From Owenia fusiformis (lineage: Eukaryota > Annelida > Polychaeta > Sabellida > Oweniidae), in assembly GCA_903813345.2 (NCBI GenBank), contig CAIIXF020000003.1, forward strand, positions 25,127,248 to 25,191,247: a stretch of 64,000 bases of DNA, written 5' to 3'. Under the pieces are notes generated by a model. The model did no database searches. It was not told where the DNA came from and saw nothing but the letters and a program-made list of their open reading frames with translations. Made by a program: the position numbers and the translations under genes. This document shows, one piece after another, positions 1-64,000 of this stretch; position 1 is the stretch's first letter; each line of letters starts with the position of its first letter.

Positions 1-2290
1 AAAATCATATTTTGATCCAATTGAGCAATATGTGATACAGATGTAAATAAACAGACTGTGAAATTTATGGATTTTGAACTGTACCAGCATGTTGTAAAAC
101 TGTTTGATTTTGCACATAATTACTACAATTGGGGTATATGCAGTACATGTATATACTAGAATAGTACTAATGTATCTGGGATGGGAGCAAAGAGGGGGAG
201 GAGGGTTCTTGAGTTACAAATATAGGTGTGCCAAAAACCAAAAAAACTCTCTTTTTTGAACAAAAAAATCAACTTTGAATACCTTTTTATCAGATATACC
301 ACCATGTTAATATAGAATAAAAGATAAGGAAAAACCAACGACAAACATGCAGTTATTGTGAGGAATTTCTATGAATGTCAAGTAGGAAGGACAATAACTA
401 TTCACATCTCCATGTCCTACTTACTGTACTTCTACTTATTTGGCGACCATTTTAATTTGGCGGATCTGCCAAATTGTTAAAGTCTGCCAAATAATTAGCC
501 ACCAAATTCAATATAGTAAATTTGTATGGTATATACCTTTCAATATTGCAAGTCCGCCAAATTAAGTGATCGCCAAATGTTCAAAACAGCAAATCCACAA
601 AAATAAGTTGCACCAAATTAAGTTGAAGTACAGTATCTGCCTTTACAGTGTACAATGAAGTGTTCACATACCATAAACCTGTTGATAAATGTAATGAAGC
701 AATTGAGACAACTAATGCCACTGTATGTTGAACAAGGCAATGAGACTCTAAGCTGGAGTGAAGATTTGATAAATATCAATACAAAATTGGAGTATGATAT
801 GAAAACCACACCTTCTCCTGTCTTAGCTTTTTGATGTCTTTACATACTTTAATTTTCATTGAAGATTTGCACTGAGGACCCGCATGTATCTCAATTGCTA
901 ATTCATACCTGTCTAAAACCCTGCTATGTTAAAAGTAATACTTCTAATATTAGAGGAGGCACACTGTTATGAAGCATGATATTTCAAAGTGTGTGGAAAA
1001 TTTGCAAAAAGGACAAAAATGGCTATTTCCTACACTGTACCACCAGTATATATTAAACAAATAAGACTGTATCAAAATGTAAAAGTACATTATGTTGTAG
1101 ACATAGTAGACTTTTCAGTTTTGCAAAAATACATTTGTTCTTACTTAAAATTGTCAAGAGACATACAATTGGAGTAAAAGGCAAAAAATCTTCAGAATTA
1201 TTTGTTTGATAGTACAAAATGTACCTATTTTTACAGAAATAGTAAAATACAAAACAGAGTTAGTCTTGTATCAATGTACATGTATCAGGATCCTATTTTA
1301 CTTCCATTTCAGAGGTAATGTATGTAGAGGGTTATAAGGGCTGGACGCAAGACTAATGAACACCCTACATGTATGTCATAATATTTCTGTTATGGGTAAA
1401 ACTATTTTTGAAATCAACTCCTCAATGCAGTTGACATGCCCATTATTTTTAAATATTTCTAAATGTGTTATACAGTATAAAGATAAGAAATATCTTTGTA
1501 AAAAGACATTTGATGGTTTATTTAACATACCAATGAAAAAAACTGTCGATTTGGTCCCTAATTTTGAATTTCTAAAATAGGAAGCATCAGCTATTGTGAA
1601 AAATGATAAAAAAGCAAATCATCGAGAAATTCAAATAAATGATCTGTCATCATCATTGAAGGAATACAAAGTAAAAGAAGGATTGTTGATGTTCAGCAAA
1701 ATTGTTTAATCAAATTTCGCAAAATTTCCATGGATACAGAAAATCTAATAGGTTTAAAAAAAATTACACAAATAGTTGCTAGAGGATAACGTTTCTATCT
1801 TGTTTATCCTATAGATACTAAATATATATGAGGTGGGTGTCACAACTCAAGATCTTTTTGATATAAGCTCTGTCAAAAATTGTATCCGCTAGTATCTGAT
1901 GATTCCACAGGATAAACATCATGTCAAAAATTGTTTCACTTATTGATAAAGCCCATTACTTGCAGAGATGGATGATATCCACCAATGGATAATAATGATA
2001 TCCCTCAAAAATCAAAGGATATCCTTTACAAATACCACAATCTAACATGAAGTACTTAATTGATATGTACATGTACATGAAACAACATCTGCATGCAAAT
2101 ACCACAACTATATATATACATGTATATATATATACTCGTATGTATAACCTAACAATGTTCAATATATGAGAGATATTACAATTATCATAAAACAGTTTGT
2201 TCACTGCCTATTCGATGTTCAGGTTACATGTTAAAGGTTCAAATTGTATATTTTTATCGTCAGTTAAATTAAACCTAGCAATGTTGTATG
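1..2290. other. No convincing gene; AT-rich intergenic DNA with short repeats
   Basis: Open frames here are short and lack recognisable domains. One stretch at 1356-1580 (+) continues past a stop in the same frame with a few further stops and could be a decayed gene, but I recognise nothing in it. At 430-625 the words TTTGGC and GCCAAATTAA recur on both strands; the same word pair recurs at 2690-2835 and 22140-22300, which suggests a dispersed repeat family. Confidence 0.5.
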
Positions 2291-2295
2291 ATATT

Positions 2296-2643
2296 ACAGG
2301 GTGGGCCAAAAAAGTAACAAATGTTAATAACTCAGTTATCCAACATGGCCATTTTACAAAATAAGCTCCAAATGCTGAAATATGCCAAAATCATCCAATA
2401 TGACTTGCCAGAATTGTATCTTTGGAGCTATTTCAAAGATAATGTCTAAACTAACAACCATAGAAGCATTTAAAGTTTAGACCAACATTTTGAGCATGTT
2501 TTGTAAAATGGCCATAAAATCACGACCATTTGGAATAAACCAATGAATCTTGGTAGAATCAAAGAAAACAAGGTTTAATTGTGCCAAACATAACCTTTGA
2601 GTTATCAACATTTGTTTGTGTTACCTTTTTTGGCTCACCCTGT
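2296..2643. mobile_element. MITE with CAGGGTG inverted termini and TA target duplication
   Basis: The left end reads CAGGGTGGGCCAAAAAAGTA and the right end is its near-exact reverse complement, ending CACCCTG. Both ends abut TA, the target duplication of Tc1/mariner-type transposons. At about 346 bp it carries no transposase. Shorter internal segments (for example the AAAATGGCCAT stretch) also occur inverted. Three other elements in the window share the CAGGGTG ends and TA flanks (21720-21943, 52765-53710, 56106-56464). Confidence 0.8.
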
Positions 2644-2689
2644 ACATAACTTTTCTAAAAAGATAGTTTTACTGTAAACTGTCAAGTGA

Positions 2690-2835
2690 ATTAATTTGGC
2701 ATTTTCACCATTTTCTAAAATTCGGCATATTTTTGTGAGATTTGAGTAAAAGTAGTTTAATGATAATCACATTCTCATGCAGTAAAATTTGAGAACTGCC
2801 AAATTAAATTGGGCACCAAAATTAGGCTTACTGCA
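2690..2835. repeat. Dispersed AATTTGGC-type repeat copy
   Basis: The segment opens with AATTTGGCATTTTCACC and closes with GCCAAATTAAATTGG, so its ends are roughly inverted. A related copy lies at 22140-22300 inside an intron of the EF-hand gene, with the same opening and closing words. Probably a short non-autonomous element; class unknown. Confidence 0.5.
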
Positions 2836-2980
2836 CCTTAAATTGCTGCTTAGATATGTACAGACAACCTGATGTTTATAATCAAAATGATAATTGCAGT
2901 ATGGAATTAACATTAAAGTGAAGGAATGCATGCAATTTCAACCAACCACACATGTACATTGAATAAATAATTACATTTCT

Positions 2981-4165
2981 TTATGAATAATATAGAGAAA
3001 AAGTACTCCGTCGAATTGCGGCTGATAGATTAGGATTTGGGTCAGGTTCCTCAGTCATAAGTCTGATTTTTTCCCACTCGTGACTTTTTGTGGATTTCCT
3101 TACTGCATCAACTACGGCTTGCACATAAAGGCCATCTTCAAATGTTGCACTGATGCAAACTGGATCACGTGACCAACCATGCTTATCTTCAACAAGTTTA
3201 AATGCGTCCTTCACAGAGTCAATTAACTTGATCATGCCTTTGAGGTAAGGAGTCGGAAGATCCGCTCGAATGCTTTCAGAGACTCCAGATTTTTGTTCGT
3301 CCAGAATATTCAATACATCCTTATGTATTAACTCTTCTTTCAATGAGTCAGATTTTTGTCCATACAAATCTGCTCCGCGTGCTATGAGACGTCCCTTACT
3401 TCCACAAACCAGGATTTCATGACTATACTGTCCCGGAACATGGTTGTTAAGTGTGACCGTGGCTGCCGCCCCACGATTTAACTCCATTTGGAATGTACAA
3501 TAATCATCACTGGTTATTTGTCGAATTCCACAGATTTTATCAGTTTGCTTGGTGAACGTACGCAGCATGCCATGTACCCGAGTTGCAGTCTGATTGGTTA
3601 GGAATGTGATGACATCAATAATGCCACTGCCATGGATATTCAGTACTCCTCCGCCCATAAGATCATCGCACGTCCAGTCATATTTCTCCTTTAGGAGACT
3701 TCCACTGTGAACTCTAGCTTCAATCAAATATAAATCCCCAATATACCCATCATCCAACAAGTTCTTCATTTTTGTAAATGCTGGTACAAAACGTAATCCA
3801 TGACACATAATTGACATTAGTGAAGGATAGTACCTTGCTGCATTAACCATTTTGAATGCATCAAGCTGTTCTGGACCAGCGGGCGGGGCACATATGACAT
3901 GTTTGCCTATTCCTAACGCTTTAACAGCAACGGGCGATTGTAAATGAGGCGGACAAGCAATGAACACCAAATCAACCTCTTTATGTAAAAGTACCTCATC
4001 CACTTTATTTGTACTAAAGGGAATGGATAAATCTCGAGCTACGTCATCTGCTAACTCCTTGGTGCGTCCCCATAATGCCTCAACTTTGAATCCACAACTT
4101 TTGAAAATTGGGACCAAACATCGAATTGTTGTTCCAGTTCCAAATACCCCGATTCCCGGCTGCAT
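2981..4165 (-). CDS. GFOD: Glucose-fructose oxidoreductase domain protein (GFOD1/GFOD2 family)
   Basis: A 394-residue open frame matches the GFOD1/GFOD2 family over its full length (human members are about 390 residues). The N-terminus has a Rossmann-type glycine motif (GIGVFGTG, residues 4-11) for dinucleotide binding, followed by family-typical stretches such as ALWGRTKE, DEVLLH, KYDWTCDDLMGGG, GIRQITSDDYCTFQM and near the end RLMTEEP. The start is the first Met, giving the usual family N-terminus. The reading frame is uninterrupted, so the gene is intronless here, whereas vertebrate GFOD genes as I recall have a split coding region. In animals the family is secreted or matrix-associated, with little established enzymology; the substrate cannot be told from sequence. 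GFOD1 versus GFOD2 orthology is not decided: a single ancestral gene is likely outside vertebrates. Confidence 0.93.
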   Translation of the reverse strand: MQPGIGVFGTGTTIRCLVPIFKSCGFKVEALWGRTKELADDVARDLSIPFSTNKVDEVLLHKEVDLVFIACPPHLQSPVAVKALGIGKHVICAPPAGPEQLDAFKMVNAARYYPSLMSIMCHGLRFVPAFTKMKNLLDDGYIGDLYLIEARVHSGSLLKEKYDWTCDDLMGGGVLNIHGSGIIDVITFLTNQTATRVHGMLRTFTKQTDKICGIRQITSDDYCTFQMELNRGAAATVTLNNHVPGQYSHEILVCGSKGRLIARGADLYGQKSDSLKEELIHKDVLNILDEQKSGVSESIRADLPTPYLKGMIKLIDSVKDAFKLVEDKHGWSRDPVCISATFEDGLYVQAVVDAVRKSTKSHEWEKIRLMTEEPDPNPNLSAAIRRSTFSLYYS

Positions 4166-4898
4166 ATCGATTATTATTCCATATTACTATGCCTATTACA
4201 TACTCCAGTCTTGTGAACACGTTTCAAACACTTCAATTTTGCTTGATTAAACCTCTAAATGTCAGAAATATTGAAATGAATTCCAAATTTTCATAAATTT
4301 TTTGACCTCCTCTTGCGACTGACTATCGATAAATCATAATTTTACGACATCTTGATAATTAATACTAATTATTTTTATTTTAGTAGCAGATTCAGTACTT
4401 TTCCAGTATATCATGGTGTATATTGCAATGTGATTGTCCAAGAAAATGATACATTTTAGTTATTCTAATGAGTCAATTATCAATTTTACGACACTATGTC
4501 TTATCAGTTCATTTACGATACCCGGATGTCCAAAGTTATACAACATTTTAAAACCTCTGCCTTTTCGAGACTTTGGTCAAATATAGGGACAGCTGTGAGC
4601 AGACAATGTATGTGATCGTATTTATAAATTTTTTCTTTACATTTCTAGTCTATATTTTGCTAGATAGGGGTAGATGTAATGACATTTTTAATCAATCTAA
4701 AAAAGTAAATTCAAATATTTGGAATATTGCAATAAACATTTTGCCCACAGGAGGTTTCTCTTGCAAGAAAGATCAATTTGCAAGACAATCATTTCCATAG
4801 TCAGTTATATTTACTTTGTCTCAGCGTACCGTATGTGCATACATATCAGGGGCGTCACTTGTCTTTTTCCAAGGGTTGCATTATTGTATACGTTAAGG

Positions 4899-5012
4899 CT
4901 AGAGTACCGACAATTGTCGGTACTCTAGACTCTGATGTGGTGGCACGCTAGAGGACCGACAAATAAATTGTCGGTACGGGAGATATGCTGTGTTTACACG
5001 CTAGAGGACCGA
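4899..5012. repeat. Cluster of ACCGACAATTGTCGGT palindromes (left cluster)
   Basis: A perfect 30-bp palindrome lies at 4899-4928, centred on ACCGACAATTGTCGGT and flanked by CTAGAGT/ACTCTAG. Two further variants follow, each preceded by CACGCTAGAGG: one with a widened centre (about 4951-4976) and one half-site (about 5001-5012). The same palindrome returns three times at about 6634-6740. The pairing of clusters around a 1.7-kb segment looks like ends of a mobile element, but no transposase is visible. Confidence 0.6.
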
Positions 5013-5229
5013 CAAATATTGATTTTCGAATTTTCTGGCGCATGCGCAATGCGCGGGGGGATATTTCAGATATCATACGGATATTTTGGGAACAAGTGCA
5101 AAACCCGGGGAGGGCATTAGCCCCGGTTACCCGGGGATTACCAAACCCAGGTCAAAAAATGGTAGCCCGGGAACAGGGAATGGTAGTAAAAACGTTGAAA
5201 GGCCCAATAAAAAACATGAACAAGTAAGA

Positions 5230-6450
5230 CGTTAGAGAGCTATTAATGCAGAGTAAACGGCTATATATATTCTAAACAGATAGGATATTTCTCCTGAGCC
5301 GATCAGGCGTAGAAAGGGGCGTTTGCCATTAGATAGAAGAAAATAGCTAGAATGTTTTTTATTTGAAGCTTATGGTATGAGGTTCCATATCCATCCGCCA
5401 AAAGGTATATAGTCCATTTAAAAACCTGTGGTATCGTTCTAAATAATTACCCATAGTTGGCTTCTAGGGTACCTAGTATGCCACTATTTGGTGTCAAAAT
5501 AAAGAGGAGTTCAACTTTCATTTGAATTACGGAAATAGCGATGTAGGTCAAAATAGTTCCGAACGTGAGCATGTTTACTACGCGTTTGCCCGTCATATCA
5601 GAATTGAGGAAGTGGTAGCAAACGCGAGTTACAATAAACGGACGCTGATATCTCAAAAAGTAACCTGACTCCCTATAATTTGATGTAGGTCAATCGAACC
5701 CCTATATGGACAGGTGCATTTTGATATATAACACTATGGGGGTAAGCGTTTCATAGTTGGTCACGAACGCCATATGTGCAAAGTATTGTTATGAATTTTC
5801 GAATTTGGTACTAGTACCTTATAGCACAATTTTTGATGGAAGTTGCATTTGGCTCCCTTAGTTAATGGCCACGATTCCATCTCGCATGAGAGCTACCAAA
5901 CGCAAAGTAAACAGTGATATATTCCAAATGGGATATTTCTCTTGTGCCATGGGCGTAGCCAGGGGGGGTGCGATGGGTGCGATCGCACCCCCCATTACCT
6001 TTGAAAATATGACCATTGGATAGAGGTAGAAAAGAGCTTTAAAATGCTTTTATTTGAAGCTTCTAGCTCAATTTTGAAGGAAGTTGCATCAATTTTTGTA
6101 AAATTCAAAAGAAATCTTAATTTTTTGTGTTGCTTATGGCAAAATCGCACCCCCCTGACCGAAAACTGAAAAATTTTCGGCGATCGCACCCCCCCTGACT
6201 GAAAGCTGGCTACGCCCCTGTGTGCCATGGCGTAGTAAGGGTAGAGAGCGACGGGGGCGAAAGCATCCCCTCCCCTAACTGTATATATCGACCCATTAGA
6301 TAGAACAAGAAAAGAGCTTTAAAATGTTTTTTAATTGAAGTTTGTAGGACAATTTTGATGGAAGTTGAATCAATTTTTGTCGAAATAAATTATGGCTCAC
6401 TACAAGTTAATGCCTGTACGATTCCATACTGGAAAAGAAGCACTATGTCC
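5230..6450. repeat. Three diverged copies of a ~300-500 bp repeat unit
   Basis: The phrase AAAGAGCTTTAAAATG, then a TTTGAAGCTT-like word, then AATTTTGA-GGAAGTTG and CAATTTTTGT, occurs at about 6030-6100 and 6313-6385, with a weaker copy at 5335-5385 and 5825-5850. Each copy is preceded by a CATTAGATAGA-like word. No reading frame is conserved between copies, so this is a tandemly repeated non-coding unit, probably part of a larger element. Confidence 0.55.
5951..6222. mobile_element. Foldback element (GGGCGTAGCCAGG ends) with target-site duplication
   Basis: The left end GGGCGTAGCCAGGGGGG and the right end CTGGCTACGCCCC are inverted repeats, and GATCGCACCCCCC recurs inside. The sequence TGTGCCATGG is present at both flanks (5943-5952 and 6221-6230), consistent with a target duplication of roughly 8-10 bp, as made by hAT-like elements. 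It lies inside one unit of the surrounding repeat block, so it is a younger, nested insertion. Confidence 0.7.
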
Positions 6451-6469
6451 CCCTCAAAAGAAAAAAGTA

Positions 6470-6545
6470 GGTCTTGCCGGGATTCGAACTCGGGACCGAA
6501 TGTGTTCAAGTCGTGCTCGCTAACCACTAGACTACCAGTGATGTG
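6470..6545 (-). pseudogene. tRNA-like Pol III remnant (tRNA pseudogene or SINE head)
   Basis: On the minus strand an A-box match (TAGTCTAGTGG) and a B-box match (GTTCGAATC) have tRNA spacing, and a T-arm loop TTCGAAT is present. A TTTTTT run follows the 3' end by three bases, like a Pol III terminator. The acceptor stem does not pair (TCACTGG against CAAGACC), and no regular anticodon stem forms, so this is unlikely to be a working tRNA. A tRNA-derived SINE head is the alternative. Confidence 0.6.
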
Positions 6546-6633
6546 GTTATTTCTAAACGTAAAAGTAGTGGATTTATTTATGAAATTGTCGGCTCTCTAG
6601 CAAAAACACGTAGCAGCCACTTGCGTACCGACA

Positions 6634-6745
6634 ATTGTCGGTTCTCTATCTGGCACTACTAGTTGACGATAGAGTGCCGACAATTGTCGGTACCCCAGCA
6701 AATACCCCAGGACAGTCTCCAGTACCGACAATTGTCGGTCCTGGA
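6634..6745. repeat. Cluster of ACCGACAATTGTCGGT palindromes (right cluster)
   Basis: Three copies of the core palindrome GCCGACAATTGTCGGT or ACCGACAATTGTCGGT lie within about 110 bp, separated by unrelated short sequences. They match the cluster at 4899-5012. Confidence 0.6.
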
Positions 6746-7164
6746 GCCACTCCGTATTGTATACGAAAATAAAACAGTCTCCATCATAGGCCCCTGCAAC
6801 ATTCTTGAAAATAATCTAGTCGAGATCTGTAATAGGGCGCTCTTAATGCACATTTTGAAATACAGTCTTAAAACTGATCTTGACTCGATGTTCCCAGGGC
6901 CTATGGTCTCTTTTTCCTCAGCACAATCAACAAAATCCATGTGGAAATGAAATTGCACCTTTCAGATGTACATGTATTAAGCCCGTATTAGCAAGCACCG
7001 AATATAGAAATGTGCTATTTAGATTATTGGCATGCTGTATAAACATACTATCATAACTGTTATGTTGTAAAACAATATTTATACTGAATAGGAATGTATT
7101 AAATACATTTTTGTTTTTATTGTTTTCAGCCTCACAATCCCTCGACTCAAAGAAGGTACACACA

Positions 7165-9812
7165 ATGGCTCTACTTGATCCAAATATTGAGACAAAAAAG
7201 GCAACATTTGCTCTCAGCTGATTTTGGTTCCCCGAGGCACAGTTTGGTTGTGCCCCGGGGGTGATCCGAACTCGTGTAGGGTATACGGGTGGAACTACAA
7301 AGTTCCCCACCTACAGGAATTTGTAAGTGTATATTGGTTGTTCATGTACCTGCCTACAGTATAGGGACAAACCTTTTATAGTCAAGAAAGCACAAAGGGC
7401 AACATGAGAAAATAATGTAAACTTTTTCATATTCTGTTCAGAAGCATTGTAAATGATTTTTATTTTAAGGTCATTTCTTTATAAACAGTATTAAAATTAA
7501 TAGGCATGAGTTTGAGTTATTACATTTTAAATCCCACGTAATATATAATGTTTAATTACACAATATATTTTACCTTATGCCAACTTAAACGAAGTACATA
7601 TTTCCACCTCATATAAATGCCTATATACAGATTAACATTGAATAAAAAAAAAATGCACTGTACTGCTGAGTAAAATATACTGCAACTGTTGTAAAATGAA
7701 GGTAAAAGTACCTTCCCCAGGAATTAATATGACTATGGAGTGAAATGTCACTTAGAAATATAACTTGAATAAAAATATAATCATACTACAAAGTACAAAT
7801 GCAAATTTCATTTATTTTCAGGGGAGATCACACAGAAACTGTTGATATTGATTTTGATCCTGATGTTACAAGTTACGAAAAACTCCTGGAAAAGTTCTGG
7901 AAGTCTCACAATCCAACACAGTCACACAGTCGGCAATACATGTCGGCCATTTTCTTCCATGGTAATGAGCAACGAGTTCAGGCTGAGACCAGCATGAAAG
8001 AACAGCAGAGCAATCTAGCCCAGCCTATTGCAACTAAAATCCTACCCGCACACCAGTTTTATGTTGCTGAAGAGTAAGACATTTTGTTTTATGTCACTAT
8101 TTAAAGAATTCTCCTTTTCGCAGTTCGCTCTTTGAATCAGAACGTTCGCAAATATGCACTGAAAAAGCACTCAAAAAGGACAAAATTTGATTGGTCAATA
8201 TTTTCCCACTATGCATTTCGCGTAGCTATTTGCGTGACACGAAAGTTCTAAATCAAACTAATTACTCAATTTTGTTTTTACACCCGCACGCTAAATAAAA
8301 CAATGACACCATCGTAAGTATTCTTCTTTGTCATTGCTTTAATGGTCAGTATACCGAGTTTAATCAATAAAAGATTGTACAATGAACAACAAAATTCGGA
8401 AACGAGTACTATACATTTGCTTTCGGACCACTGAACAGATTGACCTAGATAATAGCGACGCGTCTTCTTTGGTCTACTGCTCAGTTGTGGGTTTTCAACG
8501 TAACTCTATAATGTAATTTGAAGATGAATACTTTTATTCAGTTGTTGCATCGATGTCGCAGTTTGTAGTGCGGTAAGATTGGCATGAAAGTATTAAAAGT
8601 CGAATGGAATTGTTTTTTCCAATATGGCGACTAGTCTACTGATCACGTGACCTTCTCTTTTGGAATATTTTCTCACTTTTCAATCATCGTTTTCACCACT
8701 CTATGAATTAATACAATGAAAAAAATAGCTGTTATATTAAGATTAATGAGAGATCAATCGTTTCTAATAATTTTTTCTGTACTCTCGTACGGGAATATGA
8801 ACGAATATATCGTTTGAAAAATAGGTGTGAAAATCCCCATGTTAAACCTATGAGGGAAAATAAGGAAGTATAAATTTGTTCCTCCGCGAACTGCATCATG
8901 GGAAATATTTTGCCCTTATAAGGAAAGATTTTCGCGTCTTCTCTTTTGAAGAGGGAACAACGATTTCGATAATTGCACGTTCAGTTGAAAATAGTAACTA
9001 TACATAGGTTTTGGGCTAATACAAAGATGGCAGCAGCAGTATAAATAAACACAAACTGATTATTAAAAAATTATTTCTATCGGCCTTCAGTCTTATGCTA
9101 CACTATCCTAAAAAATCACTGTTCATCTATGAAATTAAATTTAATTTCCAGTTACCATCAGAAATACATGCTGCGTAACAGTAGAGATTTGTTTGATAGC
9201 CTCGGCCTAGATGGGGAAGATTTAGTTAAGTCACATGCCGCAGCCAGAGCCAATGGTTATGTGGCTGGCTTTGGAAAGCTTCAGGACTTCAATAATGTAA
9301 GTATGGAAACAGGACTTATCCAAAATGCCACTCAGAATATCCTGAGTTCACATATTTAAAGGTTTTTATCATAAAGTCAATGAAAGAATAAAGAAACTGA
9401 AAGAAATCGTCAAATTGTATTGTCCAGAGAGATGCTTGGATATTAGTGGTATGAATGCCCTTTTTGTTTTTGCTTCAGTGAGATTTTGAAACATACTAGA
9501 AAGTGATAATCATGTTCTTGCTCAGTACCTCAGATATAGCCTCAGTCTCCAGATGTTCAACTGTTTTTGACCATAAGATCCACATAGGCTAACCTAACAA
9601 TAAACTGTCCACTTATTTTACCACAGTAGTAAGGCATTAGTTGAAGTAACGAAAAACCAATATGCATGTTGATTATCGACTCTAAAAAACATAGTTGATC
9701 TTATTTTGACTTAACCTTAATATATATATTTCAGGAATGTGAAAAGATAGGTTTAAGCAAGCTTCAAATTGACCTCCTCCGCAAGACTCTCAAGTTCTTA
9801 CGTGGTGAATAG
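7165..9812 (+). CDS. msrA: Peptide-methionine (S)-S-oxide reductase, selenocysteine type (in-frame TGA)
   Basis: Four exons join in phase: 7165-7322, 7822-8073, 9152-9296 and 9735-9812, giving 210 residues counting TGA 7219-7221 as Sec19. The enzyme reduces methionine-S-sulfoxide in proteins. Family motifs run in order: ATFALS-U-FWFPEAQFG at the catalytic site (normally G-C-F-W), GVIRTRVGYTGG, PTYRNLGDHTETVDIDFDP, a variant of the HDPTQ motif (SHNPTQSHSRQY), and AEDYHQKYMLRN. The residues after the TGA stay fully conserved, so the frame is read through. All junctions have GT/AG borders. The exon is open upstream of Met1, so an upstream leader exon is possible. The C-terminal part after YHQKY (DSLGLDGEDLV... 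) differs from vertebrate MSRA. Cys28, plus one Cys in each alternative last exon, are candidate resolving cysteines. A SECIS-like hairpin lies downstream at 10787-10870. Confidence 0.88.
7219..7221 (+). other. msrA: Predicted selenocysteine codon (TGA) at MsrA catalytic position
   Basis: The TGA replaces the catalytic Cys of the G-C-F-W motif; the following FWFPEAQFG and all downstream exons remain in frame and conserved. Exchange of Cys and Sec at exactly this position is known for MsrA from green algae and some invertebrates. The codon needs a downstream SECIS, and a candidate is present. Confidence 0.85.
8074..9151 (+). other. MsrA intron 2; no gene seen inside
   Basis: Donor GTAAGA and acceptor TTTCCAG bound a 1.08-kb intron without a credible exon. 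A short segment near 9004-9050 (CATAGGTTTTGGG...AAAGATGGCAGCAGC) recurs at about 42128-42163, so at least part of the intron is dispersed repeat. Confidence 0.5.
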
Positions 9813-9937
9813 TGATTGGCCTTGTTCAATCAATTTCGGACTGAGAAACTATTTCTTTGTGAGACAAATTTCAGTTTGTCCATACAGAACACTGAAATGT
9901 TATTAAAATTATGTAACTGTATTATATACTGTTTCAG

Positions 9938-10009
9938 GAGTTTGAAAAGGTTGGTTATAGCAAGCGGCAAATTGACCTCATTTGCAAAGCCATCCAGAGG
10001 AGGTCCTAA
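9938..10009 (+). CDS. msrA: Alternative terminal exon of MsrA
   Basis: A second copy of the last coding exon starts after TGTTTCAG in the same phase (0) as exon 9735-9812. It encodes a 23-residue end, EFEKVGYSKRQIDL followed by ICKAIQRRS, against ECEKIGLSKLQIDL followed by LRKTLKFLRGE. The similarity extends into the 3' flank (AGTGATTG..CTTGTTCAAT in both), so exon plus flank arose by tandem duplication of about 200 bp. Both copies keep an acceptor, an open frame and a stop, so both may be used; the protein would be 208 residues with this exon. Each version supplies one Cys, at a different position. Confidence 0.75.
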   Translation, partial: EFEKVGYSKRQIDLICKAIQRRS

Positions 10010-10786
10010 CATGGTTGATTCCAGATTCTAAATCTTAATGGTTGCCCAGTGATTGACTTGTTCAATAAAATGAAATTGTATTACGCACTTTGGAATACTT
10101 TGGGACTCTTAATGCAATTTTTGCACATACTGAATAAAATACACAAAATTAAAAATGTATAAGATTTTCAATGCAATATGCAAAATGTTACATACATGCA
10201 CATAAATTCAGTCTGACACTCATTCTCAAGAACTACCTCGAATTGATCCTCAGTTCAATTACTTGGACTATGTTTTTCTTGAGGTGTTGTGTTAGACTGT
10301 ATCATATAGACAGGGTAATTACTCAATATCAGCTGGCCTGATTACTGTTTGCTTATACTCTGCTTTTTACACTAAGAGGGATTATTTACAGGGAATATCA
10401 CAAGGAAAATTCTTGATATTAATCAAGCAAATGTAGTGACCAAATGTATATATGGTATCCAGACCAGTGAATAACAGATATATCCCATGATCACTGTAAA
10501 GTTAGATGAATTAGCATTCATCATCTTATAACTCACTGTTAACACAGTACCTGAATTTTTATGGGACTATTTAATTATATGACACATGTCTCTGTTTGAA
10601 CATGGAATTTTCTCTTGAAAGCCCACATTTGAATTTATTTACTTTGATATACAAAGTAACTGTATAGCATAGTCAGTAAAGATAGAATCAGATATTATAA
10701 TATAGTTTACCTCTGATTATTTATATTGATATTTTATCTACACTAATGTTTGTATTCAATATTTTAAGCCTTGTTAAGATGTTTTT

Positions 10787-10870
10787 CCTGCCTTTTGACC
10801 TTTGTATGAAGTCGAATGGGAATTCAGCGCTTGAACCCTTGAGATTGATCTTTAAAAGGCATTATCAGGA
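10787..10870 (+). promoter_or_regulatory. Candidate SECIS element (form 2) in MsrA 3' UTR
   Basis: The SECIS core quartet is ATGA at 10806-10809 against TGAT at 10846-10849 (T-T, G-A, A-G and A-T oppositions). Helix I pairs GCCTTTT (10790-10796) with AAAAGGC (10854-10860), with CCTG/CAGG further out. Helix II runs for about ten positions, including tandem G-A/A-G and pairs ending GGG/CCC. The conserved unpaired AA is at 10821-10822, eleven bases after ATGA, followed by a mini-helix TTCA/TGAA, as in form 2 SECIS. The 5' internal loop (about 9 nt) is longer than average. Confidence 0.72.
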
Positions 10871-10943
10871 GATACATTTTACTTATAAAATTGTGTACAT
10901 TCATTTTATATACATATTGCTAGTGTAATGTGATTGTATTGTT

Positions 10944-10960
10944 AATAAATATAGAATAAA
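10944..10960 (+). terminator. Polyadenylation signals of MsrA
   Basis: Two AATAAA hexamers (10944-10949 and 10955-10960) lie about 80 bp after the SECIS candidate, so transcripts ending here keep it. An earlier AATAAA at 10064-10069, just after the second terminal exon, would give transcripts without it. Confidence 0.6.
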
Positions 10961-10974
10961 TTTGATATGATTTA

Positions 10975-12006
10975 TAATTTGTATTCTGAATATGAGGAGA
11001 AAAATGGATGATTTATGAGTGAACATTTTTGGCATCTTGTGATGTGCCATGATAAATCCCAACTAATAAAAATACAAAGATGTTGTACAAAGATCTTCCA
11101 TACCAAGAGGATTGTCTTCTAGACCTCCAACTGGATATTCGACCTTGATCTTGATCGATGACATTGAGAATGTCAGTATTTTTATAAATATGTTGTATGG
11201 ACTATTGATGCATAATCATTGATCTAAAAGATTTGAACTACTGCAATATTTTGATCACTTCTGTATTAAAAATTTTTTCTGGAAATATGACCAAAATTAG
11301 CGTTATGGATTTTGAAGTGAAAAAATGGCAGCTGCTTGATTTTGAATTTCGTAATCACAACTCAACCCTATATATGGCAGAATGTCGAGATGGACCCTCA
11401 GGAGCCAATCCTCCTTGTTTGCAAAGGAACTACAAGTAGCTCAACATATAGATGGCAGTAGTGGTCTGTCTATGTCCATTCATATACGTATTCTCTTTGT
11501 TGACCCAGTCACTATGGACATTGGGCCTTGGTGCGAACTTAATTTAATTTTTAATTGTAATATCTTAAAAACTTTTCCACAAAATGAATATAAATTCCCT
11601 CAATTTATAACACATTTTTCCCAATCAATGCTTTACTTTTAGAATTTATTTGAGGAAATTGTGGGCAAATAAGAATTAGAGGCAATAAGAGGAATAAGCG
11701 GCACAAGTAAAAACCATGGTGATTAGTTATAAGATTTAAAATGTGGATCCATTTCTTGCATCACATTTGTGGGAAATGGGTTTAACTTATCCATTAAATC
11801 CTGGTAATGGATACATATAATTTTTCAAAACATTATTTAGCTTCCCTGCCCTTGTTGATATCCAAATCAGCTTCTATCCATGGCCTGCTATTCTCTAACT
11901 AGGTTTGAAAGAACAATATCCTAATTAGCTATTGATTGGAATCCAAACACTATTTCACCCCGGGATAATTTTATTTTCGTTTAGTGCACGTACCGTCTCC
12001 GGGATA
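10975..12006. other. Intergenic DNA; nothing identified
   Basis: No open frame with splice support or recognisable repeat structure was seen between the MsrA poly(A) signals and the EF-hand gene leader. Confidence 0.5.
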
Positions 12007-12160
12007 TGACGTCACCAGCAACCACATTGTTGAAAGATGGCGGAAGTTTTCACAAACTTGAATATTTTCTGTGGTTCAATGCTAAAGCAGTTCCCGATGA
12101 TACCATAAACAAACCAGTTATTCTTCAACAACCACTACATTAATATTTTTTTCGAAATGG
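12007..12160 (+). promoter_or_regulatory. 5' leader of the EF-hand gene with a uORF
   Basis: TGACGTCA at 12007-12014 is a perfect CRE-type site. A 23-codon upstream ORF (12037-12108, beginning MAEVFTNLNIF) precedes the proposed start ATG at 12157-12159. That ATG has a good context (GAAATGG) and is cut by a GTAAGT donor after its fourth base. A diverged copy of 12007-12069 lies at 12938-13000. Confidence 0.5.
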
Positions 12161-15100
12161 GTAAGTAACTGCAATATCTTAGAAAATAGACGAGTTCATG
12201 ATAGCACTTTTTGATTTTTTAGTTTTTTTCTAAATTTAAAAAAAGAAAAAAGTAAACAAAATTAAAATACTTAAGTATCGTGATATTCCTTGCTGGTTCT
12301 TCGATGATTAATAATTAAAAGATTTTGATGTGTCTGTGTTTTTCTGCCACACTTTCTGAATGCATGAATACATGTGTACGTAGATATACACTGTGAAATA
12401 ACTGAGGCAGATTGAGGACCCACAGATGGCAGAATTTATCTTGGAATAAATCTAGACTGGAGTCCATTTCACTGCTTCATTTCGTCAGTAGAACGGCAAA
12501 AATAAGAAATTGGGAGACCATTGTGCAATAATATATGGAAAAGTATATTCATAATGTACATAATGACATTTGTATATTTCAGATTTTTTAGTTTTTTGTG
12601 CAATAAGCCTGTGTCGTCTTGTAATTTGAAGAATTTCAGCCATGTTAATCTTATTGAAAATAACATGGCAAAGAAACATCCAAATATAAGAGGCCACACA
12701 CTTTATAAGCCAAACTAGAAGCAATCCAAGATATACAAATGTCATTCATGTACATTATGAATATACTTTTCCATATATTATTGCACAATGGTCTCCCAAT
12801 TTCTTATTTTTGCCGTTCTACTGACGAAATGAAGCAGTGAAATGGACTCTAATGGGATTTTATTATAAAAAATTCTGGCATCTGTGTGAGGACCTTCTTG
12901 GGCACATGTTATTGTTGGGAATACCATTGGCATCAGGTGAAAATCACCAGAAACCACATTGTTGGAGGATGGTGGAAGTTTTCACAAACATGAATATTTT
13001 AATTTTACCGTAAGAAAAAGTACATGTATTAAAATTTGTCACAATTGTATTCTTCCACTTCAGATATCCATGGAACAGAACTTGTATACAAGAAGGTTAT
13101 TAACCCTGGCCTGGACAATATCAATCATGCTAATAAGCTGGGGATACGCCTCAAATCTACAAATGCTCTACGATCTCCAATGCCAATACATGCCAATCGT
13201 TCAAACCAATTACGAGATAAACTTTCACCTAGGAAAATATTACCACAGAATGCAGATTCTGCTTCTCAATCATATGTAACAAATGACTATATTAGGGATG
13301 TAATAGTTCCAGTAAGTTAATTATATTTAATTATCAGCTCAAAACAATTTTATTTATCAAGAACAAGCTCTAGTGGCCTCAGTCTTGACCATGGGAGCAC
13401 ACTTTTGACCTATCTCTCGTGGCTAATTCACTAACTAGATGAGCATTATTTTGAAACTTCAATACGGTGAAATCTGTAAAGTGGAACACCTCTGTAAGTG
13501 GAACACTTTTCTGAGTCCAAGACCAAACACCTGACTTAATGTAGAACACTTCCAAAACGGAACACTTTTCAGAGGTTCAAAAGGTGTTCCACTTACACAG
13601 GTTTTACTGTTCTTTAAGAGGTAAATATTTGTTGTTGATGCAACTAACAGGTCATTCTGAAGTGGTCACCAAAAGTGTTGACTTATTGTTATAGTCTCCG
13701 TTTTTGTGACAGTGGCATGGCACTTGGTGTTTGGCATCTGTAACAAATACTAGTAGCTGATGGTGACATTTTGCATGTAATGCCTTGTATTCATTTGGCA
13801 TGATGAACTAATTATGACCTGTCAGTGACATTTCAAACATTCTAATACGATATCCGGAATTGCTTGATAAATTAAATATTTATTCACAATTCAGAATCAG
13901 AATCAAACTTGAAGTCTTGGAATGCAAAATGCAATAATATTTAGTTACATATACAATAAACCAATACTGTAGTTCAAATTTTACCAGTTGATCAAGTTGA
14001 TTTTATATTTTCAAAAGATGTTATAGCCTATTTTATTTGTTTTCTTTGCTTCAGATAAGTCCAGTGCCAAATACTGATGATGGAAATGTGCATAGGTCAA
14101 TCACCCCATTATCATTCGCGTAAGTTTTTGTTATCACCTTACTCTATAGAGTTTAATGAGCATTATTGTTTGATTCCCCCAAAATATTTGTTTGAACTAT
14201 TCGACCATTTCTCTATGTATATACATTTTCCTTTTAAAACTTATAGTTCTTATACAATCAAAACACATTTGATTTGACACTTTTCATTTTTATAGACACT
14301 TAAAAAGTATTTTCAATTTCTAATGGATCACTTTTGAATATGAGAAATAATTTTCATATTCTGTATTTCAATTCCAACTGTAGGTCAAACAACGCATTCA
14401 GGTACTTTTTCACATAATGCCTTTAAATGGAATTAAGCTTTGCTTTGCTGGACTAGTAGAAATCCAATATCTGACATTCTTAGCTTATTGTAAACTTGTT
14501 GGAATCAATGCCTTGCTAGATAAATACATAAAGTCACTATTGATTAATTTAAAATGATCATTTTTGAGCCAAGCTTAACACTATGCTCTTAGGCTTATAA
14601 ATAAACATGATGGTATTGGGTTGAATTGACAAGAGTTGCAAAATATCATGTCCTTAGATATTTATATTTATTTAGACATATGCTTTTAAAACAGCAGCAC
14701 TCTAACATATATGATGTTAGGTGCGTCTACATCAATAACAAACATTTAACAGGAAACTATGTCCTTACATTAAACTGCATGCAACAGTTGAAAGACATAT
14801 CTTATGCCTGCGGGTGGGTCACATTTACTCCGATTCATTGGCTGGCACCTGGCTAATTGAGTATTCTGTTCAAAATGGTATTCTGCTTTCGTATTCCGTT
14901 CAACAGATTATTTCCTTGGAGATAAAATTGCAAAACATGCTTAGTAATTGGTTCCTAGATCCTATCATGTCTGGATATACTAAAAATCTCATTTTTGTTT
15001 AAGTTGACAAAAATTCCATAATTGTTGGTAAATGTGTTTACCAAATGTGTGTGTTTGCTGCTTTTTGCTTGAGGTGCAGTAAACTATTAACTGCTGCACT

Positions 15101-15740
15101 TTGTTTTTTTTGATTACATGTATATTGATAAATCCATAATGTAGTTACCATTAAGTCAAAATACAATCACAATGTATAACAGGTACATTCACATATAATA
15201 TTCAGAGACATTTAAATGGGCAAAATTTCATTGATATTATCATTTAGCAGATTGGCTTTAAGTTGATAGCTTTTACCATTATCTTCCATACAATTGTAGG
15301 TCTTCATCCAGGATGAAGAAGGTCCCATTGCCTCTAGTTTCAGGGAAGGTACCAACTCCAAACTCAGCTCGCAACTTAAAAACCATGTCTCTCTGTTCTG
15401 AAAGACAATATCTGGTAAGACTTTAAAACTTTTTTTTGGAATGAATTTTGAAGGAGGCATGTGAAATCATGTCAATATTCAAAAATAGACAAGTATTAAC
15501 AGAAAACTGTAAAATGAATTTACAGGAAAACAATGAAATGAAAAATAAAACTTATACAGTCTTTCCATGATGTTTTTTCTTCTTTTCAAAATTCTCACTT
15601 AGATTTTACCTGACAAGGACTTCTTACTTGTCTGATTGACCAAAATAATCTCATATTTCATGATGTTCCAATTAATTCTCCACAGGGTGCCAATAGATTT
15701 GTTACTTTAGGTAAACAGTCATTTTCAAATTCTAAAATTC
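12157..15740 (+). CDS. 5' exons of the EF-hand gene (unrecognised N-terminal region)
   Basis: Exon 12157-12160 (ATGG) joins exon 13064-13311 in phase to give a protein beginning MDIHGTELVYKKVINPGLDN, followed by a basic, Ser/Asn-rich stretch. Exon 13064-13311 joins exon 14055-14119 in phase (ISPVPNTDDGNVHRS). Two further candidates are an 18-base microexon (14384-14401) and exon 15686-15740 (GANRFVTLGKQSFSNSK). Their phases do not yet chain completely to the exon at 19498, so one or more connecting exons are missing. I assign these to the downstream EF-hand gene because strand and spacing agree and the region holds no other terminator; they could be a separate gene. No domain recognised. Confidence 0.5.
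12411..12896. mobile_element. Foldback element with ~165-bp inverted arms
   Basis: The left arm (about 12411-12581) is the reverse complement of the right arm (about 12734-12896), strongest from GAGTCCATTTCACTGC at 12460 to GACATTTGTATAT, with a ~150-bp unique centre. Open frames on both strands here are by-products of the symmetry. The arms would fold into a long hairpin. It sits in intron 1 of the EF-hand gene, between the two leader copies. Confidence 0.8.
12938..13000 (+). repeat. Second, diverged copy of the EF-hand gene leader
   Basis: The segment CACCAGAAACCACATTGTTG... through GGAAGTTTTCACAAACATGA closely repeats 12007-12069. The copied uORF is still open for a short distance (MVEVFTNMNILI). 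The CRE core TGACGTCA has decayed to TGAAAATCA. Confidence 0.7.
13470..13800. repeat. Dispersed repeats (GTGGAACAC type and GTGGTGACA type)
   Basis: At 13480-13615 GTGGAACACC and its complement recur in both orientations, ending in CAGGTTTTACTG; a related GTGTTCACTA.. CAGGTTTTACTA end is at 16100-16146. At 13665-13790 begins a second family (TTGTTATAGTCTCCGTTTTTG ... GTGACATTTTG ... TAATGCCTTG) with copies at 16965-17420 and 26566-26650. Confidence 0.55.
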
Positions 15741-15987
15741 GTAAATGCTTTCTATTGTATTTTGTTTACTGCCATTTTTAGCGAGCTATATCTCATTGGT
15801 ATGTTCCTATACTGTCACTGGTATGTTATACTGTTCATAAAGTTATTTAGTTTTAAGTATTTACAAGTTATGTATAATTACAATAAAACCTCTGTCATGT
15901 CTGTATGTATTGAACTTTTTTGTCTAGAAAAATGTTCAATGTTGGTAGGTGTTTTTCACCACAAAGAGGGTTATTTATACCAAAGTC

Positions 15988-16091
15988 AGTAGACTATCAT
16001 CCTCCGAACATAGGCCTCCAGAACTCGTACCTCCTTCGTCCATGATGTGGATGATGTCTGGGACCCTGCGTTTGGAGGATGGTAGACTATG
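15988..16091. repeat. Short hairpin repeat
   Basis: GTAGACTATCATCCTCCGAAC at the left end is mirrored by GTTTGGAGGATGGTAGACTA at the right. It lies beside the GTGTTCACTA repeat; the open frame through it is likely fortuitous. Confidence 0.55.
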
Positions 16092-16964
16092 TGACGAGGA
16101 AGGGTGTTCACTAGAGAGAGGTGTTCACTAAGACAGGTTTTACTATACTGTAAATTCAGAAAATTGACTAATCTATGATTTAACTTGGAAAATATTATAA
16201 TATTAATTTCATGAAATTCATGCTGACGGATGTTTAAACCTGTAGCTCATGGATATTATGACTTGCAGAAACAGATTCGGAAAGTATTGAACGTGTATTG
16301 CAAATGCAATATGTTTACAACAACTTCTTGATTCAAGTTGTCTATATGTAAACACTTACAATGGCTTAAAAATCACTAAAAGAGTTTTTGTATGAAATAA
16401 TCTGATAAGAATTTTTGTTGAATTTGTATTTAAGAATTCTTCAAAGAGAATTCAATTAAATCAGAAGTGCCAGCATAGCATATCCAAATCAAATCTATTC
16501 AGAATCGTTCTAAATGGTCTGAATATGTTGTGAAAGCCATCCATTATTCTATTTGTCGTTAACAAATATTTGCTTTACCAAGGTTAACACAGACACAATA
16601 TTTGGATGCTTAAATTCTAGATCAATTTTCAACATGTAATGTTTGAGTAATATATTATAGCACTACATGTTACATGTTCAGGAAGTCGGTTTGTTTGCTA
16701 ACTACTGTGTTGGCAATTAGATAATTGATGTCTAAGGTCAAGGGGCTACCTTGAATTTCTCATAACCTAATTTATAGAACCTCCGTTGCTTGGCCCCTAG
16801 AGTCCAAGGAGGTAGATAATTATTTATGAAATTTTGAATACTGTATAATGGATATTCTCAAAACATTCAATTTTTATGTCACCTCTGAGAAATGATGTTA
16901 CATGTGTAGTGTATCTGAACACCTTTCTGGTTTAAACACCTTTGATTTGAACTCTTTTTGGTTC

Positions 16965-17690
16965 CATTTTTATGTCACCACCAAAAAGTGGTGACATATT
17001 GTTATGGTCTCGGTTTTTGTTGACGGCTGATGGCGGTTGGTGGTTGGTGATCAGCGTCTGTAACAATTTCTTACAACTTCCAATAACTTAACAAATACTG
17101 TTTAGACTGACTTCATTTTTTTCAAAATCATCTACAAGTTTCAAATCTGGCTATAGATTTGACTTTCTTGAGGTCAAAAAATATTTTACCTTCAATGACC
17201 TTCTCAAGGTCAAAAAGGTTTTTGTTCATCTTTCTTCAAATTGACCAAATTATTTTCAAAATCATCTACAAGTTCTTAGACATTCAAATCTGACTTTAGA
17301 TTTGAGATTTTACCTCCAATGACCTTCTCGGGTTCAAAAAAGGTTACTTAAAATCTTACTTAAAATTGAACTCATAATATTGTGAGCAACTCGGTGGTGA
17401 CATTTTGTCATGTTAATGCCTTGTTTATTCTGCTATATAGACTTCCATGTAAAAAACTTTGAAACATGAACACCTGCCAATCTTAACACTTTTGGCTGGT
17501 CCCAATAATAAATATACAGTATATGTTTATTATAAGCTACATTTCTAGTGAGTCTAGCATCTGGCAGTCATTTAAATTGTCATCAGCTTTCAGCCTGTGT
17601 AACAATTGTTACACATTTGTAACCATATGCAGCTGGTGACATTTTGTTATGTTAGTGGTCTTCTTTTCATGTTAGTGGTCTTGTTTACAC
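16965..17690. repeat. Copies of the GTGGTGACA dispersed repeat
   Basis: The segment opens with GTCACCACCAAAAAGTGGTGACATA, itself a hairpin, and repeats the phrase TTTCAAAATCATCTACAAGTT twice (about 17120 and 17255), each near GACCTTCTC. It closes at 17395-17425 with GGTGACATTTTGTCATG and a diverged copy of the end at 17630-17690. Confidence 0.5.
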
Positions 17691-17739
17691 ATGCAATATG
17701 TAAAAACTTTGTTCCCTCAGAGGGAATGCTCTCTCACAT

Positions 17740-19361
17740 ATACTTTACATGCAAGTATTTTATTTATGTATTGTAATTGTTGATTGTATTGTTGATTTTT
17801 TGGAAAAATTTAAAATATTTTGTGAACAACAGTTTGGTTTCAGAAAAAACAGATCAACATATATGGCACTTTTGAAGTTTCTGGAATCACTTCGTTCATC
17901 ACTTATTGATAAAAAATTTAATATTGCAATATTTATAGACTTATCGAAAGCCTTTGACACTGTAAACCATGAGATTCTTTTGGAGAAATTACATTTCTAC
18001 GGAATAAGGGGTATCGCTCATAACTGGTTTGCAAGTTACTTGAATAATAGAACTCAATCGACGGAGTATGATAATTGTGTATCACATCCTATCCAGATAT
18101 CACGCGGTGTACCACAAGGGTCGATTCTAGGACCTATATTATTTCTCATTTATATTAATGATATTGTGAAAACAACTTCTTTTCTAAAGCTTATAATTTT
18201 TGCTGATGACACAAATTGACTTGCTTCTGGTAAAAATTTAAACGAATTAGTTAATCATATTAACAATGATCTAGACATTTTAGATGACTGGTAAAGGGTG
18301 AACAAACTCTCGCTCAATATTGACAAAACTAAATTCATGTTTTTCACATCGCAAACTCACTCAAAATGAATCGCACCTTTTGAAAATAAATATAAGGAAC
18401 AGTAGTATTGAACGAATTAACAAAACTAACTTTCTTGGTGTAATAATCGATGATAACCTCTCATGAGAAAGTCATATCAAACATATCACTGTGAAGATTT
18501 CACAAACACTGGGTGTTTTATTTAAGGTACACAACAGATTAAATTTTGAATCTCTGAAATCAATTTATTATTCGCTTATAAATAGTCACTTAAGTTATTG
18601 TATTCTTGCATGGGGAACTGCAACCAAACGATTAATGGGTATGATTTTAAAGGTACAGAAACAGTTTCTGAGACTTATATCACATAGTGCCAAAGATACA
18701 CCCTCAGCACCCCTCTTTAAGAATTATAGATTTATTGACGTGTTCGAAGTTTATAAACTCAATGCTGCCTTGTTTGTATTTAATTGTATCAAAAGACCAA
18801 AGGAATTCCCTATCAGCATGTTCAATGATTATTTTATAGCAAATAGCAGTCCATAAAAGAGATACAAGAAACAAATTTGATCTCAGGTCCAATAATTTTA
18901 AATCAGTATTTGGTCAAAAATCCATCAAACATAGAGGCCAAATTATATGGAATGAACTCCCAAACTCCATTAGAGAAATTAACAGCAGAAATAAATTCAA
19001 ATCGGATTATAAAGAATTACTCATAAAAAATCATAGAAGTTAACATTAAATTCTAATCTTGATGGTGTAGACTTATAACTATTAATGCAAATGAAAGAGC
19101 CCCATAAACCTAATTTAACTTCGGATGTATGTAAATACCATATGCTATGCAAACCCTGCAACTTTCTATTTTTCTCTTTCCCTTTCTCTCTCGTTTCTTC
19201 TTCTTGTTTATTAAATGTTTAATGTTCAAGCATCAACTGTTTATTTGAATACTTATATAAGAAAGGCTACATACATCCAAAAGGATGTCAGGCCTAGATA
19301 TGTAAAGTATATGTAAATGTAAAGTATAGATGAATAATAAAAAAAAAAAGAAAAAAAAAAT
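17740..19361 (+). mobile_element. Decayed non-LTR retrotransposon (LINE), 5'-truncated
   Basis: The frame encodes a reverse transcriptase: FGFRKNRST, then [17 protein letters not shown], then [14 protein letters not shown] and the catalytic FADD at the end of the first open part. A TGA follows at 18217-18219, and further stops interrupt the frame. The C-terminal part reappears at 18491-18856 and on to about 19041 (WNELPNSIR, LLIKNH). A 3' A-rich tail ends the element near 19335-19361. The upstream endonuclease domain is absent, as in a 5'-truncated insertion. It resembles the Jockey/CR1-like superfamily; I cannot assign a family. It lies in an intron of the EF-hand gene in the sense orientation. 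Confidence 0.88.
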
Positions 19362-19497
19362 TTACATACTTACTGTACTTGTATGTTATATGCAGAAAAC
19401 AGTGCCTCTGCTACAAATACTTTATAACAAATATTTTTTTTGTTATTTTATTTTTATGTTACGTAGTATTTACTCACTTTCTTTATATTATATGCAG

Positions 19498-22400
19498 AAC
19501 TCAGTGCCTTCAGAGAGAATGTCCTCCCAACACTATGATGAGGATGATGCTGAAAACTGGAACAAGAGTGACCAAGCTTTACGATTTAGTGGAGAACAAA
19601 AATTAAAAAATAGATCTCTCACTTTAAAAAGGGTTTCTGAGGTAAGTCCATACAGTGAATTTTAAGCTTTACAAAATTTAAGAATATCAGCATTGGTCAG
19701 TTGGTCAAGCGTGCTGCCATGTGAATCATAGTATTATCGCTACTCCCATTGTCTCCCAAGGGAGAAGCTACTTTTGCCATGTAACTAGTCTCCCCTATCT
19801 CCTTGAGATGATTAATGTTTTACAGATAATTGATAGACAATAACTAAACATATAAACTGCAACAATGTCTCAAAACATAGATCGTATTAATAGATCATTA
19901 ATGCGCAGTTTGTGTAATATTTCAGATCAAACCACACAGGGTTGACAGAATGTATTACATGAGCGGTAACCAGCTCCCTATAAAATCTAGATATGATATT
20001 GATGAACAAGAGTTGTTACGGTTACGTTCAATGACATCACGGGGATCAAGGTCATATAGGCCACATCTGAAGGGAAGAATTGGGTAAGTCTGAGTTTTTT
20101 CATAAAATGCTTTAATTTTATATTGCTCCTTTAGCCTACCATGTGCCCCGTTAATTCAAAATGTGACACACATCTTGTTGGGGAACCTGGGTATGAACCT
20201 ATTTTACAACATGCTTTATAATGTACCTTATGTAGTTTTATTCACAGCCTTAAAAATGCTTCAAATCAAGACGCATGTTGATTCATTTACAATACCAATC
20301 ATTCACTCTAGTTTCTGGGTCTGTGCGTCAGGCCCGTAGCCAGGATTTGCCAAGGGGGGGTTCACATTTTGAAAAATTCCAGGGGGTTCAAAATCACTTA
20401 AAATGTGCTCAGAATGGTGAAAAACTGCATGCTTTTGAAAGATTTTTTGGCCAGGGGGTTCGATGGGTTCGAGCGAACCCCCCCCCCACCTGGCTACGGG
20501 CCTGGTTCGTCAAACTGTATTATATCCCATGGAACAACAATAACATTAAAAATTATAGCTTGTGTTTTGTCCATTTCATCCAAGCAGTGTATGCCATACA
20601 GGTAAATTGTGCACTATGTGCTATAAGGAGAAACTAGAGGCATGTAGGGCACGCTTACCCTCAAAGAGACTTCAAATATCCAAACACAGCAATTTAAACA
20701 AGCTAATCTGACACCAGAACAAATCCAGAATTTAACCCTGCAAGGGGAGCAAATGACACTTCACCCTGACAGTTATTTCACATATAAGGTGCCATTTGTT
20801 ACCCCTGTGATTACGGTGTATAACATTGAATACAGGCCAGATACCCCTTTCCGTAGAGCCCAATACATGATGACTCAACCAAGTTATGCTCAAGAGAAAA
20901 TTGAATATCGCCACAGACATATTTTCAATCGTCGAGGCCATCTTGCGTTTCATCAATCTGTGAATACAGATTGGTGCAACCTTTCAAACCTTAAAGCTTT
21001 GGAAGATTACCTGATGCAAAAAGGTGAAAATAATTATATGTACTATCAAAAACGATCATCAAAACCTGTTGATGGAAATGTTCCAAAAAAGTTTGGAATA
21101 AAAGAGATGATCTAAATAGATATTACACCAAGGGAACATCTCAAAATATGAAATTTTGTTTTTTAATTCATGTTTTGAGATGGTCCATGGGGACTTTACA
21201 GACCAGTGTTTGCATAAATGTATTTCTATAAACACAAAATGTGATCAAAGGGAGGGTCAAATGTCCATGCCATTTCTATGCAAAATAAATTTAAAATATT
21301 AAAATATTCTATGACAATTATAATATACTGTATAATTATACATATATATCTTATGTTACACTCCACATAGTTCTACTTAAAAGAGGGGTCTTATCCTTCT
21401 TCGAGTTACTTTTGCAGAGAAAAACATCACATTTTGACCTGATCCCTTTGGAATGAATTAACATGTTTTACACACTTTTAAAGCATTTTCCATATTTTTG
21501 AAGCTTTATGAATCCTAAGTGTAAAAGCAACCTTGTCATTTATTTCCTAAATACAAACACAACAAAGGCATTTTGTTTAATTTTTCAGGGACCATCTCCA
21601 AAACTAATTTTAGCTTTCTTGTATTTAGCTGTTGCTATACTAAAGATCAACATGTCTTAACATGTATATATGACTAAGAGATGTGTGCAATTTTGACAAT
21701 ATTTATACACTTTTATATACAGGGTGTCAAATAAATATGTTCCCCTTGATTTCAAGAGTATGATATTTTATGAATAAAAGTGAATATAGTTGAACTAGTC
21801 ATCTGAAACTTCTTGTAGAGTTGCTCCATGAAGCCTAGATTTAATGTGCTAAAGAACAATTCAAATGTCATACAGACAAAAAAATTCTGCAACATTTTGT
21901 GGATGTTAAAGTAGAGGGGAGAACATATTTATTTGACACCCTGTATGTATATGTGCATACATGTTTTTACATAAAATGTATACATTTGTGCAATAAAAGT
22001 TAGTGCAATCTAGTCATTTTGTATCTCATATTAATCTAATGTTATTTCTGATCATGGGTCTTTAAAATAGAATAAAAAAATAATTAAAAGGCCATTGTAA
22101 AGAATACATACATGATCATAGAATCTTAGGATTAAATAAAGTAAATTGGTTTATTTGGCACAGTTTAATTTGGCATTTTCAACATTTTCTGAACATTGTA
22201 CATTATTAGCAGATTATAGCATATTAGCATGATAGTTGGTGTAGATTTACAATAGCAATTTTGTTCAGAATTGTTGAATTACCAAATTAAAATGGGTACA
22301 TACATGTAGCTAAAGCAATTTACAGTTTATGAAATAATACTTTTAGAATGTATTTTACTAATCATTTTTTTTTTTTTTTATTTCTTAACAATTCTTCATT

Positions 22401-25400
22401 TCAACACTATCTTTGAATTCTTTATTCAATGTAAAAATCAAAATATTCTCTATCTAAAAAATATTAAAAATAAAATGAAATCACTAAAAATCTGTGTTTG
22501 TTATACTATACTCTATTTGCCATCTTACAAATATAACACTTAATTAATTCAATACTGACAAAAATAAAATTCATTCCCATCTGTCACTTATACTGTCAAC
22601 ATTTTGTACCAAACTTCACTAAAACTCCTGATATTTATTTCTAATTCAAATCATCTTACATCCCTACTGTACTCTCAACTTTTACTACTCTGTCTCTCTC
22701 TGTCTGTGACTACTGACTATCACTATTAACCCTCTCTAGCTGGGAGTCTGTAGAAGCTGCAAGCAAACAAAACAGCCATAATGACCAGGTAAGTGAAGGG
22801 TTAATTTAAAAAAAAATTGTATTATGAAATTAGTAAATGTCCTTTTTTAATTGAGAACTCTAAATTAGTGAATCAAAGCAAATGTAACTTCTATAAACAA
22901 TGAGGAAAATTTGAAACGAAATATAATTCAAACCCCCAGTTATAAACCCTATGCACACTTCATTGCATACCATGTTCAAAGTTTTAAGTAAACCAAAACT
23001 AAGCTAAGGTATTGTCATATGTTTAGAGCAAGTCATAATGTTTCAGTTTAATCGTATAAAGTTTGGCAGATATTGTACTCCATGTCTTCATTTTGTTAGG
23101 CTAAAGCTGATATAGCTTCTGTTTTGTTTCAACAATTCAGATGTACTGGTGAGAAAATGCATGCATTTTAGTCTAAAGATTTCATTTTTGGTGATTTCTA
23201 TATATTGGTGTATTTATTACTTTAGGTGATTAAGGGAAATGCTATCATAAAGACCTTTCTCCTCCTTTTAGTATAAATACCAACACCAACCCTCATAATA
23301 TACCATGTGATATACTTTTCAAGAAACCACAAATTGAATGTTTTTCTATTTAGTGCCAATCCGGCACGGTTACTTATAAGAATGTCCATTTCTCCAATGG
23401 GATTATTTCTAATATGAACACTATTTTGTGTACTGTATCAAGATAATTTATGCTTTGTTAGACGGCTGAGATTTAATTGTCAAGGAGTGGACTCAAATTA
23501 TTTTTAACACAGCTGTTTTAACATTTTTTCGACAAATCATCTAGAAATGACTTCGACCAGACTTCACCCTTTGAGGAGAATCAAGACAATTTTATGCCAA
23601 AAAAAGTTTTTAGAGACTAAACTCAAGGCTCATTTAAATGATTAAACAAAATTCTGTATATTTTAATTCATGGTAAAGGTATACTTTGGATTGGTGATGG
23701 TATCTTCTTTCAAGCACTGTTTGAGATTAAGAGCGCTGATTTTCCATGCATGCCTGCCCAAACTCATTTTTCATTATTACAATTTGAAATCAATTCAAAC
23801 TCTTGACCCCTTTGATTGCATGCATACATATCAAGAATACAATTTAAATGTACATGCACTTCGAATGAATACTTTGAACATCATACACAATCAACTTGCA
23901 CTTACTTTGGTTCCCTGCATGAATTTGTATACACTGATTTCATTTGAAGAATTACTGGTGGATACATGCTTCAACAAGTTAAACCAAATACAGCTTTCAT
24001 TACTAATCTGAATTTTCTTAAAGCTGTTATTGTCATTATTGTTGAGCCACATGAGATGTCAGGTAAGAAATAAGGCCCAGACTCGGTTTAACTTGTTGAT
24101 TGAACTAGTGGATACTTAGCTAATTATCAAATTTAATTGATATAGGCCTGATCGTTTTGAGAACAATGAGCAGGTCCTGTTTTACAAAATATTGCATGAG
24201 ATCAAATAAGTCCATTAATTCATGGTCTTAAATTGTACTTTACATGATACATGTACTTATCTGTCCTGAACATGTAATAATGCATTGTTAGCACGGTTGT
24301 GTTATATTTGTCATTACAATTTTTTTAATTGATATACATGTAGAAGCTGAGACAGAACTTTTTCAATTCTCAATAATTTTTCGTGAAAGTTTCACTGGAT
24401 AAGCTTCAAAGCTTTCCTTACATACAGGGAGTAATAATCAAATTTCATGATAATTACAGCTTTTCAAAAAGGATGGGCAAATTAAAGTTTATCCTATGAA
24501 AAATTAGTGAGAATTGAAAAAGTTATAATATAAGGGATGACTTGTTTTGTCCCAGCTACTATGTTTTAAATACCCTAACAGCATACAACATCATTAATCT
24601 CAATAAAAATAGACAATCAAATCATACATAGCAGATCAAGATTTTTTTCATATTTTAGGGTAATGAAAATGCTACCATGGGGACTCACCCATCATTTGCC
24701 ACCTTGACAACAAAACAAGATAAAGAGCAAGTAGAGTCAGTGTTTATGACGGAAGGGGCTGCCGGAGAAACACCCCGTAAGTAAACTAGCTATACCCATT
24801 TTTGTGTAATTTACTGAATTTTCTGAAGAAATGTAGCATGTGAATTTCCATAAAAAGTACCCTTTTGTGATTGGTAATGTCCAAGTGATACCCTATTATA
24901 AAACTTTGTTTCCTGTTGCAGGTGATCACTTAGGTAGCCAAGAACCAGATGATCAGTCCCCAAGATTATTACCTAGCAACCAAGATGATCTAAAACTTGA
25001 AATACTCAGCACAAATGAAAATGACAATCCTGATGTAGACAGTGTTGCTGTTGAGTTCAACACCACTAGAGAACAAGCGGAAAATGATACTCAGAGGAAA
25101 CCCCCAGAAAATGAAACTGTTGAAGAGGAACCACTTGAAGAGGAAACTGATAGATGGGACCCTAACGCAGATGTTAAAGAGGCCATCCTCCTACAAAGGG
25201 ATATTGCACAAAGTGTTAAAACTGTCGCAGCACCAGCTCCGACTCCTGCTCCAGATGCTGATGCCCATCAGGCCGTTTTCTTGATCAATAAAGATTCACA
25301 AAAATTAACTAAAAAAGAGTGAGTAAACTTTTGAGGTCAGACAATTGTAGGTGCACTTAAAAACATTGTTTGATCACAAGATTTAGATTTGAAATTACTT

Positions 25401-28400
25401 CTATAATTCAATTAATTTTAATATATTTCTATAATTCAATTATTTTAATTTCTGTAAAACCACAAAGCATAAAAATTGACTTCAAACTTCAATAATGTAA
25501 AATTGTTTTTTATTGTTTCACTGTGATATTCTATGTGTACCATGATTACATAGGTGAGCATATATTCTAACCAAATAATACATAACTCTGCATGCAATTA
25601 TAATGACCTATAAGTTCTGAAATCATTCTCAATAAGTCTTATAAACCAAATAGTACATAATCTGCATGCAATTATAATGACCTATAAGTTCTGAAATCTA
25701 AACAAGTCTTATAAACCAAATAATACACAACTTAACAATGACCTATAAGTTCTGAAATCACTCTCAACCAGTCTATATTTCCATGCATCAAAATCAGAAT
25801 CTTCATCTCAAAACTGTGAACTATTCTACTGACATTTTAGGACAAGTTGTTATAACATGTTCTATTTACAACCTATATCTTCAAAAATATTAACAATGAA
25901 CATGTTTAATGTCTTCCTACAAATGCTAAAATACTTTCTAGATATAACTTTATTTGAAAATCAACCAATGGAATCTAACAATGTCTTAATATACTATGCA
26001 AGTTCATGTAAATTCATTATTCCTAATAGATAGATTGACCAATTATGAATTCTTAATTTTACTGATGTTTACTAGGATACGTTTTATAACAGTTTTACAA
26101 CAGTGTATCTTAAACTTTCTTTAATTTTCTAAGAATATGATGTTTTAACACTCTTGTTCTCACAACAGTTAATTCACCGAGCTGTTGACTCAGCTTTTCT
26201 AGAAAATGATTATTTATTTACCAGGCTCAAATTGAAGACAAAGATTGACAGTAAAAAGGCAGTTTATGATAAAGTAAATAATGCTGAAAATGATAGCAAT
26301 GATGACTATGATAATCAGTACAGTGATCTTAAAAAGACAGATTTAGAAATCAATGGTACTGCCAAGGGACTGTTTGAAAGACAAAATGAACCAAATAATT
26401 TGGAAGTCAATGGTAAGGCTAATAAGGGCCTACTTGATAGACTAAATGAACTTGATAATCAAGTGGAATCTAAACCTCTCCTGCCTCCATTTACCATAGC
26501 TAAAGAAGAAGCACACTGTTCAAAACAAGCGTAAGTCTGCAATCATCTCATTTTAATGTTACTTTCATGAAAGGGTGACATTTTGTTAATGTTACTGTTT
26601 TTGTGATGAGTATTAGCATTAAATGTCAGCATCTATAACAAATTGTTAAAAGTAAACTTCAAGATGAAATTCTGTCATGTAATTGATTTGTCTATAATTT
26701 TTCCAAATTATTGAATATGCAAATGAAATATCCGTACATGTATTAAGGTCATGATATGTAGGTCATTAAATATTTGCTTTTAAATATTCAATTGTTTTGA
26801 GACATCAATTGCTTATTCTTGAGAAAACCCACATTTCTAAATTGAAAGATTTATAGTTTTAAACTTTCCAAATAGCAATTTAATGTTGTGACCATGAGAC
26901 AAAATTAACATTCACACATTTAAGCAACCAGTTCATGGATACCAGCTATAAGAATGTACATGTTTGGTTCTTTGATACAGAAAAAGAAGATACTCGTGCA
27001 ATGAAAAACATATAAGAATAAACATTTAGTTTATTGGTACATTAAAAGAACATAAGAGAAGTTTAAAAGTCACATTTTATTTTCAGACATTCAGGACATT
27101 GTTATGTAAATTGTAGAGTTAAGAGATGAAATTTTAAGTAGTCTATACATGTCAGGAGAATAAATGGAATTATATTGAACATTTTGCCTGCAGCGCCATG
27201 AAGCTTGATTTTACAAGACATGATGGCAATAATGATGACGAAACAAATGCAGCTGGTGATAGTGATGATAAACTCAAAGGGCAAGGAAAACAAGCTTCCA
27301 GTCATCCAAACAAAGGAGGTAACAAGGGAGGAGGGCCTAATGATGAAGATGGTGATGGAACCCACAAGTTAGCAGGACTCATGGATATGCTACAACAAGG
27401 AAATGCAACTATAAACCAAAATATGTATAAAGGTACTCAATTTGTTTTTTATGCCTATTTTCGTAGTGAATAAGAATAAATTTTTTCAACATTCGATCTA
27501 CCATATGCATGAATGAGTGACAGGGTTATGGGCAATTATTCGAATAGCAGCAAAAAAATGGAATTCGGGTACCAACAAATCAGTCTCTTCTGTTAAATTT
27601 CAATTTAGAAATTTATTTCTAGGTGATATCTCAGCTGCTGAACTTGCAAAAATGAAGGAAGATAGCAAACTTGGGGATCTATTTCGCAAGAAGACATCAC
27701 ATTTGGCACCTAAGGTTGACCCAAAACAGGATTTAAAGAATAGCCTTAAGGTAAATCATTGCGGCTAACATTTTGAACCTTGACTTGACTCTAGATATTG
27801 AATAGGGTCTTAATAAAGCTCCCATTTAGAGCTGAACTATTCAAACTGAGAGAAGATTGCCATATTCGAGTTTACAGATTTCCTGAGAAATTCCACAATC
27901 CTTACCTAAGAACACTGTACAACAGAAAGACACACTTATGATTAAACTGTGTTTCTAAAGCTGCAATTTTTCATTTCATTTGTTTTTATAAGGAAATGGA
28001 GGGCTATTCTTTTGTATCTGATCTACAAAGAGAGGCCTTCTTAGCAAAATTTCGTGAGTTGGACATGGATGGTAGCGGCTCAATTACATCTGAGGAACTC
28101 TCCACAAAACTGTTTGCAAACTCCACCAAAGAGGATCTTGATTATTTTATGAAGGTACAGTTTGAAATCTACAATATATGTTGAAAATATATATTGAAAT
28201 TTGAATACTTTATGCAGATGTTCTTTAAGATAAGGATTATTTAAAGAAGGCATATTTGTAAATGAATGAAGGCACATTTTGACTTTTTATGAAGAGACGC
28301 ATAAAGACAGGATATATAAATTTCACTCTGAATCTATATGTATAATTACATGTATGCATGATTATCACGTTTTTAAGACAATTAATTCTTTGGATAACAA

Positions 28401-31400
28401 TACCGTATCTCTAATAAAACCAATTTTCTTATAGCATTGTTTAAAATTGAGTAAAGAGGTAAGGGAAATCTGCTGCTGCTGTTGTAGTCATAGATAGGTG
28501 CATGCTCGTACATGTATGGGTGACATTGTACATGTAGGGGTGACATTGTACATGTATGGGTACAATGTTTATGCACATTGCTTATATATCAAAGCTTTGT
28601 TAATGCCAACATTGTTACTTGTTCCTCATTCTGGTGTCAGCATAGAGCTTAGAATTTGATTTTATGAGTATTTGGCAGTGTGCATCGATATTTTTAGGTG
28701 TAGGTGCTATTAGGAGATTGCTATGATTTTTATATAATACTAACTTGTAAATATATAGTATTCTAATACTAATGTTGGTGTAATGTTGGTATTTTGCATG
28801 CCCACGATCATGATGGTGTTGCTTGTAGGGTACCGCTTATAGCTTTGTATTGCTTGTTTACATTCTCATAGTTTTTATCCCACCGAACGAAGTTCGAGGG
28901 GGATATAGAGAAGCCGTCTGTCCGTCCATTCGTTTGTCCGTGTGTCCGGGCGATAATTCCAATACCAGTTGACGGATTTGGTTCAAATTTTGCCTTCTGA
29001 GTGAAGGACCTCTGCTCGAGAAGGAATTTTCAATATGGCCACTCAATTCAAAATGGCCGCCATTTTTCGTAAAAAATGTAATTGTTGATAACTCAAATAC
29101 AAGTCGACGGATTTGGTTCAAATTCTATATGCTGATGCCTAGGGACAAAGGAGTTTCGCACAAAAAGAGATTTTCAAGATGGCCACTTAATTTCAAAATG
29201 GCGGCCATTTTTCATAAAAATATGTAATCTTTGATAACTCAAATACCAGTGAACGGATTTGGTTGATGCTTAGGGACACAGAAGCTATGTTCGACAAAAT
29301 TTTTTCAAGATGGCCACTTATTCTCAAAATGGCTGCAATTTTTCGTAAAAGATGTAATCTTTGATAACTCAAATACCAGCGAACAGATTTGGTTGAAATT
29401 TTATATGATTATGCCTAGGGACACAGTAGCTCTGTTCAAGAAATAATTTTCAAGATGGCGGCTGAATTTCAAGATGGCGGCCAATTTTCGTAAAAACGTA
29501 ATCTTTGATAACTCATATACCAGTGAACGGATTAGGTTCAAATTTTATATGATGATGCCTAGTTCACAATGGTATAAACTAACTTTGTGCCAACTTTCAT
29601 GCTTCTATCACAAAGTGCACAAACATTTCAACATTTACACTAGCTATAATAAGTATAATATGTTTTGTTCGGTGGGATTTGCTACTCCGTGGAGTTGCTG
29701 TTTTCTAGTTGTTGATGAGAAAGGATACGTGATAAACTGAGAATATAGCTAGGATTGATAGTTGTTAGTTTTAGATTTTATGGTTTCTTTATTTCAATTT
29801 ACAAAATTAGCATACAAATGACAGGGCTGAGGGTGAATTCAACATTATTGGCCCTGTTAAGCAAAAGTATATATAAAACAACAAAGAATGACTACCAACA
29901 TGTATTGCAGAAACCACGGATGCATTTAGGACTTAAGTTGTTGTAGATGAGGATGACTAATAGTTCATTGTCTTGTGTGATTATTGTGTAAATTAATGCC
30001 ATTCCATGTATACATTGATTTCTTACCTCCTTTGATGAAGACACGTATCAAAAAATATAAAAATGTTTCAACTTTTCTATCATATTATCTAAAATATTCA
30101 TGTTGTTGTTCTGAAAAGTTTTTCAGAATCAAATTTGATGCTTCAAAATATATTCAAAACAGGCCAAACTAATAAATTATTTGAATTGCAAAAACAAATC
30201 TGCACTGTATTTGTAACCTGAATCACCATTAGTCAAATGCTGATTTTACTATTTAAATACAATTTTTGTAAAAAATTATTTTGATTTTCAGACATTTGAC
30301 TTGAACAAAGATCAGATGATAGATGAGGAAGAATTCGTCACATTGCTGGGACTAAATGATAAACTCAATGGTCATATGTAAGTGTAACAAAGATGCTTTA
30401 TGTTTTACCTTTGAATAGTCTAGGTCTGAATGATGAAATCAGTGAGTCATCTATATTATGTATACCTTTAAGGGATGCTTATAGTGGATGGCTGGCATAC
30501 AGTCCATGGGCGTCCCCCCCCCCAAAAAAAAGAAAAATGCAACTTTGTAAAATTTGTTGAAAAAATATTAACAAATTATAGTTTGAAATGTTTAGAATGC
30601 ACCATATAAAATGTAAGTTTTAAAAAATGTCCAGGGTGAAACTCCTCTGTACCCCTCTTTTGGGGCTCACCTCGCTTGCAGTGATGCAAACCCAAATAAT
30701 CGCACACCCCCTTGAAATTTGCAGTCTCATGCAAAATAGTTTATTCATATTATGCTTTAATGAAATCCTTTTTATTTTAGGACAACATCAAAGGATGAAC
30801 CCCTGGAGTTAAACCTGCCAAGATTATCATACCACATTACAGTATATAAGGAAATGTTCCAACTGGCTGACCAAGAGATGCATGGCAGGCTGAGCATTAA
30901 GGATGTTATGTTGATTATGACATCAGGACTTGGCCAAGCTGTTGGCACAGATAAAGAACTAGTGGATATCATACATAACACAATAGACAAAGATCAAAGT
31001 GGTAAGTTTTGTTTGAGCATAATACAGGTATACATGACACTTTGGACAAATATCAAAGTGGTAGATTTCCTGGTGCAAATAATTAGACATTATGCTTTAG
31101 CAAAGCATCATTATGCTTTAGCAAAGCATAAAATGGTAAGATTTGCTTGTGCATAATAAACATGACACTATAGAGAAAGATGATAGTGCTTTCCTTGTAT
31201 AGTACATATTACACGCAACAATATAGATCAAATTGATTTTTTGTTTGTTTGTAGAACACTAATTCATTAGTAATCAACTATTATAGTACATCGTAGTATT
31301 CGTCCAAACTGACAAACACAGATCTCATATTTCTCTTATTTTCTAATTTCAGGATACATAGACTTTGTGGAGTACCTGTCTTTTATACCATTCTTTATAA

Positions 31401-31552
31401 AGATCCATCAGCACATGATGGCCCAACCAGTACTCATAGAGCACATAGAGAATGCTCGTAAACTAGTCAGACAAGCTCTTAGGAGAAAACCTAACAAAGA
31501 CGCTGGCATTGGAATGCCACAAAAGAAAGCTACAGCTGATATATGGAACTGA
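19498..31552 (+). CDS. EF-hand calcium-binding protein, unrecognised family (12 exons in phase)
   Basis: Twelve exons chain in phase: 19498-19641, 19926-20083, 22740-22788, 24659-24776, 24922-25318, 26225-26530, 27194-27432, 27623-27750, 27993-28154, 30292-30377, 30781-31001 and 31353-31552 (TGA), giving 735 codons. The first ~500 residues are hydrophilic, acidic and probably disordered, with an Ala/Pro stretch (PAPTPAPDADA) and a Gly-rich stretch (GGNKGGGPNDEDGDG). The C-terminal ~230 residues hold an EF-hand block: a canonical loop DMDGSGSITSEE, a second loop DLNKDQMIDEEE with Gln at the usual Gly position, a degenerate third (ADQEMHGRLSIKD), and a canonical fourth DKDQSGYIDFVE split by the last intron. 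The end is helical and basic (ENARKLVRQALRRK). This suggests a calcium sensor with a long acidic N-terminal extension; partner and location are unknown. Not matched to a named family by eye. Confidence 0.82.
20329..20504. mobile_element. Foldback element with CAGGCCCGTAGCCAGG ends
   Basis: The left end CAGGCCCGTAGCCAGG and right end CCTGGCTACGGGCCTG are exact inverted repeats. An internal CCAGGGGGTTC also recurs. Flanks GTGCGTCA and GTTCGTCA (7 of 8 identical) suggest an 8-bp target duplication. Fragments of the same family lie at 45410-45565 and 57650-57786. Confidence 0.8.
20667..21115 (+). CDS. Possible alternative terminal exon of the EF-hand gene, or end of another gene
   Basis: An open frame ends at TAA 21113-21115 and reads ETSNIQTQQFKQANLTPEQI and on through HPDSYFTYKVPFVTPVITV, PFRRAQYMMTQPSYAQ, KIEYRHRHIFNRRGH and KALEDYLMQKG. 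The composition (Tyr, Arg, His, Pro-rich motifs) looks coding, unlike intergenic DNA here. A possible route joins exon 19926-20083 (phase 2) to 20585-20601 and then to 20667, needing a very short (65-bp) intron. Such splicing would give a protein lacking the EF-hands. Alternatively it is an independent gene whose upstream exons I did not find. I do not recognise the family. Confidence 0.45.
21720..21943. mobile_element. MITE with CAGGGTG inverted termini and TA target duplication
   Basis: Ends CAGGGTGTCAAATAAATATG and the reverse complement CATATTTATTTGACACCCTG are almost perfect over about 26 bp and are flanked by TA. At 224 bp it has no coding capacity. The CAGGGTG ends match those at 2296, 52765 and 56106. 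Confidence 0.85.
22140..22300. repeat. AATTTGGC-type dispersed repeat copy
   Basis: Opens TTTAATTTGGCATTTTCAAC and closes TACCAAATTAAAATGGG, as in the copy at 2690-2835. Confidence 0.45.
23000..24600. other. Intron of the EF-hand gene; nothing identified
   Basis: No repeat structure or exon was seen. A 113-codon open frame at 23670-24011 has no domain and no splice support. Confidence 0.5.
25565..25775. repeat. Three tandem copies of a ~75-bp unit
   Basis: The phrase AATGACCTATAAGTTCTGAA occurs three times (about 25600, 25676 and 25736), each preceded by a CCAAATA-TACA word and followed by an AGTCTTATAAA-like word. It lies in the intron between exons 24922-25318 and 26225-26530. Confidence 0.8.
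28876..29680. mobile_element. Element with tandem internal repeats and ATCCCACCGAAC termini
   Basis: The left end ATCCCACCGAACGAAG is mirrored at the right by TTGTTCGGTGGGAT. After a TCCGTCC-rich segment, a unit of about 125-145 bp is repeated roughly five times, each with GATAACTCAAATAC, a GACGGATTTGGTTCAAAT word, TGATGCCTAGGGACA and AAAATGGC-GCCATTTTTCGTAAAA. Related copies lie at 36160-36420 and from 63566 to the window edge. It sits inside an intron of the EF-hand gene. Confidence 0.75.
31030..31140. repeat. Short tandem duplications just after an exon
   Basis: The end of exon 30781-31001 plus its donor (GACAAAGATCAAAGTGGTAAG) is echoed at about 31045-31065 (GACAAATATCAAAGTGGTAG), and ATTATGCTTTAGCAAAGCAT is repeated twice in a row at 31090-31130. 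These look like local slippage duplications inside the last intron. Confidence 0.7.
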
Positions 31553-33110
31553 GTGTTTCTGAAAACATTCTAAGTGATTGACTTAGATCCATAGATATCG
31601 GCAGCTGTTAAACTTAAATATCAGATTATGGTTCTTTGAAAAAACCTAACAAGGACACTGACAATTGAATGCCACAGAAGAAAATAACAGCTGATATTGG
31701 GGACTGTGTTGGAATAATATTAGGAGGGATAGTCATTCATTAAAAATGATTCACATTTCACATATTACTCTAACATGAGATCAGGACTCATAAGCCATGT
31801 GCGATCACCTTTTCTTGCAAATGACATAATGGTCAGAAAAACACTAAAAGAATACTGTACGAAAATCACTTCTGTTTCACCTGAATGTATTTGATAATCG
31901 ACTTGTGCTTTAATTCTAGGTACATGTTAATTTCTACATTATGCTGAAGTGCATCGCACTATAAGGTTGTATACCAAGTGAATGGAAGGGCAGATGTCCC
32001 TATTAAAGTTCTTCATAGTAGAAATGCATTTCTGCACAATCTGTTTTGGTGTAACGAGATCCTTTAAGCAAGTAAGATATGTTTACTGTACATACATCAT
32101 AACAAATGCATTTCAATTCAAATAGCAGAAAATCATATGCATTAGGTCAAGTTAAAGATGGCAGTATACATATATGTATATGTAGTTGTTGGTCTATTTA
32201 TATCTGCTCTAAGGATATGCAGTTCACTAGTACCATCTTTTTATCAATCATGTCCCCATGAAGAAAGCTAATCAAATACACTGACTGCTATTTATTTGTT
32301 GAATAAATTGCTTCAAATATACCTGAAACATTAGTTATTTTTTTAACTTAAATTAGTGATATGAAAGAAAGGTTTTGTGGGTTAAAGGTAAATCATATCT
32401 GCTACACCATTTGGTTTTAATCAAACCACTACACATAAATCTGGTTATGTGTAAGGGATTTTAGATACGTTGAGCTAAAAACGTTGTGCGAAACCTCTCC
32501 TAATGTAATTAAAAATACAAGTAGGTCACGCTTAATTGCTTACCTTAATGATTGTATTATTTGAAGAATTTAATAGATATTAAAGGAGCAATGATTATAA
32601 TCAATCAGTCAATCAAATGGTTTCTGTCTGGAAAACACTTAATTATGAAACATTTTTATGTAATGAATATTTCATCTAAAAGTATTTTGATGTAAATAAA
32701 TGTTTTGGCCTCGGGTTCTATATTTAACTACCCTACATGTAACTAATGAAGTGGAACATTTGTATATTTTATCAAAGGTTATTCTTATATCTGTACATGT
32801 ATATCCACTTACTATCTACTTTGGCTAGTACTTTACATTTACAACTGATCTCTTTGTTCTTAGTACAAAGGATATAGTAACTTTTTTGTAGTAAAATGAA
32901 ATGTTTTGTTGCTCACCTCACATACATGTACTTACTGAAATGCATCTTGGTCTAAGAAGAAGTTTTATTTACAGTGTACCTTATATAATTACAATTTATA
33001 CAATTTATGTATTTATAAAGTATTCTATTATGTTATGCATTTTATTATGTATTATTTATGATCGAGCCTGATCAATTGGAATTGACAAAATTTAAATAAA
33101 ATTAAATATT
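31553..33110 (+). other. 3' UTR region of the EF-hand gene
   Basis: After the TGA no further splice-linked coding is seen. AATAAA hexamers at about 32300 and 33094 are candidate poly(A) signals. At 31638-31708 the sequence closely repeats the last coding segment (31485-31555): AAACCTAACAAGGACACTGA matches AAACCTAACAAAGACGCTGG, and GAATGCCACAGAAGAAA matches GAATGCCACAAAAGAAA. Confidence 0.5.
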
Positions 33111-34219
33111 ATCAAAATTATTCGCCCCAACGTTTTCTATGTTCGTATCATTCCTGCTACTAAAACAGTAATAGTTCTGTATTCATATCAGTTCCCAGAG
33201 CATTTGATTGTCAATTCGATAAGATATTATCCAGTTGTACATTGCATGTTTCAATAATTGTTGCTATTCGTTTTGTGAAGTACAAATGTATCCTTTTTAG
33301 GGACTACTACTAACGGGTATTGAACGCTCTCCTAAATGATTATATTTGAAGAATAAAAACACTATCAGAGATGACAAGTTCAGTATCAGTGCTTGAAAAT
33401 TATATTTGAGTCATAAGATTTATTTTGAATGCAATTTTCCCATGACTTGCAATGAGAGATACTTTGTATGAATATTGCATGTCAAAAGAAAATTGAGCTA
33501 TAAAAGGGAATGTAACATTTGAAACGTACTGACTCTTAAGATGTATTTTAAGGAGGATTAGTAAAGTATGAAAACGTATGTCATTGGGCCCCTTTTATAG
33601 TGACTAAATTCTAACATATTGAGTTTCTTTTATCAAGATTATCATAAAAATAGAAACGGGTATCCTTTTCAACAGAATGTTTTTTTTAACTTAAGGGTGG
33701 GTAATATAAATAAAAAAAATGTGTAGACTAGCAAAAATGAATTAAATATGAATAGAAATACTCAATTAAAAATCTTTGAACATTTTATTCAAAATGATTT
33801 TCACAAAAGCTTTTTGATAACATAGCTAAATGTGTCTCAACCATCAGTGTAAAGATATAGGGACAAACATATTTGCATATAAAAGTACTGTTTTTCGTTT
33901 TGATATTAAAGAATAATTCGAAAGAATAACTCTCTTCTTCACCATGATTCAAACACTTCAGTTGAAACATGGTGAGATAAGCATTTTGAAAATGCGCAAC
34001 TTATGAAATGAGATGTTTAATGGAGTCAAATTCAAAACAGGAATCAGTAAAGCAATAAATAAAGTCTAACTTTGAAGAATTATGGTTCTTCTTCAAAAGT
34101 ATACAATATGTCACGATATAGGGTAGCGGTTTTTGCGGTTTTATTTTGTGCTACATTCGGACTTAGAATGAAATAGTATATGACGGCATTCTGGACGAAA
34201 TGGAAAAAATAGAACGGGA

Positions 34220-34860
34220 CCCCATCAATACAGACAAGATAGTTGCAGAAAAACACATTTTTAAGACTAATATAAATGGCCAACATAACACATTTCCAGT
34301 AAATAAATGGGGTCAAGTCTATTGATAGATTTTCATACCTTTTTTAAAACTAACATAAATGGCCAAAAGTAGCACATTTCAAGAAAATAAACGAAGTCCG
34401 TTCTATCGATAGATGTATACCTTTTTTAAAAAACTTAATCAAATGGTCAAAATTAAGACATTTCCAGAAAATAAACGCCTATCGATAGACTTATCTAACC
34501 CTTAAACCTAGCACAAAAGGCCAAAAATAACACATTTCCAGAAAAACATATCCAGCCTATCGATAGATTTATATACTTTTAAAAAAAACTAACACAAAGG
34601 TATGGAAATCTATGGATAGCCTAGACACTGTTTATTTTATTGTCCTTTGTGTTAGTTTATAAACGGTATGGAAATCTATCAATGGACTATACAGTTTATT
34701 TGGTGGAAATGTGTTACTTTTAGCCATTTTTGTTACTTTTAAAAAATGTATGAAAATATAGCGATAGACTGGACATGTTTATTTTAATTTGCTACTTATA
34801 GCCATTGGTGTTACTTTTAAAACAGGTAGGGTCCATTACACTGGACTATGGAAATGTGCT
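34220..34860. repeat. Tandem ~95-bp repeat array that reverses orientation midway
   Basis: From 34230 to about 34590 a unit with AAATGGCCAAAA, ACACATTTCCAGAAAATAAA, CTATCGATAGAT and a TATACCTTTTTTAAAA word is repeated about four times. From about 34590 to 34860 the complementary words (TATGGAAATCTAT, GTTTATTT, GGAAATGTG, GGCCATT-like, GTTACTTTTAAAA) appear in reversed order about three times. The whole array can therefore fold on itself around 34590-34640. Confidence 0.8.
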
Positions 34861-35217
34861 ACATGTACTTTTGGTTGTTTTTAAAAAAGGTTTGAACCCG
34901 GGGGGTATTCAATTAGTGTACGTCCAAAAATACAAGGTGTCGTACAATTCGTCTGTTTCGACCTCAGACATCACAGTATTTTGTCAAAGAAGTGATGTCT
35001 GGAGCATAGTGACATTGCCATGTTTCGTGAAGTTGTTATTATAACCCTATGTTTATTTACTAAAAAAGTACCGAGCACTAAGCGATTGTAAAGGGTGGAT
35101 GTGTTTTGGAATGACCTCTTCACAGCTTTCTGTGTCGGACGCCATTCTGAGAACGTATACACAGGGGCATTTTGGGAAAATGTGATTTATATATGGCTGA
35201 TTCTCTGAGGCAAAATT

Positions 35218-36064
35218 GGATAACAGTGACTGTCTCTAAGGCAAAACGGGGCAGCAGTGACTTCCTCTAAGGCAAAACGGGGCAACAGTGACTGTCTCTG
35301 AGGCAAAACGGGACAACATTGACATTCTCTGAGGCAAAACGGGACAACAATGACACCTTTCTGAGACAAAATGGGACAACATTGACTTTCTCTGAGACAA
35401 AGTGGGACAACATTGACTTTCTCTGAGACAAAATGGGACAACAATGACTTTCTCTGAGACAAAACAGGACAACATTGACTTTCTCTGAGGCAAAACGGGA
35501 CAACATTGACTATGAGGCAAAACGGGATAACATTAACTTTCTCTGAGACAAAACAGGACAACATTGACTTTCTCTGAGGCAAAACGGGACAAGGCAAAAC
35601 GGGACAACATTGACTTTCTCTGAGGCAAAACAGGACAACATTTACTTTCTCTGAGGCAAAACGGGACAACATTGACTTTCTCTGAGACAAAATGGGACAA
35701 CATTGACTTTCTCTGAGACAAAACAGGACAACATTAACTTTCTCTGAGGCAAAACGGGACAACAATGACACCTTTCTGAGACAAAATGGGACATCAATGA
35801 CTTTCTCTGAGCCAAAATGGGACAAAATTGACTTTCTCTGAGACAAAATGGGACAACAATGACTTTCTCTGAGACAAAATGGGACAACATTGACTTTCTC
35901 TGAGACAAAATGGGACAACATTGACTTTCTCTGAGACAAAACGGGACAACAGTGACTTTCTCTGAGACAAAATGGGACAATATTGACTTTCTCTGAGACA
36001 AAATGGGACAACATTGACTTTCTCTGAGACAAAATGGGACAACAATGACTTTCTCTGAGGCAAA
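35218..36064. repeat. 31-bp minisatellite, about 27 copies
   Basis: The unit GGGACAACATTGACTTTCTC followed by TGAGACAAAAT recurs every 31 bp, with A/G variants (GAGACAAAATGGG versus GAGGCAAAACGGG) in blocks that suggest higher-order expansion, and a few truncated copies (near 35510 and 35590). Since 31 is not a multiple of 3, the minus strand cycles through all three frames and stays open, producing a 281-codon frame and several shadows. These are not expected to be proteins. Confidence 0.95.
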
Positions 36065-36159
36065 ACTCTGAAAAAATAATAACTTTTTAACTTCTCAAAT
36101 GCAGAATGATGCTAAGATCATGCTATTGAGTAGACTCGATTTTGCTTTTAATTATCCTG

Positions 36160-36420
36160 CCGAACGTGGCGGCCATTTATTTTCGTAAAAATGTAACCTT
36201 TGATAACTCAAATACTAGTCGACGGATTTAATTAAAATGTTGTGTGCTGATGCCTAGGGACAAAGGAGCTTTACTTTTATTAGAGATGTCCAAGCCAATA
36301 GCCGCTGAATTTCAAAATGACCGCTATTATCTTTAAAAAACGTAATCTTTGATAACTCAAGTAGTACCAGTGGATGGATGTGATTCAAATTTTGATGATG
36401 CCAAGGGATAATTTTTTAAT
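36160..36420. repeat. Partial copy of the TCCGTCCG / GATAACTCAAATAC element
   Basis: GGCGGCCATTTATTTTCGTAAAAATG, GATAACTCAAATACTAG, GACGGATTTAATT and TGATGCCTAGGGACAAAGGAG match the internal unit at 28876-29680. Termini were not found. Confidence 0.7.
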
Positions 36421-37499
36421 TTGAAACTGTTAGGGCTTGAGATCATTTTATATTAGCAGAAATAATATTCCATTCTGTTATATATGTAAATACACAGGGT
36501 CTAGGCAGATGGTCTTCAATGCGTCCAGAGCATCGTTGAAAGATTTGCTAAACATAAGCAGGGTGTGATTTCCAGAAACTTTGTACATGAGATAATCTGA
36601 GGGTTGGTGTCGGCGTCTCCTTTCAACATTTATAGTAGTTAATCGATATCTTGGATTTTTAGAACAACTTCAGTAAACATTGTTTTTCAAATGTATCGGT
36701 AGCCTATACGCCATATTCTTAGTGTGGTAAATTAAATGTTTCAAGGATGGGGCGTTCTTGAGTGGTCATGAGACAAATACAGGGCGGTTTGGGAATATCT
36801 AGAGCACAGCCGACGTAGTATTTCAATCTTATGTTGACATAAATTGTATAAAACGAACCAAATATACCTCCTGTGAACAATCAGAATATTTTTTATGAAT
36901 TGAAACGAATTTAAAAATAAACTAAGAGTTTTAAAATGTGCGTGACATTTAAATGTTTTATATTAGGCGTTCCATCAAACACGCACGCTCCTTTTCAGTC
37001 TGTCCTTGATGTTTACCCGGATGTTTTTCTTGGAATCTGTGGCATCTTTAGAGAAAATGGTGTTGATGAGCCTGTGTGGCTCTGGACGTTTCCCCTGACC
37101 TGTTTATTATTATTAGATTTATTTTCCCTCCATTGATAATAAAATAATAATATAATAATTATTGTGATCTGTGTATCCTAGTTTGATTTTATTTTTCTTC
37201 ATATTCCCAGTCCCGGGTTTAAAAGAAATCCAGAGTGGTTACCTAGAGAACGAAAGTGAACAGTTTGTATTTTCGTTTTGGAACTCAATGTCTTGGAGAA
37301 TGACTTGACAAAAAGTGACTGCTAGGCCAAGAGAAAGATTTGATTTGTTTCTGGCATGGTCACGGGCATTTGTAGCGATGATTTTAAAGAAAAAATTGAC
37401 CAACTTGACCTCTGTTGAAAAGGGTCAATAATTCAGCTTTCAATTTGATTTTGGTTTTGATTTGAGGTAGACTGCCAATGGCACTGGTACCCACGTAGT

Positions 37500-37910
37500 T
37501 ACGCTGACGAGACGTCAGCGTAACAAGATGGAAGAACTTCCGGGCTTCGTTTTCGGTAAAATATTTTTATTTCTCGATTCTACACCACTTATAAGTCAAG
37601 TTGTGGACAATAATTTGGCTCAAAGTTAAGGAATATATAAATGATGAGAATTATTTAATAAGAGATAAGATAAGAGATGAAGATAGTCTAGTTTGAGAAT
37701 ATGCAGGCGGTTCTATGTTTAGGATTATTAACGAAGACGCAATTCACATATTTAGTCCCTCGCTTTTGTTACGTTGACGATCTTCATACATATTGCCAAT
37801 GTAACAACATGATATGTGAATGATAGAGAATCTAATGCCATTGAAAAACGTATTGATTTAAACATTAAAACCCCAGTCTTTCCATTAAATTCCCTTTCAG
37901 GTAGGAAAAG
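37500..37910 (+). other. Possible first exon and promoter of an unidentified gene
   Basis: ATG at 37528 begins MEELPGFVF, cut by a GTAAAA donor after 37555. Upstream are GACGTCAGC (CRE-like) and ACTTCCGGG (ETS-like) sites. A pyrimidine-rich acceptor (TTCCCTTTCAG) at 37900 is in a compatible phase, but the frame stops after 10 more codons; the alternative frame there stays open to 38122. No product can be named. Confidence 0.25.
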
Positions 37911-38991
37911 TTGGTATCTGGAGCTTCTTTAACATGCCTTTCCTAGGTGTGGTCAAGCAAACTAGCTACACTTTTCTTTGTTGTTCTACAAAACGTTCAC
38001 TTACAGATCAAGTGCATCTTTTGGCTGGAAACAAAAGATCAATATTACAGACTTTACACTGTAACCACACCATCTTGAAAACCAACACGACCGTTACCGT
38101 ATCATTTCCACACTTCCAGTAACCTTCCCTTAAGCGTTGGAAGATATCGTTGATATGTGGCATCCACGCACGGCATACATGATCATACTCCAGAGTGTAC
38201 ATGCCATATAAGCCTGGTTTTGTTCTAATATCAAAACAATATGTTAAATATCATTAAAGTGGTTTATTCGATGAAAACTAGAAAGTTTGAAATCGGCAAT
38301 ATTCGTCCGCCATCTTGAATGCGAAGGTGACGGCAGTTACCTTGATATCGACCAGTGATCTGCATCGCAAGCCAATAGAAAGGATTTGCGGTGAATCGAC
38401 TCAAGAAGTGTTTGTCAGAAATCTGTTTTTATAAACAACTTTTTTAAAGTGTCTTCTTTCAAAGAAACCATTTATGGATAAAAGAGTGACGGAAGATCTA
38501 GTTACAATATAGGCTATAAATAATCAAAAGTGGGGACTAGTGTTCGGAGTTAATACATGTTAATACCTTGTCTAAAATGTAACATCAAATGCGTTTTAAA
38601 CATAATTTTTTATAAGTAGCAGTGGTGATATGAAAAAGACGACATATACAATCAGTGACAATATGTTTGAGAGGAAAGTACATTTGGCAATACTTGAGAC
38701 CTGAGACCATTTTATGTTAGCTCATCTTGAGACTATTGACCTGACGTTTTTGAACATAAAATAACAATTACGTATTCATTCAATGTTGACACTACGATGT
38801 CATTTTATTCTGTGTTGACAGTACCAGTCAATACCATAAAAATCGTGGTTAGAATCTAAATCAAATAGGCTAGTAAGTAATACGTGTATGCTAGCAGATA
38901 GCTTTGTTAGGATGTAAAACAAATGGGCTAGACGTAGAAAAAACGAGTTCTTTGAAATCAAGGAATACAGCTTTGAATTGATTATAACAAA

Positions 38992-39768
38992 ATGTTGCAA
39001 CTGCAATTTCGTAAACTCAAGGAGATGATGGGAAAACTTTGTAACCCTGTAGGATCAGAAGGAGGACATTTCTTCACACCGTTATTTTCACTTCTTGCAT
39101 TTACGGGATTTTTGCTGATATGTTTAGTGAATATATGCATTTTGTGCTGCTATTCTGGAATAGTGTTTATGACGATCGGATTTATCGGAGGAATGATGAT
39201 TTGTATCCTAAGAAGAAGAGCGTTAAAACGCCCAACACTTAAAAACTTGAAAAATATTTCAATGCCTGAAGAATATTCAATAAGTAAGCCTGAGACAATA
39301 TCTACAGGAAATGCGAAAAATAAAGATGCAGTTTATACAGTAAATGCGACAAATAAAGATGCAGACCATACAGTAAATGTGCGAAGTAAAACTGAAACAT
39401 TATCTAAAACAAATGAACCGAGGGAAGCTGGGACATTATCTGAAACAAATGCGCTAAGTACAGCTGAGACACTATTCGTTAAGTCGCACAATGTGAATGT
39501 ACTAACTTATAATATGGTTGAACCTACAGAAATAGTTGTGTCAAGGGGACAATTTGTTGAACCAGCTAAACGCATGGTTGTACCAAATGAACAAGTGATG
39601 GCGCCAACTTTAGAGAGGATTACGCAGGGTGAACGAATTGTTGTACCAAAAGAACATTTGGTCGAATCAACTGAAGGAAAGGTTTTACAAAATGAACACG
39701 TGGTTGTGACTATAGAAATTATGGGAAATGAAAGTGTCTTCGAAAATGTCAAGAATTGCTCCCATTGA
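38992..39768 (+). CDS. Orphan membrane protein with two adjacent helices and a repetitive tail
   Basis: A 258-codon single-exon frame. Residues about 28-72 are continuously hydrophobic (FSLLAFTGFLLICLVNICIL, then GIVFMTIGFIGGMMICIL), enough for two membrane helices in a hairpin, followed by a basic stop (RRRALKR). The hydrophilic tail has diverged repeats: an 11-12 residue unit (NKDAVYTVNAT, NKDADHTVNVR, TETLSKTN, AGTLSETN) and then a 13-14 residue unit (VEPTEIVVSRGQF, VEPAKRMVVPNEQ and relatives). The start could be Met1 or Met12/13 in AAGGAGATGATGG. The DNA of the repeats is still similar, so expansion is recent. The function is unknown and I recognise no homologue. Conceivably a lineage-specific gene; a chance open frame is less likely at this length and composition in AT-rich DNA. 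Confidence 0.55.
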   Translation: MLQLQFRKLKEMMGKLCNPVGSEGGHFFTPLFSLLAFTGFLLICLVNICILCCYSGIVFMTIGFIGGMMICILRRRALKRPTLKNLKNISMPEEYSISKPETISTGNAKNKDAVYTVNATNKDADHTVNVRSKTETLSKTNEPREAGTLSETNALSTAETLFVKSHNVNVLTYNMVEPTEIVVSRGQFVEPAKRMVVPNEQVMAPTLERITQGERIVVPKEHLVESTEGKVLQNEHVVVTIEIMGNESVFENVKNCSH

Positions 39769-39769
39769 T

Positions 39770-42680
39770 CATTTTGTCTTGAGAAGTGAAAGCGGCGATT
39801 TTAACAAATTGACCCTTTTCTGAATTAACTAGGAACCTCAATGGATTCTCGCTTGTGATTTTAGAGGATTGCAAAGTGAATCACGTGGCACTTACATTTT
39901 TTCAGTTTGATGAAATACTTTCTCATGTATCTATTGTAAAACTAAAAACAGGATTATTTACACAGTAATATTCTTATGTTCAGTTATTCAAAGATTTCGT
40001 CGAGTTCTTAAAATTAAATTTAAAAAAGTGGTTATAGTTGGTGGCGGTTTTTGAATTTGACTTTCTCAACATTAAGCGCGTGTCGTAGAGTCCAGTTTAC
40101 TTACTCAAAAGTGTTACTAGCGACTTTTCCAAAACCTTTTTTCAATTTTTACAGAAATCTATACAAAGTGAAACGACCTGGTTTGCGGAAATGTATTTTT
40201 CTAATTTGACAAGCACGAGCGTGTTGCAGCTAAGGATCGATAGAGAGTAAAAAGTTGAATATAACATTTTCAAAGGGAATACAAATGTTTCTCTTTTATT
40301 TTCTAAAAACTAAATTTTGTAAAAACGAATTAAGATATCTGTCCAAATATGGAAGTTATTTTTAAAGTAGGCAAGTGTTCCTGCCATGCCTCTTAATAAA
40401 ATATGATACAGTACTTTACAATGGTCCCCATGCTATTAAAATATCCAATATATATTTTGCTAATTGGAAGACACATACGACATAACCTTGAAAGTATTTA
40501 ACCTTGAGGAGTTCACGAGCGGGGGTCTGGAAAAACTATATATTTGGACCACACATGATTGCCGTATCTTGTTATGAAGGCCGAAGTTCGCTGCATGGTT
40601 ACCAATAAAGGCAACGAAATTAAAGCTCAAAATATCTATCCTCAAATTTTAACCTGATCTCTTAAAGAGATCCAGTCGTACAGATTTCTCTTCTGGACAA
40701 TCAGTAGCTGTGAGTAATGTCCCAATATAATCTCATAATACATCATATATACCTTAGATATATCTTGAGACCAAATCATAAGCACAGTACATAATGAGGA
40801 AATCAACAGAACAACCAACTGTCAGAATTGAACGCAATAAGTCTTAAACTTTATACAATGTTTTTTGGGAATTATCTATATTTTATCCCCTTAGAAGTAA
40901 TAGATACAACTTCTCCGAGCCAAAACAATCTGTTGAAAGAAAAAAGCCCATCAGACTGGAGCAAATTTGAGCGGGCTTTTTAAATTTTATTTCGAATTTC
41001 TCCTGATGAAAGTGGAAATTCATGGCTAGAAGGATCATCAAGTTGATACCGTTAACGAATTAATTCAAGCCCCAGCATTGGTTAGTTGATAAACAAACTT
41101 GTTTTACATCAAATAACACGAAAAAATCAGGGGTTGCTCTAATTGTGTTTTTAGGAGACTCGATCTCTTTAAGAAGTAAAACGAATGCGAAGGGTATAGT
41201 TAAATGTAAGGCTCGACCTATTTCTTTCAACATAAATCGTGAATTAACTATTAAATATGTATTTGGGCCACTGTCAAGTATCATACATCCTTGTAAGGTA
41301 CGAAGAGACGGCTGTTATCGTACCTCATTTTTAAACAACAAACAATTCTGAGCATATTTGCAATAGCACATTCAACGTTTTAGCGGGAGTTCACAATTGA
41401 CATAACATTATCCCGGGCATCCTCCTCCTTTTTCTTCAAAGCCTCTATCAATTCTTCGACATAGACTGTTTACAAACTAGGTTTGATATGACACTTTGAG
41501 GAAAAGTATGCGACAAGTAAATATGTTTTCGAAAGTTACTCTGAACTAGTATACAGTCTGTGTTTGCCTTCGAACCCTGTCAGCAACCGGAGTGTGGACT
41601 AAATACTAAGCATGTTAAACAAACTATGGGCCACTTTTTACATTAAAAATAATTGAAAATCGAGATATAGTGACCTTTGGTTATAGCCCCAAAATTAAAA
41701 GATAATGACCAGTAATACTAGTTTGTTAACTAAATTGACCTATTTGTGTGAGGAGAAGCAGAGTTTGGGCACTAAAATCTTTCTCGGGCCTCAATTTTTA
41801 AAGCATCCATAATGCGTTCTATGGTTATGTACATGACAGATGTATCCCACACCTACTGAGGTGCACGGTACAGTCTGCCTGCTCAGATTCAATAATTTGA
41901 CTTTTTGAGTACTCATTTTAAAGCTTTTAATATGAAAATTCTCAATACCAGCCTTAAAATAGTGAAAACCCTCTTAAAAATGGTGAAAATGTTCATATCT
42001 AAAGTTTTATGAGTTAATTATCTTGAAGACATTCATCTTAAATGTTATTGAGCGCGGCCCGAATGGATACAAATGAATGTCCCGGAACTCGGTTATGCAA
42101 GGATGGGTAAAGAAAATGAGAAATATCCATAGGTTTTGGGTCGATATAAAGATGGCAGCAGCTATATACCTCATCCTATTTGTCCTATAAATCCTTACCC
42201 TATAAATAATCAAGTTTTATTGGCCACCCCCTCTCTGAATAAAAATAATTTATCGTAACGTATGAAAATATCAACCCTGCTACCTTGATACACCATGACC
42301 TATCGCGGAATGTTACGTACATATACCTGAAATTCCAGTAGGCATGGGATACATGAGGGTTATTATGTTATGGGAGGTTTTGGATATGGGCTTTACCTCA
42401 CGGAAATATAAATATCTTGGAGGGTTCGAGGCAAGATATCATATATCCCCCTGTTATGTACATGAAACCTCACTTTTCAAAGTATAAATAATTATTCTGT
42501 TCAGTACAAAAAATATATTTCACTTTTCATGATTTTACAGGCCTTCCATCCTGATACTCATCCCATCTTTCTGTTTCTCAACTAGAAATACGTTTCTAGA
42601 AAGGGACGTTGAATAATGCCAATGCTTTCTCACGCAGACTCAGCCCTCTAGTCACATCCGTTACCCCCCCCCCCCCACCC
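39770..42680. other. Intergenic DNA; no gene identified
   Basis: AATAAA at about 40396 could serve the upstream orphan gene. Overlapping short open frames near 41060-41350 lack domains and splice support. The segment at about 42128-42163 (CATAGGTTTTGGGTCGATATAAAGATGGC...) is shared with MsrA intron 2. Confidence 0.45.
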
Positions 42681-43279
42681 CATCACACCAAACTATTTCT
42701 CAACCGTTCCTTCCAGTCTTATAATAAGCCGTTAAACGGGCTAAATCTGGCTGTGGGCGAAAAATATGCCTAAAATGATTAGCTACTTCGTTCATAAACA
42801 GTCTTCAATACGTCCATCTCATTCGCAGTTCGTTCAGGTCGCACCACGTCGGTGTGCAGACTTACTGCAATTGATATTCTATTGCAAAACGTCATATAAC
42901 ACGTCTCTAGTAGGCTCGAAGTATGGCAATCACGTTCCTAGTCTAGAAGGTCATGTCGTTTGAAGTACGTTGTCACACGATCTGATTACTGAACGGTATG
43001 GTCGCCATCGAATTTTGAAATGATTCAAGCAGTCTTTAATACGTTCTCAGAAGGTTCAACTCTTTGTAAAAACGTCTCTAGTAGGATTGAAGTACGACAG
43101 TTCCGTTCGTAGTACGCCCAGCTCGAAACAGCAGAACGAGACGACCAAGAGCAAATTTTAAGCATGTATGTTCATGAAGTTTGTAAATAGACCCCATACG
43201 GTTCTTAGCACGTCCAATCCGTTCGTAAACAGTTTAGCCCGTTTACGAGAACGTAGTGAGAACTAGTTTGGTGTGATAG
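42681..43279. mobile_element. Foldback element with CACACCAAACTA termini
   Basis: ATCACACCAAACTATTTCTC at the left pairs with GAGAACTAGTTTGGTGTGAT at the right, and GTTAAACGGGCTAAA with TTTAGCCCGTTTAC just inside. Internally ACGTCTCTAGTAGG-TGAAGTA occurs twice about 185 bp apart (about 42900 and 43073). No transposase seen. Confidence 0.75.
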
Positions 43280-43299
43280 TAGGGTTAGTCACACTAAAC

Positions 43300-44640
43300 T
43301 ATAAGTTTTCATTACGATCTTGAACTTTGAAGTCAAACAGGCTATTTAAATGGACGTAGTTGGAACTTTTATGATCTGTTCACCAACGTTCATGACGCCT
43401 TTTCTGACGAACCCACGTGACAATGTTAGTCCGACATATCTTTCCGGACATGGATGTATGGTGTTCTGACGGCAAGGAGTTCTCAATAGAACTTCGAGCT
43501 TCTAATAATGTTAAAAGCCTCAGTCCTCCACAATCATGTACAAAGCTACGCCAAAGCAGTCATTCTTACCATCAGACTATATCTTTAACTGCATAACGGA
43601 AATGTATGCGAACGGATGGACAGGAAGTTGCTCCAGAACTTTGAGCTTGTTTGGAACTTTTTGGCGTCCATTCCGTTGTACCTCGTTCACCCTGTTCCCA
43701 AACTTAAGGCCATTTCGGCAAAAATGCAAATACGTTCAAAATAAAAAGGAAGGATGTGGCAACATAAACTCAACCGCCAGCACACCACCGTGTTTAACAA
43801 AGTAACTTATAATTATATTCCCCTATCTCTGATTTTAGCAGGAATTCCTACTTGACATCTTACTGTTACGCCCTATATTGCTATTTACTATTTAACATAT
43901 TTATATATCATTTTAGAATGTACACATGTATCATGGGATGGGATATCAAAAAATCAACTGAACATAATGTGTGAAATTGTTTACTATATTCAATCTATTT
44001 TCCAAAATCACATCACTGTCTACAAATAGTATAAAACAGACATTTTCAATTTATATCAGTATTGTAAGTTTCAATTTAAAGAATTGCAAGAAATGCTATC
44101 CAGAATTTAAACGATTTAAAACATATTTAACATTCACAGTAACTCCATCTTTTGTGGTCATTTGACACTAGACCTGAATTATGATCTTATAAAATATATA
44201 AAAAATATTTTGTGATGTTTCAACACAATTAATTCATGATGGTGAAGTTTTGAATGTCAACTACATGTACTACCATGTTTTTTATTTTGCCAGCGTCAAA
44301 AAGTTATTGTAGTTAGAAATAAATGGAAAATTATGCAAAATGATAACATGAATCCACACAAAACAGTGTAATACAGTTAGGCTACCATATAATTTAAGAC
44401 TAGATTTTCTAATACTTAATGACACTGCCTAAAAAGGGTGCTATAAGTGATAAATTTCTAAATTTTATATATGTTGTAAAATATCCATTATCCTTTGAAT
44501 TGTTGATGGAAACCCTCCTCATCTTTAGTCCAATCATGGGCTCTCAAAAGACTCCCAAAAATCCGCATATCTGTTATATTTTCCATCCTAGAGTGACACT
44601 GGGTGACGCACAACGTTATTAACAGAACTGATATTAACAC
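43300..44640. other. Intergenic / HSBP1 3' flank; nothing firm
   Basis: The open frame at 43536-43805 has no domain. The minus-strand AATAAA complement at about 44280-44286 could be the HSBP1 poly(A) signal. Confidence 0.4.
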
Positions 44641-44695
44641 TCTAAAAGTCAACGTTCCAAATTGTCAATCTCTAATACAGTGAGTATCATTGTGG

Positions 44696-47600
44696 TTACT
44701 TCTCTCCCTCCTCTACTCCTGCTTGGGTCATCAGATCAGCAATGTTCTTCTCTAGATCATCTATCCTATGTCCCATATCATCTAGTAGCACAGTTAAGGT
44801 TAAATTTAATCTGGTTTGAGTATACTGTTGCGACATTGCAATAAGAAAATGTTATAAATGCTACACGTAACATAGATGTATATCTTATTAAAGCCAATCA
44901 ATTCCCATGTTATGGTATAATGTATATGACAACATTAGATGTGGTTTGTTTTTGTTATCTAGTAGGTTTTCAGGAATAACATGCAGTTTTCCCATTGCAT
45001 GACCAACCCTGTACATATGTGTACAATGTACATATACTGAATAATGAAAAACCAATGCATAATGGCATGTAGAATTAGATCAAGTAAAATATATTGACAG
45101 TTCGGTTTACAGGGTGGAGCCCTGAGTTGTTTCAATACTGGAGAGATTAAAATGGGCCCGGGTGAAAAAATTTTGAATTGTCCATTTTGTTTTTGTGTAT
45201 GTGACAGGGTTGTTAATTGAATTATTGACAGTTTATTACTTTTGATATAAAAGTTTGACTTCTGCCAGTAAATAATTAATATTCTCCTGACATAACTGTC
45301 ACAAACTTCATGTACTAGGCCTAAATACACATGAGATATGGTCTCAGCACTGGACAAACAACGGTTTTAAATAAATGATGCACAATACAAATATGTACGT
45401 GTGGGAAAGTACCAAACGGTGAACCCCCTCCCCTGGCCAAAAATTCTTTCAATATCATGCAGTTTTTCACCATGCTGAGCTCCTTAAGTGATTTGGCCAT
45501 TTTGGGGTAAAGGTTGTCAAAAATGAAGCCCCGTGGATTTTTTTAAAAAGCTGGCTACGGGCCTGTGTGACACTAATCTTTTTATTAGATCCATGTAATG
45601 AATACAAATTGTTGCTATTAATTTATAAATAAATAAATAAATACATTTCTGTTTATTTAATTAACAACAATCCGGTAACACTCAAAATATTCCAATAAAT
45701 TATTAATCAATAGACTATTATTCTCACTAATAGTATAGCACGAAAATTGCACTCAAATATCATGTGATTTTAGCCAGTTAGACATTCAAGTCTGAATTTA
45801 AGAAGCTTATATATTTACTGATCAGATTATCTACTTTAAGGCTGCTGAACACAATGGGCTTAATGTGGATTAATAATAATTTAAGATTGATCAAATAAAT
45901 GCAATAGTTCATTGTAATTACTAGTATATTGAATATAATATGATTGTACTAAGAAATCAGTTAGCTTTGGGTTTTAAAATTCAACTATTGAATTTGAGAT
46001 TTGAAAATAATTTGTAACTTGAATTTTTCCGATTTTTAAAAATTAAAAAATATAAAGGTGGTAGAATTGACTCTTCATCAAATCTCAAAAGACTTAACCT
46101 TTAACAAATATTTTATAACAAATAGATTTAATCACTAAAATTGATTTTTAAAAGGATATTTCTGTTGATAATCTGGTCTGACATGTTCTGGAATTTGTCT
46201 TGCATCTGCGTCAGCAGGTTCTGTACCTGAAAGTGAAATAAAAGTTTCAAATGTAATTACAATACAAACATACAGTAGAGAAGGTTGAGATAATGGAGAA
46301 TAATCATTTCATGGATGGTTATACTGTATTTGTCTTTCATTTAGCGCTACTTAATTTGGTGATTTTGGATATCAGACATATTGGTGTCTATTTATGCACA
46401 ATTCAAAAGTTTGCTTGAGATCCCACCACGCGGGCATGGATGGGGAATTTGAAAAAAATTGGGCCCGTCTAATTCCTTACCCTGGGGCCGAATAAATGTG
46501 TCAATTTCCCTACCCTTGGAGCAATAAATCTGGTCAAATATTTGCGACCTCCAGGTCCTTCCACCATTCAAAATCTATTTTTAAACATCAGATATCCTTG
46601 TTAGCAGGCTAGAGCTCATGAATGTTGAGGGATACACGTGCAGTACTTTGTTTATGTCAATATTTTAATAGATACACCATATATGGTCATAAGATTCTTC
46701 GGGATTCTTCCCAGGGATTTTGGCAACTATTTAATTTTTTGATTCGCCAAATCAAACCGCTCACAAAATTAAAGACAAATATAGTATACTATGTCCAGGG
46801 ATAGAATTCGATGTTTCTTCAATCACGATCATTATTCTCTACATTTTTCCAAAATGAGTGACAAAAATTGTTAATCAAAATGTGTGTGTTAAACAACAGG
46901 CTGGTGCTATAAAAATGGGTCAAATGTGAGTGTTCATGTAAAATAGTAATGACTTTTTAAATATGCTTGGTACTAATCACAAATACTAAAATTCTGTGAT
47001 TCCAGGTCGCCGCAGAAAAACCACATTTTTATGGAATTTGATTTTTTTCACGGAATTTCAACATGGGCATTCAATATTGAAAGCCCATGATTTCACGGAA
47101 ACTTGATTTTTTTCAGTCAACTACCTCATCAGTTTCAGATTTTATGATTATGTAACAGCTTACTGTTTCCAGCTGAAGGCTGTTATAACAGAATCAGACA
47201 AAGCTTTTGAAATAAGCATACAGCCCCTATTTCAATGTGGTTCTCTGCCTAAACTTGTAAATCTATATTACTTCTTCCGAAAGCTATAATTTGATATAAT
47301 AGCTTTCCCACTGCGTACTGTACAGCTGTATAAAAGTGACTTTTAAAACACAAAGTAATGTGATAAGCGGCTTACTTTTGGTCTTTAACTGAGTCCTACA
47401 TTAGTGGCATCCATCTGTGAAAGTATTGGAGCACTGGAGTACTTCTTTGTCATTATAGACTTGTTATTGTTTGTTTAGTGAATGTTCTTCCTTTCCGATT
47501 CCAATATGGCAGTTTTTGCTAATTTACGTAAATCTCCAGAGGTTTCCCAAATGACCTAACTACCAGAAATGCCTTCATACTTGGTATTGGGAAGAAAAAA

Positions 47601-50181
47601 CATTCACTCGACGACAATTACAAGTCTTGATCAACAAAAAAGTACTTCAGCGCTACAATACTTGCAGAGATGGATGCCACTGAAGTAGGCCACAGTAATA
47701 GACCGAAAGCTGCTGATTAGTGGTTGGAAGACTGACTCGTGTACTCGAGTTTTACTCGCATTTGTCCTAAAAATCAATTGATCGAGTTGAAAACTTGAAC
47801 TCACGATTTGAAATTTTTACCAAAAAAATATTTTTCACTCGTTTTCACCTTACCTTGACTCGCAATTCGTCTCTGCTATTCACAATTTCCATGCTTATAG
47901 TTGTAATGTTCTGCTTAATCTGTATAGAATACAACTTATTTTCTATTTAATGCCATGTGCGGAGGACAAACATACTTGGATTTTATTCTGCTTTCGTTAT
48001 TTTCATGCAAAAGTTTCATTTCCGGTTTGATGCATTCTGGGAATATCCAACAGCCGGGAATTTTAAAATTTGTCTACCGCGGTGCATCCTGGAACTTTCT
48101 CAGAGGTGGCGTTAACGCAATTTTTTACGTTTTTTACTCACATTTTTGCAACTCTGACGCAAATATTCATTGTCTACCGAGTCTTTCTGACGCACGTTTG
48201 TTTCACATGCAAAATCCCCGCTTGGTACTTGGTTAAATTGATCCCTATACGTGAAAATACGTGATTGATCAAATTTTTAATTTTGCTAATTCCGGAAATC
48301 TAACATTTCGTTCAGCGCAATCGAGCCTCCTTCCTACCGATCATTTTCTCATTTCGGTATTTCATATAATTTTTAAAGCCCTGTGTTCAGATTCAATGAT
48401 AAACTTGAAAACATTGATCGATCCCTCGATTTGTTTATCTCGTGAAGCATGTTGCTAGGGGGCGTATCAAAAATGCAATAAAACGAACATAACATTGAAC
48501 AATAATTTATTAATTTCATACTCCCTTCTAAGGATTTTAGTGATCGTATATTTATCTAAATTACCGTATAAAATCTTCCCTTGAATGTTCACACACTAGA
48601 TTTACGAACCTTTAGTTTCCTTCGCAAGTTCGCAAAATTCCTTGTTAAGTTAGCAAGTTTCCTTGAGCCGTCCCCTTCATCAGCATGCGCAGATGTAATG
48701 CGCAGTAGGTTTATCAATGGTACTCACAGTGACCGATCTATCGTAAGTTTTCACCAAGTATTTTCAATTAACTCCCTCAAGTTAAGATCTTCGATTCACT
48801 AGATCTGAAGCTGATCCTATGAAGATAGGTAATGGGCACATGAAAATCCAGTCGATCGCACATTAAGGGGGGTAATAATGATGATAAATTAGGTATGAGA
48901 ACAAATCTACTTTCGGTTTCATTTGATCAGCTATAATTACAAGATTCTACCGTGTTCAATTTAAATGATGCCCAGTATTGTGGTCGGTCTTATATTGCCG
49001 TTTTAGACTTTGGAATGATTGCAAAAATGTTGAATTTCAACATGAAACGCTTTGACCCCAATTTGTGTAACTCCACACAGGGAGAAACTCCTCTCCCACT
49101 CCATTCACACCCATGACTCGCTGGACCAGATAATCAGATGATTAATAGTGACATTTTTCTTGCAATTGCCTAATTAATTAATTGTTAGTTGTTATGTGCT
49201 AAAAGAGTACAATAAAAGGTATGCACAAAATCAAAAAATAGATTTTGTATGTGGTTTCTACATTTTGTATGCATTTTTACTCAAGAAAAACACTTTTATA
49301 GCTTTGACTCAAGTTTTTTTCTTGTGACTCACTTTTTTGAAACTACCTGAGTCATGATGACTCACAAAAATATATGCCTACCGCCACCGCTGTTTCTGGA
49401 TTGACGAAGTTTGTTTTCACTATTTATCCGGTAAGGGATGTGCAATACGATTTAGACAATAAAAAGTATAGAGGCACTTGAAAGACTTTATCAAATTGAT
49501 GAATTCTGCCGCTACTTGGGAAACTGAAACCGGAAGTAACTCAACTTAAGTCAAATCGCGAATATAATCGTGGTTTTTCATGGCCCACTCGAGTGGAGAT
49601 TTTCAGGCGAGTCCGACCACTACTGCTGATCACATCAATTCATGTTTTAAAGGTCACTCTTCTTGTTTGTTTGTTTGTTTGTTTATATCCATGTTATTTT
49701 AATTAAACTCCTTATCTACTTTAACTAACGTATGTGTTTCAGCTGTCCAGTGCGCAGTGGGAGAGCCATAAATTTCAAAATTTAACTTCGCTCTCAAAGA
49801 CAGTAAGATTGTAGACTATTCACCTATGAAAAAGTATACAATTGATACAGGGAGAAACATCAAACCATATACCTTATACACTTACTATTAATACCGATGT
49901 AAATTTCCATATAAACATTCTATGTCTTTAGCAAAAATATAAATTTCAATTATAAAATTTTGCATGGCAACGATTTTCAAATTCAAATCAGGAAATGAGT
50001 GGTTTTGAGAATTTTGTTTGTGATTATTGAAGCTATGTGGAAAATGCATTCTTCAATTTTCATTCCAAGTATTCTTGGATAGATAACTGATAAGTTGAAC
50101 CATACTTACATATTGTGTGAGGTCTTGAATACTCTTAGGATCGGCTCCATTCACGATATAATCTTTTTGTACATCTGCCAT
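44696..50181 (-). CDS. HSBP1: Heat shock factor-binding protein 1
   Basis: Three exons on the minus strand: 50110-50181, 46160-46226 and 44696-44784, giving 75 residues (human is 76). The protein is the HSBP1 coiled coil: [40 protein letters not shown], then [18 protein letters not shown]. Its heptad pattern supports the trimeric coiled coil that binds the trimerisation domain of HSF1 and dampens the heat-shock response. The second junction falls in INR-IDD. Intron 1 (46227-50109) is GT-AG, but intron 2 is AT-AC. The stop after GEK matches the family length. Divergent orientation to the F-box gene (first firm exon at 54287) leaves about 4 kb of repeat-rich DNA between them. Confidence 0.95.
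44785..46159 (-). other. U12-type AT-AC intron of HSBP1
   Basis: On the minus strand the intron begins ATATCCTTTT, the U12 AT-AC donor consensus, and ends CCTTAACTGTGCTAC, where CCTTAAC matches the U12 branch site about 10 bases before the terminal AC. No GT-AG pair near these borders restores the IIN-RIDDM junction, which is conserved in HSBP1. Length is 1375 bp. Confidence 0.9.
45410..45566. repeat. Partial copy of the CAGGCCCGTAGCCAGG family
   Basis: Contains CATGCAGTTTTTCACCATGC and AGTGATTTGGCCATTTTGGG and ends GGCTACGGGCCTG, like the element at 20329-20504 and the fragment at 57650-57786. It lies in HSBP1 intron 2. Confidence 0.7.
47354..49640. mobile_element. Foldback element in HSBP1 intron 1, interrupted by a later insertion
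   Basis: TAGTGGCATCCATCTGTGAA (from about 47402) is mirrored by AGAGATGGATGCCACTGAAG near 47670-47690, and ACTGGAGTACTTCTTTGT by CAAAAAAGTACTTCAG. The outer part of the right arm (GACCGAAAGCTGCTGAT) resumes only after 49622 with ATCACATCAAT, matching the left outer end ATGTGATAAGC. The right arm is therefore split by the element at 47718-49622. Confidence 0.7.
47718..49622. mobile_element. hAT-like element with 8-bp target duplication
   Basis: Ends TAGTGGTTGGA and TCCGACCACTA are short inverted repeats, flanked on both sides by CTGCTGAT (47710-47717 and 49623-49630), a clean 8-bp duplication. Inside, sequences based on GACTCG and ACTCGAG recur near both ends. No intact transposase frame is visible; short open frames at 47955-48458 carry no domain I recognise. 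Confidence 0.75.
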
Positions 50182-50726
50182 TTTGAAACTTTGGACGCTA
50201 TTACCTGGTTCCCACTAAATGTTAAACTAAAATCGAAATCATTATTTTGTATTATATCGGGGATTTATTTCTGATCTGAATTTTCTCTTGCTGTTTTGTT
50301 ATTGAATTAGACTCTAAGTAAATAAAATACTTTTAATCCTTATTTAAGTATAGAAGTTTCAATAGACCGAACAAATTTCAAATTGACTATTAAAATAAAT
50401 CTGATGGTGCATTCTCAAAAAGTTTGGGATTCAGTGACCACCTTAGTTTATAGAAACACACAAATTATGTGAAGTGAAAGTTGAATTTTCTTAAACTTTT
50501 AGAGTATTTAGTCTGAATATGGCATCTCCTTTGCATAAGAAACAGATAACCAAATACTTGAAATCTCATAAAACCTCAATAAACAAGGATGATATAAACG
50601 ACAGGTCAGTATAATTTGAATCTCAAAAATCGACAACATGAAGTTAGTAAAAAAAAAAAAATATCTGCTTTTGCACTTCATTGAATCAGTGAGTGTGACT
50701 CCCGGGATATGACGAGACCCTATAGT

Positions 50727-52318
50727 ATCTGTTGCAAGACTTTTGCCTGGCACAACCGTCACCATGTCATTAAGTGTTTTGCTGTAAGTTGCGCAAGGGT
50801 CCTGCCATGACCGTTGTAGTGTTATCGTGAAAGCCTTGTAGTTGTATAACCTAAAGTAGGGGACAAAAATAAATCTCAACCCTCAAAAGTTGTCACAATG
50901 AGCTAAATTCTAAGTTTCATGTATCAAACTCTCCCAAGTGGTAGAAAAATAATTCCCATCCACTTTAAGTAGCACAATAAATGAATCCAAAGCCTCATAC
51001 CTGCAAATGATGGATAAATCCCTACCAAATCGGACTAATGTTTTCATGAATCGCCATGTTTGTGATCCAAGGAGGATTGACTCCCAGAATGTAACATCAA
51101 GTAACCTTATTTATTCGTGACGTATTTCAAAACGGAGGAATGGCATTTTGAAAGCTGACACGTGTCATGTTGCATTCTGGGAGCCAACCCACATTGCGGC
51201 GTAATCTGGCTTCAAAATCACCTCTACATTTGAAGAGTCGGCATTAACATGTGAATTCCACATCAAATTTTTAAGTTCTTATTTGTCATTATGGACACAA
51301 ATTCCACTATATCTGGACTTACTATGACGGAGAAAATAGAGCACTGAATACACTGAGGTAAGAGTTTATTACATATGCGACAACATGTAATTTCCATAGG
51401 TTTTGTAATTCTTTATGCCCCCCACTGTAGTCAAATAAAATCCGACTGTCGTATGCTGTTATTTATTGTTATTTTTCTTATTTGGATATTTCTTTTTTTG
51501 GCATAAACGATTATGCCAAGAAAATGATATAAAATAAATATCCAAATAAGAACAAGGAACATCTAAGAACAGCATACAACGGTCGGATTTATATGACGGT
51601 AATGTTAAGCCCGATATGACCGTGATAATGCTGTACTATATTGCAAGCCCTGTCATGACTGTGGTAATGTTAAATGCCTCGTGTTAAAACCCAATTTGAC
51701 CGTGACAATGGTTGCAAGGGCTGTCATGACCTTGGTAGTGTTAAAGCCTGAAAATGTTAAAGCCTAATGTTAAAGCCTGATATGACCGTGACAATGGTTG
51801 CAAAGCCTGTCATGACCTTGGTAATGTTAAGCCTAATATGACCGTGACAATGGTTGCAAGGCCTGCCTGTCATGACTGTGGTAATGTTAAAGCATGATGT
51901 GACCCTGACAATGGTTGTATTAAATGACCTTTAGTAGCATTAGAATACACTGTACCGTACTGAAAAATGTCATCATTTAACTACCTTAAATATGTAAATC
52001 TAGACTACTACTAGTTTAACTCATAATTCATTTCCACAGACTATAATTCTATATCTCATTCAAGAATGTGAAGATTGTCATATCAGGCTTTAAAATTACC
52101 ACGGTAATTACCACCTTACAACCATTGCCGCAGTCATATAAAGCTTTAACATTACCACAGTTATGACAGGCCTTGCAATATAATATAGCATTAATTGTCA
52201 TGGTTATACCAGTCTTTCACAATAACACTACCACGGTCATGGCAGGAGCCTTGCAAAACTTAAAAACACTGAATAACATGGTGACAGTTGTGCCAGGCAT
52301 AAGTCTTGCAATAGAGAT
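50727..52318. repeat. Large inverted arrangement of CATGACCGTGGTAATGTTAA tandem repeats
   Basis: At 51600-51930 the unit ATGACCGTGACAATGGTTGC plus CCTGTCATGACCTTGGTAAT is repeated several times; the complementary words appear at 52080-52270. The outer ends ATCTGTTGCAAGACTTTTGC (50727) and GCATAAGTCTTGCAATAGAGAT (52297-52318) are inverted copies, as are CCTGGCACAACCGTCACCATG and its complement. The whole 1.6 kb can fold back. Confidence 0.75.
51440..51597. mobile_element. Small palindromic element (MITE-like)
   Basis: AATCCGACTGTCGTATGCTGTT is mirrored by AACAGCATACAACGGTCGGATT, and CTTATTTGGATATTT by AAATATCCAAATAAG, around a short centre. It lies near the middle of the larger inverted array. 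Confidence 0.75.
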
Positions 52319-52450
52319 CATGTGGGTATGACTGGACATTGACGGGTTGTTTTAGTGCAATTTATATATTTTGTAGATCTACGTGCCATTTCTATTGTTT
52401 TTTGTGTTATACCAATAACGAGTACCATCGCCTGCAACCACTGATTCAGG

Positions 52451-52578
52451 CACAGGCCCAGGATGCAGGAAGAAGATTTAAATCCCCCCCCCCACTCACT
52501 GTGTAATGTATGAATTTATTTCTAGTTCATACATTATACACTGAGTGGGGGGATTCAAATCTTCTTCCTGGGCCTGTG
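52451..52578. repeat. Near-perfect hairpin, ~60-bp arms
   Basis: CACAGGCCCAGGA, AGAAGATTT-AATCCCCCC, ACTCA-TGT-TAATGTATGAA on the left are mirrored on the right, ending TCCTGGGCCTGTG. A small ~11-base loop separates the arms. The left arm has an extra 7 bases (TGCAGGA). Confidence 0.85.
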
Positions 52579-52764
52579 GATTCAGAATTTTGTGATAGGT
52601 GGGGGCACTTGATAATGGCTGTGAGTAAGCGAGTGAATGCAGCAAATGAGTCCAAGAAAAGGGTGGTCCTCCCGCCAGAAAATTGAGCATCATTTGGTGC
52701 ATTCTGAGCAATATCAGAGCATATAGAAGCATATTTAATGTTTCAAAGCACTGAAATACATGTA

Positions 52765-53710
52765 CAGGGTGTCCAAAAAAAACAGGACCGTAAGAAATTT
52801 GAATAACTCAGTCAATTTTGCATATTTTGCCTTGAAATTTAGAATTATTTAGTTCATTCAATGTGAATTTTGTTCTGAAAGTTTGATGATAATATGTTTA
52901 TTGTGTCAAAAACTACAGTCCTTTACAAAACATGCTCAAAGTGGGCACTTCTCCTCTCTATGCACAAACGAATCCTGCGAACAAAGTTGTTAATGACCCT
53001 TACCTATACACATTAATGTGGATGGTAAATATTGGGGTAGTTATTGCCCTCATAAGATTGTTAGGGGCCTGTCGGTATACACATTGACTTTGAGAAATCC
53101 TCAAATGCATCCTGCAACTGATGAGCTGACCACCAAAGCATTGCCTAAACCATTTCAGCATATCATTTGCAGTGTTGGGGTGGTATTGGCTTGTTGAAAC
53201 CACTGCTCAATTATCTCCTTAGATGTCCCTTCTGGTGCTTAGTGACCTCCAAAACTTGGGGAGAACTTACTGGTCCTTGTTCATGGTGATAGCAAGTCCC
53301 CAGTCACCTTCGAACCAAAAGGGACCGATGATTCCATGTTTCCTCATTGCCACCCAGGGAGTGCATTTTTCAGAATGCAATGGATGCAGTAACACTTCAT
53401 CAGGAGGATGTAAGCCCCAGTAGCAATTGTTCTTGGAACAAACTTGTCCATTCAGAAAGACATGTGTGTAGGAGGATCATCAACAGCTTTGTTCGCCGGA
53501 TTGAATTGTGCATAGAGATAAGATTTGCACATTTTGGGGATGTTTTGTAAGGAGCTGTAGTTTTTTTGACTCAATTGGTAGATTATTATCAAACTTTCAC
53601 AACAAAATTCACATTGAATGAACTAAATAATTCTGAAATTTCAAGGCAAAATATGCAAAATTGACCGAGTTATTCAACTTTCTTACGGTCCTGTTTTTTT
53701 GGACACCCCG
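52765..53710. mobile_element. Mariner-like element built from two inverted 3' ends
   Basis: Ends CAGGGTGTCCAAAAAA and TTTTTTTGGACACCCCG are flanked by TA. The arms are similar over about 230-250 bp. The left arm, read on the minus strand, encodes a transposase C-terminus (INNFVRRIRLCIERRSAHFE then a stop); the right arm encodes the same tail on the plus strand (INSFVRRIELCIEIRFAHFG then a stop). Between them, on the minus strand, are decayed pieces of an IS630/mariner-type transposase (GIIGPFWFEGDWG; NDMLKWFRQCFGGQLIS). Frames are broken, so it is inactive. Confidence 0.8.
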
Positions 53711-53755
53711 TATCTTATTTCAAACATACCGCATCGAGTGAGCGCAAGATAGAAA

Positions 53756-53898
53756 GATGATGCTGCTGACTGTGATAGCCACGAGAGGTGGAAGCCCCTG
53801 GTGACCCCCCCCCCCCTCCTGGATCCGCCACTGACCAACATACATGACATTGTATAGGCTTCCACCTCCCGCAACCATCAGAGTCAGCAGCATCATCT
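53756..53898. repeat. Hairpin with ~40-bp arms
   Basis: ATGATGCTGCTGACTGTGAT and GAGGTGGAAGCC on the left match GGCTTCCACCTC and ATCAGAGTCAGCAGCATCAT on the right as reverse complements. The centre holds a C-run next to TCCTGGATCCGCCACTG. Confidence 0.75.
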
Positions 53899-54286
53899 AT
53901 TGGGGTCTGTCTAATTTTCCACCCCTCCTCCCTCCAAGGTTGATTTCCACATAACCACCATACCATGCCTGGTCAGATTTTTTTGTAAACACTTCAAATT
54001 ACAAAATCAAAGACAAAATGAGAGTAAACATTTTTTGCATAACTCAACTTTTCAAAATTTTGGTGACAGAAAGTGCATGAAAGGCTGAATTTAACACATA
54101 AAAATGTTCCACTCAGAGGCGTAGCCAGGTATTGTCAAGGGAGGGTGCAATTTTTGGGTTAGTAGCACTGTGAAGAAGCGAGCCCAAAAAAGGGGGGAGT
54201 TTGAGGGTTCACCCCCTGAAAATTGTTAAAATTTGCATTGTATATGATTCATTGTAAGCATTTCAAACCATGATATTTGATTTCAG

Positions 54287-57110
54287 ATCTCAAACTAGCG
54301 CAAAGAGCAACAAAGCTTCTGTTCAAATCCCAAATAGGTTAGAGGATAAAAACAGAGCAGCACAGGGACCAAAACATTATGTTGCACAATCCCCAGTACC
54401 AAAACATAATGCTTCACAATCCCCAGGACCAAAACACAATGCTTCAGAACCTCCAGGACCAAAACAAAATGCTATGCAATCCCCAGGAACAAAACACAAT
54501 GCTATGCCATCCCCAGGAACAAAAAACAGTGCTGCATATATCAAGAGAACAAAACAATTTCCTGCTGTGAATACAACAAAGAATTCTATCAAGTCACTGA
54601 ACAAGTACAAAGTTTTATTTCTTAATTTTGACTTAATCGTGATTAAGATTAATTAGTATTTAATTGCTATTAAAGCAAATTTTGAAAATTCTCATCATAT
54701 GGATTAACCTGAACAATTTTGGCGATTTTCATGAAGTTAATTTATTTCATATTTTATTTCCAGTTTACCTGATGAAATTCTACTTCAGATATTCCAGTAT
54801 CTAGGGCCAACCGACCTACTTTTGGCATGCACCATTTCAAAACGTTGGCTGACACTAACTGCAGATAAGTTAGTATTAAGTATTCTTGGCTTTTGTTTGT
54901 ATCTTCTTCAAGTTGCCATTATGTTGGAAATACAGAGAAACCATAAGCTACAACCAATGTTTTTTGTCAAGTTGATTAAGAAATCTGATGATTTCAAAGT
55001 TTCATCTTTTTCCATGAAAATTTGGCACATACGGTATACAGTACATTTCGTTCCATCAGAATAATATGTAATGTCCCAACTCACATTTTGTGAAACTGAG
55101 AAATCAATTTTTGTAACTCCTGTAACGTCAATAGTATCCATCTGTCATGTATGAGATTTTCCATTATTTTTTTGTCACAAATATGTGTAAATACATTAAG
55201 GATTTCAAGATTTCTAAAACATTTTTTGAGCATATTAAAAGTGGAGATAGGACAATTCAATTTCAAAAATGTGAGTTGGGACATTATTATTCGGATAGGG
55301 TGATATAATGATAATTAGATGTACATACATTGATTAAGTGAGCTACAGTACATGTATGCATGCACTTTGGTATTTCAGGACTATTTTCTGTTCAATGTAT
55401 AGGGTGGCATTTTTGTGTAACTCTGTATATGATATACTTTTATTTCCAGTGTCTTATGGTTACCCATATACGAACGCTATGTGGCGAATAACAAAAAGAC
55501 AGGAAGCAGCAATGGGGATAAGTGTGTGAATGCATCAACCCAGTTTAAAGAACCTGGCTACTGGAAACACCAATGCATGCAAAGGTATGAGTGAAATCAG
55601 ATGACATCTCATTGCAATTTTATTCTATATAAATCAAAGACCCATGAGCACCAAAGATTTTGGGGGTTGAAAGTCTCAATCAAAAATACAGTCTTACATT
55701 GTAAGCACTGTACTAAATAAATAAAATAGTTTATTGTGAGGTTTAACTTATTCACAATGTCTGTCTTGTATTGTAGGTGTGGTCAGAGCAGATCAAAGAA
55801 GGCAATTGCAATGCTCAAGAAGCTAAGTCCATATACAGGTCTACCCAAACTGACCACACAGGCTTTAGAGTAAGTTCATCTTTATTTTTATTTAGAAGTA
55901 CTCAGTACTCCTATTTGAGTACCTCTGTTATTCCTGTATATTTCCACAATTTTAGTTAACAAAATGTCTGAATAAATATATTTCTAGAAAATTTTAGTAA
56001 GGCATTTATTTCACTTGCCCTGGCTTTCTGGCTTTACCCATAGTATTATATAGTTCTGTTGTATCCCCTTGCTTTCATGTAATCATATACCAGCACATTC
56101 ATATACAGGGTGGTCCAAAAAAGTGAACCCCTGCAACAAATTATACCACAGTTATTATCTGTATTAATGGGCTACACTCCAGCATATATAGTGGCATTTT
56201 GTATTCTTATGCATTTTTTTTGAGGAGTGAAAAACTTCAACATTTATGTTGCAGCAGTTATCCAGAACCATGGAGCATGGATTGAGCATGTCATCCATTA
56301 ATCAGGCATGTCTGTTGATGCCATGCAATGTGTGCAAGATTTAAGACTGAGGGACCTTTATGGTACCCACAAAAATTTAAGATCTTCCATGTGAGAATAC
56401 TAGCCCATTAATGCGGGAAATAATTAAGATAAAGCTTGTTTCATGGGTTTTTGGGACCACCCTGTATTTTATTTTAACAAATGCCTCACATTTTTACATT
56501 ATAGGAGTCTAGGTACTAAGTGGATTTTATTGCTGAAGGACTCTACAGGTGTTGAACACACGATGTGGCATAGTGATGCATTCCACCACCAGATGTCTCT
56601 ATCCGTGCGCTGGTATGGCCTAGAATGGCCGCCTCTTTCTCGTATTACACAATTAAGTCTTTATGCTGCGAACCCGATCTTCTCTTCATCAGATAAAAAT
56701 AAGCAAGGGTATTGGTCCTTTAATTTTTGTAAAATATATTTATTCACAATAGTAATGGCTAACATAATACCCAGGCATCTTTCCTTCAAGTTACAAATGA
56801 AACAAATGGTTCTTTGTCAGTTAAGTATAAAAGTATAAAGTAATAGCCTATAATATAAGATACTGCTAGTCTTTACTGACTAACCTGCACTGCATTGATT
56901 GAACATTGTCACCTTTAACCACCGTGATATTTTTTTATGGCATTATGCATGGCTTAAAGATTTTTTTATTCCAGCCCCTGTCGCAGGTCTCTTCTCCTGA
57001 GTTGCAAGTTCACATGGAATAAATGGCTAGAAAGTCTCAAGCCTATTGGCGGAGACAGCATGTGCCACTTTTACCTCCTGGCAGATACTTTATTAATTGC
57101 AGTATTTAAA
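54287..57110 (+). CDS. FBXO15: F-box protein, FBXO15-like (5' and 3' ends not found)
   Basis: Six exons join in phase: 54287-54604, 54764-54868, 55450-55584, 55777-55869, 56505-56708 and 56975-57110. The first encodes about five copies of a 10-residue Pro/Lys/Asn repeat (SPGPKHNASE and variants). The second and third encode an F-box (LPDEILLQIFQYL, DLLLACTISKRW, then VLWLPIYERY), which docks substrate receptors onto SKP1 in an SCF ubiquitin ligase. Downstream motifs fit FBXO15: GYWKHQCMQR, then LKKLSPYTGLPKLTTQAL, LGTKWILLLKD and VRWYGLEWPPLSRITQLSLY. The first exon begins in phase 2, so an upstream coding exon is missing; a donor at 51357 has compatible phase but no Met. The C-terminal half of vertebrate FBXO15 was not found after 57110, where repeats begin. 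The assignment to FBXO15 rests on motif order and is fairly strong; completeness is doubtful. Confidence 0.82.
56106..56464. mobile_element. MITE with CAGGGTGGTCCAAAAA termini and TA duplication
   Basis: CAGGGTGGTCCAAAAAAGTG at the left and TTTTTGGGACCACCCTG at the right are inverted and flanked by TA. It lies in the FBXO15-like intron 55870-56504, ending only 40 bp before the next exon. Confidence 0.85.
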
Positions 57111-57312
57111 GTAAGTTTTAGCTTTAGGAGTTTGATTTTTTCAATATAATTTATTTCATCAAACAAATTTTTATAGATAAAGTGAAATGAGATTTTAAGT
57201 GTATTGTACATGTACATACAAGATATAATCATTTATTCAATACTTAATAGTGTTATAGGTTACTAACATGCAGGAATATAATTGATATCTAAAGTGAGCG
57301 GGTGATATACAT

Positions 57313-57479
57313 ATAGGTTATTTACTGGGAGGGATTGAATATGGGTTTTATTCCGAGGGACAATATGATATTGACCGAGGGAGCGCAGCGACCGAGTGTC
57401 AATATCATATTTCCCAAGGTCAATATCATATTTTCCGAGGAATAAAACCCATATTCAATCCCGACCAGAAATAACCTAT
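57313..57479. repeat. Foldback hairpin, ~80-bp arms
   Basis: ATAGGTTATTTACTGGGAGG, GATTGAATATGGGTTTTATTCC and GACAATATGATATTGACC on the left are mirrored on the right, ending AAATAACCTAT. The centre is GGGAGCGCAGCGACCGAGTG. No coding sequence. Confidence 0.85.
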
Positions 57480-57649
57480 TTATTCCATAATACATTCCTC
57501 CTTAAAATGTTACATTTGGATAATGCTTTTATCAATTAGTCAAGGTTAAAAATAACCGGGAAAACCAAAAATAGGTTAATACGTTCCAATATGATTTTTG
57601 TCCCGGGGACAATACGATTTTTCCATGTAATACGCTCCAATACGATTTT

Positions 57650-57786
57650 TGTCATGCAGTTTTTCACCATTTTGAGCACTTTTCAAGTGATTTTAGGCAT
57701 ATTTGGGCCAAAATTGTCAAATGTGAACCCCCTGGAAATTTTTGAAAACTGAACCCCCCCTTGGCAAATCCTGGCTACGGGCCTGA
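57650..57786. repeat. Copy of the CAGGCCCGTAGCCAGG family
   Basis: CATGCAGTTTTTCACCATTT ... GTGAACCCCCTGGAAATTTT ... TTGGCAAATCCTGGCTACGG is the inverted counterpart of the 20329-20504 element. Confidence 0.75.
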
Positions 57787-58300
57787 ATAACCTCTATATA
57801 TGTGTATAAGCGTATAAAGGGGGTTCATAAAGTCTCTTTACACTTTACACAGACTTTGTATTGTAATTGTAAAAATACTTTATGGACACCCTGTTTATGT
57901 CGTATAAGAGATGTGAAAATATTGCATATGATATAACAAGGGTAACACAATATTGATTATGGTATAAATGGAAAAATATTGCATTTGAACTTTTAAGATC
58001 CCCTATACACCCCCTATATTTAATCTATCCAAATGCATGCTAAATTAAGGAAGTCCTTAATAGACCCTTAGCTACCTGGGAATATATTCATGCAACAAAA
58101 GTATTCTACAAAACTGCTTGATTTGATTACACAGTACTGACTATTTTTGTACATTTTTTATAGAGGGTACAAGAAGTCAAAGATTATCACCTTCTCATGC
58201 ACTTTTTGCGATTCTTTCACTCCTTTTTGGAAATCCCTTTACATGCAATTTTAAAATAAGATTATTTTCGCATATACTCTACATTTGTATTTGATGCAAA

Positions 58301-58680
58301 TAGTCCATTTGTCATTTTCTGAACGTATGAATATTTAAAAGTATGATGTTTTTCTGTGTAAATACTATCATTAGGGATTATTGGAGTGATTTAGCTGGGT
58401 TGCCAAAAAAATAACTTTGGGGAAAAATTTTGTATCTATTACCATGGTAACATACCAGGTAAATGGTGGTATCCCAACGCTAAGTCAATAGTCAACGCCA
58501 TGTTAAGTGATTGCATCCCTCCCTAATCAGCCTATATAATTTTTTCCCCAAACAAACTTTTTCGGCAACCAAGTTAAATCACTTCAGAAAACCCTTATTA
58601 TCATAAATCGACCATAAAACATCGTACTTTTAACAATTTCTAGGTTCACTATTGGATGTATAGGGGTGACAAATGGACTA
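58301..58680. mobile_element. Foldback element with ~150-bp arms
   Basis: TAGTCCATTTGTCA at the left and TGACAAATGGACTA at the right are exact inverted repeats. The inner parts also pair: AAAAGTATGATGTTTT with AAAACATCGTACTTTT, GTGATTTAGCTGGGTTGCC with GGCAACCAAGTTAAATCAC, and TTTGGGGAAAAATTTT with AATTTTTTCCCCAAA. Confidence 0.85.
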
Positions 58681-58939
58681 AAAATACTTTTATTCTTGGG
58701 GGTGATATTATAATAAATGACTCTTATGTTTTGGAATAATCTGTGTCAACAGTCTGTTTGTATTAATATACATGTAGAGACAATCGCATTGATTAATTTT
58801 TAGGTAACATTTACAGTTGGCTAAAGTCGATTGTTTGATTAGAATTTTATTAACTGAGACTTATGTACAGATCCTGGTGACACTGATCTCAGAAAAGTAT
58901 TTCACAACTTAACCAACTGAACACACCCCAGTAATCTTA

Positions 58940-59180
58940 GTAGCTATAAGTGCACTGGCGGATCCAGGGGGTGGGGGCATCTGGCCTGGGCACAGAAAGA
59001 AATATTTGGGCCCAAAAATTTTTAGGGCCTCAATTAAGGGGCAATTTTGGGCATTACTTGGCCTTAAAAATGGGCCTTAAATTTTCAAAATTTGGGGCCA
59101 GTTTTTGGATTTAGGGGCACAAGTTTTTTTATGATTCGATTTTGGCTCCCTTGTTAGCTTCTGGATCCACCAGTGAAGTA
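58940..59180. repeat. Low-complexity GGATCCAGGGGGTGGGGG repeat fragment
   Basis: ACTGGCGGATCCAGGGGGTG near 58955 and GCTTCTGGATCCACCAGTG at 59157-59175 are inverted ends of a ~220-bp segment rich in TTTGGG and GGGCC words; CCTGGATCCGCCACTG recurs at 53818-53833. Confidence 0.55.
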
Positions 59181-59576
59181 ACAAATAATTTATCAGTGAT
59201 TTTGTGACTGGCACAATTTTAGTTTTATGTTTGCTATACAGCTGTACATATAACTCATTTTCATCCTGATGACATCACTCACTGAAGTAATGAATAAGTC
59301 AGAGTTATATCTATATGTATTCCTGGATATTATCTTGGATACAGATATGGAAAATTCCAAATTCATTTTTTTAACAATGTGAAGTCCTCACTTGGATAAA
59401 GTAGCTGCCTATGTATCACTTTGATACCTTCAGCTTTGAGTTGTGTGTTCTGTGTACTTGTACATTATCTATGTATTGCACATTTAACTGTGCATTATAG
59501 CAAATGCCAAGGGCTTATGTGTAAGTCAGTTTTGAAGATGTTATATAGAGAAAACTGTCTTCGGCTGCATGTGTTA

Positions 59577-61746
59577 CTATTTGGTACAAACAGCACATGT
59601 TAGTTCCATGTGGTGTTGATAGCTAGGGCAGGGTAAGGAGCCACACTTGGCTTCCACCACATACAGCAGGCCTCCATCCTTGTCCTCATGACCTGCTGCA
59701 TCAGCTTCAGGTGCTTCATCAATGCAAATAAACTCAGAATGTTGGTGAGTGTAATGTTGACTCATTAGGTAACCATTGTATTCCTTGGTCCATGAATCAG
59801 GGCATGTTTTCATTGCAGGGAGCATAAAGTGGCTGCTCCTATCTGGTACCCTGCAAACTGCACACACCGCATCATGGTTATGTAGCCAAGTAGCTGGTTT
59901 GGTTGGGTCAGGAAAATTGTCAGTGAGAAATGGGTTGTTACTGTTACTGACTTGATACTCAACTCCATAAATAAATGCCCCAGACTGTTCACCAGCTGTG
60001 GTCTTCCCCCACTCAGGTTCCCTGGGTAGACAAAGATAGTTGCCTCCTGATCCTGTGTGTGTATAGTGTGATTTACCCATTATACCTTCAAAGGAAAGAT
60101 AATAGTGTGTGATATATTTCTAGTTGTAAACCATCATTATAATGTTCTTATCCTTAGAGTATAATCCATTAATTAACGCTATCAGTAGTTAATAAGGTAT
60201 CTTCTGGCAGTTATATTTGACACAATACATTTACATGTATCTTTTTAGCCAGTAAGTTGCTCATACATTTACCTGAGTAGACATTCTCAGTTGTATCTGG
60301 GCAGGTTGTCCTTCCCCATCTCACATACACTGCACCCCCATTAGAGTGACCAGGTTGACCTGGGGGACTTTGTATACCAGAAGACCTACTTTTGTTGGTA
60401 ACATCATGGTGGAGCTGCTCCAGTAAACGACTTATATCATTGGCCCATTGACTCTGGCCACTGTTTCCCTAAATAATATATTATTAGGCCATTTTCAAAT
60501 TCAATCAGGATTCTCTTTAGAAGTCAGTTTTTATTTATATTTTGATGCGCCTACATTTATTTTTTACTGACAGCCAGGTAGCCTCACTAAACAAGAACAA
60601 TGTGTTCCTTTCATTATTTGTTTGATCAGTCCATCTAACACCTTCATGATGGCTGGCTTACAATAATTATTACTAGCATTCCCTTATAGACAAACAATTG
60701 ATGAGAATTTGGACTTTTTAAACATTCCAACATTAAACCCTAATACAAGTAAATTGATTACTCACATCTCTCCCATCCCTTCCTGCTAGTCCTTGTGGTC
60801 CAGGTGGTCCTTGGGGTCCTGATTTCCCTTGTGGTCCGGGTGGGCCAGATGGTCCCATTCGTCCATCTCTGCCATCACGACCATATATATTTCCAGCTGA
60901 AAAAGAGGTGTTATGTTAAATCAGATCACGATTGGTATTCCTAATATTTGGATTGTTAGCCTTCTAATAATAACACAAGTGTTGTTTACCTTGAACAGCT
61001 GCTGTTGCCTCCCGTTTTCCTCTTATTATACGTGTGACATTGTATTCTTCATTTATATCCATATTATTAGCCTTGTTGGTCCAGTGCTAGAAAAAATCAG
61101 AAAGTATAGAGGGCAGTGAATATATTTGTATAATTTTAGAAAAATGGATAAATATATTTACGAGGCAAGCACAGGTGCCAAAATGGAAACACCAGAGTAT
61201 TAAACCAAACAGAACATTAGATAAGAAGATATTCATTATTCATTATCACAATTCAAAGCTCCAAGACCATGGAACATTTTATTCATACTAAAGTCACTAC
61301 CCCAGGGTCACATCATTTGTCAAGCCTGATTGTCTTCATTTTTTAGTAGAGCGTTAGTGGTCTTAATTTGTTTGGTTATGAGTCTATGTCATGCAAAAAC
61401 TTTTTCAGTCTGGACAGTTGACATGTTTATGCATCACATATTGAAGTAAATATAATGTTTTAATACATACCAGTGCCTCTGTTTCAAGTGTACCAATACG
61501 AATATTTAACTCTTTGATTTCATTCAGGAAATTCTCCTTCATTTTGAAAAACTCATCTTGTACAGTAGATAGCTCATTTCTCACTTTGAGAAATTCATCA
61601 TTCTCTAGTATTGGCATTGACCCTCTGTTTTGTTTTTGCAATTCAACGAATAAAACCATCGTGCAAACCAATGAAATGATAGCAACTACAACTGCAAAGA
61701 ATGCAGTGGAAAACAAATACATCTTTTCTTTGCTTTCCATCTTCAT
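59577..61746 (-). CDS. Type II transmembrane short-chain collagen with C4-type C-terminal domain
   Basis: Five minus-strand exons join in phase: 61471-61746, 60990-61086, 60766-60896, 60273-60468 and 59577-60085, giving 402 residues. The order is: short cytoplasmic tail, membrane helix (residues about 9-33), coiled-coil stalk (about 45-92), a possible N-glycosylation site (NVT, 108-110) and a furin-type site RGKR (114-117), then about 14 Gly-X-Y triplets from residue 130 ([20 protein letters not shown]). The last two exons encode the cysteine-rich domain found in sponge short-chain collagen C4-like proteins ([43 protein letters not shown], and a closing ELTCAVCTK). Such proteins are extracellular or cell-surface; here a membrane-anchored form that might be shed by a furin-like protease is suggested. 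The start is the first Met of the frame, before a charged stretch and the helix. Function beyond structural/adhesive is unknown. Confidence 0.9.
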
Positions 61747-62838
61747 CTTCAGTTTCTTTATAATAATACTTGTACTTCTTGAATTCAGTGTGATTTTTGT
61801 TAACTTTCAATGTTAAAGTTGTTTTTAATTCAAAAACCTGTAAACAACTTTTCAGTTTCCACCCTGGTTTCACCTTGTTTGCTTTACATGATATTTATAT
61901 TTACTTTAGATTTATGGGGTCTCTGGTTATCCAAGTTGCTTTGGGATATTGTGAGGCCCTTCATCTCTGTTTCTTAGTGTTCATTTGTTTGAAGATGATA
62001 CAAATCTAGAATGAAAATTTACTTGAGCTTTATTAGGAACATTCCAGGATTTTATATTATATTATTCATGAAGTAAGCCAGCCCAGTAGAGCGTGTACAT
62101 GATACAAGTGGTCCCAGGTTTGCCCATATGTTATTGTACTTACATGTATGTTCTTCAGGGTTCTGACCTCACTATCCATGTTCCTTCCTCCCGAACCACA
62201 TTCTCACAACTCAAATATCAATTCTGTCGCAAACCACCAGTTCCTTTCTCCAGTCACAAACCACAGAAATAGTGGAGAAATAAGTTAGGGAGAAAGAAAG
62301 TCCTGGTTTGCAACTAAAGAATCAATATTTGCGTTGGAGAGCATGGTTCGAAGGGAAGGAATGAGGATAGCGAGGTCAGACCACGTTTGCGGTTTGTGGA
62401 AGTCTAGGACTCTTGGTTTTGCAACACAATAAAGATCATTGATCTATATCTTAGATTGACCGAATGTACAGTACTTGACTCATACCAACCAGATAACTTC
62501 TATGATAATCACCCAAGGGCATCACTCATTTTAGAAACATTCAAATTAGCACCCATTACTGCTTGATCTGAAGTATTGGGGTCTGCTACTCAAGGGTGTT
62601 GCTGTGATCTTGTGTCAAATTGAGAAATGGATTATTTCACCTAATGTGACATTCATTGAAACACACAGCTCAAGCATTACAATGATTTATATTCAGTACA
62701 TTTATTTTTAGCAGATTTCTTTGAAACGGTTTAAGTATGAGATAAACATGATTGCGTTTCAACCAATAGAATCAGTCCTATGTTTGCCATTATTTACCAT
62801 CTATTTTAAAAACATCCCAATCTGTATCTCTTTCTCAG

Positions 62839-62972
62839 GTTTCAATGTCACAAAGGATGAATTTGCTTTCATTGATAACCTTGAGTTTATAATTCAAGCA
62901 AACAAACAACTTAGTTTGGGACAACATGATCTTATTTTTACTTTCTTTGATCCGACAAAATGTTCAATATAA
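62839..62972 (+). other. Possible terminal coding exon of an unidentified plus-strand gene
   Basis: A pyrimidine-rich acceptor (TCTCTTTCTCAG) opens a frame reading GFNVTKDEFAFIDNLEFII, continuing QANKQLSLGQHDLIF and TFFDPTKCSI to TAA 62970-62972. AATAAA follows at 62984-62989. No upstream exon was found to join it; it could be the far 3' end of a gene spanning the collagen locus or a chance open frame. Confidence 0.3.
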
Positions 62973-63565
62973 TGTTACTTGCGAATAAAGTAATCTGATA
63001 AAATGATTTCTCATTGTATATATTGCATAATGATGGTGATGTACATTGTTATACCCCCACATCATGTGGGGCTATATTTTTGTATATTGCAGAATGATCA
63101 TGGTATTTATGTTTCGGTATATTGCAGCATGATTGTAGTATTACCTTGTTGTAATACGTAGAATGATGGTGATATAACATTGTTGTAATTATTGCATTAT
63201 GATGGTGATTTTGCATTATTGTACATTAAAGACGCACTATACTTAATTTAGAAGAAAAAATAATAAAATAATCATTGAAACATGTTACTCACACACTTGC
63301 TCAAATATTACAAAAAATTGATTTGCTTGAATATTGAACCAAGAAAAAAATAACTCGCATAGAAAAAAGCACTTGAAGTTCAGAGATCATAAGACATGCA
63401 TGCACATGTTATAACAAAGTCCATATTTTAAATTACTATTGATTTAAAAGATGGCGACACTTCTATAAAAATGAATGTTTCATGTAATACAAACAACTTT
63501 GCCATCTTTCAATGACATTGATAAAAACTTGATATGTAAAGCTTGACAGATCGAAAATATTTTTA

Positions 63566-64000
63566 CCCCATCGAACAAAGTTCGGAGGGATATAGGGAAT
63601 GCCTCCGTCCGTCCGTATGTACATCCATCCGTCCGTCAGTCCATCCGTCCGGGCAATAACTCAAATACCGTTGGCCCTATTTTGTTCATATTTTGTACAC
63701 ATATACCCTATGGGAGTAGAAGTCCTGCTCGAAAGCCGATTTTCAAAATGGCCGCTCATTTAAAAATGGTGGCCATTTTAGTGCCGATTTTACAGTAATT
63801 TAGGTGCAATATGTAAAACTGTAATAGCAATATGTTTTAAATGTAAACAAATTATATAGGACATTAATAAAGCTAGAAATGTAGATATTTAAGAAACACA
63901 TGGCAGCCATCTTGAAAAATGGCCGCCTTTACTCGTTATTTTATGTTCTTTACTATAACTCGAAAAGTAGTGGAGCGATTTTGTTCATATTTGGCATGTG
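63566..64000. mobile_element. Copy of the TCCGTCCG / CCCCATCGAAC element, runs off the window
   Basis: ACCCCATCGAACAAAGTTCG opens the copy, then a TCCGTCCG-rich segment, CAATAACTCAAATACCG and AAATGGCCGCTCATTT-AAAATGG-GGCCATTTT follow, with a second unit near 63905-63985. It resembles the left part of the element at 28876-29680. Confidence 0.7.

Follow-up and report, generated by a model that had tools for sequence, protein, structure and literature searches.

Selenoprotein forms of peptide-methionine (S)-S-oxide reductase (MsrA) are known from bacteria, algae and animals. The C. oremlandii enzyme (CoMsrA; solved chains 4lwj and 4w8c, PMC4333827; this and the other papers below are cited from part of their text) is the best solved relative of the protein described here, and has a catalytic selenocysteine (Sec) site in an N-terminal catalytic domain that is followed by a C-terminal helical domain. 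Its activity is reported to be nearly abolished when the helical domain is absent, and the excerpted text describes it as lacking Cys apart from its catalytic Sec (PMC4333827). The enzyme is also reported to dimerise through its catalytic residue and to be resolved by glutaredoxin (PMC4479559, in part). In animals, a 2012 survey tabulates Sec-MsrA in five of six marine invertebrates (Amphimedon, Trichoplax, Nematostella, Capitella and Branchiostoma, not Lottia) and gives vertebrate MsrA as the Cys form (PMC3473315, in part). The annelid Capitella is entered there with two Sec-MsrA copies, one incomplete and without a SECIS element in the excerpted text, for which gene decay was proposed. Sec-MsrA is listed for Ostreococcus and Thalassiosira (PMC2375036, in part), and MsrA is counted as one of the algal Sec proteins with the widest distribution (PMC7539508, in part).

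We examined a 64,000-nucleotide stretch (the window) of the annelid Owenia fusiformis, lying on contig C3 of the 498-Mb, 525-contig genome that was searched; a literature search on selenoproteins of Owenia found no publication. The window holds a gene that very probably encodes a Sec-MsrA with a helical domain, its UGA at 7219 probably being decoded as Sec19 by means of a hairpin at 10789-10861 that would serve as SECIS, and its last exon being tandemly duplicated. The gene resembles the marine-invertebrate Sec-MsrAs as an animal MsrA in Sec form (PMC3473315, in part); the likeness to algal and diatom Sec-MsrA is drawn from the published listing. Because animal Sec-MsrA was already tabulated in the consulted part of that 2012 survey, the gene is less novel than the first-pass annotation of this DNA had implied.

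Gene structure and family

A scripted GT-AG exon search joined four forward-strand exons, at 7165-7322, 7822-8073, 9152-9296 and 9735-9812, into a single frame of 633 nt. All three donors start gtaag, every acceptor has cag as its last bases, and the phases match. The only in-frame internal stop is TGA 7219-7221 and there is no frameshift, which bears out the earlier claim that the frame continues past the TGA through four in-phase exons. Annotation pipelines often truncate such genes at the TGA; with it read as Sec, the spliced product has 210 residues and Sec at position 19.

The coding part of exon 1 opens with ATG 7165 and supplies residues 1-52 and part of residue 53. This start agrees with that of CoMsrA (query residues 5-196 align to chain residues 2-197), and the exon itself may begin in the 5′ UTR, as there is an acceptor-like cag ending at about 7129. 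Exon 2 corresponds to a Pfam PF01625 match at C3:25135070-25135324, and the TAA inside that match falls beyond the exon 2 donor. Exon 3, placed by its splice borders and by Pfam, holds the start of the helical domain, and the last exon (copy a, ECEKIGLSKLQIDLLRKTLKFLRGE), placed by splice borders and phase, carries Cys 187 and the stop TAG. No targeting peptide is evident in the MsrA exons found. Four copies of the perfect palindrome CCGACAATTGTCGG lie in the window (4907-4920, 6628-6641, 6677-6690 and 6725-6738), and 100 shuffles gave none; three of the copies are spaced 48-49 bases apart and lie immediately upstream of the MsrA gene.

The product scores 143.4 bits for Pfam PMSR (PF01625; cut-off 23.7, residues 12-148), 126 bits for NCBIfam TIGR00401 msrA (cut-off 108.1), and, with exon a, 39.2 bits for Pfam MsrA_helical (PF20939, "Selenoprotein MsrA, helical domain"; cut-off 23.7, residues 155-201). 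By sequence it belongs to the selenoprotein subfamily of peptide-methionine (S)-S-oxide reductases that have a C-terminal helical domain. Thirty solved sequences matched it, the top seven (E 1.6e-48 to 3.7e-41) belonging to the C. oremlandii type and the remaining 23 ranging from 3.1e-27 to 2.2e-11. Among the C. oremlandii-type chains, the alignment of the full-length ones starts at query residue 5 and ends at 196 or 197, and the letters of 4u66 and 7c13 in the match are identical to those of 4lwj and 4w8c. Alignment with the solved sequences sets TGA 7219-7221 (ALS-U-FWF) at the catalytic Cys position of MsrA, where the first-pass annotation had placed it. Unlike CoMsrA, the window protein has C29 plus either C187 or C201, and its active-site motif is SUFWF as against a GCFWG-type motif.

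The same genome has one copy of a canonical Cys MsrA, on C7, with the motif GCFWG. It has the catalytic domain in common with the window protein (38% identity over 163 aligned positions) and shows no helical-domain extension in their alignment. A TGA also lies within an MsrB exon, read as SRFUIFSDSLKF, and from these sequences the animal appears to own both a Cys-type and a Sec-type MsrA together with a Sec-type MsrB.

Elsewhere in the window, 2981-4183 on the reverse strand is a 400-residue open frame with GFO_IDH_MocA domains, presumably a GFOD-type oxidoreductase. A reverse transcriptase fragment (RVT_1), a retroelement remnant, lies at 17704-18219 on the forward strand. Long open frames at 35187-36094 on the reverse strand arise from a tandem repeat (with units such as SQRKSMLSHFVSEKVNVVPFCLRE) that can be read in two frames.

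The catalytic codon in bacterial relatives

Relatives were sought in 398 genomes from the phylum of Anaerotalea alkaliphila, 178 of which gave a match. In the best 18 (E <= 5.1e-36), 16 matches contain exactly one TGA and two have no stop; among the matches listed below these, most have no stop. We read the catalytic site in 12 bacterial loci taken from the best 18, and TGA stands at the same codon in 11 of them (UFWG), the twelfth being CFWG. Contig searches for relatives gave one distant match in genome contigs and one in viral contigs.

Between the window protein and these 12 relatives, identity is 41-49%; of the 46 columns that are invariant among the 12, the window protein shares 41. The five departures are G18S, G22F, D24E, A41T and Q145R, the first two of which flank the catalytic Sec-Phe-Trp and yield SUFWF: the catalytic position, F and W are kept, and both glycines are replaced. 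Loss of these two motif glycines could be taken as the mark of a recent pseudogene, decaying with its TGA as a true stop, and such a fate has a possible annelid parallel in Capitella Ct.MsrA_b, incomplete and SECIS-less as excerpted from PMC3473315. We regard this as very improbable here, however, since the frame has no further stop or frameshift, every splice border is intact, most invariant columns are retained as counted above, the closest relatives usually have TGA at the same codon, and a SECIS-like hairpin is present.

A candidate SECIS element and the Sec machinery

RNAfold and a descriptor scan identify a stem-loop at 10789-10861 on the forward strand, which we take to have the form 2 SECIS shape. 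Its helix I arms are 10789-10798 and 10852-10861 (UGCCUUUUGA/UUAAAAGGCA), and its core comprises ATGA at 10806-10809, AA at 10821-10822 (11 bases past ATGA) and TGAT at 10846-10849; the quartet, the AA eleven bases on and the paired helix I had all been called at first pass, and are confirmed. Folded alone, 10787-10867 forms helix I, an internal loop (UGA, GAU), an AGUC/GAUU stem, a 4x4 loop and GGG/CCC pairs, above which come the bulged AA and a small UUCA/UGAA stem at the apex. The outer pairs of the minimum-energy fold change when longer flanks are included. Fold energy is unremarkable against shuffles, with z of -0.97 for 10787-10867 and -1.76 and -1.88 with more flank.

The descriptor combined ATGA, AA 10-13 bases on, TGA, an AA unpaired in the fold, and an outer duplex. 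Applied to both strands of the 64 kb it gave 242 candidate foldings, some sites being counted more than once; the hairpin ranks second of all 242 by energy score and first of the 68 whose helix II has six pairs or more, and no other descriptor site lies in 9813-11000. In 400 one-strand shuffles (dinucleotides kept, 4-kb blocks) its score was reached 47 times with both thresholds applied and 57 times on total energy only. The resulting rate of 0.0018-0.0022 per kb at the hairpin's score or better is only indicative, because the descriptor was written after the hairpin had been seen and the threshold is the hairpin's own score.

At the gathering threshold no Rfam SECIS was found in the whole window, and Rfam SECIS_1 gave no match up to E 10 in 6600-11600 or 10740-10920. 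The sensitivity of SECIS_1 looks low here, because a GPx-adjacent site reaches only 24.9 bits where the cut-off is 35. Over the genome, 150 of 11,850 first-look candidates were scored with this model and three sites were listed, one of them adjoining a GPx exon. The best-scoring genome site was set aside, with no selenoprotein gene recognised in the flanking ORF lists, as was another whose flank, judged by eye, looks like an SLC23-type transporter. As a control, the descriptor gave strong matches in two of four GPx 3′ flanks (those two genes being putative Sec-type GPx) and found nothing in the other two. A relaxed version, run on the flanks of two MsrB, one Sep15/SelM and two Rdx-family genes, listed no site with the full ATGA/AA/TGA set. 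A covariance model built from this genome's own SECIS elements was abandoned, as only two were convincing (both in GPx flanks), too few for the purpose.

The hairpin could be a chance fold, with the true SECIS elsewhere in the 3′ UTR; its modest z-score and its going unrecognised by Rfam would fit, but it is the sole descriptor site downstream of the coding exons as far as 11000 and stands at or near the head of the window's candidates in both rankings, and we judge a chance origin quite unlikely. The hairpin is likely, though not proven, to be the SECIS of this gene. Two AATAAA motifs 3′ of it on the forward strand (10944..10960, at 10944 and 10955) are possible poly(A) signals, and are weak evidence alone because AATAAA occurs at 1.6 per kb in the window. 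The motif is also found upstream of the hairpin, at 10064 and 10133, and transcripts ending there would drop it.

The Rfam cut-off is passed by three tRNA-Sec genes, all with anticodon tca (ARAGORN); 26 further listed matches fall below it. Eight matches to the Sec synthase family SepSecS cluster on C5, although this family also matches Bacillus subtilis among the controls, and a family match is therefore not wholly specific. The machinery search covered tRNA-Sec and SepSecS. For GPx, three of 11 matches contain TGA, one of them read as VASKUGFTAKNY. A cluster of GPx exon matches lies at C9:10659509-10666053 on the reverse strand, two of them containing TGA, and a strong SECIS-like element sits in one flank there.

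By a wide margin, the locus is best read as a Sec-MsrA gene, because TGA is usual in the closest bacterial relatives, the product matches PF20939, a SECIS-like hairpin lies 3′ on the right strand, and the genome has tRNA-Sec, SepSecS and TGA-containing selenoprotein exons. The same four lines make it probable, in keeping with the first-pass view, that this animal makes a Sec-MsrA. In the mechanism we propose, UGA 7219 would be read as Sec19 by the usual eukaryotic Sec machinery with the hairpin as SECIS. Sec19 would then attack methionine-S-sulfoxide and become oxidised, and its recycling would fall either to a partner or to a cysteine of the protein itself (C29 or the C-terminal Cys).

A duplicated last exon

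The stretch 9938-10009 repeats the last exon (9735-9812) in tandem, with 80% identity over 56 nt that include the acceptor end. This copy b (EFEKVGYSKRQIDLICKAIQRRS), also on the forward strand and absent from the first-pass annotation, is in the same phase as copy a, has its own acceptor and its own stop (TAA), and is a possible alternative last exon. Exon 3 could be spliced to either copy; the frame would be kept, and the hairpin would lie downstream of the stop both ways. The two rival final exons could therefore give two slightly different enzymes, with the C-terminal Cys at position 187 from exon a or 201 from exon b. Without a last exon the PF20939 score is 27.7 bits, and it rises to 39.2 with exon a and 37.7 with exon b.

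Over the 17 best-aligned (first) codons the copies differ by five synonymous and seven nonsynonymous changes, giving dS 0.88 and dN 0.19 (Fisher p 0.027 for these 17 codons only, computed from site counts). The contrast is smaller over 23 codons, at dS 1.00 and dN 0.41. The motif GLS, present in nine of 12 bacterial sequences, is kept in copy a, and copy b has GYS.

We put at about even chances that the gene makes a functional Sec-MsrA with only one of these last exons, the other being a dead copy and no alternative isoform being formed. The exons are short, the dS/dN contrast comes from that handful of differences and is weaker over the longer alignment, and the GLS motif survives in one copy only, all of which would suit a dead copy; against this, acceptor, phase and stop are intact in both copies and either one raises the helical-domain score. 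More tentatively, we suggest as a possibility on the unlikely side that two Sec-MsrA enzymes are produced from this gene through a choice between tandem last exons that have one SECIS in common. The choice would rebuild the end of the helical domain, on which the active site depends, and shift the sole C-terminal Cys from residue 187 to 201, which may switch the way in which the oxidised selenoenzyme is recycled; SUFWF would in that case mark an altered preference for substrate or reductant. No description of the alternative last exon or of the SUFWF motif was found in the published literature consulted, which was surveyed mostly at title level.

The Owenia gene is a well-supported animal addition to the selenoprotein Sec-MsrA, whose vertebrate counterpart is the Cys form. 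Its duplicated last exon offers a cheap test of whether a single selenoprotein gene may swap its C-terminal helical end and the position of its Cys while keeping its SECIS.
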